NCBI GenBank assembly: GCA_017470935.1
Contig: JAFUXG010000038.1
Coordinates: 1 to 33,829, forward strand
Length of the DNA: 33,829 bases
Source: Lachnospiraceae bacterium
GTDB lineage: Bacteria > Bacillota > Clostridia > Lachnospirales > Lachnospiraceae
Reading direction: 5' to 3'
Numbering within the stretch: the stretch's first letter is position 1; the number at the start of each line of letters is the position of its first letter. A program made the position numbers and the translations under genes. Under the pieces are notes generated by a model. It ran no database searches. It saw only the letters and a program-made list of their open reading frames with translations, and was not told the origin of the DNA. This document shows positions 1-33,829 of the stretch, in pieces.

Positions 1-55
1 AGTTGATAGCATCCAACTTAAATTGTTTGGTGTGATGTGGTTTTTTTCTTGACAT
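1..55 (-). CDS. IS3-type transposase OrfA, N-terminal fragment (runs off the left edge)
   Basis: Reading the minus strand from ATG at 55-53 gives 18 residues, MSRKKPHHTKQFKLDAIN, before the window ends. A basic start followed by a T-x-x-F-K-x-x-A pattern is typical of the HTH-carrying OrfA of IS3-family transposases, which binds the element's ends. A strong GGAGG ribosome site (cctcc at 64-68 on the plus strand) lies just upstream, and a TATAAT-like -10 box (plus strand 82-87) precedes it. Only the first residues are visible, so the family call rests on a short motif. Some other small HTH protein is possible. Confidence 0.6.
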   Translation of the reverse strand, partial: MSRKKPHHTKQFKLDAIN

Positions 56-108
56 AATGAGTTCCTCCTATACTTGTTTATTATACAATATTTTAGGGGA
101 ATGTCTCA
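1..108 (-). mobile_element. Probable end of an IS3-family insertion sequence
   Basis: The transposase fragment reads out of the window to the left, so the segment just upstream of it should contain one end of the element. On the minus strand a sequence starting TGAGACATTCCCC begins at position 108. IS3-family elements usually have 5'-TG...CA-3' ends, so 108 is a plausible boundary. The other end lies outside the window, so neither the inverted repeat nor a target duplication can be confirmed. Confidence 0.4.
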
Positions 109-189
109 TTTTATTTTGTACTAATTAGATGCTAACATTAGAAAGGCAAATTGTAGATAAATTAGCCGCTGCAATACAGTAAGACGAAA

Positions 190-1404
190 GTGGGTGAAAA
201 TGTGTTCTTTAATATTATTAATTTTATTGAATGCAATTTAATACATATCATCCTAATAATTTTAATAATTATGTTGGCAGTAATTGTTATTAGCTGGATT
301 GTTATCTTATTTACTAGTTGTTTTTTTTACTTTTTTGGTACAATATCTTTAACAAAAAAAAATATCATGCGTGTTCATAATAAATTTCTTAACATTAAAA
401 TAATAAAAACGCCAGTGATTATATTTAAAAAAGCTTTTGTTTTCCTGGTTGTTACGTTGATATTGTTTTTTATAATTATTCAGATTAACAATAGATCCTT
501 ATATAAAATCAACATAATTGCGCCTTTTTGTGAACAAAAAAACGTAAATATTTTATTTGATTCAAAAGATAATAAAATAGTTACAAATGATTGGCTTCAA
601 GTATTGCATTATAATGAAGTTAATGGAAGGATAATTACAAGAGATACGATTAGTGATTGCATTGAAGAGTTGGATAATTATTATAAAAATGGAATGACAG
701 TAAGTAAAAATAGAAAATTAAATGATGAAGAAAAAAGACGTGTAGAACAACTGGAAGAAGATTTGGGAAAGATTTACGATAAATCCAGCGATGCCTTTTT
801 TTACGAAGCTGGTATGTGGAGTGAGCTGTATTCATTGACTTTAAATCCGGCATGTTTATACCAATATGCAAGAAGCATGAGAGATGTAATATGGAATTTG
901 ACGGAATACACTGAAAATGATTATATGTGTTATTGTGCAGAAGTAATTCATAGTCTGGAAAAGTTTCTAGAATATTATGATAAAGAGATAAATGAAGGTG
1001 GCAGTGAGAGTATTATAATAACTGTAAAAGATGTATCGTTTATTAATATGACAATATATTATAGAATAGCAATGACAATGAAAGATCATGGCAGGGAAGA
1101 ATATGTTCCTAATTTTTGGACATTGGCGTATTGCTGTTTGTTGATTACGGACAAGAATATTGATAAAGATGACGAATTATATGTTCTTGTTAATTATTAT
1201 ATGGCAAATATAGAAAGTAATATGGTAGATTATATGAAAGATAAAAGCTTAAAAACTGAATTTTTGGATGATGCAGAAAAGCGTTATGAGACGGCACAAA
1301 AAGAACTCAATAGTAAAAAATCATATAAAGAAGAGCCCAATATCAGAAAAAGCATAGAAGACGAATTATCTTTAGTAAAAGAAAAACAATCATCAATAAA
1401 ATAG
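190..1404 (+). CDS. Hypothetical membrane-anchored protein (404 aa)
   Basis: I do not recognise this family. The N-terminal 100 residues hold very hydrophobic segments at about 13-49 (long enough for one or two passes) and 80-100. About 300 mostly charged, helix-prone residues follow, likely a soluble domain on one side of the membrane. The C-terminal 60 residues are rich in K and E and could form a coiled coil. The start is a GTG at 190 with only a weak purine-rich site before it, so the start is uncertain; the next in-frame ATG falls inside the first hydrophobic segment. Codon use is very AT-rich, as in the next three genes. A terminator hairpin follows directly, so it looks like a separate unit from the downstream operon. 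Confidence 0.7.
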   Translation: MGENVFFNIINFIECNLIHIILIILIIMLAVIVISWIVILFTSCFFYFFGTISLTKKNIMRVHNKFLNIKIIKTPVIIFKKAFVFLVVTLILFFIIIQINNRSLYKINIIAPFCEQKNVNILFDSKDNKIVTNDWLQVLHYNEVNGRIITRDTISDCIEELDNYYKNGMTVSKNRKLNDEEKRRVEQLEEDLGKIYDKSSDAFFYEAGMWSELYSLTLNPACLYQYARSMRDVIWNLTEYTENDYMCYCAEVIHSLEKFLEYYDKEINEGGSESIIITVKDVSFINMTIYYRIAMTMKDHGREEYVPNFWTLAYCCLLITDKNIDKDDELYVLVNYYMANIESNMVDYMKDKSLKTEFLDDAEKRYETAQKELNSKKSYKEEPNIRKSIEDELSLVKEKQSSIK

Positions 1405-1412
1405 TGATATGT

Positions 1413-1440
1413 AAGGCAGGACTAGCGTCCTGCCTTGGTT
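1413..1440 (+). terminator. Rho-independent terminator, GGCAGGA family
   Basis: The stem AAGGCAGGA / TCCTGCCTT (1413-1421 and 1428-1436) has a CTAGCG loop and is followed by ttggtttt. It sits 8 nt after the stop of the first membrane-protein gene. The same stem core recurs at 8039-8090 and 10317-10337. Confidence 0.75.
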
Positions 1441-1507
1441 TTAGATAAAGAGCAATGTGGAAATTAAATTCTCATTTAAGGAAATTGTTGATTTTTGTAT
1501 TAAATAC

Positions 1508-1536
1508 TTGAAATAATTCAACAAATAATGTAAAAT
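1508..1536 (+). promoter_or_regulatory. Sigma-A-type promoter for the three-gene protease operon
   Basis: TTGAAA at 1508-1513, a 17-nt spacer, and TAAAAT at 1531-1536. It lies 70 nt before the ATG of the 4-TM gene and after the upstream terminator, so the three genes at 1607-5407 probably form their own transcript. A TTGTTGA...TCAACAA inverted repeat spans the -35 region and could be an operator. Confidence 0.55.
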
Positions 1537-1606
1537 TAAATTTAAAAAGAGCAAGTACGAATGTTTTCTAAATATACAGGAATGGTAGATTATTTTTAGG
1601 AGTAAA

Positions 1607-2944
1607 ATGAGCATACGATTGAGAAACTGCAAGGAATTACAGAATAAAATAGTACCCAAATATAATTTTATATTTTTTATAATATTTATTGTTTGGTTGT
1701 TTATGCTTTTGGGGAGTATTGCTTGCTATGTTTATTCTGGAACAATAGAAAAGTTTGTCAAAGAAATATTAGTTGGTCATGAAGATGTGTTATATGTTTT
1801 AAAATATATGATTAATAATTTGAAATTCAGTAGGGGTAATATACATGATTATATAGCTGTCTTATGTACGATTGTTGCTGCCGTTGTAGTGTTGTATTAT
1901 ACATTGCAGGATACACATCGTGAGGGGATTCCCCATAGGAAAGTTATTGCTTATTTTATAGGCTCAGCGTCCATCCCTACCTTGTTTTTTATCCAGCTTA
2001 TCATGACAGGATTGATGTCTTTACATTTTGTGGAGGATCGGTATGTTTTGTTACTGGGGTTTTCGGCTGCGACATTTTTTTTACAATTTATTATTTTATA
2101 TGTTATTATTTTGTCTTCTACCAGTTCTTTTTGTAGACAGTGTATTAAAAAAACAGAATATGATCAGTTCCATTATCTGATGAAATATTCCGTTGAAAAT
2201 AAACAGTATGTGTGGAACTATTTTGTTCACCACATGCCGCAAGTGTTGGCAGGAGAGGAAATGATTTTTGATAAAGCCATATCTGTTAGCAGCTTGTTAA
2301 GTGTTCCGCTGGATTATAAGAAGTCAGAAAGAATAGAAAGAGATGAAAAGTCAAACAACAAATGGAAAGTTTTTACATACGAATATTATTTTCGAAATGT
2401 TCTGATGAGTTTTGAGCAATTAGCGAGTAGTAGGGAAGATAGTAATCAAATCTTTGAAACTATATATGAATTTGTGGAATGTCTGCAGAATAATAAAGAT
2501 ATTGATATAAATGATCGACTATTGGTCATTTCTGCCATTTTAAATGCAGCACAGACAAGCGGAATTATGAAAGCGGAGGCATTTTGCTGTCATATTATTA
2601 ATAATATTGGAAATGAAAGAGCGGACGAGTATGATTGGCACAAAAAATTGATTTTCCTTTACTTGCTGTACTTGGATCATCTATTTCGGACGGAAGAGGA
2701 GAAAGTACAGATTAATGAATTGCTTACGATTGATGGGATAAAAGAACTAGAATTTGTCAATGATGATATTTATACAGAATTTTGGTGTATTTGGACAACG
2801 CAATCTGACCTACCGTGGGAGAGAAGTATTGATTATTTGATAATGGCATTGGAGGGTCTTTTAGGTATAAGAGGTGTTTCGACAGTAATAGATTTTTATC
2901 ATTATATTATTAATAGGGATAAGGAAGAATTTAAATGCGAATAA
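1607..2944 (+). CDS. Hypothetical 4-TM membrane protein with cytoplasmic helical domain (445 aa)
   Basis: First gene of a tight operon. Four clear membrane segments lie at about residues 20-43, 82-101, 112-137 and 146-169. They are followed by about 275 soluble residues (from the cysteine-containing linker near 175 to the end) that look mainly alpha-helical. No catalytic motif is visible. The ATG at 1607 has a taggag ribosome site 5-10 nt upstream. The last 10 nt overlap the start of the next gene (ATG at 2935), so the two are probably translationally coupled. I infer that it is the membrane component of a complex with the next two products. The family is unknown to me. Confidence 0.75.
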   Translation: MSIRLRNCKELQNKIVPKYNFIFFIIFIVWLFMLLGSIACYVYSGTIEKFVKEILVGHEDVLYVLKYMINNLKFSRGNIHDYIAVLCTIVAAVVVLYYTLQDTHREGIPHRKVIAYFIGSASIPTLFFIQLIMTGLMSLHFVEDRYVLLLGFSAATFFLQFIILYVIILSSTSSFCRQCIKKTEYDQFHYLMKYSVENKQYVWNYFVHHMPQVLAGEEMIFDKAISVSSLLSVPLDYKKSERIERDEKSNNKWKVFTYEYYFRNVLMSFEQLASSREDSNQIFETIYEFVECLQNNKDIDINDRLLVISAILNAAQTSGIMKAEAFCCHIINNIGNERADEYDWHKKLIFLYLLYLDHLFRTEEEKVQINELLTIDGIKELEFVNDDIYTEFWCIWTTQSDLPWERSIDYLIMALEGLLGIRGVSTVIDFYHYIINRDKEEFKCE

Positions 2945-3798
2945 GAACAATACAAATGATCAGTAATACATACGAGTATCTTATTAAAGATTCTCAAACA
3001 GTATCTGGAAAATACTGTGTTTTTGGACCATTTGATGCAATGAATATTGAAGATAGTACGAGACAATGGGACGCACAAGAGAACAGGCGTGATATTAGAG
3101 ATTATACAAGTGGGATGACATTATCCCACTGCGATGGGAAAAGTAACAGGAATGATATAATATGTGTGTTTCCAGAGCCGGAGGAAAAGGAGGAGCAAGA
3201 GTTCATTGATAAAATGAATATGGCACCGTATTTGTTCCTTTCTTTTTTGTTGCTTGATCATGGTGATCAATCTGGCAGCGAGAAAATTAAGAGTGAATTA
3301 AATAATATCAATAATTTGGGTGATTGCCGTGCATATCTTACTTTTGGGAAAAATGAAATAATATTATTACATTACTGCAATAGTTATACTAAGGGGATGA
3401 GAAAGATGTTACATAATCATACATATTTTTCATTGTCAAAAGCTTCTACTATATTTTCTGTTCGGGAAGATGCGTTAGATATTCAAACTTCCTTTCATAA
3501 ACAGGTGGACTATGAGGAAATGGTAAGCTGTAGATTTCGAGGAGTTATGAAAAATACGGGGGATTCAGAGAAATACATCTGGAAGTTGAAGAAAAACATT
3601 CAGAATGATTTAAAGAATTCGGATGATTTTCGATGGTATGATGTGATAGGGGGGACGGATAAGCTGATAGAAATTGACAATTATCCTTTGGAAAAATTAT
3701 TACCATTATATAAAAAAGGTAATCTATTGACGCATTCAAATAAAGATTATTTCCAGGCTTGGTATAATATTGAAACGGAAATAATGGTTAAAAAGTGA
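2935..3798 (+). CDS. Hypothetical protein with three repeated strand motifs (287 aa)
   Basis: Middle gene of the operon, overlapping its upstream neighbour by 10 nt and ending 10 nt before the next start. No family is recognised. A similar pattern appears three times: YCVFGPFDAMNI at about 27-38, AYLTFGKNEIILL at 133-145, and WYDVIGGTDKLIEI at 234-247. Each has a glycine followed three residues later by D or N, or an equivalent, and then a hydrophobic strand. The spacing of about 100 residues suggests three tandem alpha/beta modules, possibly of ferredoxin-like fold; that fold is an inference from pattern only. No signal peptide or membrane segment is seen, apart from a short hydrophobic stretch near 98-108. 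Its position suggests it is the adaptor or sensor between the membrane protein and the putative protease. Confidence 0.75.
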   Translation: MRIRTIQMISNTYEYLIKDSQTVSGKYCVFGPFDAMNIEDSTRQWDAQENRRDIRDYTSGMTLSHCDGKSNRNDIICVFPEPEEKEEQEFIDKMNMAPYLFLSFLLLDHGDQSGSEKIKSELNNINNLGDCRAYLTFGKNEIILLHYCNSYTKGMRKMLHNHTYFSLSKASTIFSVREDALDIQTSFHKQVDYEEMVSCRFRGVMKNTGDSEKYIWKLKKNIQNDLKNSDDFRWYDVIGGTDKLIEIDNYPLEKLLPLYKKGNLLTHSNKDYFQAWYNIETEIMVKK

Positions 3799-3808
3799 GG
3801 CTGAAATA

Positions 3809-5407
3809 ATGGAAAATAATTCGGATAATAATATATTGTATACGCTAAAGCAGAAATACAACAAATGTAAAGATCAACCGGCTCTGGCGACCCAGATTCT
3901 CTATGTTATAAAATTGCAGAATGAGCTGACCAAAATTAATGGTTATTCTTTTCATAGCTATGAGAAAACAATTTTTGAACGTGCTATGCAGATTTTTATA
4001 AGCCATTTTATTGAGCAAATAGATATCATATTAGAAATGGATAATGAAAATGGCAAGCAGGAAAGGAATTTAACAGAAAAAAAACATGCATATATTAAAG
4101 ATGTTCAGGATGCTGTCGAGAAGATGGTTGAAATCTTTCAGAACATGGTAGGGAGCATTAAAAATGTTGACCAGCCATTATTTCCGACCATGTCCGATAG
4201 TATGTATGTGTTTGACGCCTCTCCGAAGATTCTAACCTTTTATTCACGCATGTTAAACAAATTAGCGGAGATTTTAGATAACTCAGAGCAGTATGTTTTT
4301 TTATTATACCCGGCGATGACCGATATTATATATACCGATGTTTTATTTCAGAAAAGGGATGTGACCGGGAAAGTGATTATTGTTACTTTCCCGGAAAGCT
4401 TGATTGAGCATCCCGGAGTTATTCCGATTTTATTTCACGAAGCTTTTCATGTAGTGGAGCGTAATTACCGCTACAGAAAGCTGCGTGCACAATGTTATTG
4501 GGAAAATATGTGTCATCAGATAGAGACGTCCATTTTTTATGGGCTTGATGATTTGTCATATTCAACAAATAAGAGTTGCCAAAAGGCAACTCGCGTACTA
4601 CTGCAACCGATGTTGGATGAATTTTTTTCATGGCTTCGTAGAGTGGATAAGACAGAGAGGGCGTTGTATGCACATAATCTAAATGAAGTTGCGGGGCAAA
4701 AATTCCGATTGGCATTAATGGATTTTGATGATAAGGTATATGATGTTGATATCAACAAAAGCTCTAAAGCTTTTAAGGATATAGATGAATGGAACTTTAA
4801 GAATTATTGCAAAGCTGTGGAAACGCACATAGCTAGAAAGCTTCAAATTCGAAAGAATATTGTGCAGATTTTTTCTTATGATTCATTGCGTATATTTGGA
4901 GAATCCTTCATGGATATATATCGTGAAGGGTACGCCGATATTGCGTCTTGCCTGTTTCTAAATCTATCTGTCAGTGATTATGATGCAGCATTTGAGCTGT
5001 CGTGTCAATTTAGTGTTCCTAATAAAGAATATGAGGATAGGGAGCGTGTAGTTAGGCAATATGTTGTGAGTAATGCGCTTTCGAAAGTGGGACCGGAAGA
5101 GCAAAGAATGAAATGGAAAGAAAAAAGTGAAAAATGTTTGGAACGGATTAGTCATTGGACTGTAGTATCTGAATCGGAGAAAGGGGTTGTAAGAGATGAA
5201 GATATGAAAATGAATATAGTTTTGGACAATGAAATACTAAAGTCTTACAATAGTTATTTTGAGAAGGTGGCAATGGAATTGGATAAACATTTTTCTAAGG
5301 TCTTAAAAGCAAAAAATGTGGTTAATTTCAGAACGTTGGTTAAAGATGCAATGTCTTTAAAGGAAAGCGTTATGCTTGACGTTTTTCTTGGCACTATTGA
5401 ATTATGA
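3809..5407 (+). CDS. Putative zinc metallopeptidase with HEAFH motif (532 aa)
   Basis: Third gene of the operon, 10 nt after the 287-aa gene, with a gaggctg ribosome site before ATG. Residues 210-214 read H-E-A-F-H, matching the HExxH signature of zinc metallopeptidases: two histidine ligands and the catalytic glutamate. It follows a hydrophobic helix (GVIPILF), as in true HExxH helices. A second motif, E373-G-Y-A-D377, resembles the E-x-x-x-D glutamate-ligand helix of gluzincins, although the 160-residue gap is longer than usual and implies an inserted domain. There is no signal peptide, so it probably acts in the cytoplasm. The first 130 residues look helical. Protease activity is inferred from the motif; substrate and exact family are unknown. 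Confidence 0.75.
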   Translation: MENNSDNNILYTLKQKYNKCKDQPALATQILYVIKLQNELTKINGYSFHSYEKTIFERAMQIFISHFIEQIDIILEMDNENGKQERNLTEKKHAYIKDVQDAVEKMVEIFQNMVGSIKNVDQPLFPTMSDSMYVFDASPKILTFYSRMLNKLAEILDNSEQYVFLLYPAMTDIIYTDVLFQKRDVTGKVIIVTFPESLIEHPGVIPILFHEAFHVVERNYRYRKLRAQCYWENMCHQIETSIFYGLDDLSYSTNKSCQKATRVLLQPMLDEFFSWLRRVDKTERALYAHNLNEVAGQKFRLALMDFDDKVYDVDINKSSKAFKDIDEWNFKNYCKAVETHIARKLQIRKNIVQIFSYDSLRIFGESFMDIYREGYADIASCLFLNLSVSDYDAAFELSCQFSVPNKEYEDRERVVRQYVVSNALSKVGPEEQRMKWKEKSEKCLERISHWTVVSESEKGVVRDEDMKMNIVLDNEILKSYNSYFEKVAMELDKHFSKVLKAKNVVNFRTLVKDAMSLKESVMLDVFLGTIEL

Positions 5408-5756
5408 GTTAAAATTTCAATTACTATATAATGTATCTGACTTTAATTGAATAACTAAATATATGGGATGAGATTTGGTTAATTATAATTATAGTAAATA
5501 ATAATAATATTTTGGTTTTTTTTCTTGCAAATTAAGTTTGATGATGATATAATAAATTCATGTTTTTTTGATGCATAGATTATAAAATTATGCATATATT
5601 AATACAAATGGATGGAAAATACGGTCATGAAGTGATACAGTGTCTGTACAGCAAAATGAACGTATAATAATACAGTTTTACGTCTCTTGTCTAGTTTGTG
5701 TCTTCGTAAAAGAGGTAATTGACTTTATTTGATTTTTCCGTTCTAGGAGGTTTTTT
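5408..5756 (+). other. Long AT-rich gap: promoter plus ~200-nt leader
   Basis: No gene is visible. It holds a near-consensus promoter at 5525-5553 and then a long 5' leader for the 69-aa gene. Inside the leader, ATGCATA (about 5571-5577) can pair with TATGCAT (about 5589-5595), and TTTTACG can pair with CGTAAAA around 5675-5713, just before the ribosome site. No known riboswitch class is recognised. Confidence 0.5.
5525..5553 (+). promoter_or_regulatory. Strong sigma-A-type promoter of the 69-aa gene
   Basis: TTGCAA at 5525-5530, a 17-nt spacer, and a perfect TATAAT at 5548-5553. Transcription would begin near 5560, giving a leader of about 197 nt before the ATG at 5757. Confidence 0.65.
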
Positions 5757-5966
5757 ATGAGAACAATTTCAGAGAATATACAAAGCGTGCATAAGATTCC
5801 TGTCATGGATAAGATTCCAATTCTACAAGTTAAATCTCCTAGAGCTGATAAAAAGAGTTGTTTTTACGAGTTAGGAGCCGAAAAGGCTGCTACTTTTGGA
5901 GCATATTCGGAAATAGAAGAGACGGAATTATTAAAGTACATTAGAAGTCAGAAGATAGACGAATGA
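5757..5966 (+). CDS. Hypothetical small protein (69 aa)
   Basis: The start is well supported: a TAGGAGG ribosome site lies 6-8 nt before the ATG at 5757. The product is 69 residues with no membrane segment, no signal peptide and a single cysteine; the C-terminal third (EIEETELLKYIRSQ) looks like an amphipathic helix. I do not recognise the family. It has its own strong promoter, a leader of about 200 nt and a strong terminator at 6009-6050, so it is a complete single-gene transcription unit. That argues it is a real gene rather than a chance ORF. A regulatory peptide, antitoxin-like or phage-interaction role is possible, but nothing in the sequence decides it. Confidence 0.65.
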   Translation: MRTISENIQSVHKIPVMDKIPILQVKSPRADKKSCFYELGAEKAATFGAYSEIEETELLKYIRSQKIDE

Positions 5967-6008
5967 GTATAAGACAGGTATAATTGAAGCTATGGAGTGA
6001 AGCGGAAT

Positions 6009-6050
6009 CCCGATGCATATAGATATGATTATTATGCATCGGGTCTTTTT
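6009..6050 (+). terminator. Rho-independent terminator after the 69-aa gene
   Basis: A perfect 11-bp stem CCCGATGCATA / TATGCATCGGG (6009-6019 and 6033-6043) with a 13-nt loop, followed by TCTTTTT. It lies 42 nt after the stop codon. Confidence 0.85.
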
Positions 6051-6246
6051 ATAGTGGTCAGTTGTGCAACTGCTAGTATAATATATGAGCAGGATTGTGG
6101 TCATACCCGTAAAGTGGCCCAAGGAAAGCGCTGGGAGAACCTTTCTGAAGTCGCGCATCCTTACATCGTCTCTTTCGAAGGGAAAAGTCATGCTTTAGGG
6201 TGTAAAAGCTTGGTTGTATAGAATTAATGCAGGAGAGATGAGAATT

Positions 6247-6794
6247 ATGAATGAAAGATATAATAGAATTCTTCATAACATATTTATTTATGGACTAATA
6301 GCAACTGTTAGTTTTCTTACATTTGCTTTTATCATCACGTCGGTTAATACTAACTTGTTTCTTAGTATAGCAGCTTCAATTCTATTATTGATTTTATTAA
6401 AGATTGCAAATGTAATTAATTGGGAGGCTTTGCGTAATATTATTTTTTTAGAGGTTCCCATAACCGTAGGATTTGTAATTGCAAAGCTATATCAAGGTGT
6501 TCCTATAGATGGTATATGTGATTATGCTGGGGTTGCTGATAAACATAGTTTTTGCGTGTGTTTTTACTGGTTGTAATCATAATTGAAAATCTATTAATAA
6601 TCTATTTTGTAAAAAAAGGATCTGAGGTACATTCAAAGATTCATAATAATGTTGGTAAAATTGTACTCTACCCTGAACGAGAAAGTGATCTGGAAAGACT
6701 TGAATTGTATATTTCTGACTACTCTGCTGTGGGAGTGAATGGTATATGGGGAAGTGGTAAGACAGTGCTTGCGGACGAATTGAAGACGTTCTAG
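6247..6794 (+). pseudogene. Frameshifted, truncated KAP-type P-loop NTPase
   Basis: The first part starts at ATG 6247 after an AGGAGA site and encodes about 100 residues with several membrane segments, stopping at 6576. The reading continues in another frame from about 6550 (RVFLLVVIIIENLL..., ending at 6794), which adds another membrane segment, then PERESDLERLELYI and a Walker A loop GIWGSGKT. Membrane segments followed by G-x-W-G-S-G-K-[ST] are characteristic of KAP-family P-loop NTPases, which are often found in phage-defence and plasmid loci. The shift falls in a TTTTT tract at about 6549-6553. The second frame stops nine residues after the Walker A loop, so the Walker B region and the rest of the ATPase (several hundred residues in the family) are missing. 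I call it a relic. Confidence 0.6.
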
Positions 6795-6843
6795 CATTTA
6801 TGAAAAGGTGCAGGATGATTATGGATGAAAAAAACAGGCAGCT

Positions 6844-7050
6844 ATGACTGAAATGAAATTTCATACATCTATGAGAACAGTTACAAATTATAAGAATGAG
6901 AATGTTTATAATAATCTAATGGAGAAGATAAAAACCGCAGGATGTATATCTGATGATATTAAGAAGGAGATTATTGAACAATATGATAAGGGCAATCTTA
7001 CATTTAGAGAATTTGAATTTTTGAATAATAAGTTATCCGGCATCGACTGA
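6844..7050 (+). CDS. Possible small protein (68 aa), unknown
   Basis: An ORF of 68 residues beginning MTEMKFHTSM, with no convincing ribosome site before either ATG (6844 or 6853). The C-terminal half (about residues 30-66, DDIKKEIIEQYDKGNLTFRE and onward) looks like two short helices, loosely like the small C-terminal oligomerisation motifs that end other proteins. It could therefore be the tail of a larger gene that has decayed. It lies directly after the KAP relic. No function can be assigned. Confidence 0.35.
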   Translation: MTEMKFHTSMRTVTNYKNENVYNNLMEKIKTAGCISDDIKKEIIEQYDKGNLTFREFEFLNNKLSGID

Positions 7051-7188
7051 AGCAGAGTATGAGAGTTTGAGGGAATTGAATATATAGTGTTGTCGAGATT
7101 TAAGAAGTCACTTGTATTCATATCATTATTACAAACAGAAAATGTATATAAAACAGAAAATGAAAAAAATTGAAAGGTGTAGGAGAAT

Positions 7189-7392
7189 ATGAAGAACACA
7201 GTTACTTGTTCACAATGTGGAGCTATATGCGAATATGATGATCATTCTGTCTGGGAAGGAAACCGCGAACATGAGGATTTTCTTTGCCCGAAATGCGGTA
7301 ATGTGATTGGGTCGGCTTTTACAGATCTGATTCCTATAGTGACAGTTATTAAAAAAGGTGAAAAAGAAACAAAAAATGAAATTATAGGGTGA
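7189..7392 (+). CDS. Small zinc-ribbon protein (67 aa)
   Basis: The start at 7189 has a good TAGGAG site 5-9 nt upstream. Residues C7-x-x-C10 and C33-x-x-C36 form a classic pair of zinc knuckles (CSQCG and CPKCG), so this is a small zinc-ribbon protein. The remaining 30 residues are hydrophobic then lysine-rich. Zinc ribbons of this size bind nucleic acid or serve as structural modules; there is no more specific hint. It stands alone between decayed genes, and no terminator was found. Confidence 0.6.
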   Translation: MKNTVTCSQCGAICEYDDHSVWEGNREHEDFLCPKCGNVIGSAFTDLIPIVTVIKKGEKETKNEIIG

Positions 7393-7573
7393 AGTATGCG
7401 GAGAACTTCATAGAAAATACATCTTTATGAATTTTTGTTCATGCTTTTATATAGAAATTACATGATAAAAATTAAATATACATAATTCTTCATTGAATTG
7501 ACATTGAAGTTCATAATTTCATTTTTTATAATAGTAGTATCAGATGCGCATCCGAAATATTAAGTAGGAGCTG

Positions 7574-8031
7574 ATGCTTATGAAAAAACAAAGGACTATG
7601 ATAATGCATTCAAGACATTGGAGCTGAGACATAAGAGGCTTTTTATTTCATGTATCAATGAAGCGATGTTACAATGGAAGAACAATCGTGAGATTACGAA
7701 TGTTGAGCTGGCGGACTTGGGCAGCTGCATGCGTGTCGTGGCGAGATATATAACAGACGGCAATGAGATAGAATACAAGATGGTGAAGGCAATGGGCGGA
7801 GAGATCATCGAGCTGCCGAGTGACAGGCTGAGGGAGGCAGAGGAGAAGATTGCGGAGCTGAGTGCGGCAGCAAAAGAAACAGAGGAGAAGATCGCGAAGC
7901 TGAACAAAGTATTGGAAGAAGCAGATGCAAGAGCGGAAGAGGCGGATGCAAGGGCGAACCATCTGCAGAAGAGCAATGATAATCTACTAGTTGAGTTAAG
8001 GGCATACAAGGAGAAATTTGGAAATCTATAG
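7574..8031 (+). pseudogene. Decayed Rpn/PD-(D/E)XK nuclease-type gene with coiled-coil tail
   Basis: A TAGGAG site at 7565-7570 precedes ATGs at 7574 and 7580 that read MLMKKQR and then lose frame. One base on, the frame reads DYDNAFKTL-ELRHKRLFISCINEA, the start typical of Lachnospiraceae Rpn/PD-(D/E)XK-type transposase-like proteins. After a few residues it jumps to their usual C-terminal region (YITDGNEIEY, then MGGEIIELP). The whole catalytic middle, normally over 150 residues, is absent. The tail is a lysine/glutamate/alanine-rich coiled coil with repeated EEADARA units. Translation could still start at TTG 7618 to give 137 residues, so a residual product cannot be excluded. The family assignment is from recalled sequence pattern. 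Confidence 0.55.
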
Positions 8032-8038
8032 TGTAGTT

Positions 8039-8090
8039 TAATACTAATATGTAAGGCAGGATTAACGTCCTGCCTTACATATTAGTATTA
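8039..8090. terminator. Bidirectional-looking terminator with perfect 23-bp stem
   Basis: Positions 8039-8061 are the exact reverse complement of 8068-8090, with the 6-nt loop TTAACG between them. The central stem AGGCAGGA/TCCTGCCT matches the terminators at 1413 and 10317. A/T-rich outer arms provide U-rich flanks on either strand, so it could act both ways. It marks the change from the AT-rich island to the core genes. Confidence 0.75.
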
Positions 8091-8184
8091 AGACCGATTT
8101 ATTTTTAATATTATAGCTGTTATATTATTAATAATTGCAAATAGAATATGTAATTATTACCACATAAGATGAAAAAAATAGATA

Positions 8185-8213
8185 TTGTATCTGAATCGAT
8201 AATGTGTTAGATT
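8185..8213 (+). promoter_or_regulatory. Candidate promoter of the glycosylphosphotransferase gene
   Basis: TTGTAT at 8185-8190, a 17-nt spacer, and TAGATT at 8208-8213, 48 nt before the ATG at 8261. Both boxes are imperfect. Confidence 0.35.
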
Positions 8214-8260
8214 AATTAATGTTATGATTTATGGAAATGATATCAAAGGGGACTTAGTGG

Positions 8261-9811
8261 ATGCACGAAAGGAAAAAGAAAACATGGACTAAACACTTTG
8301 ATTTTATGTTTTTAGATCTTTTGTTTATTGAAGTCAGTTTTATCTTATCATATATATTTCGTTTTGGATTAGGGCGGGTAAAGGATGTTATTGGCAGCAG
8401 CTCATTTTTTCAGCCGTACAGACGCATAATGCTGCTTATTTTGATGCTTCATTTGGTCATTGCATTTTTCACAGACCAGTATTCCAATATATTAAAACGT
8501 AATTCTGCAGAAGAGATCAAGAGGGTGGTACAGTATTGCGTCAACATGCTTGTGGGTGTTGTACTGGTGCTGTTTATGAGGCAGACCTCTGATACATATT
8601 CCAGAATAGTGGTTTTTGTTTTTCCGGTTATCGGAGTTTTTGTTCTGTTCGTGTACAGATATTTTTATAAGATTTATCTGCGCAAGGAGATCAACAAGGC
8701 TCAGAATCAGAACTGCATGCTGCTGGTTGCACCGTATCATAAGGTGAGTGCGGTGTTAAGGGAATTTAACAACAGGCAGATCAGTACATCAAGGATTATC
8801 GGTATAGTCCTTACAGATAATATGGCTGAGCTTGAAGCTGCTGCAGCACAGGTTATTCCTATAGACGCGGAGATAGCGGATGGTGATTCGGATAAATTGG
8901 CATTTGATAATGAGAATGTGGTATTTGATGGCGGATTTTCAAATTCTATTCACGGAGTTCCTGTTGTTGGTAATCTTGAGACGATGTATGATTATGCTGG
9001 TAGCAATGTTGTGGATGAGGTGCTTCTTTATATGGACGGAGAGGCAGCTGATGAGGCGGTCAGGACCTTTATCAGTATGGGTATCGTTGTACATGTAAGT
9101 ATCCGTAATCTGGTGCAGGTGCCTAATGCTACGATTAATAGAATTAACGGAATTCCGGTAGTAACCTCCAGTGTTAATAATGTTAGCACGAGACAGCTTA
9201 TGATCAAGCGCCTTGTGGACATATTCTTCGGACTTGTGGGCTCTATTGTCACGGTGTTACTCACTATCATTATTGCACCAATGATCATGATAGCGGACCC
9301 CGGACCTATATTCTTCAGACAGGAGAGAGTGGGTAAGAACGGAAGAACATTTAAGATATGGAAGTTTCGTACCATGTATAAGGACGCAGAGGCTAGGAAA
9401 GCGGAGCTTATGTCCCAGAATAAAATGAGCGGGCTTATGTTCAAAATGGATGATGATCCAAGGATTATCGGCTATGGCAAGAAGTTCTCTCTTGGGAAAT
9501 TCTTAAGGGAGTCATCCCTTGATGAGATGCCGCAATCCTTCAATATACTTGCGGGAAGCATGAGCGTGGTGGGGACAAGACCGCCCACAGTGCAGGAATA
9601 CCAGCAGTATGAGCTGCGTCACAAGGGGCGTCTTGCCATGATGCCGGGACTTACAGGAATGTGGCAGGTAAGCGGAAGAAGTGATATTACTGACTTTGAA
9701 GAGGTTGTACAGCTTGACAAGGAATACATAGAGAATTTTTCTCTGGCACTTGATCTTGAGATCATATTAAAGACATTTAAGGTGGTTCTCGGACGGGAAG
9801 GCTCAGTATAA
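8261..9811 (+). CDS. Undecaprenyl-phosphate sugar phosphotransferase (WcaJ/CpsE type)
   Basis: A 516-residue polyprenyl glycosylphosphotransferase that starts exopolysaccharide or capsule repeat units by moving a sugar-1-phosphate onto undecaprenyl phosphate at the inner membrane. Four N-terminal membrane segments (about 14-33, 51-70, 85-105, 108-130) are followed by a Rossmann-like cytoplasmic domain. A fifth hydrophobic segment lies near 326-350, then the bacterial sugar transferase domain (PF02397 type) with PGPIFFRQERVGKNG, KIWKFRTM, LRESSLDEMPQ, GTRPP and PGLTGMWQVSGR. The length is normal for the family. A GGGGA ribosome site lies 8-12 nt before ATG 8261. The sugar cannot be told from the sequence. 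A VanZ-like gene follows after 27 nt, probably in the same transcript. No other capsule genes are in view, so it is either an orphan priming enzyme or has its partners elsewhere. Confidence 0.93.
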   Translation: MHERKKKTWTKHFDFMFLDLLFIEVSFILSYIFRFGLGRVKDVIGSSSFFQPYRRIMLLILMLHLVIAFFTDQYSNILKRNSAEEIKRVVQYCVNMLVGVVLVLFMRQTSDTYSRIVVFVFPVIGVFVLFVYRYFYKIYLRKEINKAQNQNCMLLVAPYHKVSAVLREFNNRQISTSRIIGIVLTDNMAELEAAAAQVIPIDAEIADGDSDKLAFDNENVVFDGGFSNSIHGVPVVGNLETMYDYAGSNVVDEVLLYMDGEAADEAVRTFISMGIVVHVSIRNLVQVPNATINRINGIPVVTSSVNNVSTRQLMIKRLVDIFFGLVGSIVTVLLTIIIAPMIMIADPGPIFFRQERVGKNGRTFKIWKFRTMYKDAEARKAELMSQNKMSGLMFKMDDDPRIIGYGKKFSLGKFLRESSLDEMPQSFNILAGSMSVVGTRPPTVQEYQQYELRHKGRLAMMPGLTGMWQVSGRSDITDFEEVVQLDKEYIENFSLALDLEIILKTFKVVLGREGSV

Positions 9812-9838
9812 CAGAGAGACCTGGCGGAGAGTATATAG

Positions 9839-10285
9839 ATGAAGAAATGGATATCAACAATACTGTTAGCTGCGTGGGTGGCGATGATACTTTTCCTTTC
9901 GTTTCAGAACGGAAGTGATACTGCAAATACCAGTATGACATTTACAGCTAAAATACTGCGTTTATTCACGGGAAGTGAGCCGGATTATGAAATGCTGGTT
10001 TTCTGGGATGGGCGGTTCAGGCTTGCAGCCCATTTTGTGCTGTTGTTCCTATATGGGCTGATCAGCTTTGAAACGGTATATCAATGGACAAACCGCAGCC
10101 GGACTAAAGGACTGGCCATATCAATGGTCTCGGGTATTCTCATCGGGATTGTTGCAGAGGTTGGAAAGCTTCCCATAGAGGGCAGACATTGCGACTTGTG
10201 GGAAATGATGCTCAATGTTATTGGAGCTGCCATAGGGAGTCTGGTTATTTTGGGGATTAGGAGACTGGTGGAAAAACGGGTGTGA
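9839..10285 (+). CDS. VanZ-like membrane protein (148 aa)
   Basis: A small integral membrane protein with about four hydrophobic segments and VanZ-family landmarks: MILFLSFQNG in the first segment, R-x-AAHFVLLFLYGL in the second, and EVGKLPIEGRHCDLWEMMLN with the conserved acidic and histidine residues before the last. VanZ proteins affect the cell envelope and, in one case, low-level teicoplanin resistance; the general biochemical role is not settled. It lies 27 nt after the sugar transferase with a CGGAGAG site, so the two are probably co-transcribed, and a terminator follows. There is no vanHAX set nearby, so this is a housekeeping relative rather than a resistance gene. Confidence 0.85.
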   Translation: MKKWISTILLAAWVAMILFLSFQNGSDTANTSMTFTAKILRLFTGSEPDYEMLVFWDGRFRLAAHFVLLFLYGLISFETVYQWTNRSRTKGLAISMVSGILIGIVAEVGKLPIEGRHCDLWEMMLNVIGAAIGSLVILGIRRLVEKRV

Positions 10286-10316
10286 TTATTTGCAGTGTGT
10301 ATTAATACAAACATCT

Positions 10317-10344
10317 CAGGCAGGATTGTCCTGCCTGTTTTTTT
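10317..10344 (+). terminator. Rho-independent terminator after the VanZ-like gene
   Basis: The stem CAGGCAGGA / TCCTGCCTG (10317-10325 and 10329-10337) has a TTG loop and is followed by seven T. It is the best-formed copy of the GGCAGGA terminator family in this window. Confidence 0.9.
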
Positions 10345-10396
10345 GAGTTGAATAGAAATGGTTTTGCATTATATTATGGCGCAAATCATAAGATGG

Positions 10397-10405
10397 TGAT
10401 ATAAT
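10397..10405 (+). promoter_or_regulatory. Extended -10 promoter of ddl
   Basis: TG at 10397-10398, one base, then TATAAT at 10400-10405: an extended -10 element. It has no good -35 box, which is usual for this class. The start would be about 23 nt before the ATG. Confidence 0.55.
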
Positions 10406-10434
10406 ATTTCTATATATACATGGAGGACTAACTG

Positions 10435-11502
10435 ATGGGTAAGAAAAATATTGCGGTTGTATTTGGCGGGCAGTCTTCGGAGCATGATATTTCGTGCATC
10501 TCGGTACAGACTATCGCCAAGGCTATTGATGATAGCAGATATGATGTTACATACATTGGCATTACGAAGGAAGGACACTGGCTGCTGGCGGACGGTGTTC
10601 AGAGTATTGAGGATGGAAGCTGGAGGGAGTCGGATTCATCGGTGGTGCTTTCGCCGGATGCAACGAAGAAGGAGCTTATTATTCTGAAAGAAGGAAGCTA
10701 CTCCACAATGCCTGTGGATGTGATGTTTCCGGTGCTTCATGGAATGTACGGTGAGGACGGTACTATACAGGGCTTATTTGAAATGTCGAAGATCCCTTAT
10801 GTGGGCTGTGGTGTGCTTGCATCTGCAGTGGGAATGGATAAGGTCTATACGAAGATTATCGTGGATGACCTTGGAATCACCCAGGCAGACTATGTGCTTG
10901 TAAGGGCTGAAGAGGTTAAGCAGGAGAACATGGAAAATCTTGTGTCAAGGGTTGAGAGCAAGCTTCCCTATCCTGTGTTTATCAAGCCCAGCAAGGCGGG
11001 ATCTTCCCAGGGTGTTTCGAAGGCACATAATAGAAATGAGCTTATAGCGGGACTTAAAAATGCGGCTAAGCATGATACAAAGATATTGGTAGAGAGAAAT
11101 ATTGTTGGCAGGGAGATTGAGTGTGCGGTTTTGGGAAGTGCAGTTAATCCAAGTGCCTCCGGTGTGGGTGAGATTTTGTCCGCGGCTGAATTCTATGATT
11201 TTGATGCAAAGTATTCCAATGCTGACAGCAAGACTGTAATATCCCCGGAGCTTCCGGAGGGTAAGGCAGAGGAGATAAGGCAGGCGGCTATGGCAATATT
11301 TTCCGCAGTGGACGGCTATGGGCTTGCCAGGGTAGACTTCTTTTTAGAGAAGGATACCAACAAGGTGATCTTCAATGAGATCAATACCTTGCCCGGCTTC
11401 ACATCTATCAGCATGTATCCCATGCTGTGGAAGGCTGCAGGACTTTCCGTTGAGGAGCAGGTGGAGCGCCAGATCCAGCTTGCGCTGGTGCGGAGATACT
11501 AA
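10435..11502 (+). CDS. ddl: D-alanine--D-alanine ligase
   Basis: A cytoplasmic ATP-grasp enzyme that joins two D-alanines for the end of the peptidoglycan stem peptide. The 355-residue length fits the DdlA-like group. Visible signatures are VVFGGQSSEHDIS near the N-terminus, FPVLHGMYGEDGTIQGLFE, the ATP-binding KPSKAGSSQGV, EFYDFDAKY, and the metal/substrate signature FNEINTLPGFTSISMYP. The start ATG 10435 has a GGAGGA site 8 nt upstream. The next gene is glutamate racemase, so D-Ala-D-Ala and D-Glu supply are neighbours. I see no sign of the D-Lac or D-Ser ligase subclass, but this was judged by eye. Confidence 0.95.
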   Translation: MGKKNIAVVFGGQSSEHDISCISVQTIAKAIDDSRYDVTYIGITKEGHWLLADGVQSIEDGSWRESDSSVVLSPDATKKELIILKEGSYSTMPVDVMFPVLHGMYGEDGTIQGLFEMSKIPYVGCGVLASAVGMDKVYTKIIVDDLGITQADYVLVRAEEVKQENMENLVSRVESKLPYPVFIKPSKAGSSQGVSKAHNRNELIAGLKNAAKHDTKILVERNIVGREIECAVLGSAVNPSASGVGEILSAAEFYDFDAKYSNADSKTVISPELPEGKAEEIRQAAMAIFSAVDGYGLARVDFFLEKDTNKVIFNEINTLPGFTSISMYPMLWKAAGLSVEEQVERQIQLALVRRY

Positions 11503-11542
11503 GTAAATAAGCGTTCGTGAAACTCGTTAAAATGTATATTGT

Positions 11543-11794
11543 GTTGTGAACAATGTATAGATTCCATAAGCAGGTGCTTTACGGTGTATACCTTCGAACT
11601 AAGCTCGTTACACTCGCTAAGGTCTCAGGCATGATGCCGCCGGTACTTCCAATGACACTTAACGAACATAGTGAGTTCTAGTGTCATGCACCTACTTGGT
11701 AACGAACACGAGTGTGCGAAGTGTGAGTTTAGTACCGCTGCGTGCATCGAGCAGCGAGAGCGTGCCTGCGTTGGAACTATACATTGTTCACAAC
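11543..11794. repeat. Intergenic nested inverted-repeat element between ddl and murI
   Basis: This fills most of the 357-nt gap. Outer arms at 11543-11565 and 11773-11794 pair over 22 bases with one extra base (GTTGTGAACAATGTATAG core). Inside, GCAGGTGC pairs with GCACCTAC, CGGTAC with GTACCG, and a central hairpin has ATGACACT (11652-11659) opposite AGTGTCAT (11680-11687). The segment is more GC-rich and less gene-like than its flanks. It could be a MITE-like element, a structured RNA or a long processing/terminator hairpin. No transposase is inside. Confidence 0.65.
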
Positions 11795-11859
11795 TAATTA
11801 AGAGTGTATTCGAGTTTTGCAAACGTGTATGCATAATAAAGAATTGAGAGGATATTGTT

Positions 11860-12663
11860 ATGAATAATCCTATAGGTGTTTTTGATTCCGGTGTAGGTGG
11901 GCTTACTGTCGCAAGAGAGATCATGCGGCAGCTTCCCGGAGAGGATATAGTGTATTTCGGTGATACGGCGCGGGTTCCTTACGGATCAAAGTCAAAGAAA
12001 ACGGTGTTGAAATACAGCAGGCAGATAGTCAGATTTCTGCAGACCAAGAATGTGAAGGCTATTGTGGTTGCCTGTAATACCGCCAGCGCGCTGGCACTTG
12101 ATGAGATTGCAGGGGAGATCGATATTCCCATAATCGGTGTGGTGAAGCCTGGGGCCAAGATGGCGGTGGAGACTACCAAGACAGGAAATGTGGGAGTCAT
12201 AGGAACTGCCAGTACGGTGAAATCCGGCATTTATAATGATTATATAAGGGAGCTTAACCCCAATATAACGGTGGTAAGCAAGGCGTGTCCTCTGTTTGTA
12301 CCACTTGTGGAGGAGGGGCTTCTTGAGGACAGGGTGACGGATGATATCGTGTCCCGTTATCTTCAGGAAATGAAGGAGTACAATGTGGATGCCCTGGTGC
12401 TTGGGTGTACCCACTATCCCCTTATCCGCAATACCATCAAGCGGTTCATGGGGGAGAGTGTTCATCTGGTGAATCCTGCATTTGAGACGGCGAAGGAGCT
12501 CAAGGAGCTGATGGTGGAGAAGGAAATGCTGAACCTCGAAAGGCACAGACCGAGCTATGAGTACTACGTCAGTGACGGTGTGGAGAGCTTCATGTCCTTT
12601 GCGGACAGTGTTCTGCCCTTCCATGTGAAGGACACCCAGGTGGTGGACATTGAGAGCTACTGA
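11860..12663 (+). CDS. murI: Glutamate racemase
   Basis: A cofactor-independent racemase that makes D-glutamate for peptidoglycan. At 267 residues it is a normal length. It shows the N-terminal signature GVFDSGVGGLTV, YFGDTARVPYGSKS, the first catalytic cysteine in VVACNTASA, and the second in LGCTHYPLI, which also supplies the nearby histidine. The start ATG 11860 follows AGAGGATA. It lies downstream of ddl across the inverted-repeat element and upstream of a DUF1934 gene, all on the same strand. Confidence 0.96.
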   Translation: MNNPIGVFDSGVGGLTVAREIMRQLPGEDIVYFGDTARVPYGSKSKKTVLKYSRQIVRFLQTKNVKAIVVACNTASALALDEIAGEIDIPIIGVVKPGAKMAVETTKTGNVGVIGTASTVKSGIYNDYIRELNPNITVVSKACPLFVPLVEEGLLEDRVTDDIVSRYLQEMKEYNVDALVLGCTHYPLIRNTIKRFMGESVHLVNPAFETAKELKELMVEKEMLNLERHRPSYEYYVSDGVESFMSFADSVLPFHVKDTQVVDIESY

Positions 12664-12776
12664 TACATGGGACATTGCTATAACTTATAGCTGGTGACTT
12701 GATTGACGGGTTTGGCTGATCCAGAAGGGATTGCTTGCAGGCTATTATATTCAAAGATATTAAGCAGGATGTATAT

Positions 12777-13193
12777 ATGACAAAGGAAGTATTGGTCACG
12801 GTTTCCGGAAGGCAGTTTGATGTGGCGGATGAGCCCATCGAACTGGTTACCTCAGGAACCTATTATTTGAAAAATGGGAAGCACTATGTTCTTTATGAGG
12901 AGTGTCCCGATGACACCGGAGAGATAATTAAGAACCGTGTGAAATTCCATGACGGGCATTTTGAGATGGTGAAGAACGGGGCTGTCTCATCGGCACTTAG
13001 GTTTGTGGAGGATGAAAGGACGTCAAGCCTCTATCAGACAGGAGCCGGTGCGGTGACGATGGAGGTTGATACCCGGAACGTTGTAATGACGGAGAGTGTT
13101 GAGCTCCTGCAGGTCAAGGTGAGCTATGCACTTCATATTAATGGGCAGTTTATTTCTGAATGTGAGGTGGATTTCAAGGTTCAGGCTAGATGA
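12777..13193 (+). CDS. DUF1934 (YwiB-like) beta-barrel protein
   Basis: A predicted all-beta cytoplasmic protein of 138 residues. The opening MTKEVLVTVSGRQ, the central YYLKNGKHYVLYEE and the closing ALHINGQFISECEVDFKV match the DUF1934/YwiB family, thought to have a lipocalin-like barrel; its function is not established. I choose ATG 12777 because the family begins at this point and an AGGA lies 8 nt before it; the upstream in-frame TTG at 12735 lacks a site. The neighbours are murI (113 nt upstream) and a methyltransferase. Confidence 0.8.
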   Translation: MTKEVLVTVSGRQFDVADEPIELVTSGTYYLKNGKHYVLYEECPDDTGEIIKNRVKFHDGHFEMVKNGAVSSALRFVEDERTSSLYQTGAGAVTMEVDTRNVVMTESVELLQVKVSYALHINGQFISECEVDFKVQAR

Positions 13194-13330
13194 AAGCAAA
13201 AAACTTGTGTACAGGAAGAAGAAACACGTATAATGTAGCAGGCGGTGCAGGCTAGATGAAAGAAAACAGCCTGTGTTCAGATAAAGTCGAATGAAAAACA
13301 GCCTGTGTACACATGAAGTCGAATGAGAGA
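13182..13330 (+). repeat. Degenerate tandem repeats after the DUF1934 gene
   Basis: Related units sit around 13182 (CAGGCTAGATGAAAGC), 13248 (CAGGCTAGATGAAAGA), 13284 (AAAGTCGAATGAAAAA) and 13316 (GAAGTCGAATGAGAG). The first three are followed by a (CC/AC)TTGTGT or CCTGTGT(A/T)CA segment. The first unit contains the final codons and stop of the DUF1934 gene, so the array appears to have grown from that gene's 3' end. Confidence 0.6.
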
Positions 13331-13415
13331 GTCTCCGGTATGTGCAAAAAAGCATGGCTTGATATATGCAGGGTATGTAATAGTAATTATACATGGTGAA
13401 GAAAGGCACGGATTT

Positions 13416-14114
13416 ATGAAAAGGAACAAAGGTCAGACACCCAAGTATTATGAGAATGACAAATACGAGGAATTTCTTGGAATAGAAAGCACGGAGATCG
13501 TATATAACAACCGTTATAATGATGATTACTACAGATATGAGCCTACAAGCTACAGTGGGCTCATTTGTTCATTTGACGAGCTGGAGAAGGAGATCACGAG
13601 CTTTGACAGACTGGTGGACTTTGGCTGTGGGAAAGGACGGGTGCTGTTCTATGTTAATCAGAGGTTTCGGTGCGAGGTATGCGGCATAGAGGTTGATGAG
13701 GAGCTGTATGAGCAGGCGCTGGACAACCGTTCCTATTACAACACCCGCTTTCGGGATTCGGCAGGTAAGATCGAGCTGATCAATGGAAAAGCAGAGGAGT
13801 ATGAGATACGGCCTGAGGACACAGTCTTTTATTTTTTCAATCCCTTTGAAATCAATATTTTTTCGCAGGTGATAGACCATATAACAGACAGTGTGGATAA
13901 GCATCCCCGGAAGGTGCTGGTGATGATGTATTATCCCAAGGAGAATTACAGGGACTATCTTAGAAAAAAGCAGTTCCGCTTACATCGGATCATCAAGCTG
14001 CCGACCTACGAAATGGACTGGGATGAGAAGGTGGTTGTGTATGAATATGGAGCACCGCCGCAGCGGGAGGAGTTTGATATATATGACCATGGTACGGCTT
14101 TTTTGGGAGAGTGA
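13416..14114 (+). CDS. Class I SAM-dependent methyltransferase (232 aa)
   Basis: The SAM-binding motif I is clear at about residues 65-76 (VDFGCGKGRVLF), followed by an acidic residue at the end of strand 2 (CGIEVDEE) and a FFNPFE segment near 138-143 in the place of the N-P-P-F-type catalytic motif. The substrate is unknown; NPF-type motifs occur in enzymes that methylate amino groups on nucleic acid or protein, but that is weak evidence. I prefer ATG 13416 (GAAAGG upstream) over the in-frame ATG at 13323, because the extra 31 residues lie in repeat-derived sequence and do not look conserved. It sits between DUF1934 and gdpP on the same strand. Confidence 0.75.
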   Translation: MKRNKGQTPKYYENDKYEEFLGIESTEIVYNNRYNDDYYRYEPTSYSGLICSFDELEKEITSFDRLVDFGCGKGRVLFYVNQRFRCEVCGIEVDEELYEQALDNRSYYNTRFRDSAGKIELINGKAEEYEIRPEDTVFYFFNPFEINIFSQVIDHITDSVDKHPRKVLVMMYYPKENYRDYLRKKQFRLHRIIKLPTYEMDWDEKVVVYEYGAPPQREEFDIYDHGTAFLGE

Positions 14115-14432
14115 AGGGATAGAAGCTTTAAGGCTTTGCTATATCTTGGGCTTAATGAAAAAAATGGCACAACATATCCTGTTGTTTATGTCAGGAAAAA
14201 ATGTTATACTAGGGGTGTTGTAAATGAGAACGCAAGTTCGATTTTTGTGGATTTGTTTTGTTGCAGCATATATATGATGTAGTCCTCATCCGACCTTCGG
14301 CACCTGCCTTCGCTCCGGTTCTTGCAGAACTGAAGTCAACTGGGCTTTGTGCGGTTTCGGGAGGGAAGGTATTAATTGACGATAGGTTATGACAGAGCTC
14401 CAGGCTTTATTGAAGATAGAAAGGGTTTCGAC
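14115..14432 (+). other. Gap with promoter and long gdpP leader
   Basis: No gene is seen in these 318 nt. The gap contains a near-consensus promoter at 14182-14210 and then about 215 nt of untranslated leader. The leader includes a GC-rich patch at 14281-14350 with a short hairpin (GTTCTTGCAGAAC). No known riboswitch is recognised. Confidence 0.5.
14182..14210 (+). promoter_or_regulatory. Sigma-A-type promoter of the gdpP transcript
   Basis: TTGTTT at 14182-14187, a 17-nt spacer, and TATACT at 14205-14210. Transcription would begin near 14217, leaving a leader of about 215 nt before the GdpP start. Confidence 0.6.
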
Positions 14433-16508
14433 ATGGGTAAGAAACAGAAAATCAAGAATCTTTTGGAGAATGAGATAGAGCGTTATCTTCGGATACCGTT
14501 CTATTTGATGATAATTCTTATACTTGTGAACGGCTGTATGTATGCTGTGGACCGCAAGGCAGGCGCCGTTGCTACGGGCGGACTGGTTATTTATCTTATT
14601 GCTGCCATATACATTTATTATAAAAGAAGACCCCGTATTATGACGGATCTGATGGCTTTTTCCTTTGCACACGGTTCTATACAGAGTGAGCTTATTAAGG
14701 AGTTAGCAGTTCCTTATACTCTTGTAAATGCCAACGGTCGGGTGCTTTGGTGCAACAAGGCATTCTATCAGGCGTTGAAGAGCGATAAGCAGCATATGAG
14801 AAAGCACATCCAGAACATTTTCACCGATATTACGCTGGAGCTTCTGCAGATGGAGCCGGAGGATAACGGACAGCGGGTTGTCCACATTTATCAGGCTGAC
14901 AGGAATTATCGGGTGGATATCCGGAGGGTGTCTGTGGCAGAGCTGGTGTCTAATAACATCACTGAAAATGTGCAGGATAATGAGGTGCTCTATGCCATAT
15001 ATCTCTATGATGAGACAGAGCTTATGGAAGCTGTTGAGGATAAGGAGCGCATTAAGCTGGTGGCAGGCCAGATATATATTGATAACTACGAAGAGGTTAT
15101 GGATGCAACGGAGGAGGTGCGCCGGGCACTGCTGGCGGCCTTGATAGACAGAAAGATAACCAAATACATGCAGTCTGCAAGGGCGATCATTAAGAAGCTG
15201 GAGAAGGACAAGTATATCTTTGTGCTTCAGCAGCAGCAGCTGGAGCTTTTGCAGGAGGGAAAGTTCAGCCTGCTTGATGAGGTTAGGAGCATCAATATAG
15301 GAAATGAAACCCCTGTGACCCTTTCGATCGCGGTGGGAGTTGACCCGGATAATGATGATTACACAGTGGCATATGAGTACTCCCATATGGCAATGGATAT
15401 GGCCCTTGGACGCGGCGGCGACCAGGCGGTTATTAAGAAGGGTGACAAGATCATTTACTATGGAGGAAAGACCCAGTCATCTGAGAAGAATACCAGGGTT
15501 AAGGCGAGAGTCAAGGCCCATGCCTTAAAGGAGCTTCTTGCCAATAAGGATCAGGTGCTCATTATGGGACACCGCAATCCTGATATTGACTGTCTTGGAT
15601 CTGCCATAGGCATATACAGGCTGGCTACCAATATGGAGAAGAAGGCACATATTGTCATTAATGAGGTGACGAGCTCCATAAGGCCTGCCATGAATAATTT
15701 CATGGGAAGCAGTGTGTATCCGGAGGATATGTTCTACAGCAGTGAGCAGGCTCTTGGGGCAGTTGACCCTAACACAGTGCTCATAGTTGTGGATGTGAAC
15801 AGACCCAGCATTACTGAGTGTCCCGAGCTGCTTGCACATACGAAGAATATTGTTGTAATCGACCACCACAGACAAAGCGGCGAGGTTGTCAGCAATGCGC
15901 TGCTGTCCTATGTGGAGCCCTATGCTTCCTCTGCCTGTGAGATGGTGGCAGAGATACTGCAGTACAGTATGGATAAGCCCAAGCTTCGTCCTGCTGAGGC
16001 GGATGCCATGTATGCGGGAATGCTTGTTGATACCGATAACTTTGTTACCAAGACGGGTGTGCGTACCTTTGAGGCTGCCTCCTTCCTGCGTAAATGCGGT
16101 GCCGACATGATACGTGTCCGCAAGGCATATCGGGTGGATATGGAGAGCTTCAAGCATTTATCCCAGGGAGTTGGACGGGCAGAGATATTCATGGACTGTT
16201 TTGCCATTTCCGACGTGCCTGCAGAGGATGGTGTGGACAGTCCCAATGTTGTGGCAGCCAAGGTGGCTAACGAGCTGTTGGATGTGGAGAATGTGAGGGC
16301 ATCCTTTGTTCTTACAAAGATTGACGATCTTGTGTACGTCAGTGCCCGTTCCATTGATGACATCAACGTACAGGTGATCATGGAGAAGTTCGGTGGCGGC
16401 GGCCACGGAACTGTTGCAGGAGTGCAGCTTCCTGATACCACGGTGGAAGAGGTCAAGGAGCAGCTCAAATCCGTGCTCCGGACTATGTGGGATGAGGGAG
16501 ATTTCTGA
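14433..16508 (+). CDS. gdpP: Cyclic-di-AMP phosphodiesterase GdpP
   Basis: A membrane-bound DHH-DHHA1 phosphodiesterase that hydrolyses c-di-AMP, a messenger tied to cell-wall and potassium homeostasis. With the start at ATG 14433 (GAAAGGG upstream) it is 691 residues, close to the family norm of about 650-660. Order: two membrane segments near 20-65, a PAS-like domain, a degenerate GGDEF domain ending GRGGDQAVIK near 326, then the DHH catalytic domain with GHRNPDIDCLG near 380, DVN, VIDHHRQ near 475, and a DHHA1 tail with GGGGHGTVAG near 655. The metal-binding D and H residues are all visible. It is followed by rplI and dnaB, the conserved Firmicutes order. Confidence 0.95.
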   Translation: MGKKQKIKNLLENEIERYLRIPFYLMIILILVNGCMYAVDRKAGAVATGGLVIYLIAAIYIYYKRRPRIMTDLMAFSFAHGSIQSELIKELAVPYTLVNANGRVLWCNKAFYQALKSDKQHMRKHIQNIFTDITLELLQMEPEDNGQRVVHIYQADRNYRVDIRRVSVAELVSNNITENVQDNEVLYAIYLYDETELMEAVEDKERIKLVAGQIYIDNYEEVMDATEEVRRALLAALIDRKITKYMQSARAIIKKLEKDKYIFVLQQQQLELLQEGKFSLLDEVRSINIGNETPVTLSIAVGVDPDNDDYTVAYEYSHMAMDMALGRGGDQAVIKKGDKIIYYGGKTQSSEKNTRVKARVKAHALKELLANKDQVLIMGHRNPDIDCLGSAIGIYRLATNMEKKAHIVINEVTSSIRPAMNNFMGSSVYPEDMFYSSEQALGAVDPNTVLIVVDVNRPSITECPELLAHTKNIVVIDHHRQSGEVVSNALLSYVEPYASSACEMVAEILQYSMDKPKLRPAEADAMYAGMLVDTDNFVTKTGVRTFEAASFLRKCGADMIRVRKAYRVDMESFKHLSQGVGRAEIFMDCFAISDVPAEDGVDSPNVVAAKVANELLDVENVRASFVLTKIDDLVYVSARSIDDINVQVIMEKFGGGGHGTVAGVQLPDTTVEEVKEQLKSVLRTMWDEGDF

Positions 16509-16529
16509 TATACTACTAAAATATATTAG

Positions 16530-16603
16530 GCATCTGCGAAATACATTAACAATGTCTATACAATGTTCACAATAAAGAAAGTATATATGCATTTCGCAAA
16601 TGC
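16530..16603. repeat. Intergenic inverted repeat between gdpP and rplI
   Basis: GCATCTGCGAAATACAT at 16530-16546 pairs with ATGCATTTCGCAAATGC at 16587-16603 (15 of 17 bases), with partial extension outward. The 40-nt interior carries CTATACAATGTTCACAA at 16556-16572, which differs by one base from the outer arm of the 11543-11794 element. It may be a promoter/operator region for rplI or a small mobile palindrome. Confidence 0.6.
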
Positions 16604-16639
16604 TTAATAATCAATATATAAACAGGAGGATATAAGACT

Positions 16640-17089
16640 ATGGAAGTTATTTTGTTGGAGGATGTGAAGAATGTAGGTAAGAAGGGTGATGTGGTCAAGG
16701 TTAATGACGGCTTTGCCCGTAATGTTCTTATAAAGAAAAAGCAGGGGGTCGAGGCAACCAGTAAGAATCTCAATGACCTTAAGCTGAGAAAGGCTAATGA
16801 TGACAAGATTGCAGCGGAAAATCTTGAGGCAGCACGTGAGCTTGCGAAGAAGATAGAGGAGTCTAAGATCACGATTCCCATTAAGGTTGGTGCCAATGGC
16901 AAGAGCTTCGGCTCGGTTTCCTCTAAGGAGATTGCTGACGAGGTCAAGGCTCAGCTTTCACTTGATGTGGACAAGAAGAAGGTACAGCTTAAGGATGCCA
17001 TCAAGGCTGTCGGTGAGTATGATGTTAAGATCAAGCTTCATCCACAGGTGACAGCAGGTCTTAAGGTGATCGTTGAAGGCAAGGCATAG
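16640..17089 (+). CDS. rplI: 50S ribosomal protein L9
   Basis: A ribosomal large-subunit protein of 149 residues, the usual length. The N-terminal rRNA-binding domain shows MEVILLEDVKNVGKKGDVV, then GFARNVLIKKKQGVEAT. A long connecting helix follows (residues 45-75), and then the C-terminal domain with GANGKSFGSVSSKEIADE. A strong AGGAGG site lies 11 nt before the ATG. It sits between gdpP and dnaB, as in many Firmicutes. Confidence 0.98.
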   Translation: MEVILLEDVKNVGKKGDVVKVNDGFARNVLIKKKQGVEATSKNLNDLKLRKANDDKIAAENLEAARELAKKIEESKITIPIKVGANGKSFGSVSSKEIADEVKAQLSLDVDKKKVQLKDAIKAVGEYDVKIKLHPQVTAGLKVIVEGKA

Positions 17090-17112
17090 ATTGATCTGTC
17101 AGTTGGTCTTGA

Positions 17113-17174
17113 GATTGCGCGGCAAGGTAATACATGGTTTCGGGATTGCGCGACAAGGTAACACGTGGTTTTGG
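17113..17174 (+). repeat. Two 31-nt tandem repeats between rplI and dnaB
   Basis: Copies at 17113-17143 and 17144-17174 (GATTGCGCG[GA]CAAGGTAA...) agree at 27 of 31 positions. They lie in the 161-nt gap between rplI and dnaB and encode nothing evident. Confidence 0.75.
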
Positions 17175-17250
17175 GATGAAGATAGATGAATGGATACAAG
17201 TGTCTGCAGCCTTGTATGGAACAAAGTGTTTTATAGATAGGGCATAGGTT

Positions 17251-18615
17251 ATGGATGAAAATACGATTATACAGAAAAGAATAATGCCAAATAATAAAGA
17301 GATGGAGCAGGCGGTAATAGGCTCTATGCTTATGGATAGGGATGCTGTAGCGGACGTGGCAGACATACTTACAAGGGATGATTTCTACTATGGTGAGTAT
17401 GGGATGCTTTTCTCTGCTATTGTTTCCCTGTACAATGAGGGTAAGCCCATAGATCTTTCCATTGTCAGCAACAAATTAAAGGAAATGAATGCGCCGGAAT
17501 CGGTGAGCAGCTTAGGATATATCAATGAGATATTGGAGTCTGTACAGTTCACAAGCCATGCAGCCGAGTACGCAAGAATTGTACAGGATAAAGCGGTGCT
17601 TCGCAAGATGATCAAGTACTCTGAAAAGACAATGGCTCAGTGCTATGAGTCGGAGAATCCGGTCAATGATATATTGGAGCAGTCCGAGAAGGAGCTGTTT
17701 GATATTACACAGAAAAGAAGTACGGGAATGCAGTTTGCCGAGATGAAGGACATTGCTCTTAACGTGCTCGATAATATAGAGGCTTCGGCGAAGAAGGGCA
17801 GTGAGATCACAGGTGTTCCCACTGGCTTTACCGATCTTGACAGGAAGCTTTCGGGACTTCACGGCTCAGAGCTTATACTTATTGCCGCAAGACCGGCTAT
17901 GGGCAAGACCGCATTTGCACTTAACATAGCACAGCACGCTGCGATGGTGGCAGATGTGCCGGTGGCAGTATTTTCCCTGGAGATGAGTAAGGAGCAGCTG
18001 GCAACACGTCTCATTGCCATGGATTCAATGGTGGATTCCCAGTCCATAAGAACAGGCCAGCTTCTCGATTCAGATTGGGAGAAGATAATGGAATCAACAT
18101 ATCGTGTGGGGGAGATGCCCATGTACATAGATGACACGCCGGGTATTACGGTTGCAGAATTAAGGTCAAAATGCAGGAAGCTTAAGCAGACAAAGAATAT
18201 TGGCCTCATTGTTATAGATTATCTGCAGCTCATGAATGGCTCGGGAAGAAGTGAGTCCCGCCAGCAGGAGATATCTACCATAAGCCGTTCCCTTAAGAAT
18301 CTGGCGAAGGAGCTTGATGTGCCGGTAATTGCGTTGTCCCAGCTTAACCGTGCGGTGGACAGCCGTGAGGATCACAGGCCAGTTATGTCAGACCTTCGTG
18401 AGTCGGGAGCCATTGAGCAGGACGCCGACGTTATTATGTTCATTTATCGTGATGATTATTATCATAAGGAGGATTCGCTAAAGCCGGGAATTGCAGATAT
18501 AATAGTGGCTAAGCAGAGAAGTGGCTCCACCGGAACGGTCGAGCTTACATGGCATGGAGAGTACACGAAGTTCGCAGGAAAGCCAAGAGCCAGTGATCTA
18601 GCCCAGATAAAGTGA
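17251..18615 (+). CDS. dnaB: Replicative DNA helicase DnaB
   Basis: The ring-shaped 5'-3' helicase of the replication fork (called DnaC in Bacillus). At 454 residues it is the standard length. The N-terminal domain begins with NNKEMEQAVIGSMLMD. The RecA-like C-terminal domain has Walker A ARPAMGKTAF near residue 213, the H1a region VFSLEMS, Walker B LIVIDYLQLM, the SQLNRAVD motif, the arginine region DLRESGAIEQDAD, and KQRSGSTGT. There is no intein, although these P-loops are frequent insertion sites. The start ATG 17251 has a weak TAGGG site. The downstream gene is convergent. Confidence 0.98.
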   Translation: MDENTIIQKRIMPNNKEMEQAVIGSMLMDRDAVADVADILTRDDFYYGEYGMLFSAIVSLYNEGKPIDLSIVSNKLKEMNAPESVSSLGYINEILESVQFTSHAAEYARIVQDKAVLRKMIKYSEKTMAQCYESENPVNDILEQSEKELFDITQKRSTGMQFAEMKDIALNVLDNIEASAKKGSEITGVPTGFTDLDRKLSGLHGSELILIAARPAMGKTAFALNIAQHAAMVADVPVAVFSLEMSKEQLATRLIAMDSMVDSQSIRTGQLLDSDWEKIMESTYRVGEMPMYIDDTPGITVAELRSKCRKLKQTKNIGLIVIDYLQLMNGSGRSESRQQEISTISRSLKNLAKELDVPVIALSQLNRAVDSREDHRPVMSDLRESGAIEQDADVIMFIYRDDYYHKEDSLKPGIADIIVAKQRSGSTGTVELTWHGEYTKFAGKPRASDLAQIK

Positions 18616-18728
18616 TGGATCGTCTTTGCTTATATGTTTTGCAAATGCTCATACTGAGGCGGCAAGCGACGTGATAGAATTTGCGGGTAGAGCTGTTGTG
18701 AATGATCGATCAGGTGCAGTGGTGAGGA

Positions 18729-19904
18729 TTATTTCGTGCATATGAACATACCTGAATACTTTGTGATGTGGAAGCCCTTTTTGGTCTTGCGTTCCACGTA
18801 AGTACGGAAGTCCTTGTAGCGGTCAAGCAGATATTGATTCTGGTTGCCATGGCATGAAAGGATGTATTCTATGAGAGGCTCGGCATTGTCTACGATAAGT
18901 TCATCATTGTAGATTTCTCGCTTGACACTTGAAAAGTATGGTGTCAATAGGTCTGCGCCGTTGCCGAGACCGAATTTCTCATACAATTTGTCCGCGGACA
19001 AAATTATTGAATTATTGAAGCTTTGAACTAAGGTGGTAATCTCCTTCATGTGCTTAGAGCCGTAGGTGCTGCATATGAAGGTACCGCCATTTTTTAATAC
19101 TCTTCTTACCTCTGATAAAACCTTTGGAAGATCGTCGCAGTAGAAAAGCACATGGTTGGCAATGACCAGGTCAAAGGTCTCATCCTCGTAAGGAATCTCA
19201 TGGCAGTCAAAGGCATGAAATGTAAGGTTGTCCATTGACAGCTCGCGTTTGGTGTCGCGAAGCATTCCCTCTGATATATCATTTAATATTATGTGGGTGT
19301 CTGTGGGGAGCTTATCGCAGTTTTCCTTCCACAGTGCTCCGCTGCCACAGCCAAGCTCCAAGACCTGCATGCCTGAAGTGATATGGCAATGCTCATATAT
19401 CCACGGAAACCAGCCCTGCTTGTTAGTTGAATACAGGGCGTGGAGATTGATCCTGGCTGAAATGTTGCTGGAGTTTTCATATTGCGACTTCAGGGTGTTT
19501 TCCATGTTTGTAAGATGGATAAGATCAAGCATTTGATTCCAGTCTATGGGAGCATCCTTTTCCAACGCATGGGTGGTGTCCTCTATGGCAGAGGCTACGA
19601 GCTCCATCTGCTCCATGCGGTCCTTTACCAGCTTTAACTGGAGCTTTAAAGAATTGCGGAGCATGCTCCGGTCAAGATCGCCGATGGTCATGCTCCTGAT
19701 CTCATCTAATGAAAATCCAAGATATTTTAACAGGAGAATCTGGGAAAGCTTGGCGAAGTCCGCATCCGTGTAAAAGCGCGCTCCGGAATCATTTACATAC
19801 GAAGGCTTAAGAATATTTGCTTTGTCATAGTAGCGGATAGTTCTGATGGTTATGTGTGCCATCTTTGCAAATTCGCCGGAGGTGTAATAGCCGGATGGTT
19901 TCAT
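18729..19904 (-). CDS. MerR-family regulator fused to a SAM methyltransferase (391 aa)
   Basis: Residues 1-75 form a MerR winged helix (YTSGEFAKMAHITIRTIRYY, then GARFYTDADF and LGFSLDEIRSM). Residues 85-115 form the helix that pairs MerR dimers. In place of a small ligand domain, residues about 150-300 form a class I methyltransferase: motif I VLELGCGSG at 181-189, an acidic residue at LNDIS, FDLVIANHVLFY, and a later RRVLKNGG. It is therefore a DNA-binding protein with a built-in methyltransferase-like domain, which may act as sensor or as enzyme; the substrate is unknown. The start at 19904 has an AGGAG site 8 nt upstream. It lies 59 nt after the yqeY-like gene on the same strand. Confidence 0.88.
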   Translation of the reverse strand: MKPSGYYTSGEFAKMAHITIRTIRYYDKANILKPSYVNDSGARFYTDADFAKLSQILLLKYLGFSLDEIRSMTIGDLDRSMLRNSLKLQLKLVKDRMEQMELVASAIEDTTHALEKDAPIDWNQMLDLIHLTNMENTLKSQYENSSNISARINLHALYSTNKQGWFPWIYEHCHITSGMQVLELGCGSGALWKENCDKLPTDTHIILNDISEGMLRDTKRELSMDNLTFHAFDCHEIPYEDETFDLVIANHVLFYCDDLPKVLSEVRRVLKNGGTFICSTYGSKHMKEITTLVQSFNNSIILSADKLYEKFGLGNGADLLTPYFSSVKREIYNDELIVDNAEPLIEYILSCHGNQNQYLLDRYKDFRTYVERKTKKGFHITKYSGMFICTK

Positions 19905-19963
19905 GTGGATTCTCCTGTTGCGTTGTGTATAATGATTTAACTGTCTGTATAATATACGATGTT

Positions 19964-20401
19964 TTACTGAGAAAGCTTTCCTACAACCTGATTGATGAGC
20001 TTGCCGTCAGCCTTGCCCTTCAGCTCACCCATGACAGCCTTCATTATCTGTCCCTTGTTGCCGGTTGCAAGAACATCTGCAAACTTCTCCTTAATGATGC
20101 TTTCTATCTCTTCCTCTGAGAGCATCTTAGGTGCATACTCCTGCATGATATCGAAACGTGCCTGATACTCAGCCTTCAACTCTGCACGCTCGTCAGGACA
20201 GGTGTCAAGCTGCTCCTTAACAGACTTGACCTCCTTAAGAATGGCGCGGTCAACAACCTCCTCAGGAATATCGTCACGCTTGCCCTCGTCAATGGCGATC
20301 TTCTTAGCAGCTGATACCAGTGTTGAGATGGCGTCCTTTCTAGTCTTGTCATGCGCCTTCATGGCAGCGATCATGTCCTTTTGTAATGTCTCAAATTGCA
20401 T
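19964..20401 (-). CDS. GatB/YqeY domain protein
   Basis: A 145-residue single-domain YqeY protein, related to the C-terminal tRNA-binding region of GatB. Landmarks are the opening with MKAHDKTRKDAISTLVSA, the middle with DDIPEEVVDRAILKEVK, and a C-terminal half of three helices with MLSEEEIESIIKE, GKIM-like NKGQIMKAVMGELKGKADG and a final NQVVGKLS. The biochemical role of stand-alone YqeY is unsettled. The start at 20401 has an AAGGAGG site about 10 nt upstream and a good promoter behind it. It is divergent from the DUF4143 ATPase. Confidence 0.92.
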   Translation of the reverse strand: MQFETLQKDMIAAMKAHDKTRKDAISTLVSAAKKIAIDEGKRDDIPEEVVDRAILKEVKSVKEQLDTCPDERAELKAEYQARFDIMQEYAPKMLSEEEIESIIKEKFADVLATGNKGQIMKAVMGELKGKADGKLINQVVGKLSQ

Positions 20402-20493
20402 TATGTTAGTCCTCCTTAATATTATATTGCATATGTTGAAAACTATTGGTTATAGCCTCTTGATTGTATTATTGATACAATGCTACGTGGATA

Positions 20494-20522
20494 AGTATAG
20501 CACAGATTTAATTTTTTGTGAA
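20494..20522 (-). promoter_or_regulatory. Promoter of the yqeY-like gene
   Basis: On the minus strand: TTCACA (20522-20517), a 17-nt spacer, and TATACT (20499-20494) preceded by TG one base upstream (extended -10). The leader is about 85 nt. Confidence 0.6.
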
Positions 20523-20556
20523 TAAAACCTGTGGTATAAACTTATACTAAAGCAAA

Positions 20557-20640
20557 ATACCACAAAACACTAAAATAGCGCAAAATACTAAAATAATATA
20601 CCACAAAACACTAAAATAAAATACCACAAAATACTAAAAT
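20557..20640. repeat. Iteron-like direct repeats upstream of the DUF4143 ATPase
   Basis: Three copies of ATACCACAAAA[CT]ACTAAAAT at 20557-20576, 20598-20617 and 20621-20640, plus a shorter copy GCAAAATACTAAAAT at 20580-20594. The spacing is 20-23 nt, close to two helical turns, so a bound protein would meet each copy on nearly the same face. The array ends 6 nt before the -35 box of the ATPase gene. Confidence 0.8.
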
Positions 20641-20645
20641 TGGAA

Positions 20646-20674
20646 TTGACGAAAATATTATTTTGGAATAAAAT
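20646..20674 (+). promoter_or_regulatory. Promoter of the DUF4143 ATPase gene
   Basis: TTGACG at 20646-20651, a 17-nt spacer, and TAAAAT at 20669-20674. The start would be near 20681, so the ribosome site lies almost at the 5' end of the message. Confidence 0.6.
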
Positions 20675-20692
20675 ACTTTTGAGGTGATTGAT

Positions 20693-21976
20693 ATGAAAAT
20701 TTATAGAAAAAGGGTACTTGACGACTTGTTGGAACTTAATATGGAAGCCTTTGGAGCAGCATGGATTAGAGGCCCAAAGGGTTGTGGAAAAACAACCACA
20801 GCAAAACAGATAGCAAAAACCGTTGTGGAATTTCAAGATGAAGAGGAACGAGAAAATCTATTGTTGATAGCTAATACCTTTCCCAGTAAACTTCTGATAG
20901 GAGATAAACCAATTCTGTTTGATGAATGGCAGGATGCACCGAAGCTGTTTGGAGCTATACGAAAAGATGTTGATGATTCTGGAGAGAAAGGTTGTTATAT
21001 TTTGACAGGTTCATCATCGCGAGATGTCAATACGCCACATACTGGAACTCTGCGTATAAGTCGATTGCAGATGTATCCGATGAGTCTTTATGAAAGCGGG
21101 GAGTCAAATGGAACAGTGTCTTTGTTGCGATTATTTGATGATCCAGAGTCGTTTGAAAGCTGCAGATCAGATATGAATATTGATGATATTATTTTTGCTA
21201 TATGCCGTGGAGGGTGGCCGGGAAGTCTGGATAATAAAACTGACAGAGCCAAACTTCTGGTTGCAAAGGATTTATATAAGCAAACGTATTCAAATGATAT
21301 TTCTAATATTGACGGAGTAAAAAGAAATCCCGTTATTGCGATGGATCTTTTAAAGTCATATAGCAGGAATATATGTACGATTGCAGCTGCAAAAACAATT
21401 ATGTCAGACGTCAAGGCAAATAATGATGTTACTGACCAAACACTTTTTAAATATATTAATGCGTTAACGGAATTATATATTTTGGATGATTTGGATGCAT
21501 GGTGTCCTTCTATTCGCTCTAAGACAGCAATACGCTCTGGAAGAAAGAGAAATTTGATAGATCCATCTATTGCAGTTGCAGCACTTGGATTGTCACCTGA
21601 TTATTTTAATAGGGATTTTAAAACGCTTGGTTTTTTGTTTGAATCCTTATGTATACGTGATTTGAAGATATATTCGACAGCATATGATGGAAGAATGTCA
21701 TATTATAGAGACAGATATGGGCTTGAAGCTGATGGAGTGCTTCGAATGAATGATGGAAGATATGCCATAATAGAATTTAAGCTTGGAGAAAATGAGGTGG
21801 AGGAAGGGGCTCGTCATTTATGTGAAATTGAAGCGCTTGTTAATGAATATAATAAAAAAGAAAAGCAGTGTCCGTTAAGATTGCCGGATCTAAAGCTTGT
21901 AATAACAGGTACCAAATATGGCTACAGGAGAGATGATGGAGTGTTGGTTATTCCCATTGGTTGTTTAAAGGATTAA
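20693..21976 (+). CDS. DUF4143-type AAA ATPase (427 aa)
   Basis: A P-loop ATPase of the AAA_14-DUF4143 group, common in anaerobes and of unproven function. Walker A GPKGCGKTT lies at 27-35 and Walker B PILFDEWQ at 73-80. YILTGSS (the sensor region) and RISRLQMYPMSLYE follow. The C-terminal domain carries LEADGVLRMNDG...AIIEFKLG near 345-366, which resembles the D...E-x-K core of PD-(D/E)XK nucleases. I choose ATG 20693, 6 nt after GAGGTG, rather than the GTG at 20684 that overlaps this site. It is AT-rich compared with its neighbours and is preceded by iteron-like repeats, which suggests autoregulation and perhaps horizontal acquisition. Confidence 0.88.
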   Translation: MKIYRKRVLDDLLELNMEAFGAAWIRGPKGCGKTTTAKQIAKTVVEFQDEEERENLLLIANTFPSKLLIGDKPILFDEWQDAPKLFGAIRKDVDDSGEKGCYILTGSSSRDVNTPHTGTLRISRLQMYPMSLYESGESNGTVSLLRLFDDPESFESCRSDMNIDDIIFAICRGGWPGSLDNKTDRAKLLVAKDLYKQTYSNDISNIDGVKRNPVIAMDLLKSYSRNICTIAAAKTIMSDVKANNDVTDQTLFKYINALTELYILDDLDAWCPSIRSKTAIRSGRKRNLIDPSIAVAALGLSPDYFNRDFKTLGFLFESLCIRDLKIYSTAYDGRMSYYRDRYGLEADGVLRMNDGRYAIIEFKLGENEVEEGARHLCEIEALVNEYNKKEKQCPLRLPDLKLVITGTKYGYRRDDGVLVIPIGCLKD

Positions 21977-22033
21977 GAGATGGAAAATTAATTGAGATTA
22001 AAATTCGGAATGATCATATAGGAGGATATCGCT

Positions 22034-23074
22034 ATGTGGATCGTAATATGTATTGTGATCATTATTTTTATTTATTTGTATTGTATAGCTCCGAATACCG
22101 GGCGGCAGGAGCAGATGCAGCCTTTTGCTGATACATATATTGCCCACAGAGGGCTTTTTGATAACGGGGATGGAGAGTGGGAGATTACGCCGGAAGGGGT
22201 TACGCCGAACGGTGGCAAGGCTGTGTCGGACAGTAGTAAGGCTGTGTCGGATGGAAAGAAGTCTATGTCGGACAAGGAGAAGGTTATGCCAAATGAGAAA
22301 GAGGCTTTGTCGGACAGAGAGAAGGCTATGCCAGAGAAGAAGGCTGTGTCGGACGGTGGGAAGGCTGTGTCGGACAGTAAGAAGGCAGAAATAATACCTG
22401 AAAATTCCATGCCTGCCTTTGAAAGGGCTGTGGCATCGGGATATGGTATTGAGCTGGATACCCAGACCACGAAGGACGGCAGGCTTGTGGTGTTTCATGA
22501 TGAGACCCTTTACCGTATGTGCGGTGTTGATAAGAAGCTTTATGAATGTACCTATGAGGAGCTTATGAAATATGGTCTTGCAGGAACTGATTACAGGATA
22601 CCCTTGTTTTCTGATGTTCTTAAGGCTGTGGGAGGAAGGGTGCCTCTTATAGTGGAGATTAAGTCTGAGGGTAACTGGCTAAGGACCACACGGATGACAG
22701 CGGAGCAGCTGGATGCTTACCGGGGTATATATTGCGTGGAATCATTTCATCCACTGGTGGTGAGATGGTTCAGGAAAAACCGTCCCGATGTTTTGAGGGG
22801 GCAGCTTTCCACCAACTTTTTCAGAAGCACTCTTAAGAGAGCATGGTATGAGAATATTATACTTACCAATCTTATGCTGAACTTTCTGTCCCGTCCGGAT
22901 TTTGTTGCATATAATTACAGATACAGGAATCAGCCATCCTTTTGGCTTTGCCGGCATTTATTTAACGTGGTAAGCGCGGCATGGACAGTGAGAAGTGAGG
23001 CAGTGCTTAAGAGGGTTTCTAAGGTGTTTGATGTGATAATATTTGATTCGTTTATTCCGGGAGAGAGGGAATGA
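22034..23074 (+). CDS. Glycerophosphodiester phosphodiesterase with inserted heptad repeat (346 aa)
   Basis: A membrane-anchored GDPD enzyme that splits glycerophosphodiesters. One N-terminal membrane segment (residues 2-18) is followed by the TIM-barrel motifs: YIAHRG (36-40), PENSMPAFERAV (122-133), IELDTQTTKDG with E140 and D142, and VVFHDE with H155. The catalytic histidines and the metal-binding acids are present. Between HRG and PENS, where the family normally has about 10-20 residues, there is an extra stretch containing about eight KAVSD-type repeats (62-116). An AGGAGG site lies upstream of ATG 22034. The C-terminal part is somewhat divergent but full-length. Confidence 0.9.
   Translation: MWIVICIVIIIFIYLYCIAPNTGRQEQMQPFADTYIAHRGLFDNGDGEWEITPEGVTPNGGKAVSDSSKAVSDGKKSMSDKEKVMPNEKEALSDREKAMPEKKAVSDGGKAVSDSKKAEIIPENSMPAFERAVASGYGIELDTQTTKDGRLVVFHDETLYRMCGVDKKLYECTYEELMKYGLAGTDYRIPLFSDVLKAVGGRVPLIVEIKSEGNWLRTTRMTAEQLDAYRGIYCVESFHPLVVRWFRKNRPDVLRGQLSTNFFRSTLKRAWYENIILTNLMLNFLSRPDFVAYNYRYRNQPSFWLCRHLFNVVSAAWTVRSEAVLKRVSKVFDVIIFDSFIPGERE
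22217..22381 (+). repeat. In-frame 21-nt tandem repeat inside the GDPD gene
   Basis: Eight units: seven of 21 nt and one of 18 nt, typically AAGGCTGTGTCGGACAGTA plus two bases. They encode heptads such as K-A-V-S-D-S-S and K-A-M-P-E-K. Every unit is a multiple of three, so the reading frame is kept. Units at the two ends are most alike and the middle ones have drifted. Confidence 0.9.
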
Positions 23075-23103
23075 TTATTTACCCCCAATATTGAATATTG
23101 TGA

Positions 23104-23133
23104 TTGATTATTACTTACATAATAATGTATAAT
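23104..23133 (+). promoter_or_regulatory. Promoter of the beta-glucosidase gene
   Basis: TTGATT at 23104-23109, an 18-nt spacer, and a perfect TATAAT at 23128-23133. The -10 box overlaps the left arm of the next hairpin. Confidence 0.5.
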
Positions 23134-23161
23134 GGTGTCAGATGTGTCTGGCACCATTTTA
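23131..23161 (+). terminator. Hairpin, probable terminator of the GDPD gene
   Basis: AATGGTGTCAGA / TCTGGCACCATT (one G-U pair) with loop TGTG, followed by a short T run. Because the beta-glucosidase promoter overlaps it, it would also form in the start of that gene's message. Confidence 0.6.
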
Positions 23162-23221
23162 CCTTGGTGCTGCAGGAATACGTTATTGTGAGTGAATAAG
23201 TAATTGCAGGAGGTATAGATT

Positions 23222-24571
23222 ATGTCATTTCCAAAGGATTTTCTCTGGGGAGCTGCAACAGCGGCTTATCAGATCGAGGGGGCTTACAACGAGGACGGAA
23301 GAGGACCCAGCATATGGGACAAGTATTCTGCCTATCATGGAAATACAAGATATAATGAGACGGGGCATGTGGCAGATGACCACTATCACAGAGTGGATGA
23401 GGACATTGCCATAATGAAGGAGATAGGGCTTAAGGCATACCGCTTTTCCATCAGCTGGTCCAGGGTGATTCCGGAGGGGGTAGGAAAGGTTAATGAAAAG
23501 GGACTTAAATTCTATTCTGACCTGGTGGACAAGCTGATTGCAGCGGGAATCGAGCCTATTGCAACCCTCTATCACTGGGATTATCCCTATGCACTTCACA
23601 GAAAGGGTGCGTGGCTGAATGACGACAGCTCCGAGTGGTTCCTTGAATATACCAGGGTGGTGGTTGATGCACTGTCCGACAGGGTAAGATACTGGGCTAC
23701 CATCAATGAGCCCCAGTGTGTGTTAGGGTGTGGTTACTGGGGAGGCTTTCATGCACCATTTCAACAGGCACAGCCCTGTGATCTTTTGATAATGGGCAGG
23801 AATGTGCTATTATCACATGGAAAGGCGGCTAACTATATTAGGAATCACGCAAAGAAGACACCGATAATCGGCTTTACCCCAATCGGGCCTTCATATATAC
23901 CCAAGGATGATTCGGCAGAAGCGATTGAGGAGGCAAGAAGAAAGACCTTTTCCACTGAGGGAGAGGGCTTTACATTCAGCTTAAGCTATTGGTCAGATCC
24001 GGTATTCTTAGGGAAATACCCTGATGAGTTATACGAGGATTATGGAGATATGGTGCCGGAGTTCACTGATGAGGAGTGGAAGCTGGTTACAGAGCCACTT
24101 GATTATTATGGCACTAACATTTACTATTCCCAGGGAGGTCCTAAGGGTGTTGAGGGCTATCCGGAGAACCGTTACCAGGGTGCGCCGGAGTCCCATATCG
24201 GATGGATTGTTGCACCGGAGGTCATGTACTGGTCTGCCAAGTTCTTATATGAGCGATACGGAAAGCCTATTATGATAACGGAGAATGGTATGGCGGAGCA
24301 TGACTGGATATGCCTTGACGGCAAGGTGCATGATACATACCGTATTGATTACACCCACAGATATCTCAAGGAGTTCAGGCGTGCGGCGGAGGATGGAGTT
24401 CCCCTTGTGGGCTATCTTCACTGGTCGCTGATGGATAACTACGAGTGGGCTGAAGGCTACACTATGCGCTTTGGACTTGTGTATGTGGATTACGGGACCT
24501 TGAAGCGCACCATCAAGGATTCCGGATACTGGTACAGGGATGTGATCGAGAGCAATGGGGAGAAGCTGTGA
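23222..24571 (+). CDS. GH1 beta-glucosidase (449 aa)
   Basis: A cytoplasmic family 1 glycoside hydrolase acting on beta-glucosides or other beta-linked disaccharides. It opens with FPKDFLWGAATAAYQIEGA. The acid/base glutamate is E163 in ATINEP and the nucleophile is E354 in ITENG. The aglycone/glycone pocket residues HWDYP and WSLMDNYEWAEGY are in place, the latter with the glycone-binding E-W pair. The length is normal. There is no signal peptide and no phosphoryl-glucoside signature that I can judge, so 6-phospho specificity cannot be ruled out by eye. A GCAGGAGG site precedes ATG 23222. It appears monocistronic, with its own terminator. Confidence 0.95.
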   Translation: MSFPKDFLWGAATAAYQIEGAYNEDGRGPSIWDKYSAYHGNTRYNETGHVADDHYHRVDEDIAIMKEIGLKAYRFSISWSRVIPEGVGKVNEKGLKFYSDLVDKLIAAGIEPIATLYHWDYPYALHRKGAWLNDDSSEWFLEYTRVVVDALSDRVRYWATINEPQCVLGCGYWGGFHAPFQQAQPCDLLIMGRNVLLSHGKAANYIRNHAKKTPIIGFTPIGPSYIPKDDSAEAIEEARRKTFSTEGEGFTFSLSYWSDPVFLGKYPDELYEDYGDMVPEFTDEEWKLVTEPLDYYGTNIYYSQGGPKGVEGYPENRYQGAPESHIGWIVAPEVMYWSAKFLYERYGKPIMITENGMAEHDWICLDGKVHDTYRIDYTHRYLKEFRRAAEDGVPLVGYLHWSLMDNYEWAEGYTMRFGLVYVDYGTLKRTIKDSGYWYRDVIESNGEKL

Positions 24572-24599
24572 GTAGATATTGGTTATTAAAATGTTTGAT

Positions 24600-24637
24600 A
24601 GGGAAGCTGCTTTTAACAAGGCAGTTTCCTTTTTTTG
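24600..24637 (+). terminator. Rho-independent terminator of the beta-glucosidase gene
   Basis: AGGGAAGCTGC pairs with GCAGTTTCCT (with G-U pairs) around the loop TTTTAACAAG, followed by a T-rich tail at 24631-24637. Confidence 0.75.
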
Positions 24638-24686
24638 ATTTTTGAGAAAGCTATAATAATAGTTTGAAATGGCCTGCTAAATTTAG

Positions 24687-24715
24687 TTGATATGGAAACG
24701 AGATAATTGTATAAT
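24687..24715 (+). promoter_or_regulatory. Orphan strong promoter before the hsdR relic
   Basis: TTGATA at 24687-24692, a 17-nt spacer, and TATAAT at 24710-24715. It is followed by a 12-codon ORF (ATG 24719) and then the hsdR relic. It may now drive the 208-aa gene at 25259. Confidence 0.55.
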
Positions 24716-24807
24716 AAATGACAGAAAATAACAAATTACAGTGTCTGATTGTATAAGAAACTACAAAAAATGTCACAAGAATAAAAGAATCGCATGGTAA
24801 CATCTGG

Positions 24808-25208
24808 TTGGCAGGATTTCTTTATCTGGTTGATAGGACAGCGTTAGGCGATCAGACGATGGATACATTTAAGGATGTCAGACTTGAAGACCTTAAATCA
24901 CTTAATCAACTATATGACCTTATCATTGTAGATGAAGCGCATCGTGGCTACATACTAGATCGTGAGATGGGGGATGCGATTATCGTACCGCTGTTATTGA
25001 CGGATATCTGTGTGAGCATGATGCACCACATATTATCACAACAGAGCTTAGCCGCGATGGAATAACATTTGAAGCGGGGAGTATAGCGCCGATATACGAT
25101 CCGGTGACTAACACAGTGACAAATAGTGCTGAGCTTCCATTGTCTGATAGTAGTAATGATGAATCTGATATGCAGCGGGACAGTGATAATAATATCACAT
25201 TGTCGTAA
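24808..25208 (+). pseudogene. Relic of a type I restriction enzyme R subunit (hsdR)
   Basis: The first piece reads LVDRTALGDQTMDTF, LEDLKSLNQ and then LIIVDEAHRGYILDREM, the Walker B (DEAH) region of HsdR translocases. After about 24985 the frame changes and the text resumes with AVIDGYLCEHDAPHI, then GITFEAGSIAPIYDPVT, which in the family lies about 60 residues further on, past motif III. It ends at a TAA at 25206-25208. The nuclease domain, Walker A region and whole C-terminal half are missing, so it is not functional. No hsdM or hsdS remains nearby. Confidence 0.75.
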
Positions 25209-25258
25209 GAGATTAAAAATGCAGTTGGATTTTATGAAAATTATGCAGGGAGATATTT

Positions 25259-25885
25259 ATGTCAGAGAATAGAAATGATTTATTAGAAAATAAAAAAAAT
25301 GAGATTGTTTCAATTATTGAAAGAACAAGTAGAGAGTTTGGAGAAGAAGGTATCAGCGCGAAAGACATAATGCAGTTTTTTTTAGAAAATGGTGGACTTT
25401 TAATTACACCTCCACAACAAGAACCGTTGCGAGTGCATATGATTACTATAGATTCTTTAAACAATTTCAATAAAGGAGAATCAATTAAACCGGGAAATAT
25501 AAAGTTAAATATTCGACGTCTTATAGAACATATGCCTGATATTACAAGTGCAACAGTTGGAATTACAATGGACATTCCAATCTTGAAAGTATGTGCAGCA
25601 TTAAATATTTGGAAAATGCTTCGGGATGTTATGACTGTCAAGATAACAAAAGTGCAGGCTATAATGCTCATTTCTTTATGGGTAAATTGTGATCAACAGC
25701 ATCGAATCACATTGGAGCAAGGCTTTGACTGTTTTAAATCTCTTTATGAGCAGATAGAAATATCTGAATGTACATGGGAGCAATATATAAATTTAATTAA
25801 CTACTTAGAGAAGATTGACAGTCTGAAACTTAAAAATAATGGGATATGGTTATGTGAATGGGTAAGTAAAAAATATATAAGTTAA
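25259..25885 (+). CDS. Hypothetical protein (208 aa)
   Basis: Starts at ATG 25260-25262 region (25259 by frame) after a CAGGGAGA site. No family is recognised. It is soluble and mainly helical. The last 45 residues (ITLEQGFDCFKSLYEQ to LKLKNNGIWLCEWV) have the look of a winged helix with a wing strand, so DNA binding is possible. It is AT-rich and lies between the hsdR relic and a toxin-antitoxin pair, so it belongs to the accessory patch. No terminator is obvious. Confidence 0.65.
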   Translation: MSENRNDLLENKKNEIVSIIERTSREFGEEGISAKDIMQFFLENGGLLITPPQQEPLRVHMITIDSLNNFNKGESIKPGNIKLNIRRLIEHMPDITSATVGITMDIPILKVCAALNIWKMLRDVMTVKITKVQAIMLISLWVNCDQQHRITLEQGFDCFKSLYEQIEISECTWEQYINLINYLEKIDSLKLKNNGIWLCEWVSKKYIS

Positions 25886-25970
25886 TAATGATATTAAAGT
25901 TTGTGTTGATTGAACCAGATAATTACAATGGAGTTATTGCATACTAAAAAAAGAATAACGATATTTTTGA

Positions 25971-26267
25971 TTATTTATTAAACACATCACTATGTGTACC
26001 TGTTCTAACAAGAGAAAGAACCAGAACATCATTATCAATATAATATACTAAAATCCAGTCTGGTTGTATGTGAAGTTCACGATGGTTATTCCAATTTCCT
26101 GATAATGGATGATCATTATATTCATCTATAAGCTTCTGTTGCTGATTGCCCATAGCAATAAGATGGACAACTTCTTTTAATAAATCTAGATTGTATCCGC
26201 GTTTCTTTGCCTGCTTATAGTCTTTCTTGAATTTGGTTGTCCATGCAACTTCATACTTCTCATTCAT
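25971..26267 (-). CDS. YafQ-type toxin (RelE superfamily mRNA interferase)
   Basis: A toxin of 98 residues, the usual size, that would cut mRNA on the ribosome. The residues known as catalytic in E. coli YafQ have counterparts: H in NDHPLSG, the H-x-x-x-D-W set in ELHIQPDWILVY, and the late H in TGTHSDVF. The start overlaps the stop of the antitoxin by four bases (ATGA), which couples their translation. The gene is intact. Confidence 0.92.
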   Translation of the reverse strand: MNEKYEVAWTTKFKKDYKQAKKRGYNLDLLKEVVHLIAMGNQQQKLIDEYNDHPLSGNWNNHRELHIQPDWILVYYIDNDVLVLSLVRTGTHSDVFNK

Positions 26268-26545
26268 TTATCTAACTCCTCAAATGCGGCATCTATAGTA
26301 TATTTCTTTGTGTTAGGATCTTTGGCGATTCGCTCTGCTTCAAGCATAGCTTCTATAGTTTCTTTGTTGGGAGTGTCCGGAGCATCAAGAGTCACCTCAA
26401 AAGGGAAGCCGCCTACTCTTACAGCTTTTCTTAAAAATACATTGATAGCAGTACCAAGATTCATTCCCAGCGCACTAAAAAGAGCTTCGCTTTGCGCGCG
26501 TAATTCAGAATCCATACGATAAGTGTAATTGGATGTGTTAGCCAT
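26264..26545 (-). CDS. RelB/DinJ-type antitoxin (93 aa)
   Basis: Partner of the downstream YafQ-type toxin. The N-terminal ribbon-helix-helix has TYRMDSELRAQSEALFSALGMNLGTAINVFLRKAV-like features (residues about 6-40), typical of RelB/DinJ, and FPFEVTL follows. The C-terminal tail binds the toxin. I choose the ATG at 26545 because an AAGGAGG site lies 8 nt upstream; the longer in-frame start at 26584 lacks one. The antitoxin-toxin complex would be expected to repress its own promoter. Confidence 0.92.
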   Translation of the reverse strand: MANTSNYTYRMDSELRAQSEALFSALGMNLGTAINVFLRKAVRVGGFPFEVTLDAPDTPNKETIEAMLEAERIAKDPNTKKYTIDAAFEELDK

Positions 26546-26568
26546 GTCGGTATCCTCCTTGAATAATC

Positions 26569-26596
26569 TGCACATTAATTGCATTGCATCTGTGCA
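26569..26596. promoter_or_regulatory. Candidate operator of the toxin-antitoxin operon
   Basis: TGCACA at 26569-26574 and TGTGCA at 26591-26596, separated by 16 bases. It lies between the TA -10 box and the antitoxin ribosome site, a typical location for autorepression by a ribbon-helix-helix antitoxin. Confidence 0.45.
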
Positions 26597-26598
26597 TA

Positions 26599-26627
26599 AT
26601 ATTACGATATTTTCATTATAAAATCAA
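26599..26627 (-). promoter_or_regulatory. Promoter of the toxin-antitoxin operon
   Basis: On the minus strand: TTGATT (26627-26622), a 17-nt spacer, and TAATAT (26604-26599). Confidence 0.5.
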
Positions 26628-26855
26628 GTGCAAATCACAGAAAATAAAAGTCGTTTTATTAAAATGGTGCCAATACATTTTCGGATTAGAATTATCGATA
26701 CTTATGAACCGGTTGATTATAGTAAATATATTGTGGGTCATAAAGCACAGGATAAATTGTCTTCTGATAGATGAAATGATATGGATATAAGATTAGTATT
26801 CTTGCAAAATCGTAAGAAACATAGTCACTATAAAGTCACTTTGACACTGTATAAT

Positions 26856-26885
26856 AGGGTATAGCCAAAAAGCTATGCCCTTTTT
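26856..26885 (+). terminator. Terminator-like hairpin
   Basis: AGGGTATAGC / GCTATGCCCT (one G-U pair), loop CAAAAA, followed by T5. No intact plus-strand gene ends nearby; it probably closed a gene now decayed. Confidence 0.7.
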
Positions 26886-26998
26886 GATGCCTGTTTCTTA
26901 GGGACTTGAAGTGCGAACAACATATTTCTTTATAAATATTAAACTTCCTTACGATTTTCTTAAGAATCATTAAAGTTGTAGATTTTTCAAAAGCTTGG

Positions 26999-27007
26999 TG
27001 TTATACT
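26999..27007 (+). promoter_or_regulatory. Extended -10 promoter of the ABC uptake operon
   Basis: TG at 26999-27000, one base, then TATACT at 27002-27007; the -35 region is weak. The leader is about 140 nt. Confidence 0.5.
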
Positions 27008-27030
27008 TCCGAATGGAAGATGTGTAATTC

Positions 27031-27046
27031 GTGTGAAAATTCACAC
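27031..27046. promoter_or_regulatory. Palindromic operator candidate in the ABC operon leader
   Basis: GTGTGAA-AA-TTCACAC, a perfect 7-bp palindrome with a 2-nt centre, about 18-33 nt after the predicted transcription start. A dimeric regulator binding here could act as a roadblock. The regulator is not in the window. Confidence 0.45.
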
Positions 27047-27154
27047 ATATAGAAAGCGATATTGCTACATTTAAAAGAGAAGATGAAAAACATGGGGACG
27101 AAGCTCCACATGAAATGATCAAAAAACATAGCGTGTTTTTTAAGGAGGGACAAC

Positions 27155-29860
27155 ATGAATAAATCATTATGGAAAAAGCCTGCGGCTCTTGGACTTGCAT
27201 TTACAATGGTGCTTTCCCTGACGGCCTGTGGCGGAGGTAAGGGGACTAAGGGAGGAAGCTCTGATTCATCCGGAAAGGATTACGGAGACGTGAAGAATAT
27301 GGTGTTCTCCGGAACAGAGCTTGATATGAGTGAGATCAAGGGAGATCCGGGCTCATTTGTTGTAAGCGGAGACAAGATATACTTTGTGTCTACCGAGTGG
27401 CCGGAGTATGATGATGAAATGTATAATGATGCGGAAGGTGCTGATAATACTGAGGAGATTTCTGAGGATGGAGCGGCTGATGCTTCTGCTGCAGAGGATG
27501 CTTCTGAAGGTGATGACAAGGGCTCTGGCGAGGATGCGGGAGAAGGCACAGACAATAAGGAGGAAGAGACTACAGAGAGTGAACCTGTGGGCTCCTTGGA
27601 AAAGGTTGGGGAGGATATGACAGGTCTTGGAACTGCAGAGGATTCCACTGAGGCTTCTGAGGACAAGAAGGATGATACAGATACTGCTACGGAGGCAGAG
27701 GCTTCAAAAGAGGATGCAGACACAACAGAGGCTGCGGATTCTGAGACTTCATCAGAGGAATCTGGAGAAGGAACAGCTTCAGTATCTGACGAAGGCAGCT
27801 CTGAGAGTGATGTGATAACAGATGAGGAGATTGCTTCCTATGATGACATTCAGGCAACCACAAGAATCTATTCTATGAATCTTGACTGCACCGGTATTAC
27901 AGAGATATGCCAGCCTTCCCTTGAAAATAATGAATATATTAACTATCTTATAGTTGGAAATGATGGTAAGCTGATGCTATATACCAGCTTGTGGGATGAC
28001 AAGACAGAGAAGCAGTCTTATTATATATCAGCCTTAGATGACAGCGGCAATATTACAGACCGTGTTGACATTACTAAGAATCTTGGCCTAAGTGATGATA
28101 CATATGTGAGCAAGGTGTTAATGGATGGTAAGGGTAACCTTATTGTAATGACGGAACAGAGTGCGATCATATTGGACAACAGCTATAACAAGGTCGCAGA
28201 GGTCAAATCTGACAACGAAAGCTGGATAGAAGGTGCCGCCAAGACATTGAACGGTGATATCGTCTGCGGATCATCAGGAGAGAACAATGCAGTTGCACAG
28301 GTACTGGATGTAGAGAACAAGAAATTTGGTGAGAAATACAATCTTGACATTGCATATTTTAACAGCTCAGATGCTCTTATGAACGGAAGCGGTGAATATG
28401 ATTTCTTCTATAAGGATGATCAGGGAATATACGGCTATTCCCTTAATGACAAGAAGACAACAAAGCTTTTGGACTATGTTGCTTCAGAGATAGATTCCAA
28501 CAACAGCTACGGTATAATTCCTCTTACGCAGGATAGCATGATAGGAACAGGCTGGAATGATGAGACTGGAAAGAGTATAATAACTGTATATACAAAGATT
28601 GATCCTTCTGAGGTTAAGGATAAGATTTCCATAACAATGGGCTCCCTGTGGGGAACAGATGATACCATAAGAAGTGCAGCCATTAAGTTCAATAAGGAAA
28701 ATGACAAGTATCGTATTGAATTCAAGGATTTCAACGATAATTTCGAGAGCATGGAGGATGCCCAGGCAAAGATGAATGCCGAGATTGCTGCAGGTAATGT
28801 TCCTGATATTCTTGATCTTAACGGGCTTCCCTTCCAGCAATATGTTTCTAAGGGGATTTTAGAGGATCTTACTCCATACTATGAGAAGGATGATACTGTT
28901 AAGAAGGAGGATATTCTTCCTTCAGTTGAGAAAGCTATGGAGATCGACGGAAAGCTCTACTATGTAGCGCCAAGCTTCGGACTTAATACTCTTATTGCAA
29001 CTAAGAAGGATGTGGGGGATAAGACAGGCTGGACCTTTGATGAGTTAAAGCAGGTGCTTGAAGAGAAGGGTAATGGTGTGAGACCATTTTACAGCGAGAA
29101 TAAGGTGGATATCCTTAACAACTTCCTCTATTCTTCTATTGATGATTATATTGACTGGACCACCGGTAAATGCAGATTCGACAGCGACGATTTCAAATCC
29201 GTTCTTGAGATAGCAGGCGGCGGTGTAGATGAGGAGATGGATTACAGCGAGGATTCTCCAAGCATGCCTTCACTTATCAAGGAAGGAAAGGTGCTTTTGG
29301 CAGACGGCGGATGGTTTGAGCCGGACAACGTACAGCTTTTCAAGAAAATGTTCAATGGAGATATCAATCTTATAGGTTATCCGTGTGAGGATAAAAATGG
29401 CTCGTATTTCTCATTTAGCACCCAGCTTGGTATATACTCTAAGTCTGAGGTAAAGGAGGGAGCATGGGAGTTCATTAAAACTCTTATGACCAAGGATTAC
29501 CAGGCAAGCGGCGGACATATATGGAGCACGCCTACCAACAAGGATGCCTTTGAGGCATATATGAAGACCAAGACTGCTACAAAGGCTTATACTGATGAGT
29601 ATGGCAATAAGATTGAGCCTAATGACAACTCATGGGGCTGGGATGACCTGGATGTTAAGATCGGACCTCTTTCTGCAGACGAGGAGAAGATATTCCGCGA
29701 CCTTGTTGACAACACAACAAAGGTAACCTCGGATAACAGCGCCATAATGAATATCATAACTGAGGAGGCAAAGAACTACTTCAGTGGGCAGAAGGGGCTT
29801 GACGAGACGGCAGACATTATTCAGAATCGTGTTACGACATACGTTAATGAGAATCGGTAA
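27155..29860 (+). CDS. Extracellular solute-binding lipoprotein with propeller-like domain and acidic insert (901 aa)
   Basis: A cell-surface lipoprotein with lipobox LSLTAC and the lipidated cysteine at residue 25. Residues about 45-490 look like repeated beta strands of a propeller (SGDKIYFVS, TRIYSMNLDCTG, GKLMLYTS, GNLIVMTEQ). They are interrupted at about 85-230 by a low-complexity segment made almost wholly of D, E, S, T, A and G. Residues about 490-901 are a family 1 solute-binding domain (ITMGSLWGTDDTIRSAAIKF, AEIAAGNVPDILDLNG, MEIDGKLYYVAPSFG, LADGGWFEPDN) as used for oligosaccharides. At 901 residues it is roughly twice the usual length. A GGAGG site precedes ATG 27155. Two permease genes follow at once, so it is the binding protein of that importer. 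The substrate is unknown. Confidence 0.9.
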   Translation: MNKSLWKKPAALGLAFTMVLSLTACGGGKGTKGGSSDSSGKDYGDVKNMVFSGTELDMSEIKGDPGSFVVSGDKIYFVSTEWPEYDDEMYNDAEGADNTEEISEDGAADASAAEDASEGDDKGSGEDAGEGTDNKEEETTESEPVGSLEKVGEDMTGLGTAEDSTEASEDKKDDTDTATEAEASKEDADTTEAADSETSSEESGEGTASVSDEGSSESDVITDEEIASYDDIQATTRIYSMNLDCTGITEICQPSLENNEYINYLIVGNDGKLMLYTSLWDDKTEKQSYYISALDDSGNITDRVDITKNLGLSDDTYVSKVLMDGKGNLIVMTEQSAIILDNSYNKVAEVKSDNESWIEGAAKTLNGDIVCGSSGENNAVAQVLDVENKKFGEKYNLDIAYFNSSDALMNGSGEYDFFYKDDQGIYGYSLNDKKTTKLLDYVASEIDSNNSYGIIPLTQDSMIGTGWNDETGKSIITVYTKIDPSEVKDKISITMGSLWGTDDTIRSAAIKFNKENDKYRIEFKDFNDNFESMEDAQAKMNAEIAAGNVPDILDLNGLPFQQYVSKGILEDLTPYYEKDDTVKKEDILPSVEKAMEIDGKLYYVAPSFGLNTLIATKKDVGDKTGWTFDELKQVLEEKGNGVRPFYSENKVDILNNFLYSSIDDYIDWTTGKCRFDSDDFKSVLEIAGGGVDEEMDYSEDSPSMPSLIKEGKVLLADGGWFEPDNVQLFKKMFNGDINLIGYPCEDKNGSYFSFSTQLGIYSKSEVKEGAWEFIKTLMTKDYQASGGHIWSTPTNKDAFEAYMKTKTATKAYTDEYGNKIEPNDNSWGWDDLDVKIGPLSADEEKIFRDLVDNTTKVTSDNSAIMNIITEEAKNYFSGQKGLDETADIIQNRVTTYVNENR

Positions 29861-29895
29861 AATTATAATAATATAAGAGAAATGAGAATAGCAGA

Positions 29896-30807
29896 ATGAA
29901 GAAGCAACTTGTGACGGAAGACGGGATTACATATAAGAAGCATAGTATGATCAGGAAGGATAAGAAGAATTCCATTCTATATATGCTGCCTAGCTTACTG
30001 GGTATACTGGTGTTCTTTCTGCTACCCTTTTTGGTGGTAATATACTATGCTGTTGTGGATAATCCCATAAGCCATCAGTTTGTGGGACTTGATAATTTCA
30101 TTCGTATAATACAGAATTCTTCATTTCAACAGGCAGCAAAGAACACTGCAACCTTTTCCCTGGTTGCAGTGCCTCTTGCTGTTATATTGTCTTTGGGAAT
30201 GGCGCTGATATTGGAGGAGAATATTCCGATGAAGAGCCAGTTCCGTACATTTTTCTTAAGTCCTATGATGGTGCCGGTGGCATCCATCGTTTTGATATGG
30301 CAGGTGCTGTTTGATTATAATGGTGCCATTAATGAGTTCGTAAAGCTCCTTGGGGGAGCACCTGTTGACTGGTTCAAGTCAAGCTACAGCCAGGTGGTGG
30401 TTGTAATACTTTTTCTTTGGAAGAATCTTGGGTATAACATGATACTGTTCATGTCAGCGCTTGCTGCAATTCCAAGGGATGTGTTGGAGGTTGCAACCTT
30501 AGAGAGTGCAACCGAATTTCAGAAATTCTGGTACATCAAGCTAAGATACCTTTCATCTACAATTTTGTTCGTGGCGATCCTGTCACTTATCAACTCCTTT
30601 AAGGTGTTCAGGGAGGTCTATCTTCTTGCGGGTGATTATCCCTATGATTCATTATATATGCTGCAGCATTTTATGAATAATACATTTAAATCCTTAGATT
30701 ACCAGAAGCTTTCGGCTGCGGCAATAATCATGGGTATTGTTATGTGTATTGTAATCGGATTCCTGTTCTTTGCAGAGGATCACTACGGAAAGGATGTGGA
30801 AGGCTGA
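29896..30807 (+). CDS. ABC sugar permease, MalF/UgpA type (303 aa)
   Basis: An integral membrane permease with six predicted segments, the first at about residues 27-50 (LYMLPSLLGILVFFLLPFLVVIYY). The EAA loop that docks the ATPase is present in somewhat divergent form (LEVATLESATEFQKFWYIKL; the usual glycine is replaced by serine). It lies 35 nt after the binding-protein gene and overlaps the next permease by one base. The ribosome site (GAGAAATGAG) is weak. It pairs with the next gene product to form the channel. Confidence 0.93.
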   Translation: MKKQLVTEDGITYKKHSMIRKDKKNSILYMLPSLLGILVFFLLPFLVVIYYAVVDNPISHQFVGLDNFIRIIQNSSFQQAAKNTATFSLVAVPLAVILSLGMALILEENIPMKSQFRTFFLSPMMVPVASIVLIWQVLFDYNGAINEFVKLLGGAPVDWFKSSYSQVVVVILFLWKNLGYNMILFMSALAAIPRDVLEVATLESATEFQKFWYIKLRYLSSTILFVAILSLINSFKVFREVYLLAGDYPYDSLYMLQHFMNNTFKSLDYQKLSAAAIIMGIVMCIVIGFLFFAEDHYGKDVEG

Positions 30808-31802
30808 TGGAGGATACAACAAGGATGGAAAAGCAGATAAATGATTCAGAGACTGTAGTGCTGTCACGACGTGAGAAGCGTAAGGAAAGAAGAATAAGAA
30901 ATGCTAAGAAGAGACATTTTGCAAAGAAGCTTGTTCTCACATTCATTGCGGCAGCATTTGCTATATCATTTCTTCTTCCCACAATTTTGACCATGGCTAA
31001 TTCCTTCATGTCAAGTGCGGAGATATCCAGCAACTATGGTGTGATTTTCAATAAATATAAGCAGCTGGACTACGGAGAGAAGGATACAGATTATGTTGCG
31101 GAGAAGGTTAACTTAAAGCTCATACCGGACATGGTGGATTTCTCCCAGTATTCCACAGTTCTTTTGAAGAGCCCACAGTATTTGCTTAAGTTCTGGAACT
31201 CAGTAATACTGGTGATTCCCATCATGATCCTTCAGATATTGGTAGCGCTTGGGGCGGCCTACAGCTTTATGAGATTCCGAAGCAAAAGGCGGGAGGTGCT
31301 CTTCTTCATGTATGTGGCGGTGATGCTGATGCCATTTCAGGTAACGCTGGTGCCCAACTATATTGTGGCAGACTGGCTGCATATATTGGATACCAGGTGG
31401 TCCATCATACTGCCGGGAATATTCGCACCATTTAGTGTGTATCTTCTTACAAAGTTTATGAGAAGGATTCCGGATTCGCTGATTGAGGCGGCACAGCTGG
31501 ACGGGGCTGATGAGTGGCAGATATTTACCAAGGTGTGCGTACCACTTTGTAAGGGTCCCATTGCATCAGTGGCTATCCTGGTGTTTATAGATTACTGGAA
31601 TATGGTGGAGCAGCCCCTTATCATGCTTTCAGATGGAGACATGCACCCGCTTTCTGTATTCCTGTCAAAGATTAATACGGGTGAGGTTGGACTTGCATTT
31701 GCTGTTGCCACCATTTACATGGTGCCTACAATATTGATCTTCCTCTATGGGGAGGAGTATCTGGTGGACGGTATATCGTACTCAGGCAGTGTTAAGGGAT
31801 GA
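30807..31802 (+). CDS. ABC sugar permease, MalG type (331 aa)
   Basis: The second permease subunit. The N-terminal 35 residues are highly basic (SRREKRKERRIRNAKKR) and cytoplasmic, then come about six membrane segments. The EAA loop is canonical: EAAQLDGADEWQIFTKVCVP. Between the first two segments is an extracytoplasmic stretch of about 70 residues, longer than usual. The start at 30807 shares one base with the preceding stop (TGATG) and has GGAAGG upstream. No ATPase gene follows, so the importer must use one encoded elsewhere, such as an MsmK-type shared ATPase, as is common in Firmicutes. Confidence 0.92.
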   Translation: MEDTTRMEKQINDSETVVLSRREKRKERRIRNAKKRHFAKKLVLTFIAAAFAISFLLPTILTMANSFMSSAEISSNYGVIFNKYKQLDYGEKDTDYVAEKVNLKLIPDMVDFSQYSTVLLKSPQYLLKFWNSVILVIPIMILQILVALGAAYSFMRFRSKRREVLFFMYVAVMLMPFQVTLVPNYIVADWLHILDTRWSIILPGIFAPFSVYLLTKFMRRIPDSLIEAAQLDGADEWQIFTKVCVPLCKGPIASVAILVFIDYWNMVEQPLIMLSDGDMHPLSVFLSKINTGEVGLAFAVATIYMVPTILIFLYGEEYLVDGISYSGSVKG

Positions 31803-31949
31803 TCTGTCACAGGGTATGATCAAGATATTAAATGTATTATATCTAAGCTAAGACTAATTATGAGCATTTATATATAAGGTGCAGCGCAGCACCAGGGCGC
31901 AGGCATACACTTCGGGCTTAATATTATATGGGAATATAAGGAGGACGAA

Positions 31950-33587
31950 ATGGAAGAGACAAAGCGAAAGAAACTTATCAGGAAGGCGGCAACCATTTTC
32001 ATTGTGGTGCTGTTGCTGCTTACATTTTTCTCAAATACAATTATGAATTATTCTCTGCCGGAGGTGGCTACGGAGCCCGTTACATCCGGGACGGTTTCTA
32101 ATAAGGTGAGAGGCCAGGGAGTGGTGGAGACTAATACTGACAGTGAGATTACGGTGAGTGGAAATCGCAAGGTGAAGGAGGTCAAGGTACAGGCCGGTGA
32201 TGAGGTGAAGAAGGGTGATGTGCTTGTGACCTTTGAAGAGGGTGAGAATACAGAGCTTGATGAGGCGGAGAATACTCTTGAGAGCTTAGAGCTCAGCTAT
32301 GCGAAGTCCCTGCTCAAATCAGCACCGGACTATACAGAAGACAACATAGGGATAAAGGATGCAAAGCAGGATCTGCAGGATGCTATTGACGCACAGGAGA
32401 AGGCAGCAAAGAATGACAAGGCATTAAAGGCTGCCAAGAAGGAATATGATAAGACCAAAGCCAGTATAGAGACCACACAGGCTACGGTAGACAGCCTGCA
32501 GGCAAAGGCGGACGCATTTGCGGAGATAGGTGATTACGATACCATTGTCTCCCAGCTGGCAGATGATGAGAAGGCTATGAAGCGTCTGAAGGAGGACCTT
32601 GAGATTGCGAAGGCAGGTGGGGAGGATACACTTTCCATTGACCGTGAGATAGAGGATAAGCAGGCTGCCATTGACAAGGAGAAAAAGCTTGTGGAGTCAT
32701 TGAAATCCAGCAAGGAAATATCAACCAGTCTTGCTGCTGCTAAGAAAAGCCTTGCCAATCTGCAGGATACGCTGGCAACACAGGAAGCAAAGGTGACTGA
32801 GCTTTCTGCAAACCAGACGCTTGCAGATGCAAAGACTGCAGTAAAGGAAAAGAAGAAGACATTAGAATCTCTTGTCCGTGCTCTTGATAAGAGGAAGGAA
32901 GATGATGCTTTAACAGCTAAATCAGAGGCACTTGATGATGAGGCTGCCCAGAAGGAGATAGAGGAGCAGAAGGAAAAGGTAGAAAAGATCAAGAACGGTG
33001 ATGACCTTAAGGAGATTAAAGCCACAGAGGATGGCGTGGTTGCTGACATCAGTGTAAAGGAAGGGGACAGCGTATCAGCTGATACGCCTATTGCAAGACT
33101 GCAGCTTAAGGATAGTGGATATATTGTAAAGATCAGTGTTACAAAGGAACAGAGCAGGCTCATTAAGATTGGTGATGAGGCCACAGTTGAAAATGTATGG
33201 GATGACAGTGTATCAGCCAGTGTGAAGAGCATAAGAGTGGATACGGAAAATCCTAACCAGAATATGATAGTGACCTTTGAGGTCAAGGGAAATGTGCAGG
33301 TTGGTGAGAATCTGGCATTTTCTGTAGGAGAGAGAAATAACCGCTATGATGCAGTTGTTCCGAACAATGCAGTGAAGGAGGACAGCAAGGGCAAGTTCGT
33401 GCTTGTTGTGAAGCAAAAGGGTACGCCCCTTGGAAACCGCTACACGGTAAAGCGTGCGGATGTTGAGGTGCAGGCATCGGATGATACATCCTCAGGTGTC
33501 ACAGGCGGAGTGTATGAATATGAGGACGTGGTTACCAATTCCTCAAAGCCCTTAGAGAATGGGATGCAGGTAAGGCTTGTGCAGTAA
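31950..33587 (+). CDS. HlyD/MacA-type membrane fusion (adaptor) protein (545 aa)
   Basis: The adaptor of a tripartite-like or MacB-type export pump. It has one N-terminal membrane anchor (residues 12-31), then a biotinyl-lipoyl-like half (GNRKVKEVKVQAGDEVKKGDVLVTF, residues about 67-91). A very long K/E/A/D-rich coiled coil follows from about 95 to 350, and then the second lipoyl half (EDGVVADISVKEGDSVSADTPIARL) and beta-barrel domains to the end. An AAGGAGG site lies 9 nt before ATG 31950. In Firmicutes such genes usually precede an ATPase and an FtsX-like permease; neither is seen in the 242 nt that remain. Confidence 0.9.
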   Translation: MEETKRKKLIRKAATIFIVVLLLLTFFSNTIMNYSLPEVATEPVTSGTVSNKVRGQGVVETNTDSEITVSGNRKVKEVKVQAGDEVKKGDVLVTFEEGENTELDEAENTLESLELSYAKSLLKSAPDYTEDNIGIKDAKQDLQDAIDAQEKAAKNDKALKAAKKEYDKTKASIETTQATVDSLQAKADAFAEIGDYDTIVSQLADDEKAMKRLKEDLEIAKAGGEDTLSIDREIEDKQAAIDKEKKLVESLKSSKEISTSLAAAKKSLANLQDTLATQEAKVTELSANQTLADAKTAVKEKKKTLESLVRALDKRKEDDALTAKSEALDDEAAQKEIEEQKEKVEKIKNGDDLKEIKATEDGVVADISVKEGDSVSADTPIARLQLKDSGYIVKISVTKEQSRLIKIGDEATVENVWDDSVSASVKSIRVDTENPNQNMIVTFEVKGNVQVGENLAFSVGERNNRYDAVVPNNAVKEDSKGKFVLVVKQKGTPLGNRYTVKRADVEVQASDDTSSGVTGGVYEYEDVVTNSSKPLENGMQVRLVQ

Positions 33588-33650
33588 ATTACTGTTTAGT
33601 TAAATTTTGAAACCGTACGCCGTCTGCCTTGCACAGATACCCTCAGGTCA

Positions 33651-33829
33651 GATGGCGGATTGGACGGGATAAGAACTTCTAGATGTCCCGGGTAGACTTT
33701 GGTACCGTCCGTGGCAAGGTGCTTAGTCGCCATCCATGGCTCCGGCGCACCTGCGAGGCCTCCATGCCTCGCATCCACTAGGTTTCTTACGGGACATCAA
33801 GAAGTTCTAATCCCTTTCCAAATGCCATC
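33651..33829. repeat. Large inverted-repeat element at the right edge
   Basis: Arms at 33651-33689 and 33791-33829 pair at 31 of 39 positions; the inner 24 bases (GGGAT...GATGTCCC) pair at 22 of 24. The 100-nt interior has its own hairpins, GCCAT/ATGGC (33729-33740) and TGCGAGGC/GCCTCGCA (33752-33773). It is GC-richer than typical gaps here and contains no ORF. It may continue past the window. A MITE-like element or a structured RNA is possible. Confidence 0.65.

Follow-up and report, generated by a model that had tools for sequence, protein, structure and literature searches.

A scattered gene cassette with a predicted zinc metallopeptidase and exchangeable partners suggests an undescribed immune system

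Three linked genes (A, B and C) in a 33,829-nucleotide stretch of DNA from a gut bacterium of the Lachnospiraceae (contig JAFUXG010000038.1; the whole stretch is referred to here as the window) belong to a scattered gene cassette that, judged from its predicted proteins, suggests an undescribed immune system. In the explanation that we favor, to which we give about an even chance with its mechanism included, A-B-C would be one form, with a membrane protein as partner, of a modular cassette for biological conflict, probably acting in anti-phage defense or abortive infection, in which a constant sensor-protease core would be combined with exchangeable effectors. Swapping of the partner for SIR2, FRG, SLATT or DAC domains makes a conflict or defense role likelier than it was from context alone, and the original prediction of the operon as a candidate defense system is supported by these comparisons. 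The features of the locus are as follows.

1412..1437, + strand: terminator-like hairpin with T-rich tail, between gene 190-1404 and the operon
1508..1536, + strand: promoter-like box TTGAAA-17-TAAAAT upstream of gene A (consensus match only)
1607..2944, + strand: gene A, 445 aa, membrane protein, proposed effector
2935..3798, + strand: gene B, 287 aa, soluble, repeated modules, proposed sensor or regulatory part
3217..3483, + strand: module 2 of B, from module self-comparison
3514..3795, + strand: module 3 of B, from module self-comparison
3809..5407, + strand: gene C, 532 aa, predicted zinc metallopeptidase
4436..4450, + strand: HEAFH, residues 210-214 of C; H-E-x-x-H in 21/21 relatives
4925..4939, + strand: EGYAD, residues 373-377 of C; E373 and D377 identical in 21/21

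As had been described, the three genes are tightly linked, with exact ORF coordinates that give an overlap of 10 nt between A and B and a gap of 10 nt between B and C; all three lie on the + strand. The single promoter proposed for them fared less well: a promoter-like box does precede A, but such boxes are no commoner in the window than in shuffled sequences (54 versus 48.1 expected, sd 6.7), so a single operon promoter is plausible only. Similarly, the first 8 kb are AT-rich as described (GC 0.27-0.37 versus 0.44-0.49 at 9-19 kb) but not uniquely so, with further AT-rich stretches at 20-22 kb and 25-27 kb, and the KAP relic said to lie nearby gave only a sub-threshold match (Pfam PF07693, E 0.018). 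This KAP-like piece and a nuclease-like piece at 7407-8090, of which diverged copies lie at other places in the genome, both look broken. No IS transposase was noticed on inspection of the locus. Gene 190-1404 was considered as an operon member and dropped, because the hairpin and 202 nt intervene; it had no match in the sibling genome G188, which is weak as evidence.

The grouping of A, B and C exceeds chance, given that the catalytic residues are present in 21/21 relatives and that the trio recurs in two genomes besides that of the window. These two, Parablautia intestinalis (L027, identical to L006) and a rabbit Lachnospiraceae MAG (L028), have the same gene order, providing the co-occurrence of all three homologues that the original prediction had asked for, and the trio forms one clade in a tree of C proteins (support 100/99).

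C is predicted to be a zinc metallopeptidase. Its relatives share only 13-29% identity with the core of the window's C, and the spacing from HExxH to the distal glutamate varies from 157 to 249 across C proteins. The predicted zinc-site residues are nevertheless conserved in all 21, which supports the proposal of a likely zinc protease, and R223 and R226 are identical in the same 21 proteins. M48-type gluzincins combine HExxH with a distal ExxxD, as C does, and the HExxH, the ExxxD and the two arginines together constitute a gluzincin-like signature in which E373 is predicted to be the third zinc ligand. Pfam M48 gave nothing above cut-off for the C proteins (matches in 2/21 members, best E 0.033), and an M48 search of 11 genomes found it in 2/11. 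No Pfam caspase match was obtained in C. A match of the C-core profile to ribonuclease L (E 0.0003) was set aside as probably due to chance, the stretch being charged, helical and devoid of the HExxH, although it does cover the conserved ExxxD region.

B and C form a unit, as C extends N-terminally into a single long frame in 16/20 other loci, and 15 of these frames contain a B part that could be recognized or aligned, the exception being L061 (E 0.88). Thus the separate B of the window is the counterpart of the N-terminal part of the long B-C proteins; L062, for instance, was identified as B-C by the A13 profile (E 1.7e-9) and the B profile (5.9e-11). The L060 assembly contains unknown bases and a stop, and its pieces were read apart, so its separate B and C may be a broken long gene. 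Neither B nor C carries hydrophobic membrane segments. Three similar modules had been claimed for B, and two of them hold up: modules 2 and 3 score 23-24 against each other, whereas 19 overlapping control windows reached at most 12.5 with any module. Module 1 stays at the control level (11.4-12.5), but it aligns at the corresponding motif, with module 2 in both search directions and with module 3 in one of the two. B also carries conserved G-x-x-D motifs; we propose it as the sensor or regulatory part.

The predicted 4-TM nature of A was confirmed by four strong hydrophobic segments (approximately residues 21-39, 82-100, 114-132 and 150-168), with a GIPxR motif between the second and third, an additional weak segment at 410-428, and about 275 mostly soluble C-terminal residues. 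No domain in common with the DAC proteins was found on comparison, and Pfam SLATT was absent from the seven proteins scanned among A and its counterparts.

In 20 of the 21 loci the core is linked or fused to a partner, which is a membrane protein in six, a DAC protein in ten, a SIR2 protein in three and a fused FRG domain in one; one locus has none. Three of the six membrane partners are homologues of A, and the other three (L058, L060 and L061) are alike in layout only; the latter have no detectable sequence relation to A and may therefore be different proteins. This, together with an A homologue lacking B-C in genome G275, was counted against the favored explanation. The SIR2 partners matched Pfam SIR2_2 (E 4e-15, 2.8e-16 and 5.9e-17) and the fused domain matched Pfam FRG (E 1.5e-20), while a SLATT gene (Pfam SLATT_5, E 3.8e-10) lies beside DAC at L054, one of ten DAC loci. 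Among the eight DAC proteins scanned for DACNH, a probable sensor domain (L055 and L056 being left out), five scored above cut-off, one below, and two gave no match. In the genome from which the window comes, which is about 78% complete, one DAC gene is seen, on another contig, and so the ten DAC neighbors are not due to chance. The arrangement found, a constant core beside differing effector-type domains, is that of a modular conflict system, and Frg, SIR2 and SLATT are placed in antiviral systems, partly by prediction, in part of PMC9503650. Partner type also tracks the C tree, with 4 changes against a shuffled mean of 8.9 (0/200 shuffles as low); the tree has 20 rows, as L016 was omitted because its frame lacks B.

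Duplicate loci (L007=L022, L008=L025, L053=L026, L006=L027) were counted once. In 21/24 gene pairs the genes lie on the same strand and overlap or are at most 54 nt apart; starts were set mechanically at the first start codon, which may exaggerate the overlaps in L027, and the L024 DAC start was set by hand for this spacing count. Each scan of the collections relied on one or two short patterns, so that relatives were missed; in one scan 30 stretches matched and seven were confirmed. Occurrence is patchy (15/397 family genomes). Inspected by eye, the relatives lie mostly among ordinary genes (leuS, secA and ribosomal protein names being our reading of the ORFs) and do not cluster in defense islands, and no relatives were detected in plasmids or phages by tblastn or in viral contigs by narrow sequence patterns; both observations were likewise counted against the favored explanation.

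No Pfam or NCBIfam model reached its cut-off for A, B or C, nor did these databases yield the match to a housekeeping pathway that the original prediction had named as grounds for rejection. PADLOC (2023) matched nothing in the three beyond a PglX fragment on C (E 0.042), PHROGs gave weak matches only, and the CD-NTase that marks CBASS was detected neither in the three genes nor in the one upstream of them. Sequence searches of the PDB with C, B and the modules of B were negative; they gave a single match for the B-C profile A9 (E 0.11), three for the membrane-protein profile (E at least 0.11) and a single one for the DAC profile (E 0.15), namely 2fb5, which we take to be a DAC-domain protein. 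Our literature searches did not find a description of the cassette, the Galperin 2023 survey of DAC architectures lying outside their scope.

The partner domains of the relatives do match known systems: PADLOC likened two of the three SIR2 proteins to ThsA of Thoeris (the L021 protein matching nothing) and assigned the FRG protein to PDC-S15 and the SLATT protein to RTasSLATT. In contrast, no PADLOC model matched the B-C core of the proteins scanned, and A did not match those for ThsA/SIR2, FRG or SLATT. Bacterial gasdermins, in which a protease lies beside a pore former, serve as a working analogy to the cassette only; A differs in its four membrane segments, a Pfam scan being the sole comparison made. 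The two-gene EACC1-caspase conflict system, in the part of PMC7159879 drawn on here, likewise combines a constant membrane or sensor part and a peptidase with a highly variable effector position, but it comprises a caspase and a single-TM EACC1 and is found mainly in actinobacteria, whereas this clostridial cassette has an HExxH peptidase as its constant part and, in A, a partner with four hydrophobic segments. Metallopeptidases are rare in the effector position there and also occur in a separate peptide-processing system (part of PMC7159879); more broadly, the protease-centered prokaryotic conflict systems covered in parts of PMC7159879 and PMC9503650 are mostly caspase-like or trypsin-like, with metallopeptidases in side roles. 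In TIR-SLATT phage neighborhoods (part of PMC9503650) a zincin-like metallopeptidase sometimes lies near a SLATT effector, as in L054, with TIR in place of the DAC. DS-2, a CBASS with an added DAC, shares with the relatives a DAC-domain gene in a defense operon, but its three genes include a phospholipase and a cGAS-like enzyme and, in the part of PMC13092281 available, no peptidase, while the window's operon has no cyclase.

In the favored explanation, the repeated modules of B would keep the C peptidase inactive and would detect a trigger or a small molecule; upon infection C would be switched on and would cut, and so release, its partner. In the window this partner would be A, whose C-terminal domain may restrain the four membrane helices, so that cleavage would free A to disrupt the membrane, bringing the infected cell to a halt. 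We are more doubtful of the extension to a new metalloprotease-based immune class in which the B-C core drives membrane disruption, NAD destruction (SIR2/FRG) and DAC nucleotide signaling, the B modules represent a new type of domain for sensing ligands, and cassettes with a DAC signal infection by a cyclic nucleotide.

The strongest alternative, although we think it unlikely to be correct, reverses the wiring: the partner would be the sensor or signal maker (DAC producing a cyclic nucleotide, SIR2/FRG an NAD-derived signal, A relaying a membrane signal), and B would bind the signal and turn C into a destructive protease. DAC, a signal-making type of domain present in 10/21 loci with DACNH above cut-off in five of eight, is not an obvious killing effector and thus fits this wiring better; the modules of B are a plausible ligand-binding layout, and the SLATT gene at one DAC locus could be a second effector. 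On the other hand, killing is commonly the task of SIR2, FRG or membrane proteins, the one FRG domain forms a single protein with B-C, and the window's operon lacks a signal-making enzyme. The parts of the literature drawn on here add that SIR2 and Frg are also listed as possible signal makers (PMC9503650) and that DS-2 loses defense when the DAC is catalytically mutated (PMC13092281).

A stress or envelope-signaling module, with A as membrane sensor, B as regulator and C carrying out regulated proteolysis, is improbable: a membrane protein and a protease are present, DAC partners could provide a link to c-di-AMP osmotic control and the cassettes lie among ordinary genes, but their patchy occurrence, strong divergence and swapping of partners for SIR2, FRG and SLATT argue against it. 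The broken KAP-like and nuclease-like neighbors would suit a decaying remnant in which three frames survive by accident, a very improbable origin given three full frames with every catalytic residue retained. Chance neighborhood of genes with unrelated roles, for which the small number of A-B-C loci (three) and the A without B-C in G275 might speak, is already contradicted by the B-C fusion and the recurrent linkage to the same partner types.

If the favored explanation is true, a zinc-protease core that swaps SIR2, FRG, DAC and 4-TM partners would represent a new immune architecture, and DACNH-DAC proteins would gain a role outside housekeeping c-di-AMP control. The cassette also raises the testable question of whether a protease cuts its own partner.

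Open reading frames for the membrane protein (A), the soluble protein (B) and the HEAFH protein (C) were found at exactly the positions of the original prediction, downstream of a terminator-like hairpin and a promoter-like box:

1412-1437, + strand: terminator-like hairpin, upstream of the operon
1508-1536, + strand: promoter-like box; boxes of this kind are not enriched over shuffled sequences
1607-2944, + strand: ORF, A
2935-3798, + strand: ORF, B
3809-5407, + strand: ORF, C

Hairpin and box are consistent with a separate transcript for A-B-C. The operon region is AT-rich compared with the genes at 9-19 kb, as had been claimed, and A has the four expected strong hydrophobic segments in its N-terminal region, followed by a long, mostly soluble C-terminal part; no hydrophobic segments were found in B or C. 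For all three proteins, Pfam and NCBIfam scans returned no model at cut-off, and PADLOC and PHROGs scans weak matches only. Upstream of the operon, positions 190-1404 encode a protein of 404 aa that combines two membrane segments with a long soluble part rich in charges and has no family match in Pfam, PADLOC, NCBIfam or PHROGs; a hairpin follows it. The hairpin sequence at 1400-1436 is repeated at 8038-8091, so that similar hairpins bracket 1.4-8.1 kb, and short similar matches occur on other contigs. The stretch 7407-8090 is a piece of a repeated gene family, other members of which, partial and diverged, lie on contigs C28, C39, C62, C7, C41 and C23 of the same genome. The stretch 6214-6794 looks like a broken gene: it consists of two overlapping short frames, one of which contains a GxxGSGKT loop and weakly matches KAP NTPase (E 0.018).

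Of 397 genomes of the family, four gave a match to C as a single-protein query, its own genome among them. Later searches used profiles built from earlier hits, the own genome being counted each time, and matched in 4/392 genomes of the order, 2/391 of the class and, with a 12-row profile, 15/397 of the family; the species-genome collection, scanned once with a single short pattern, yielded seven loci, three of them already known. In total, 21 distinct C loci were collected, window included (the others carry L numbers), and the presence of the cassette is patchy.

In the window, in Parablautia intestinalis (L027) and in a rabbit Lachnospiraceae MAG (L028), B and C are separate genes in close linkage; L060 also has two frames, but in a damaged assembly, and L016 has a frame without B. 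At the remaining 16 of 21 loci, C forms the C-terminal end of a single protein of 746-1,219 residues, whose N-terminal part aligned with or was recognised as B in 15 cases, the L061 protein being the one where B was not recognised. We regard the fusion as strong evidence that B and C act together.

Seven residues of C (H210, E211, H214, R223, R226, E373 and D377) are identical in 21/21 proteins; the relatives share 13-29% identity with the window's C core. HExxH is followed, after 157-249 residues, by ExxxD, a gluzincin pattern, and by this conserved catalytic signature C looks like a zinc peptidase. The window's C core matched no Pfam zincin family at cut-off; weak zincin matches among the 21 members (M48 in 2/21, best E 0.033; MPTase-PolyVal in two, E 0.064; WLM in one, E 0.021) stand beside many to unrelated families. 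Positions 137-287 of the C core profile also matched ribonuclease L (E 0.0003), best around a '(P)DLVM' stretch, probably by chance.

The proposed triple repeat of B stood in part: profile comparison joined modules 2 and 3 (score 23-24), and module 1 stayed at the level of the control, 19 overlapping windows of C of which none exceeded 12.5. By eye, a beta-alpha-beta-beta-alpha-beta order can be read. G31/D34 and G239/D242 are kept in all rows of an 11-row alignment, and neither B nor its modules matched any solved structure.

Several kinds of partner gene accompany B-C. Membrane proteins occur at 6/21 loci: the A homologues of the window, L027 and L028 form one set (22-27% identity to the window's A), and the proteins at L058, L060 and L061 resemble A in layout, with 3-4 strong hydrophobic segments ahead of a soluble part, but have no detectable sequence relation to it. 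DAC-domain proteins occur at 10/21 loci (L014, L022-L026, L054-L056, L059). A Pfam scan of eight placed DAC above cut-off in four (L025, L014, L026, L054), below it in two (L023, L024) and nowhere in two (L022, L059); L055 and L056 were assigned solely by an in-house DAC profile, which also found L059. All ten carry DG[A/S] and G[A/S]R[Y/F/H]NS, with N at the site of the second arginine of the canonical RHR motif, so their product may differ from c-di-AMP. SIR2 partners occur at 3/21 loci (L015, L021, L057), and in L062, where B-C was confirmed, an FRG domain lies within the B-C protein itself (PF08867, E 1.5e-20). At L054 (3774-8773) a SLATT_5 gene (E 3.8e-10) follows the DAC and B-C genes, the sole locus seen with two candidate partners; no partner was found at L016. 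All 24 gene pairs measured are on the same strand, 21 overlapping or at most 54 nt apart, with wider gaps of 274-364 nt at L026, L055 and L059.

In a tree of 20 C proteins, in which long branches leave the positions of L058-L062 unsure, the A-B-C trio (100/99) and the SIR2 loci (99/100) form clades; the DAC loci split into two groups with moderate support (82/84, 82/83), which are also distinct in gene order. On this tree the partner labels require 4 changes (minimum possible 3; shuffled mean 8.9, 0/200 as low). A three-row A profile matched in 4/397 genomes: with adjoining B-C in the window and genome G264, without B-C in G275 (278-residue homologue, E 7.8e-12, 4.3-kb contig), and as a fragment with stops in G045. 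A is therefore linked to B-C, though not exclusively. At L063 (1837-2673), an A-type membrane protein without B-C adjoins a gene that by eye is LepA-like, on a short contig.

In the sibling genome G188, a sugar transferase 64% identical to the one after the window's island directly follows apparent polysaccharide genes, with A-B-C absent there; this fits an island gained or lost, the left flank of which lies beyond the end of the window's contig. By eye, relatives' loci are flanked by ordinary genes, and no dense defence islands were seen. The exception is L055, where one gene separates B-C from an AAA_15 ATPase (L055:2813-4138); this ATPase strongly matches PADLOC AriA and other defence ATPases.

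The loci share a B-C unit with a conserved catalytic signature and exchangeable partners. B would act as the sensor, C would cut and the partner would kill, a scheme to which we give about an even chance. Its main rival, with sensor and effector roles swapped, is favoured by the DAC partners, and we consider it rather unlikely. The relevant passages of PMC9503650 place Frg, SIR2 and SLATT in antiviral systems, partly by prediction, those of PMC13092281 state that DS-2 defence requires a DAC, and those of PMC7159879 describe a conflict design with a peptidase and variable effectors. The general design is known; the B-C core is absent from all libraries scanned, and literature searches found no description of it. 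The operon in the window is one variant of a broader cassette, and the original finding is real and was understated.
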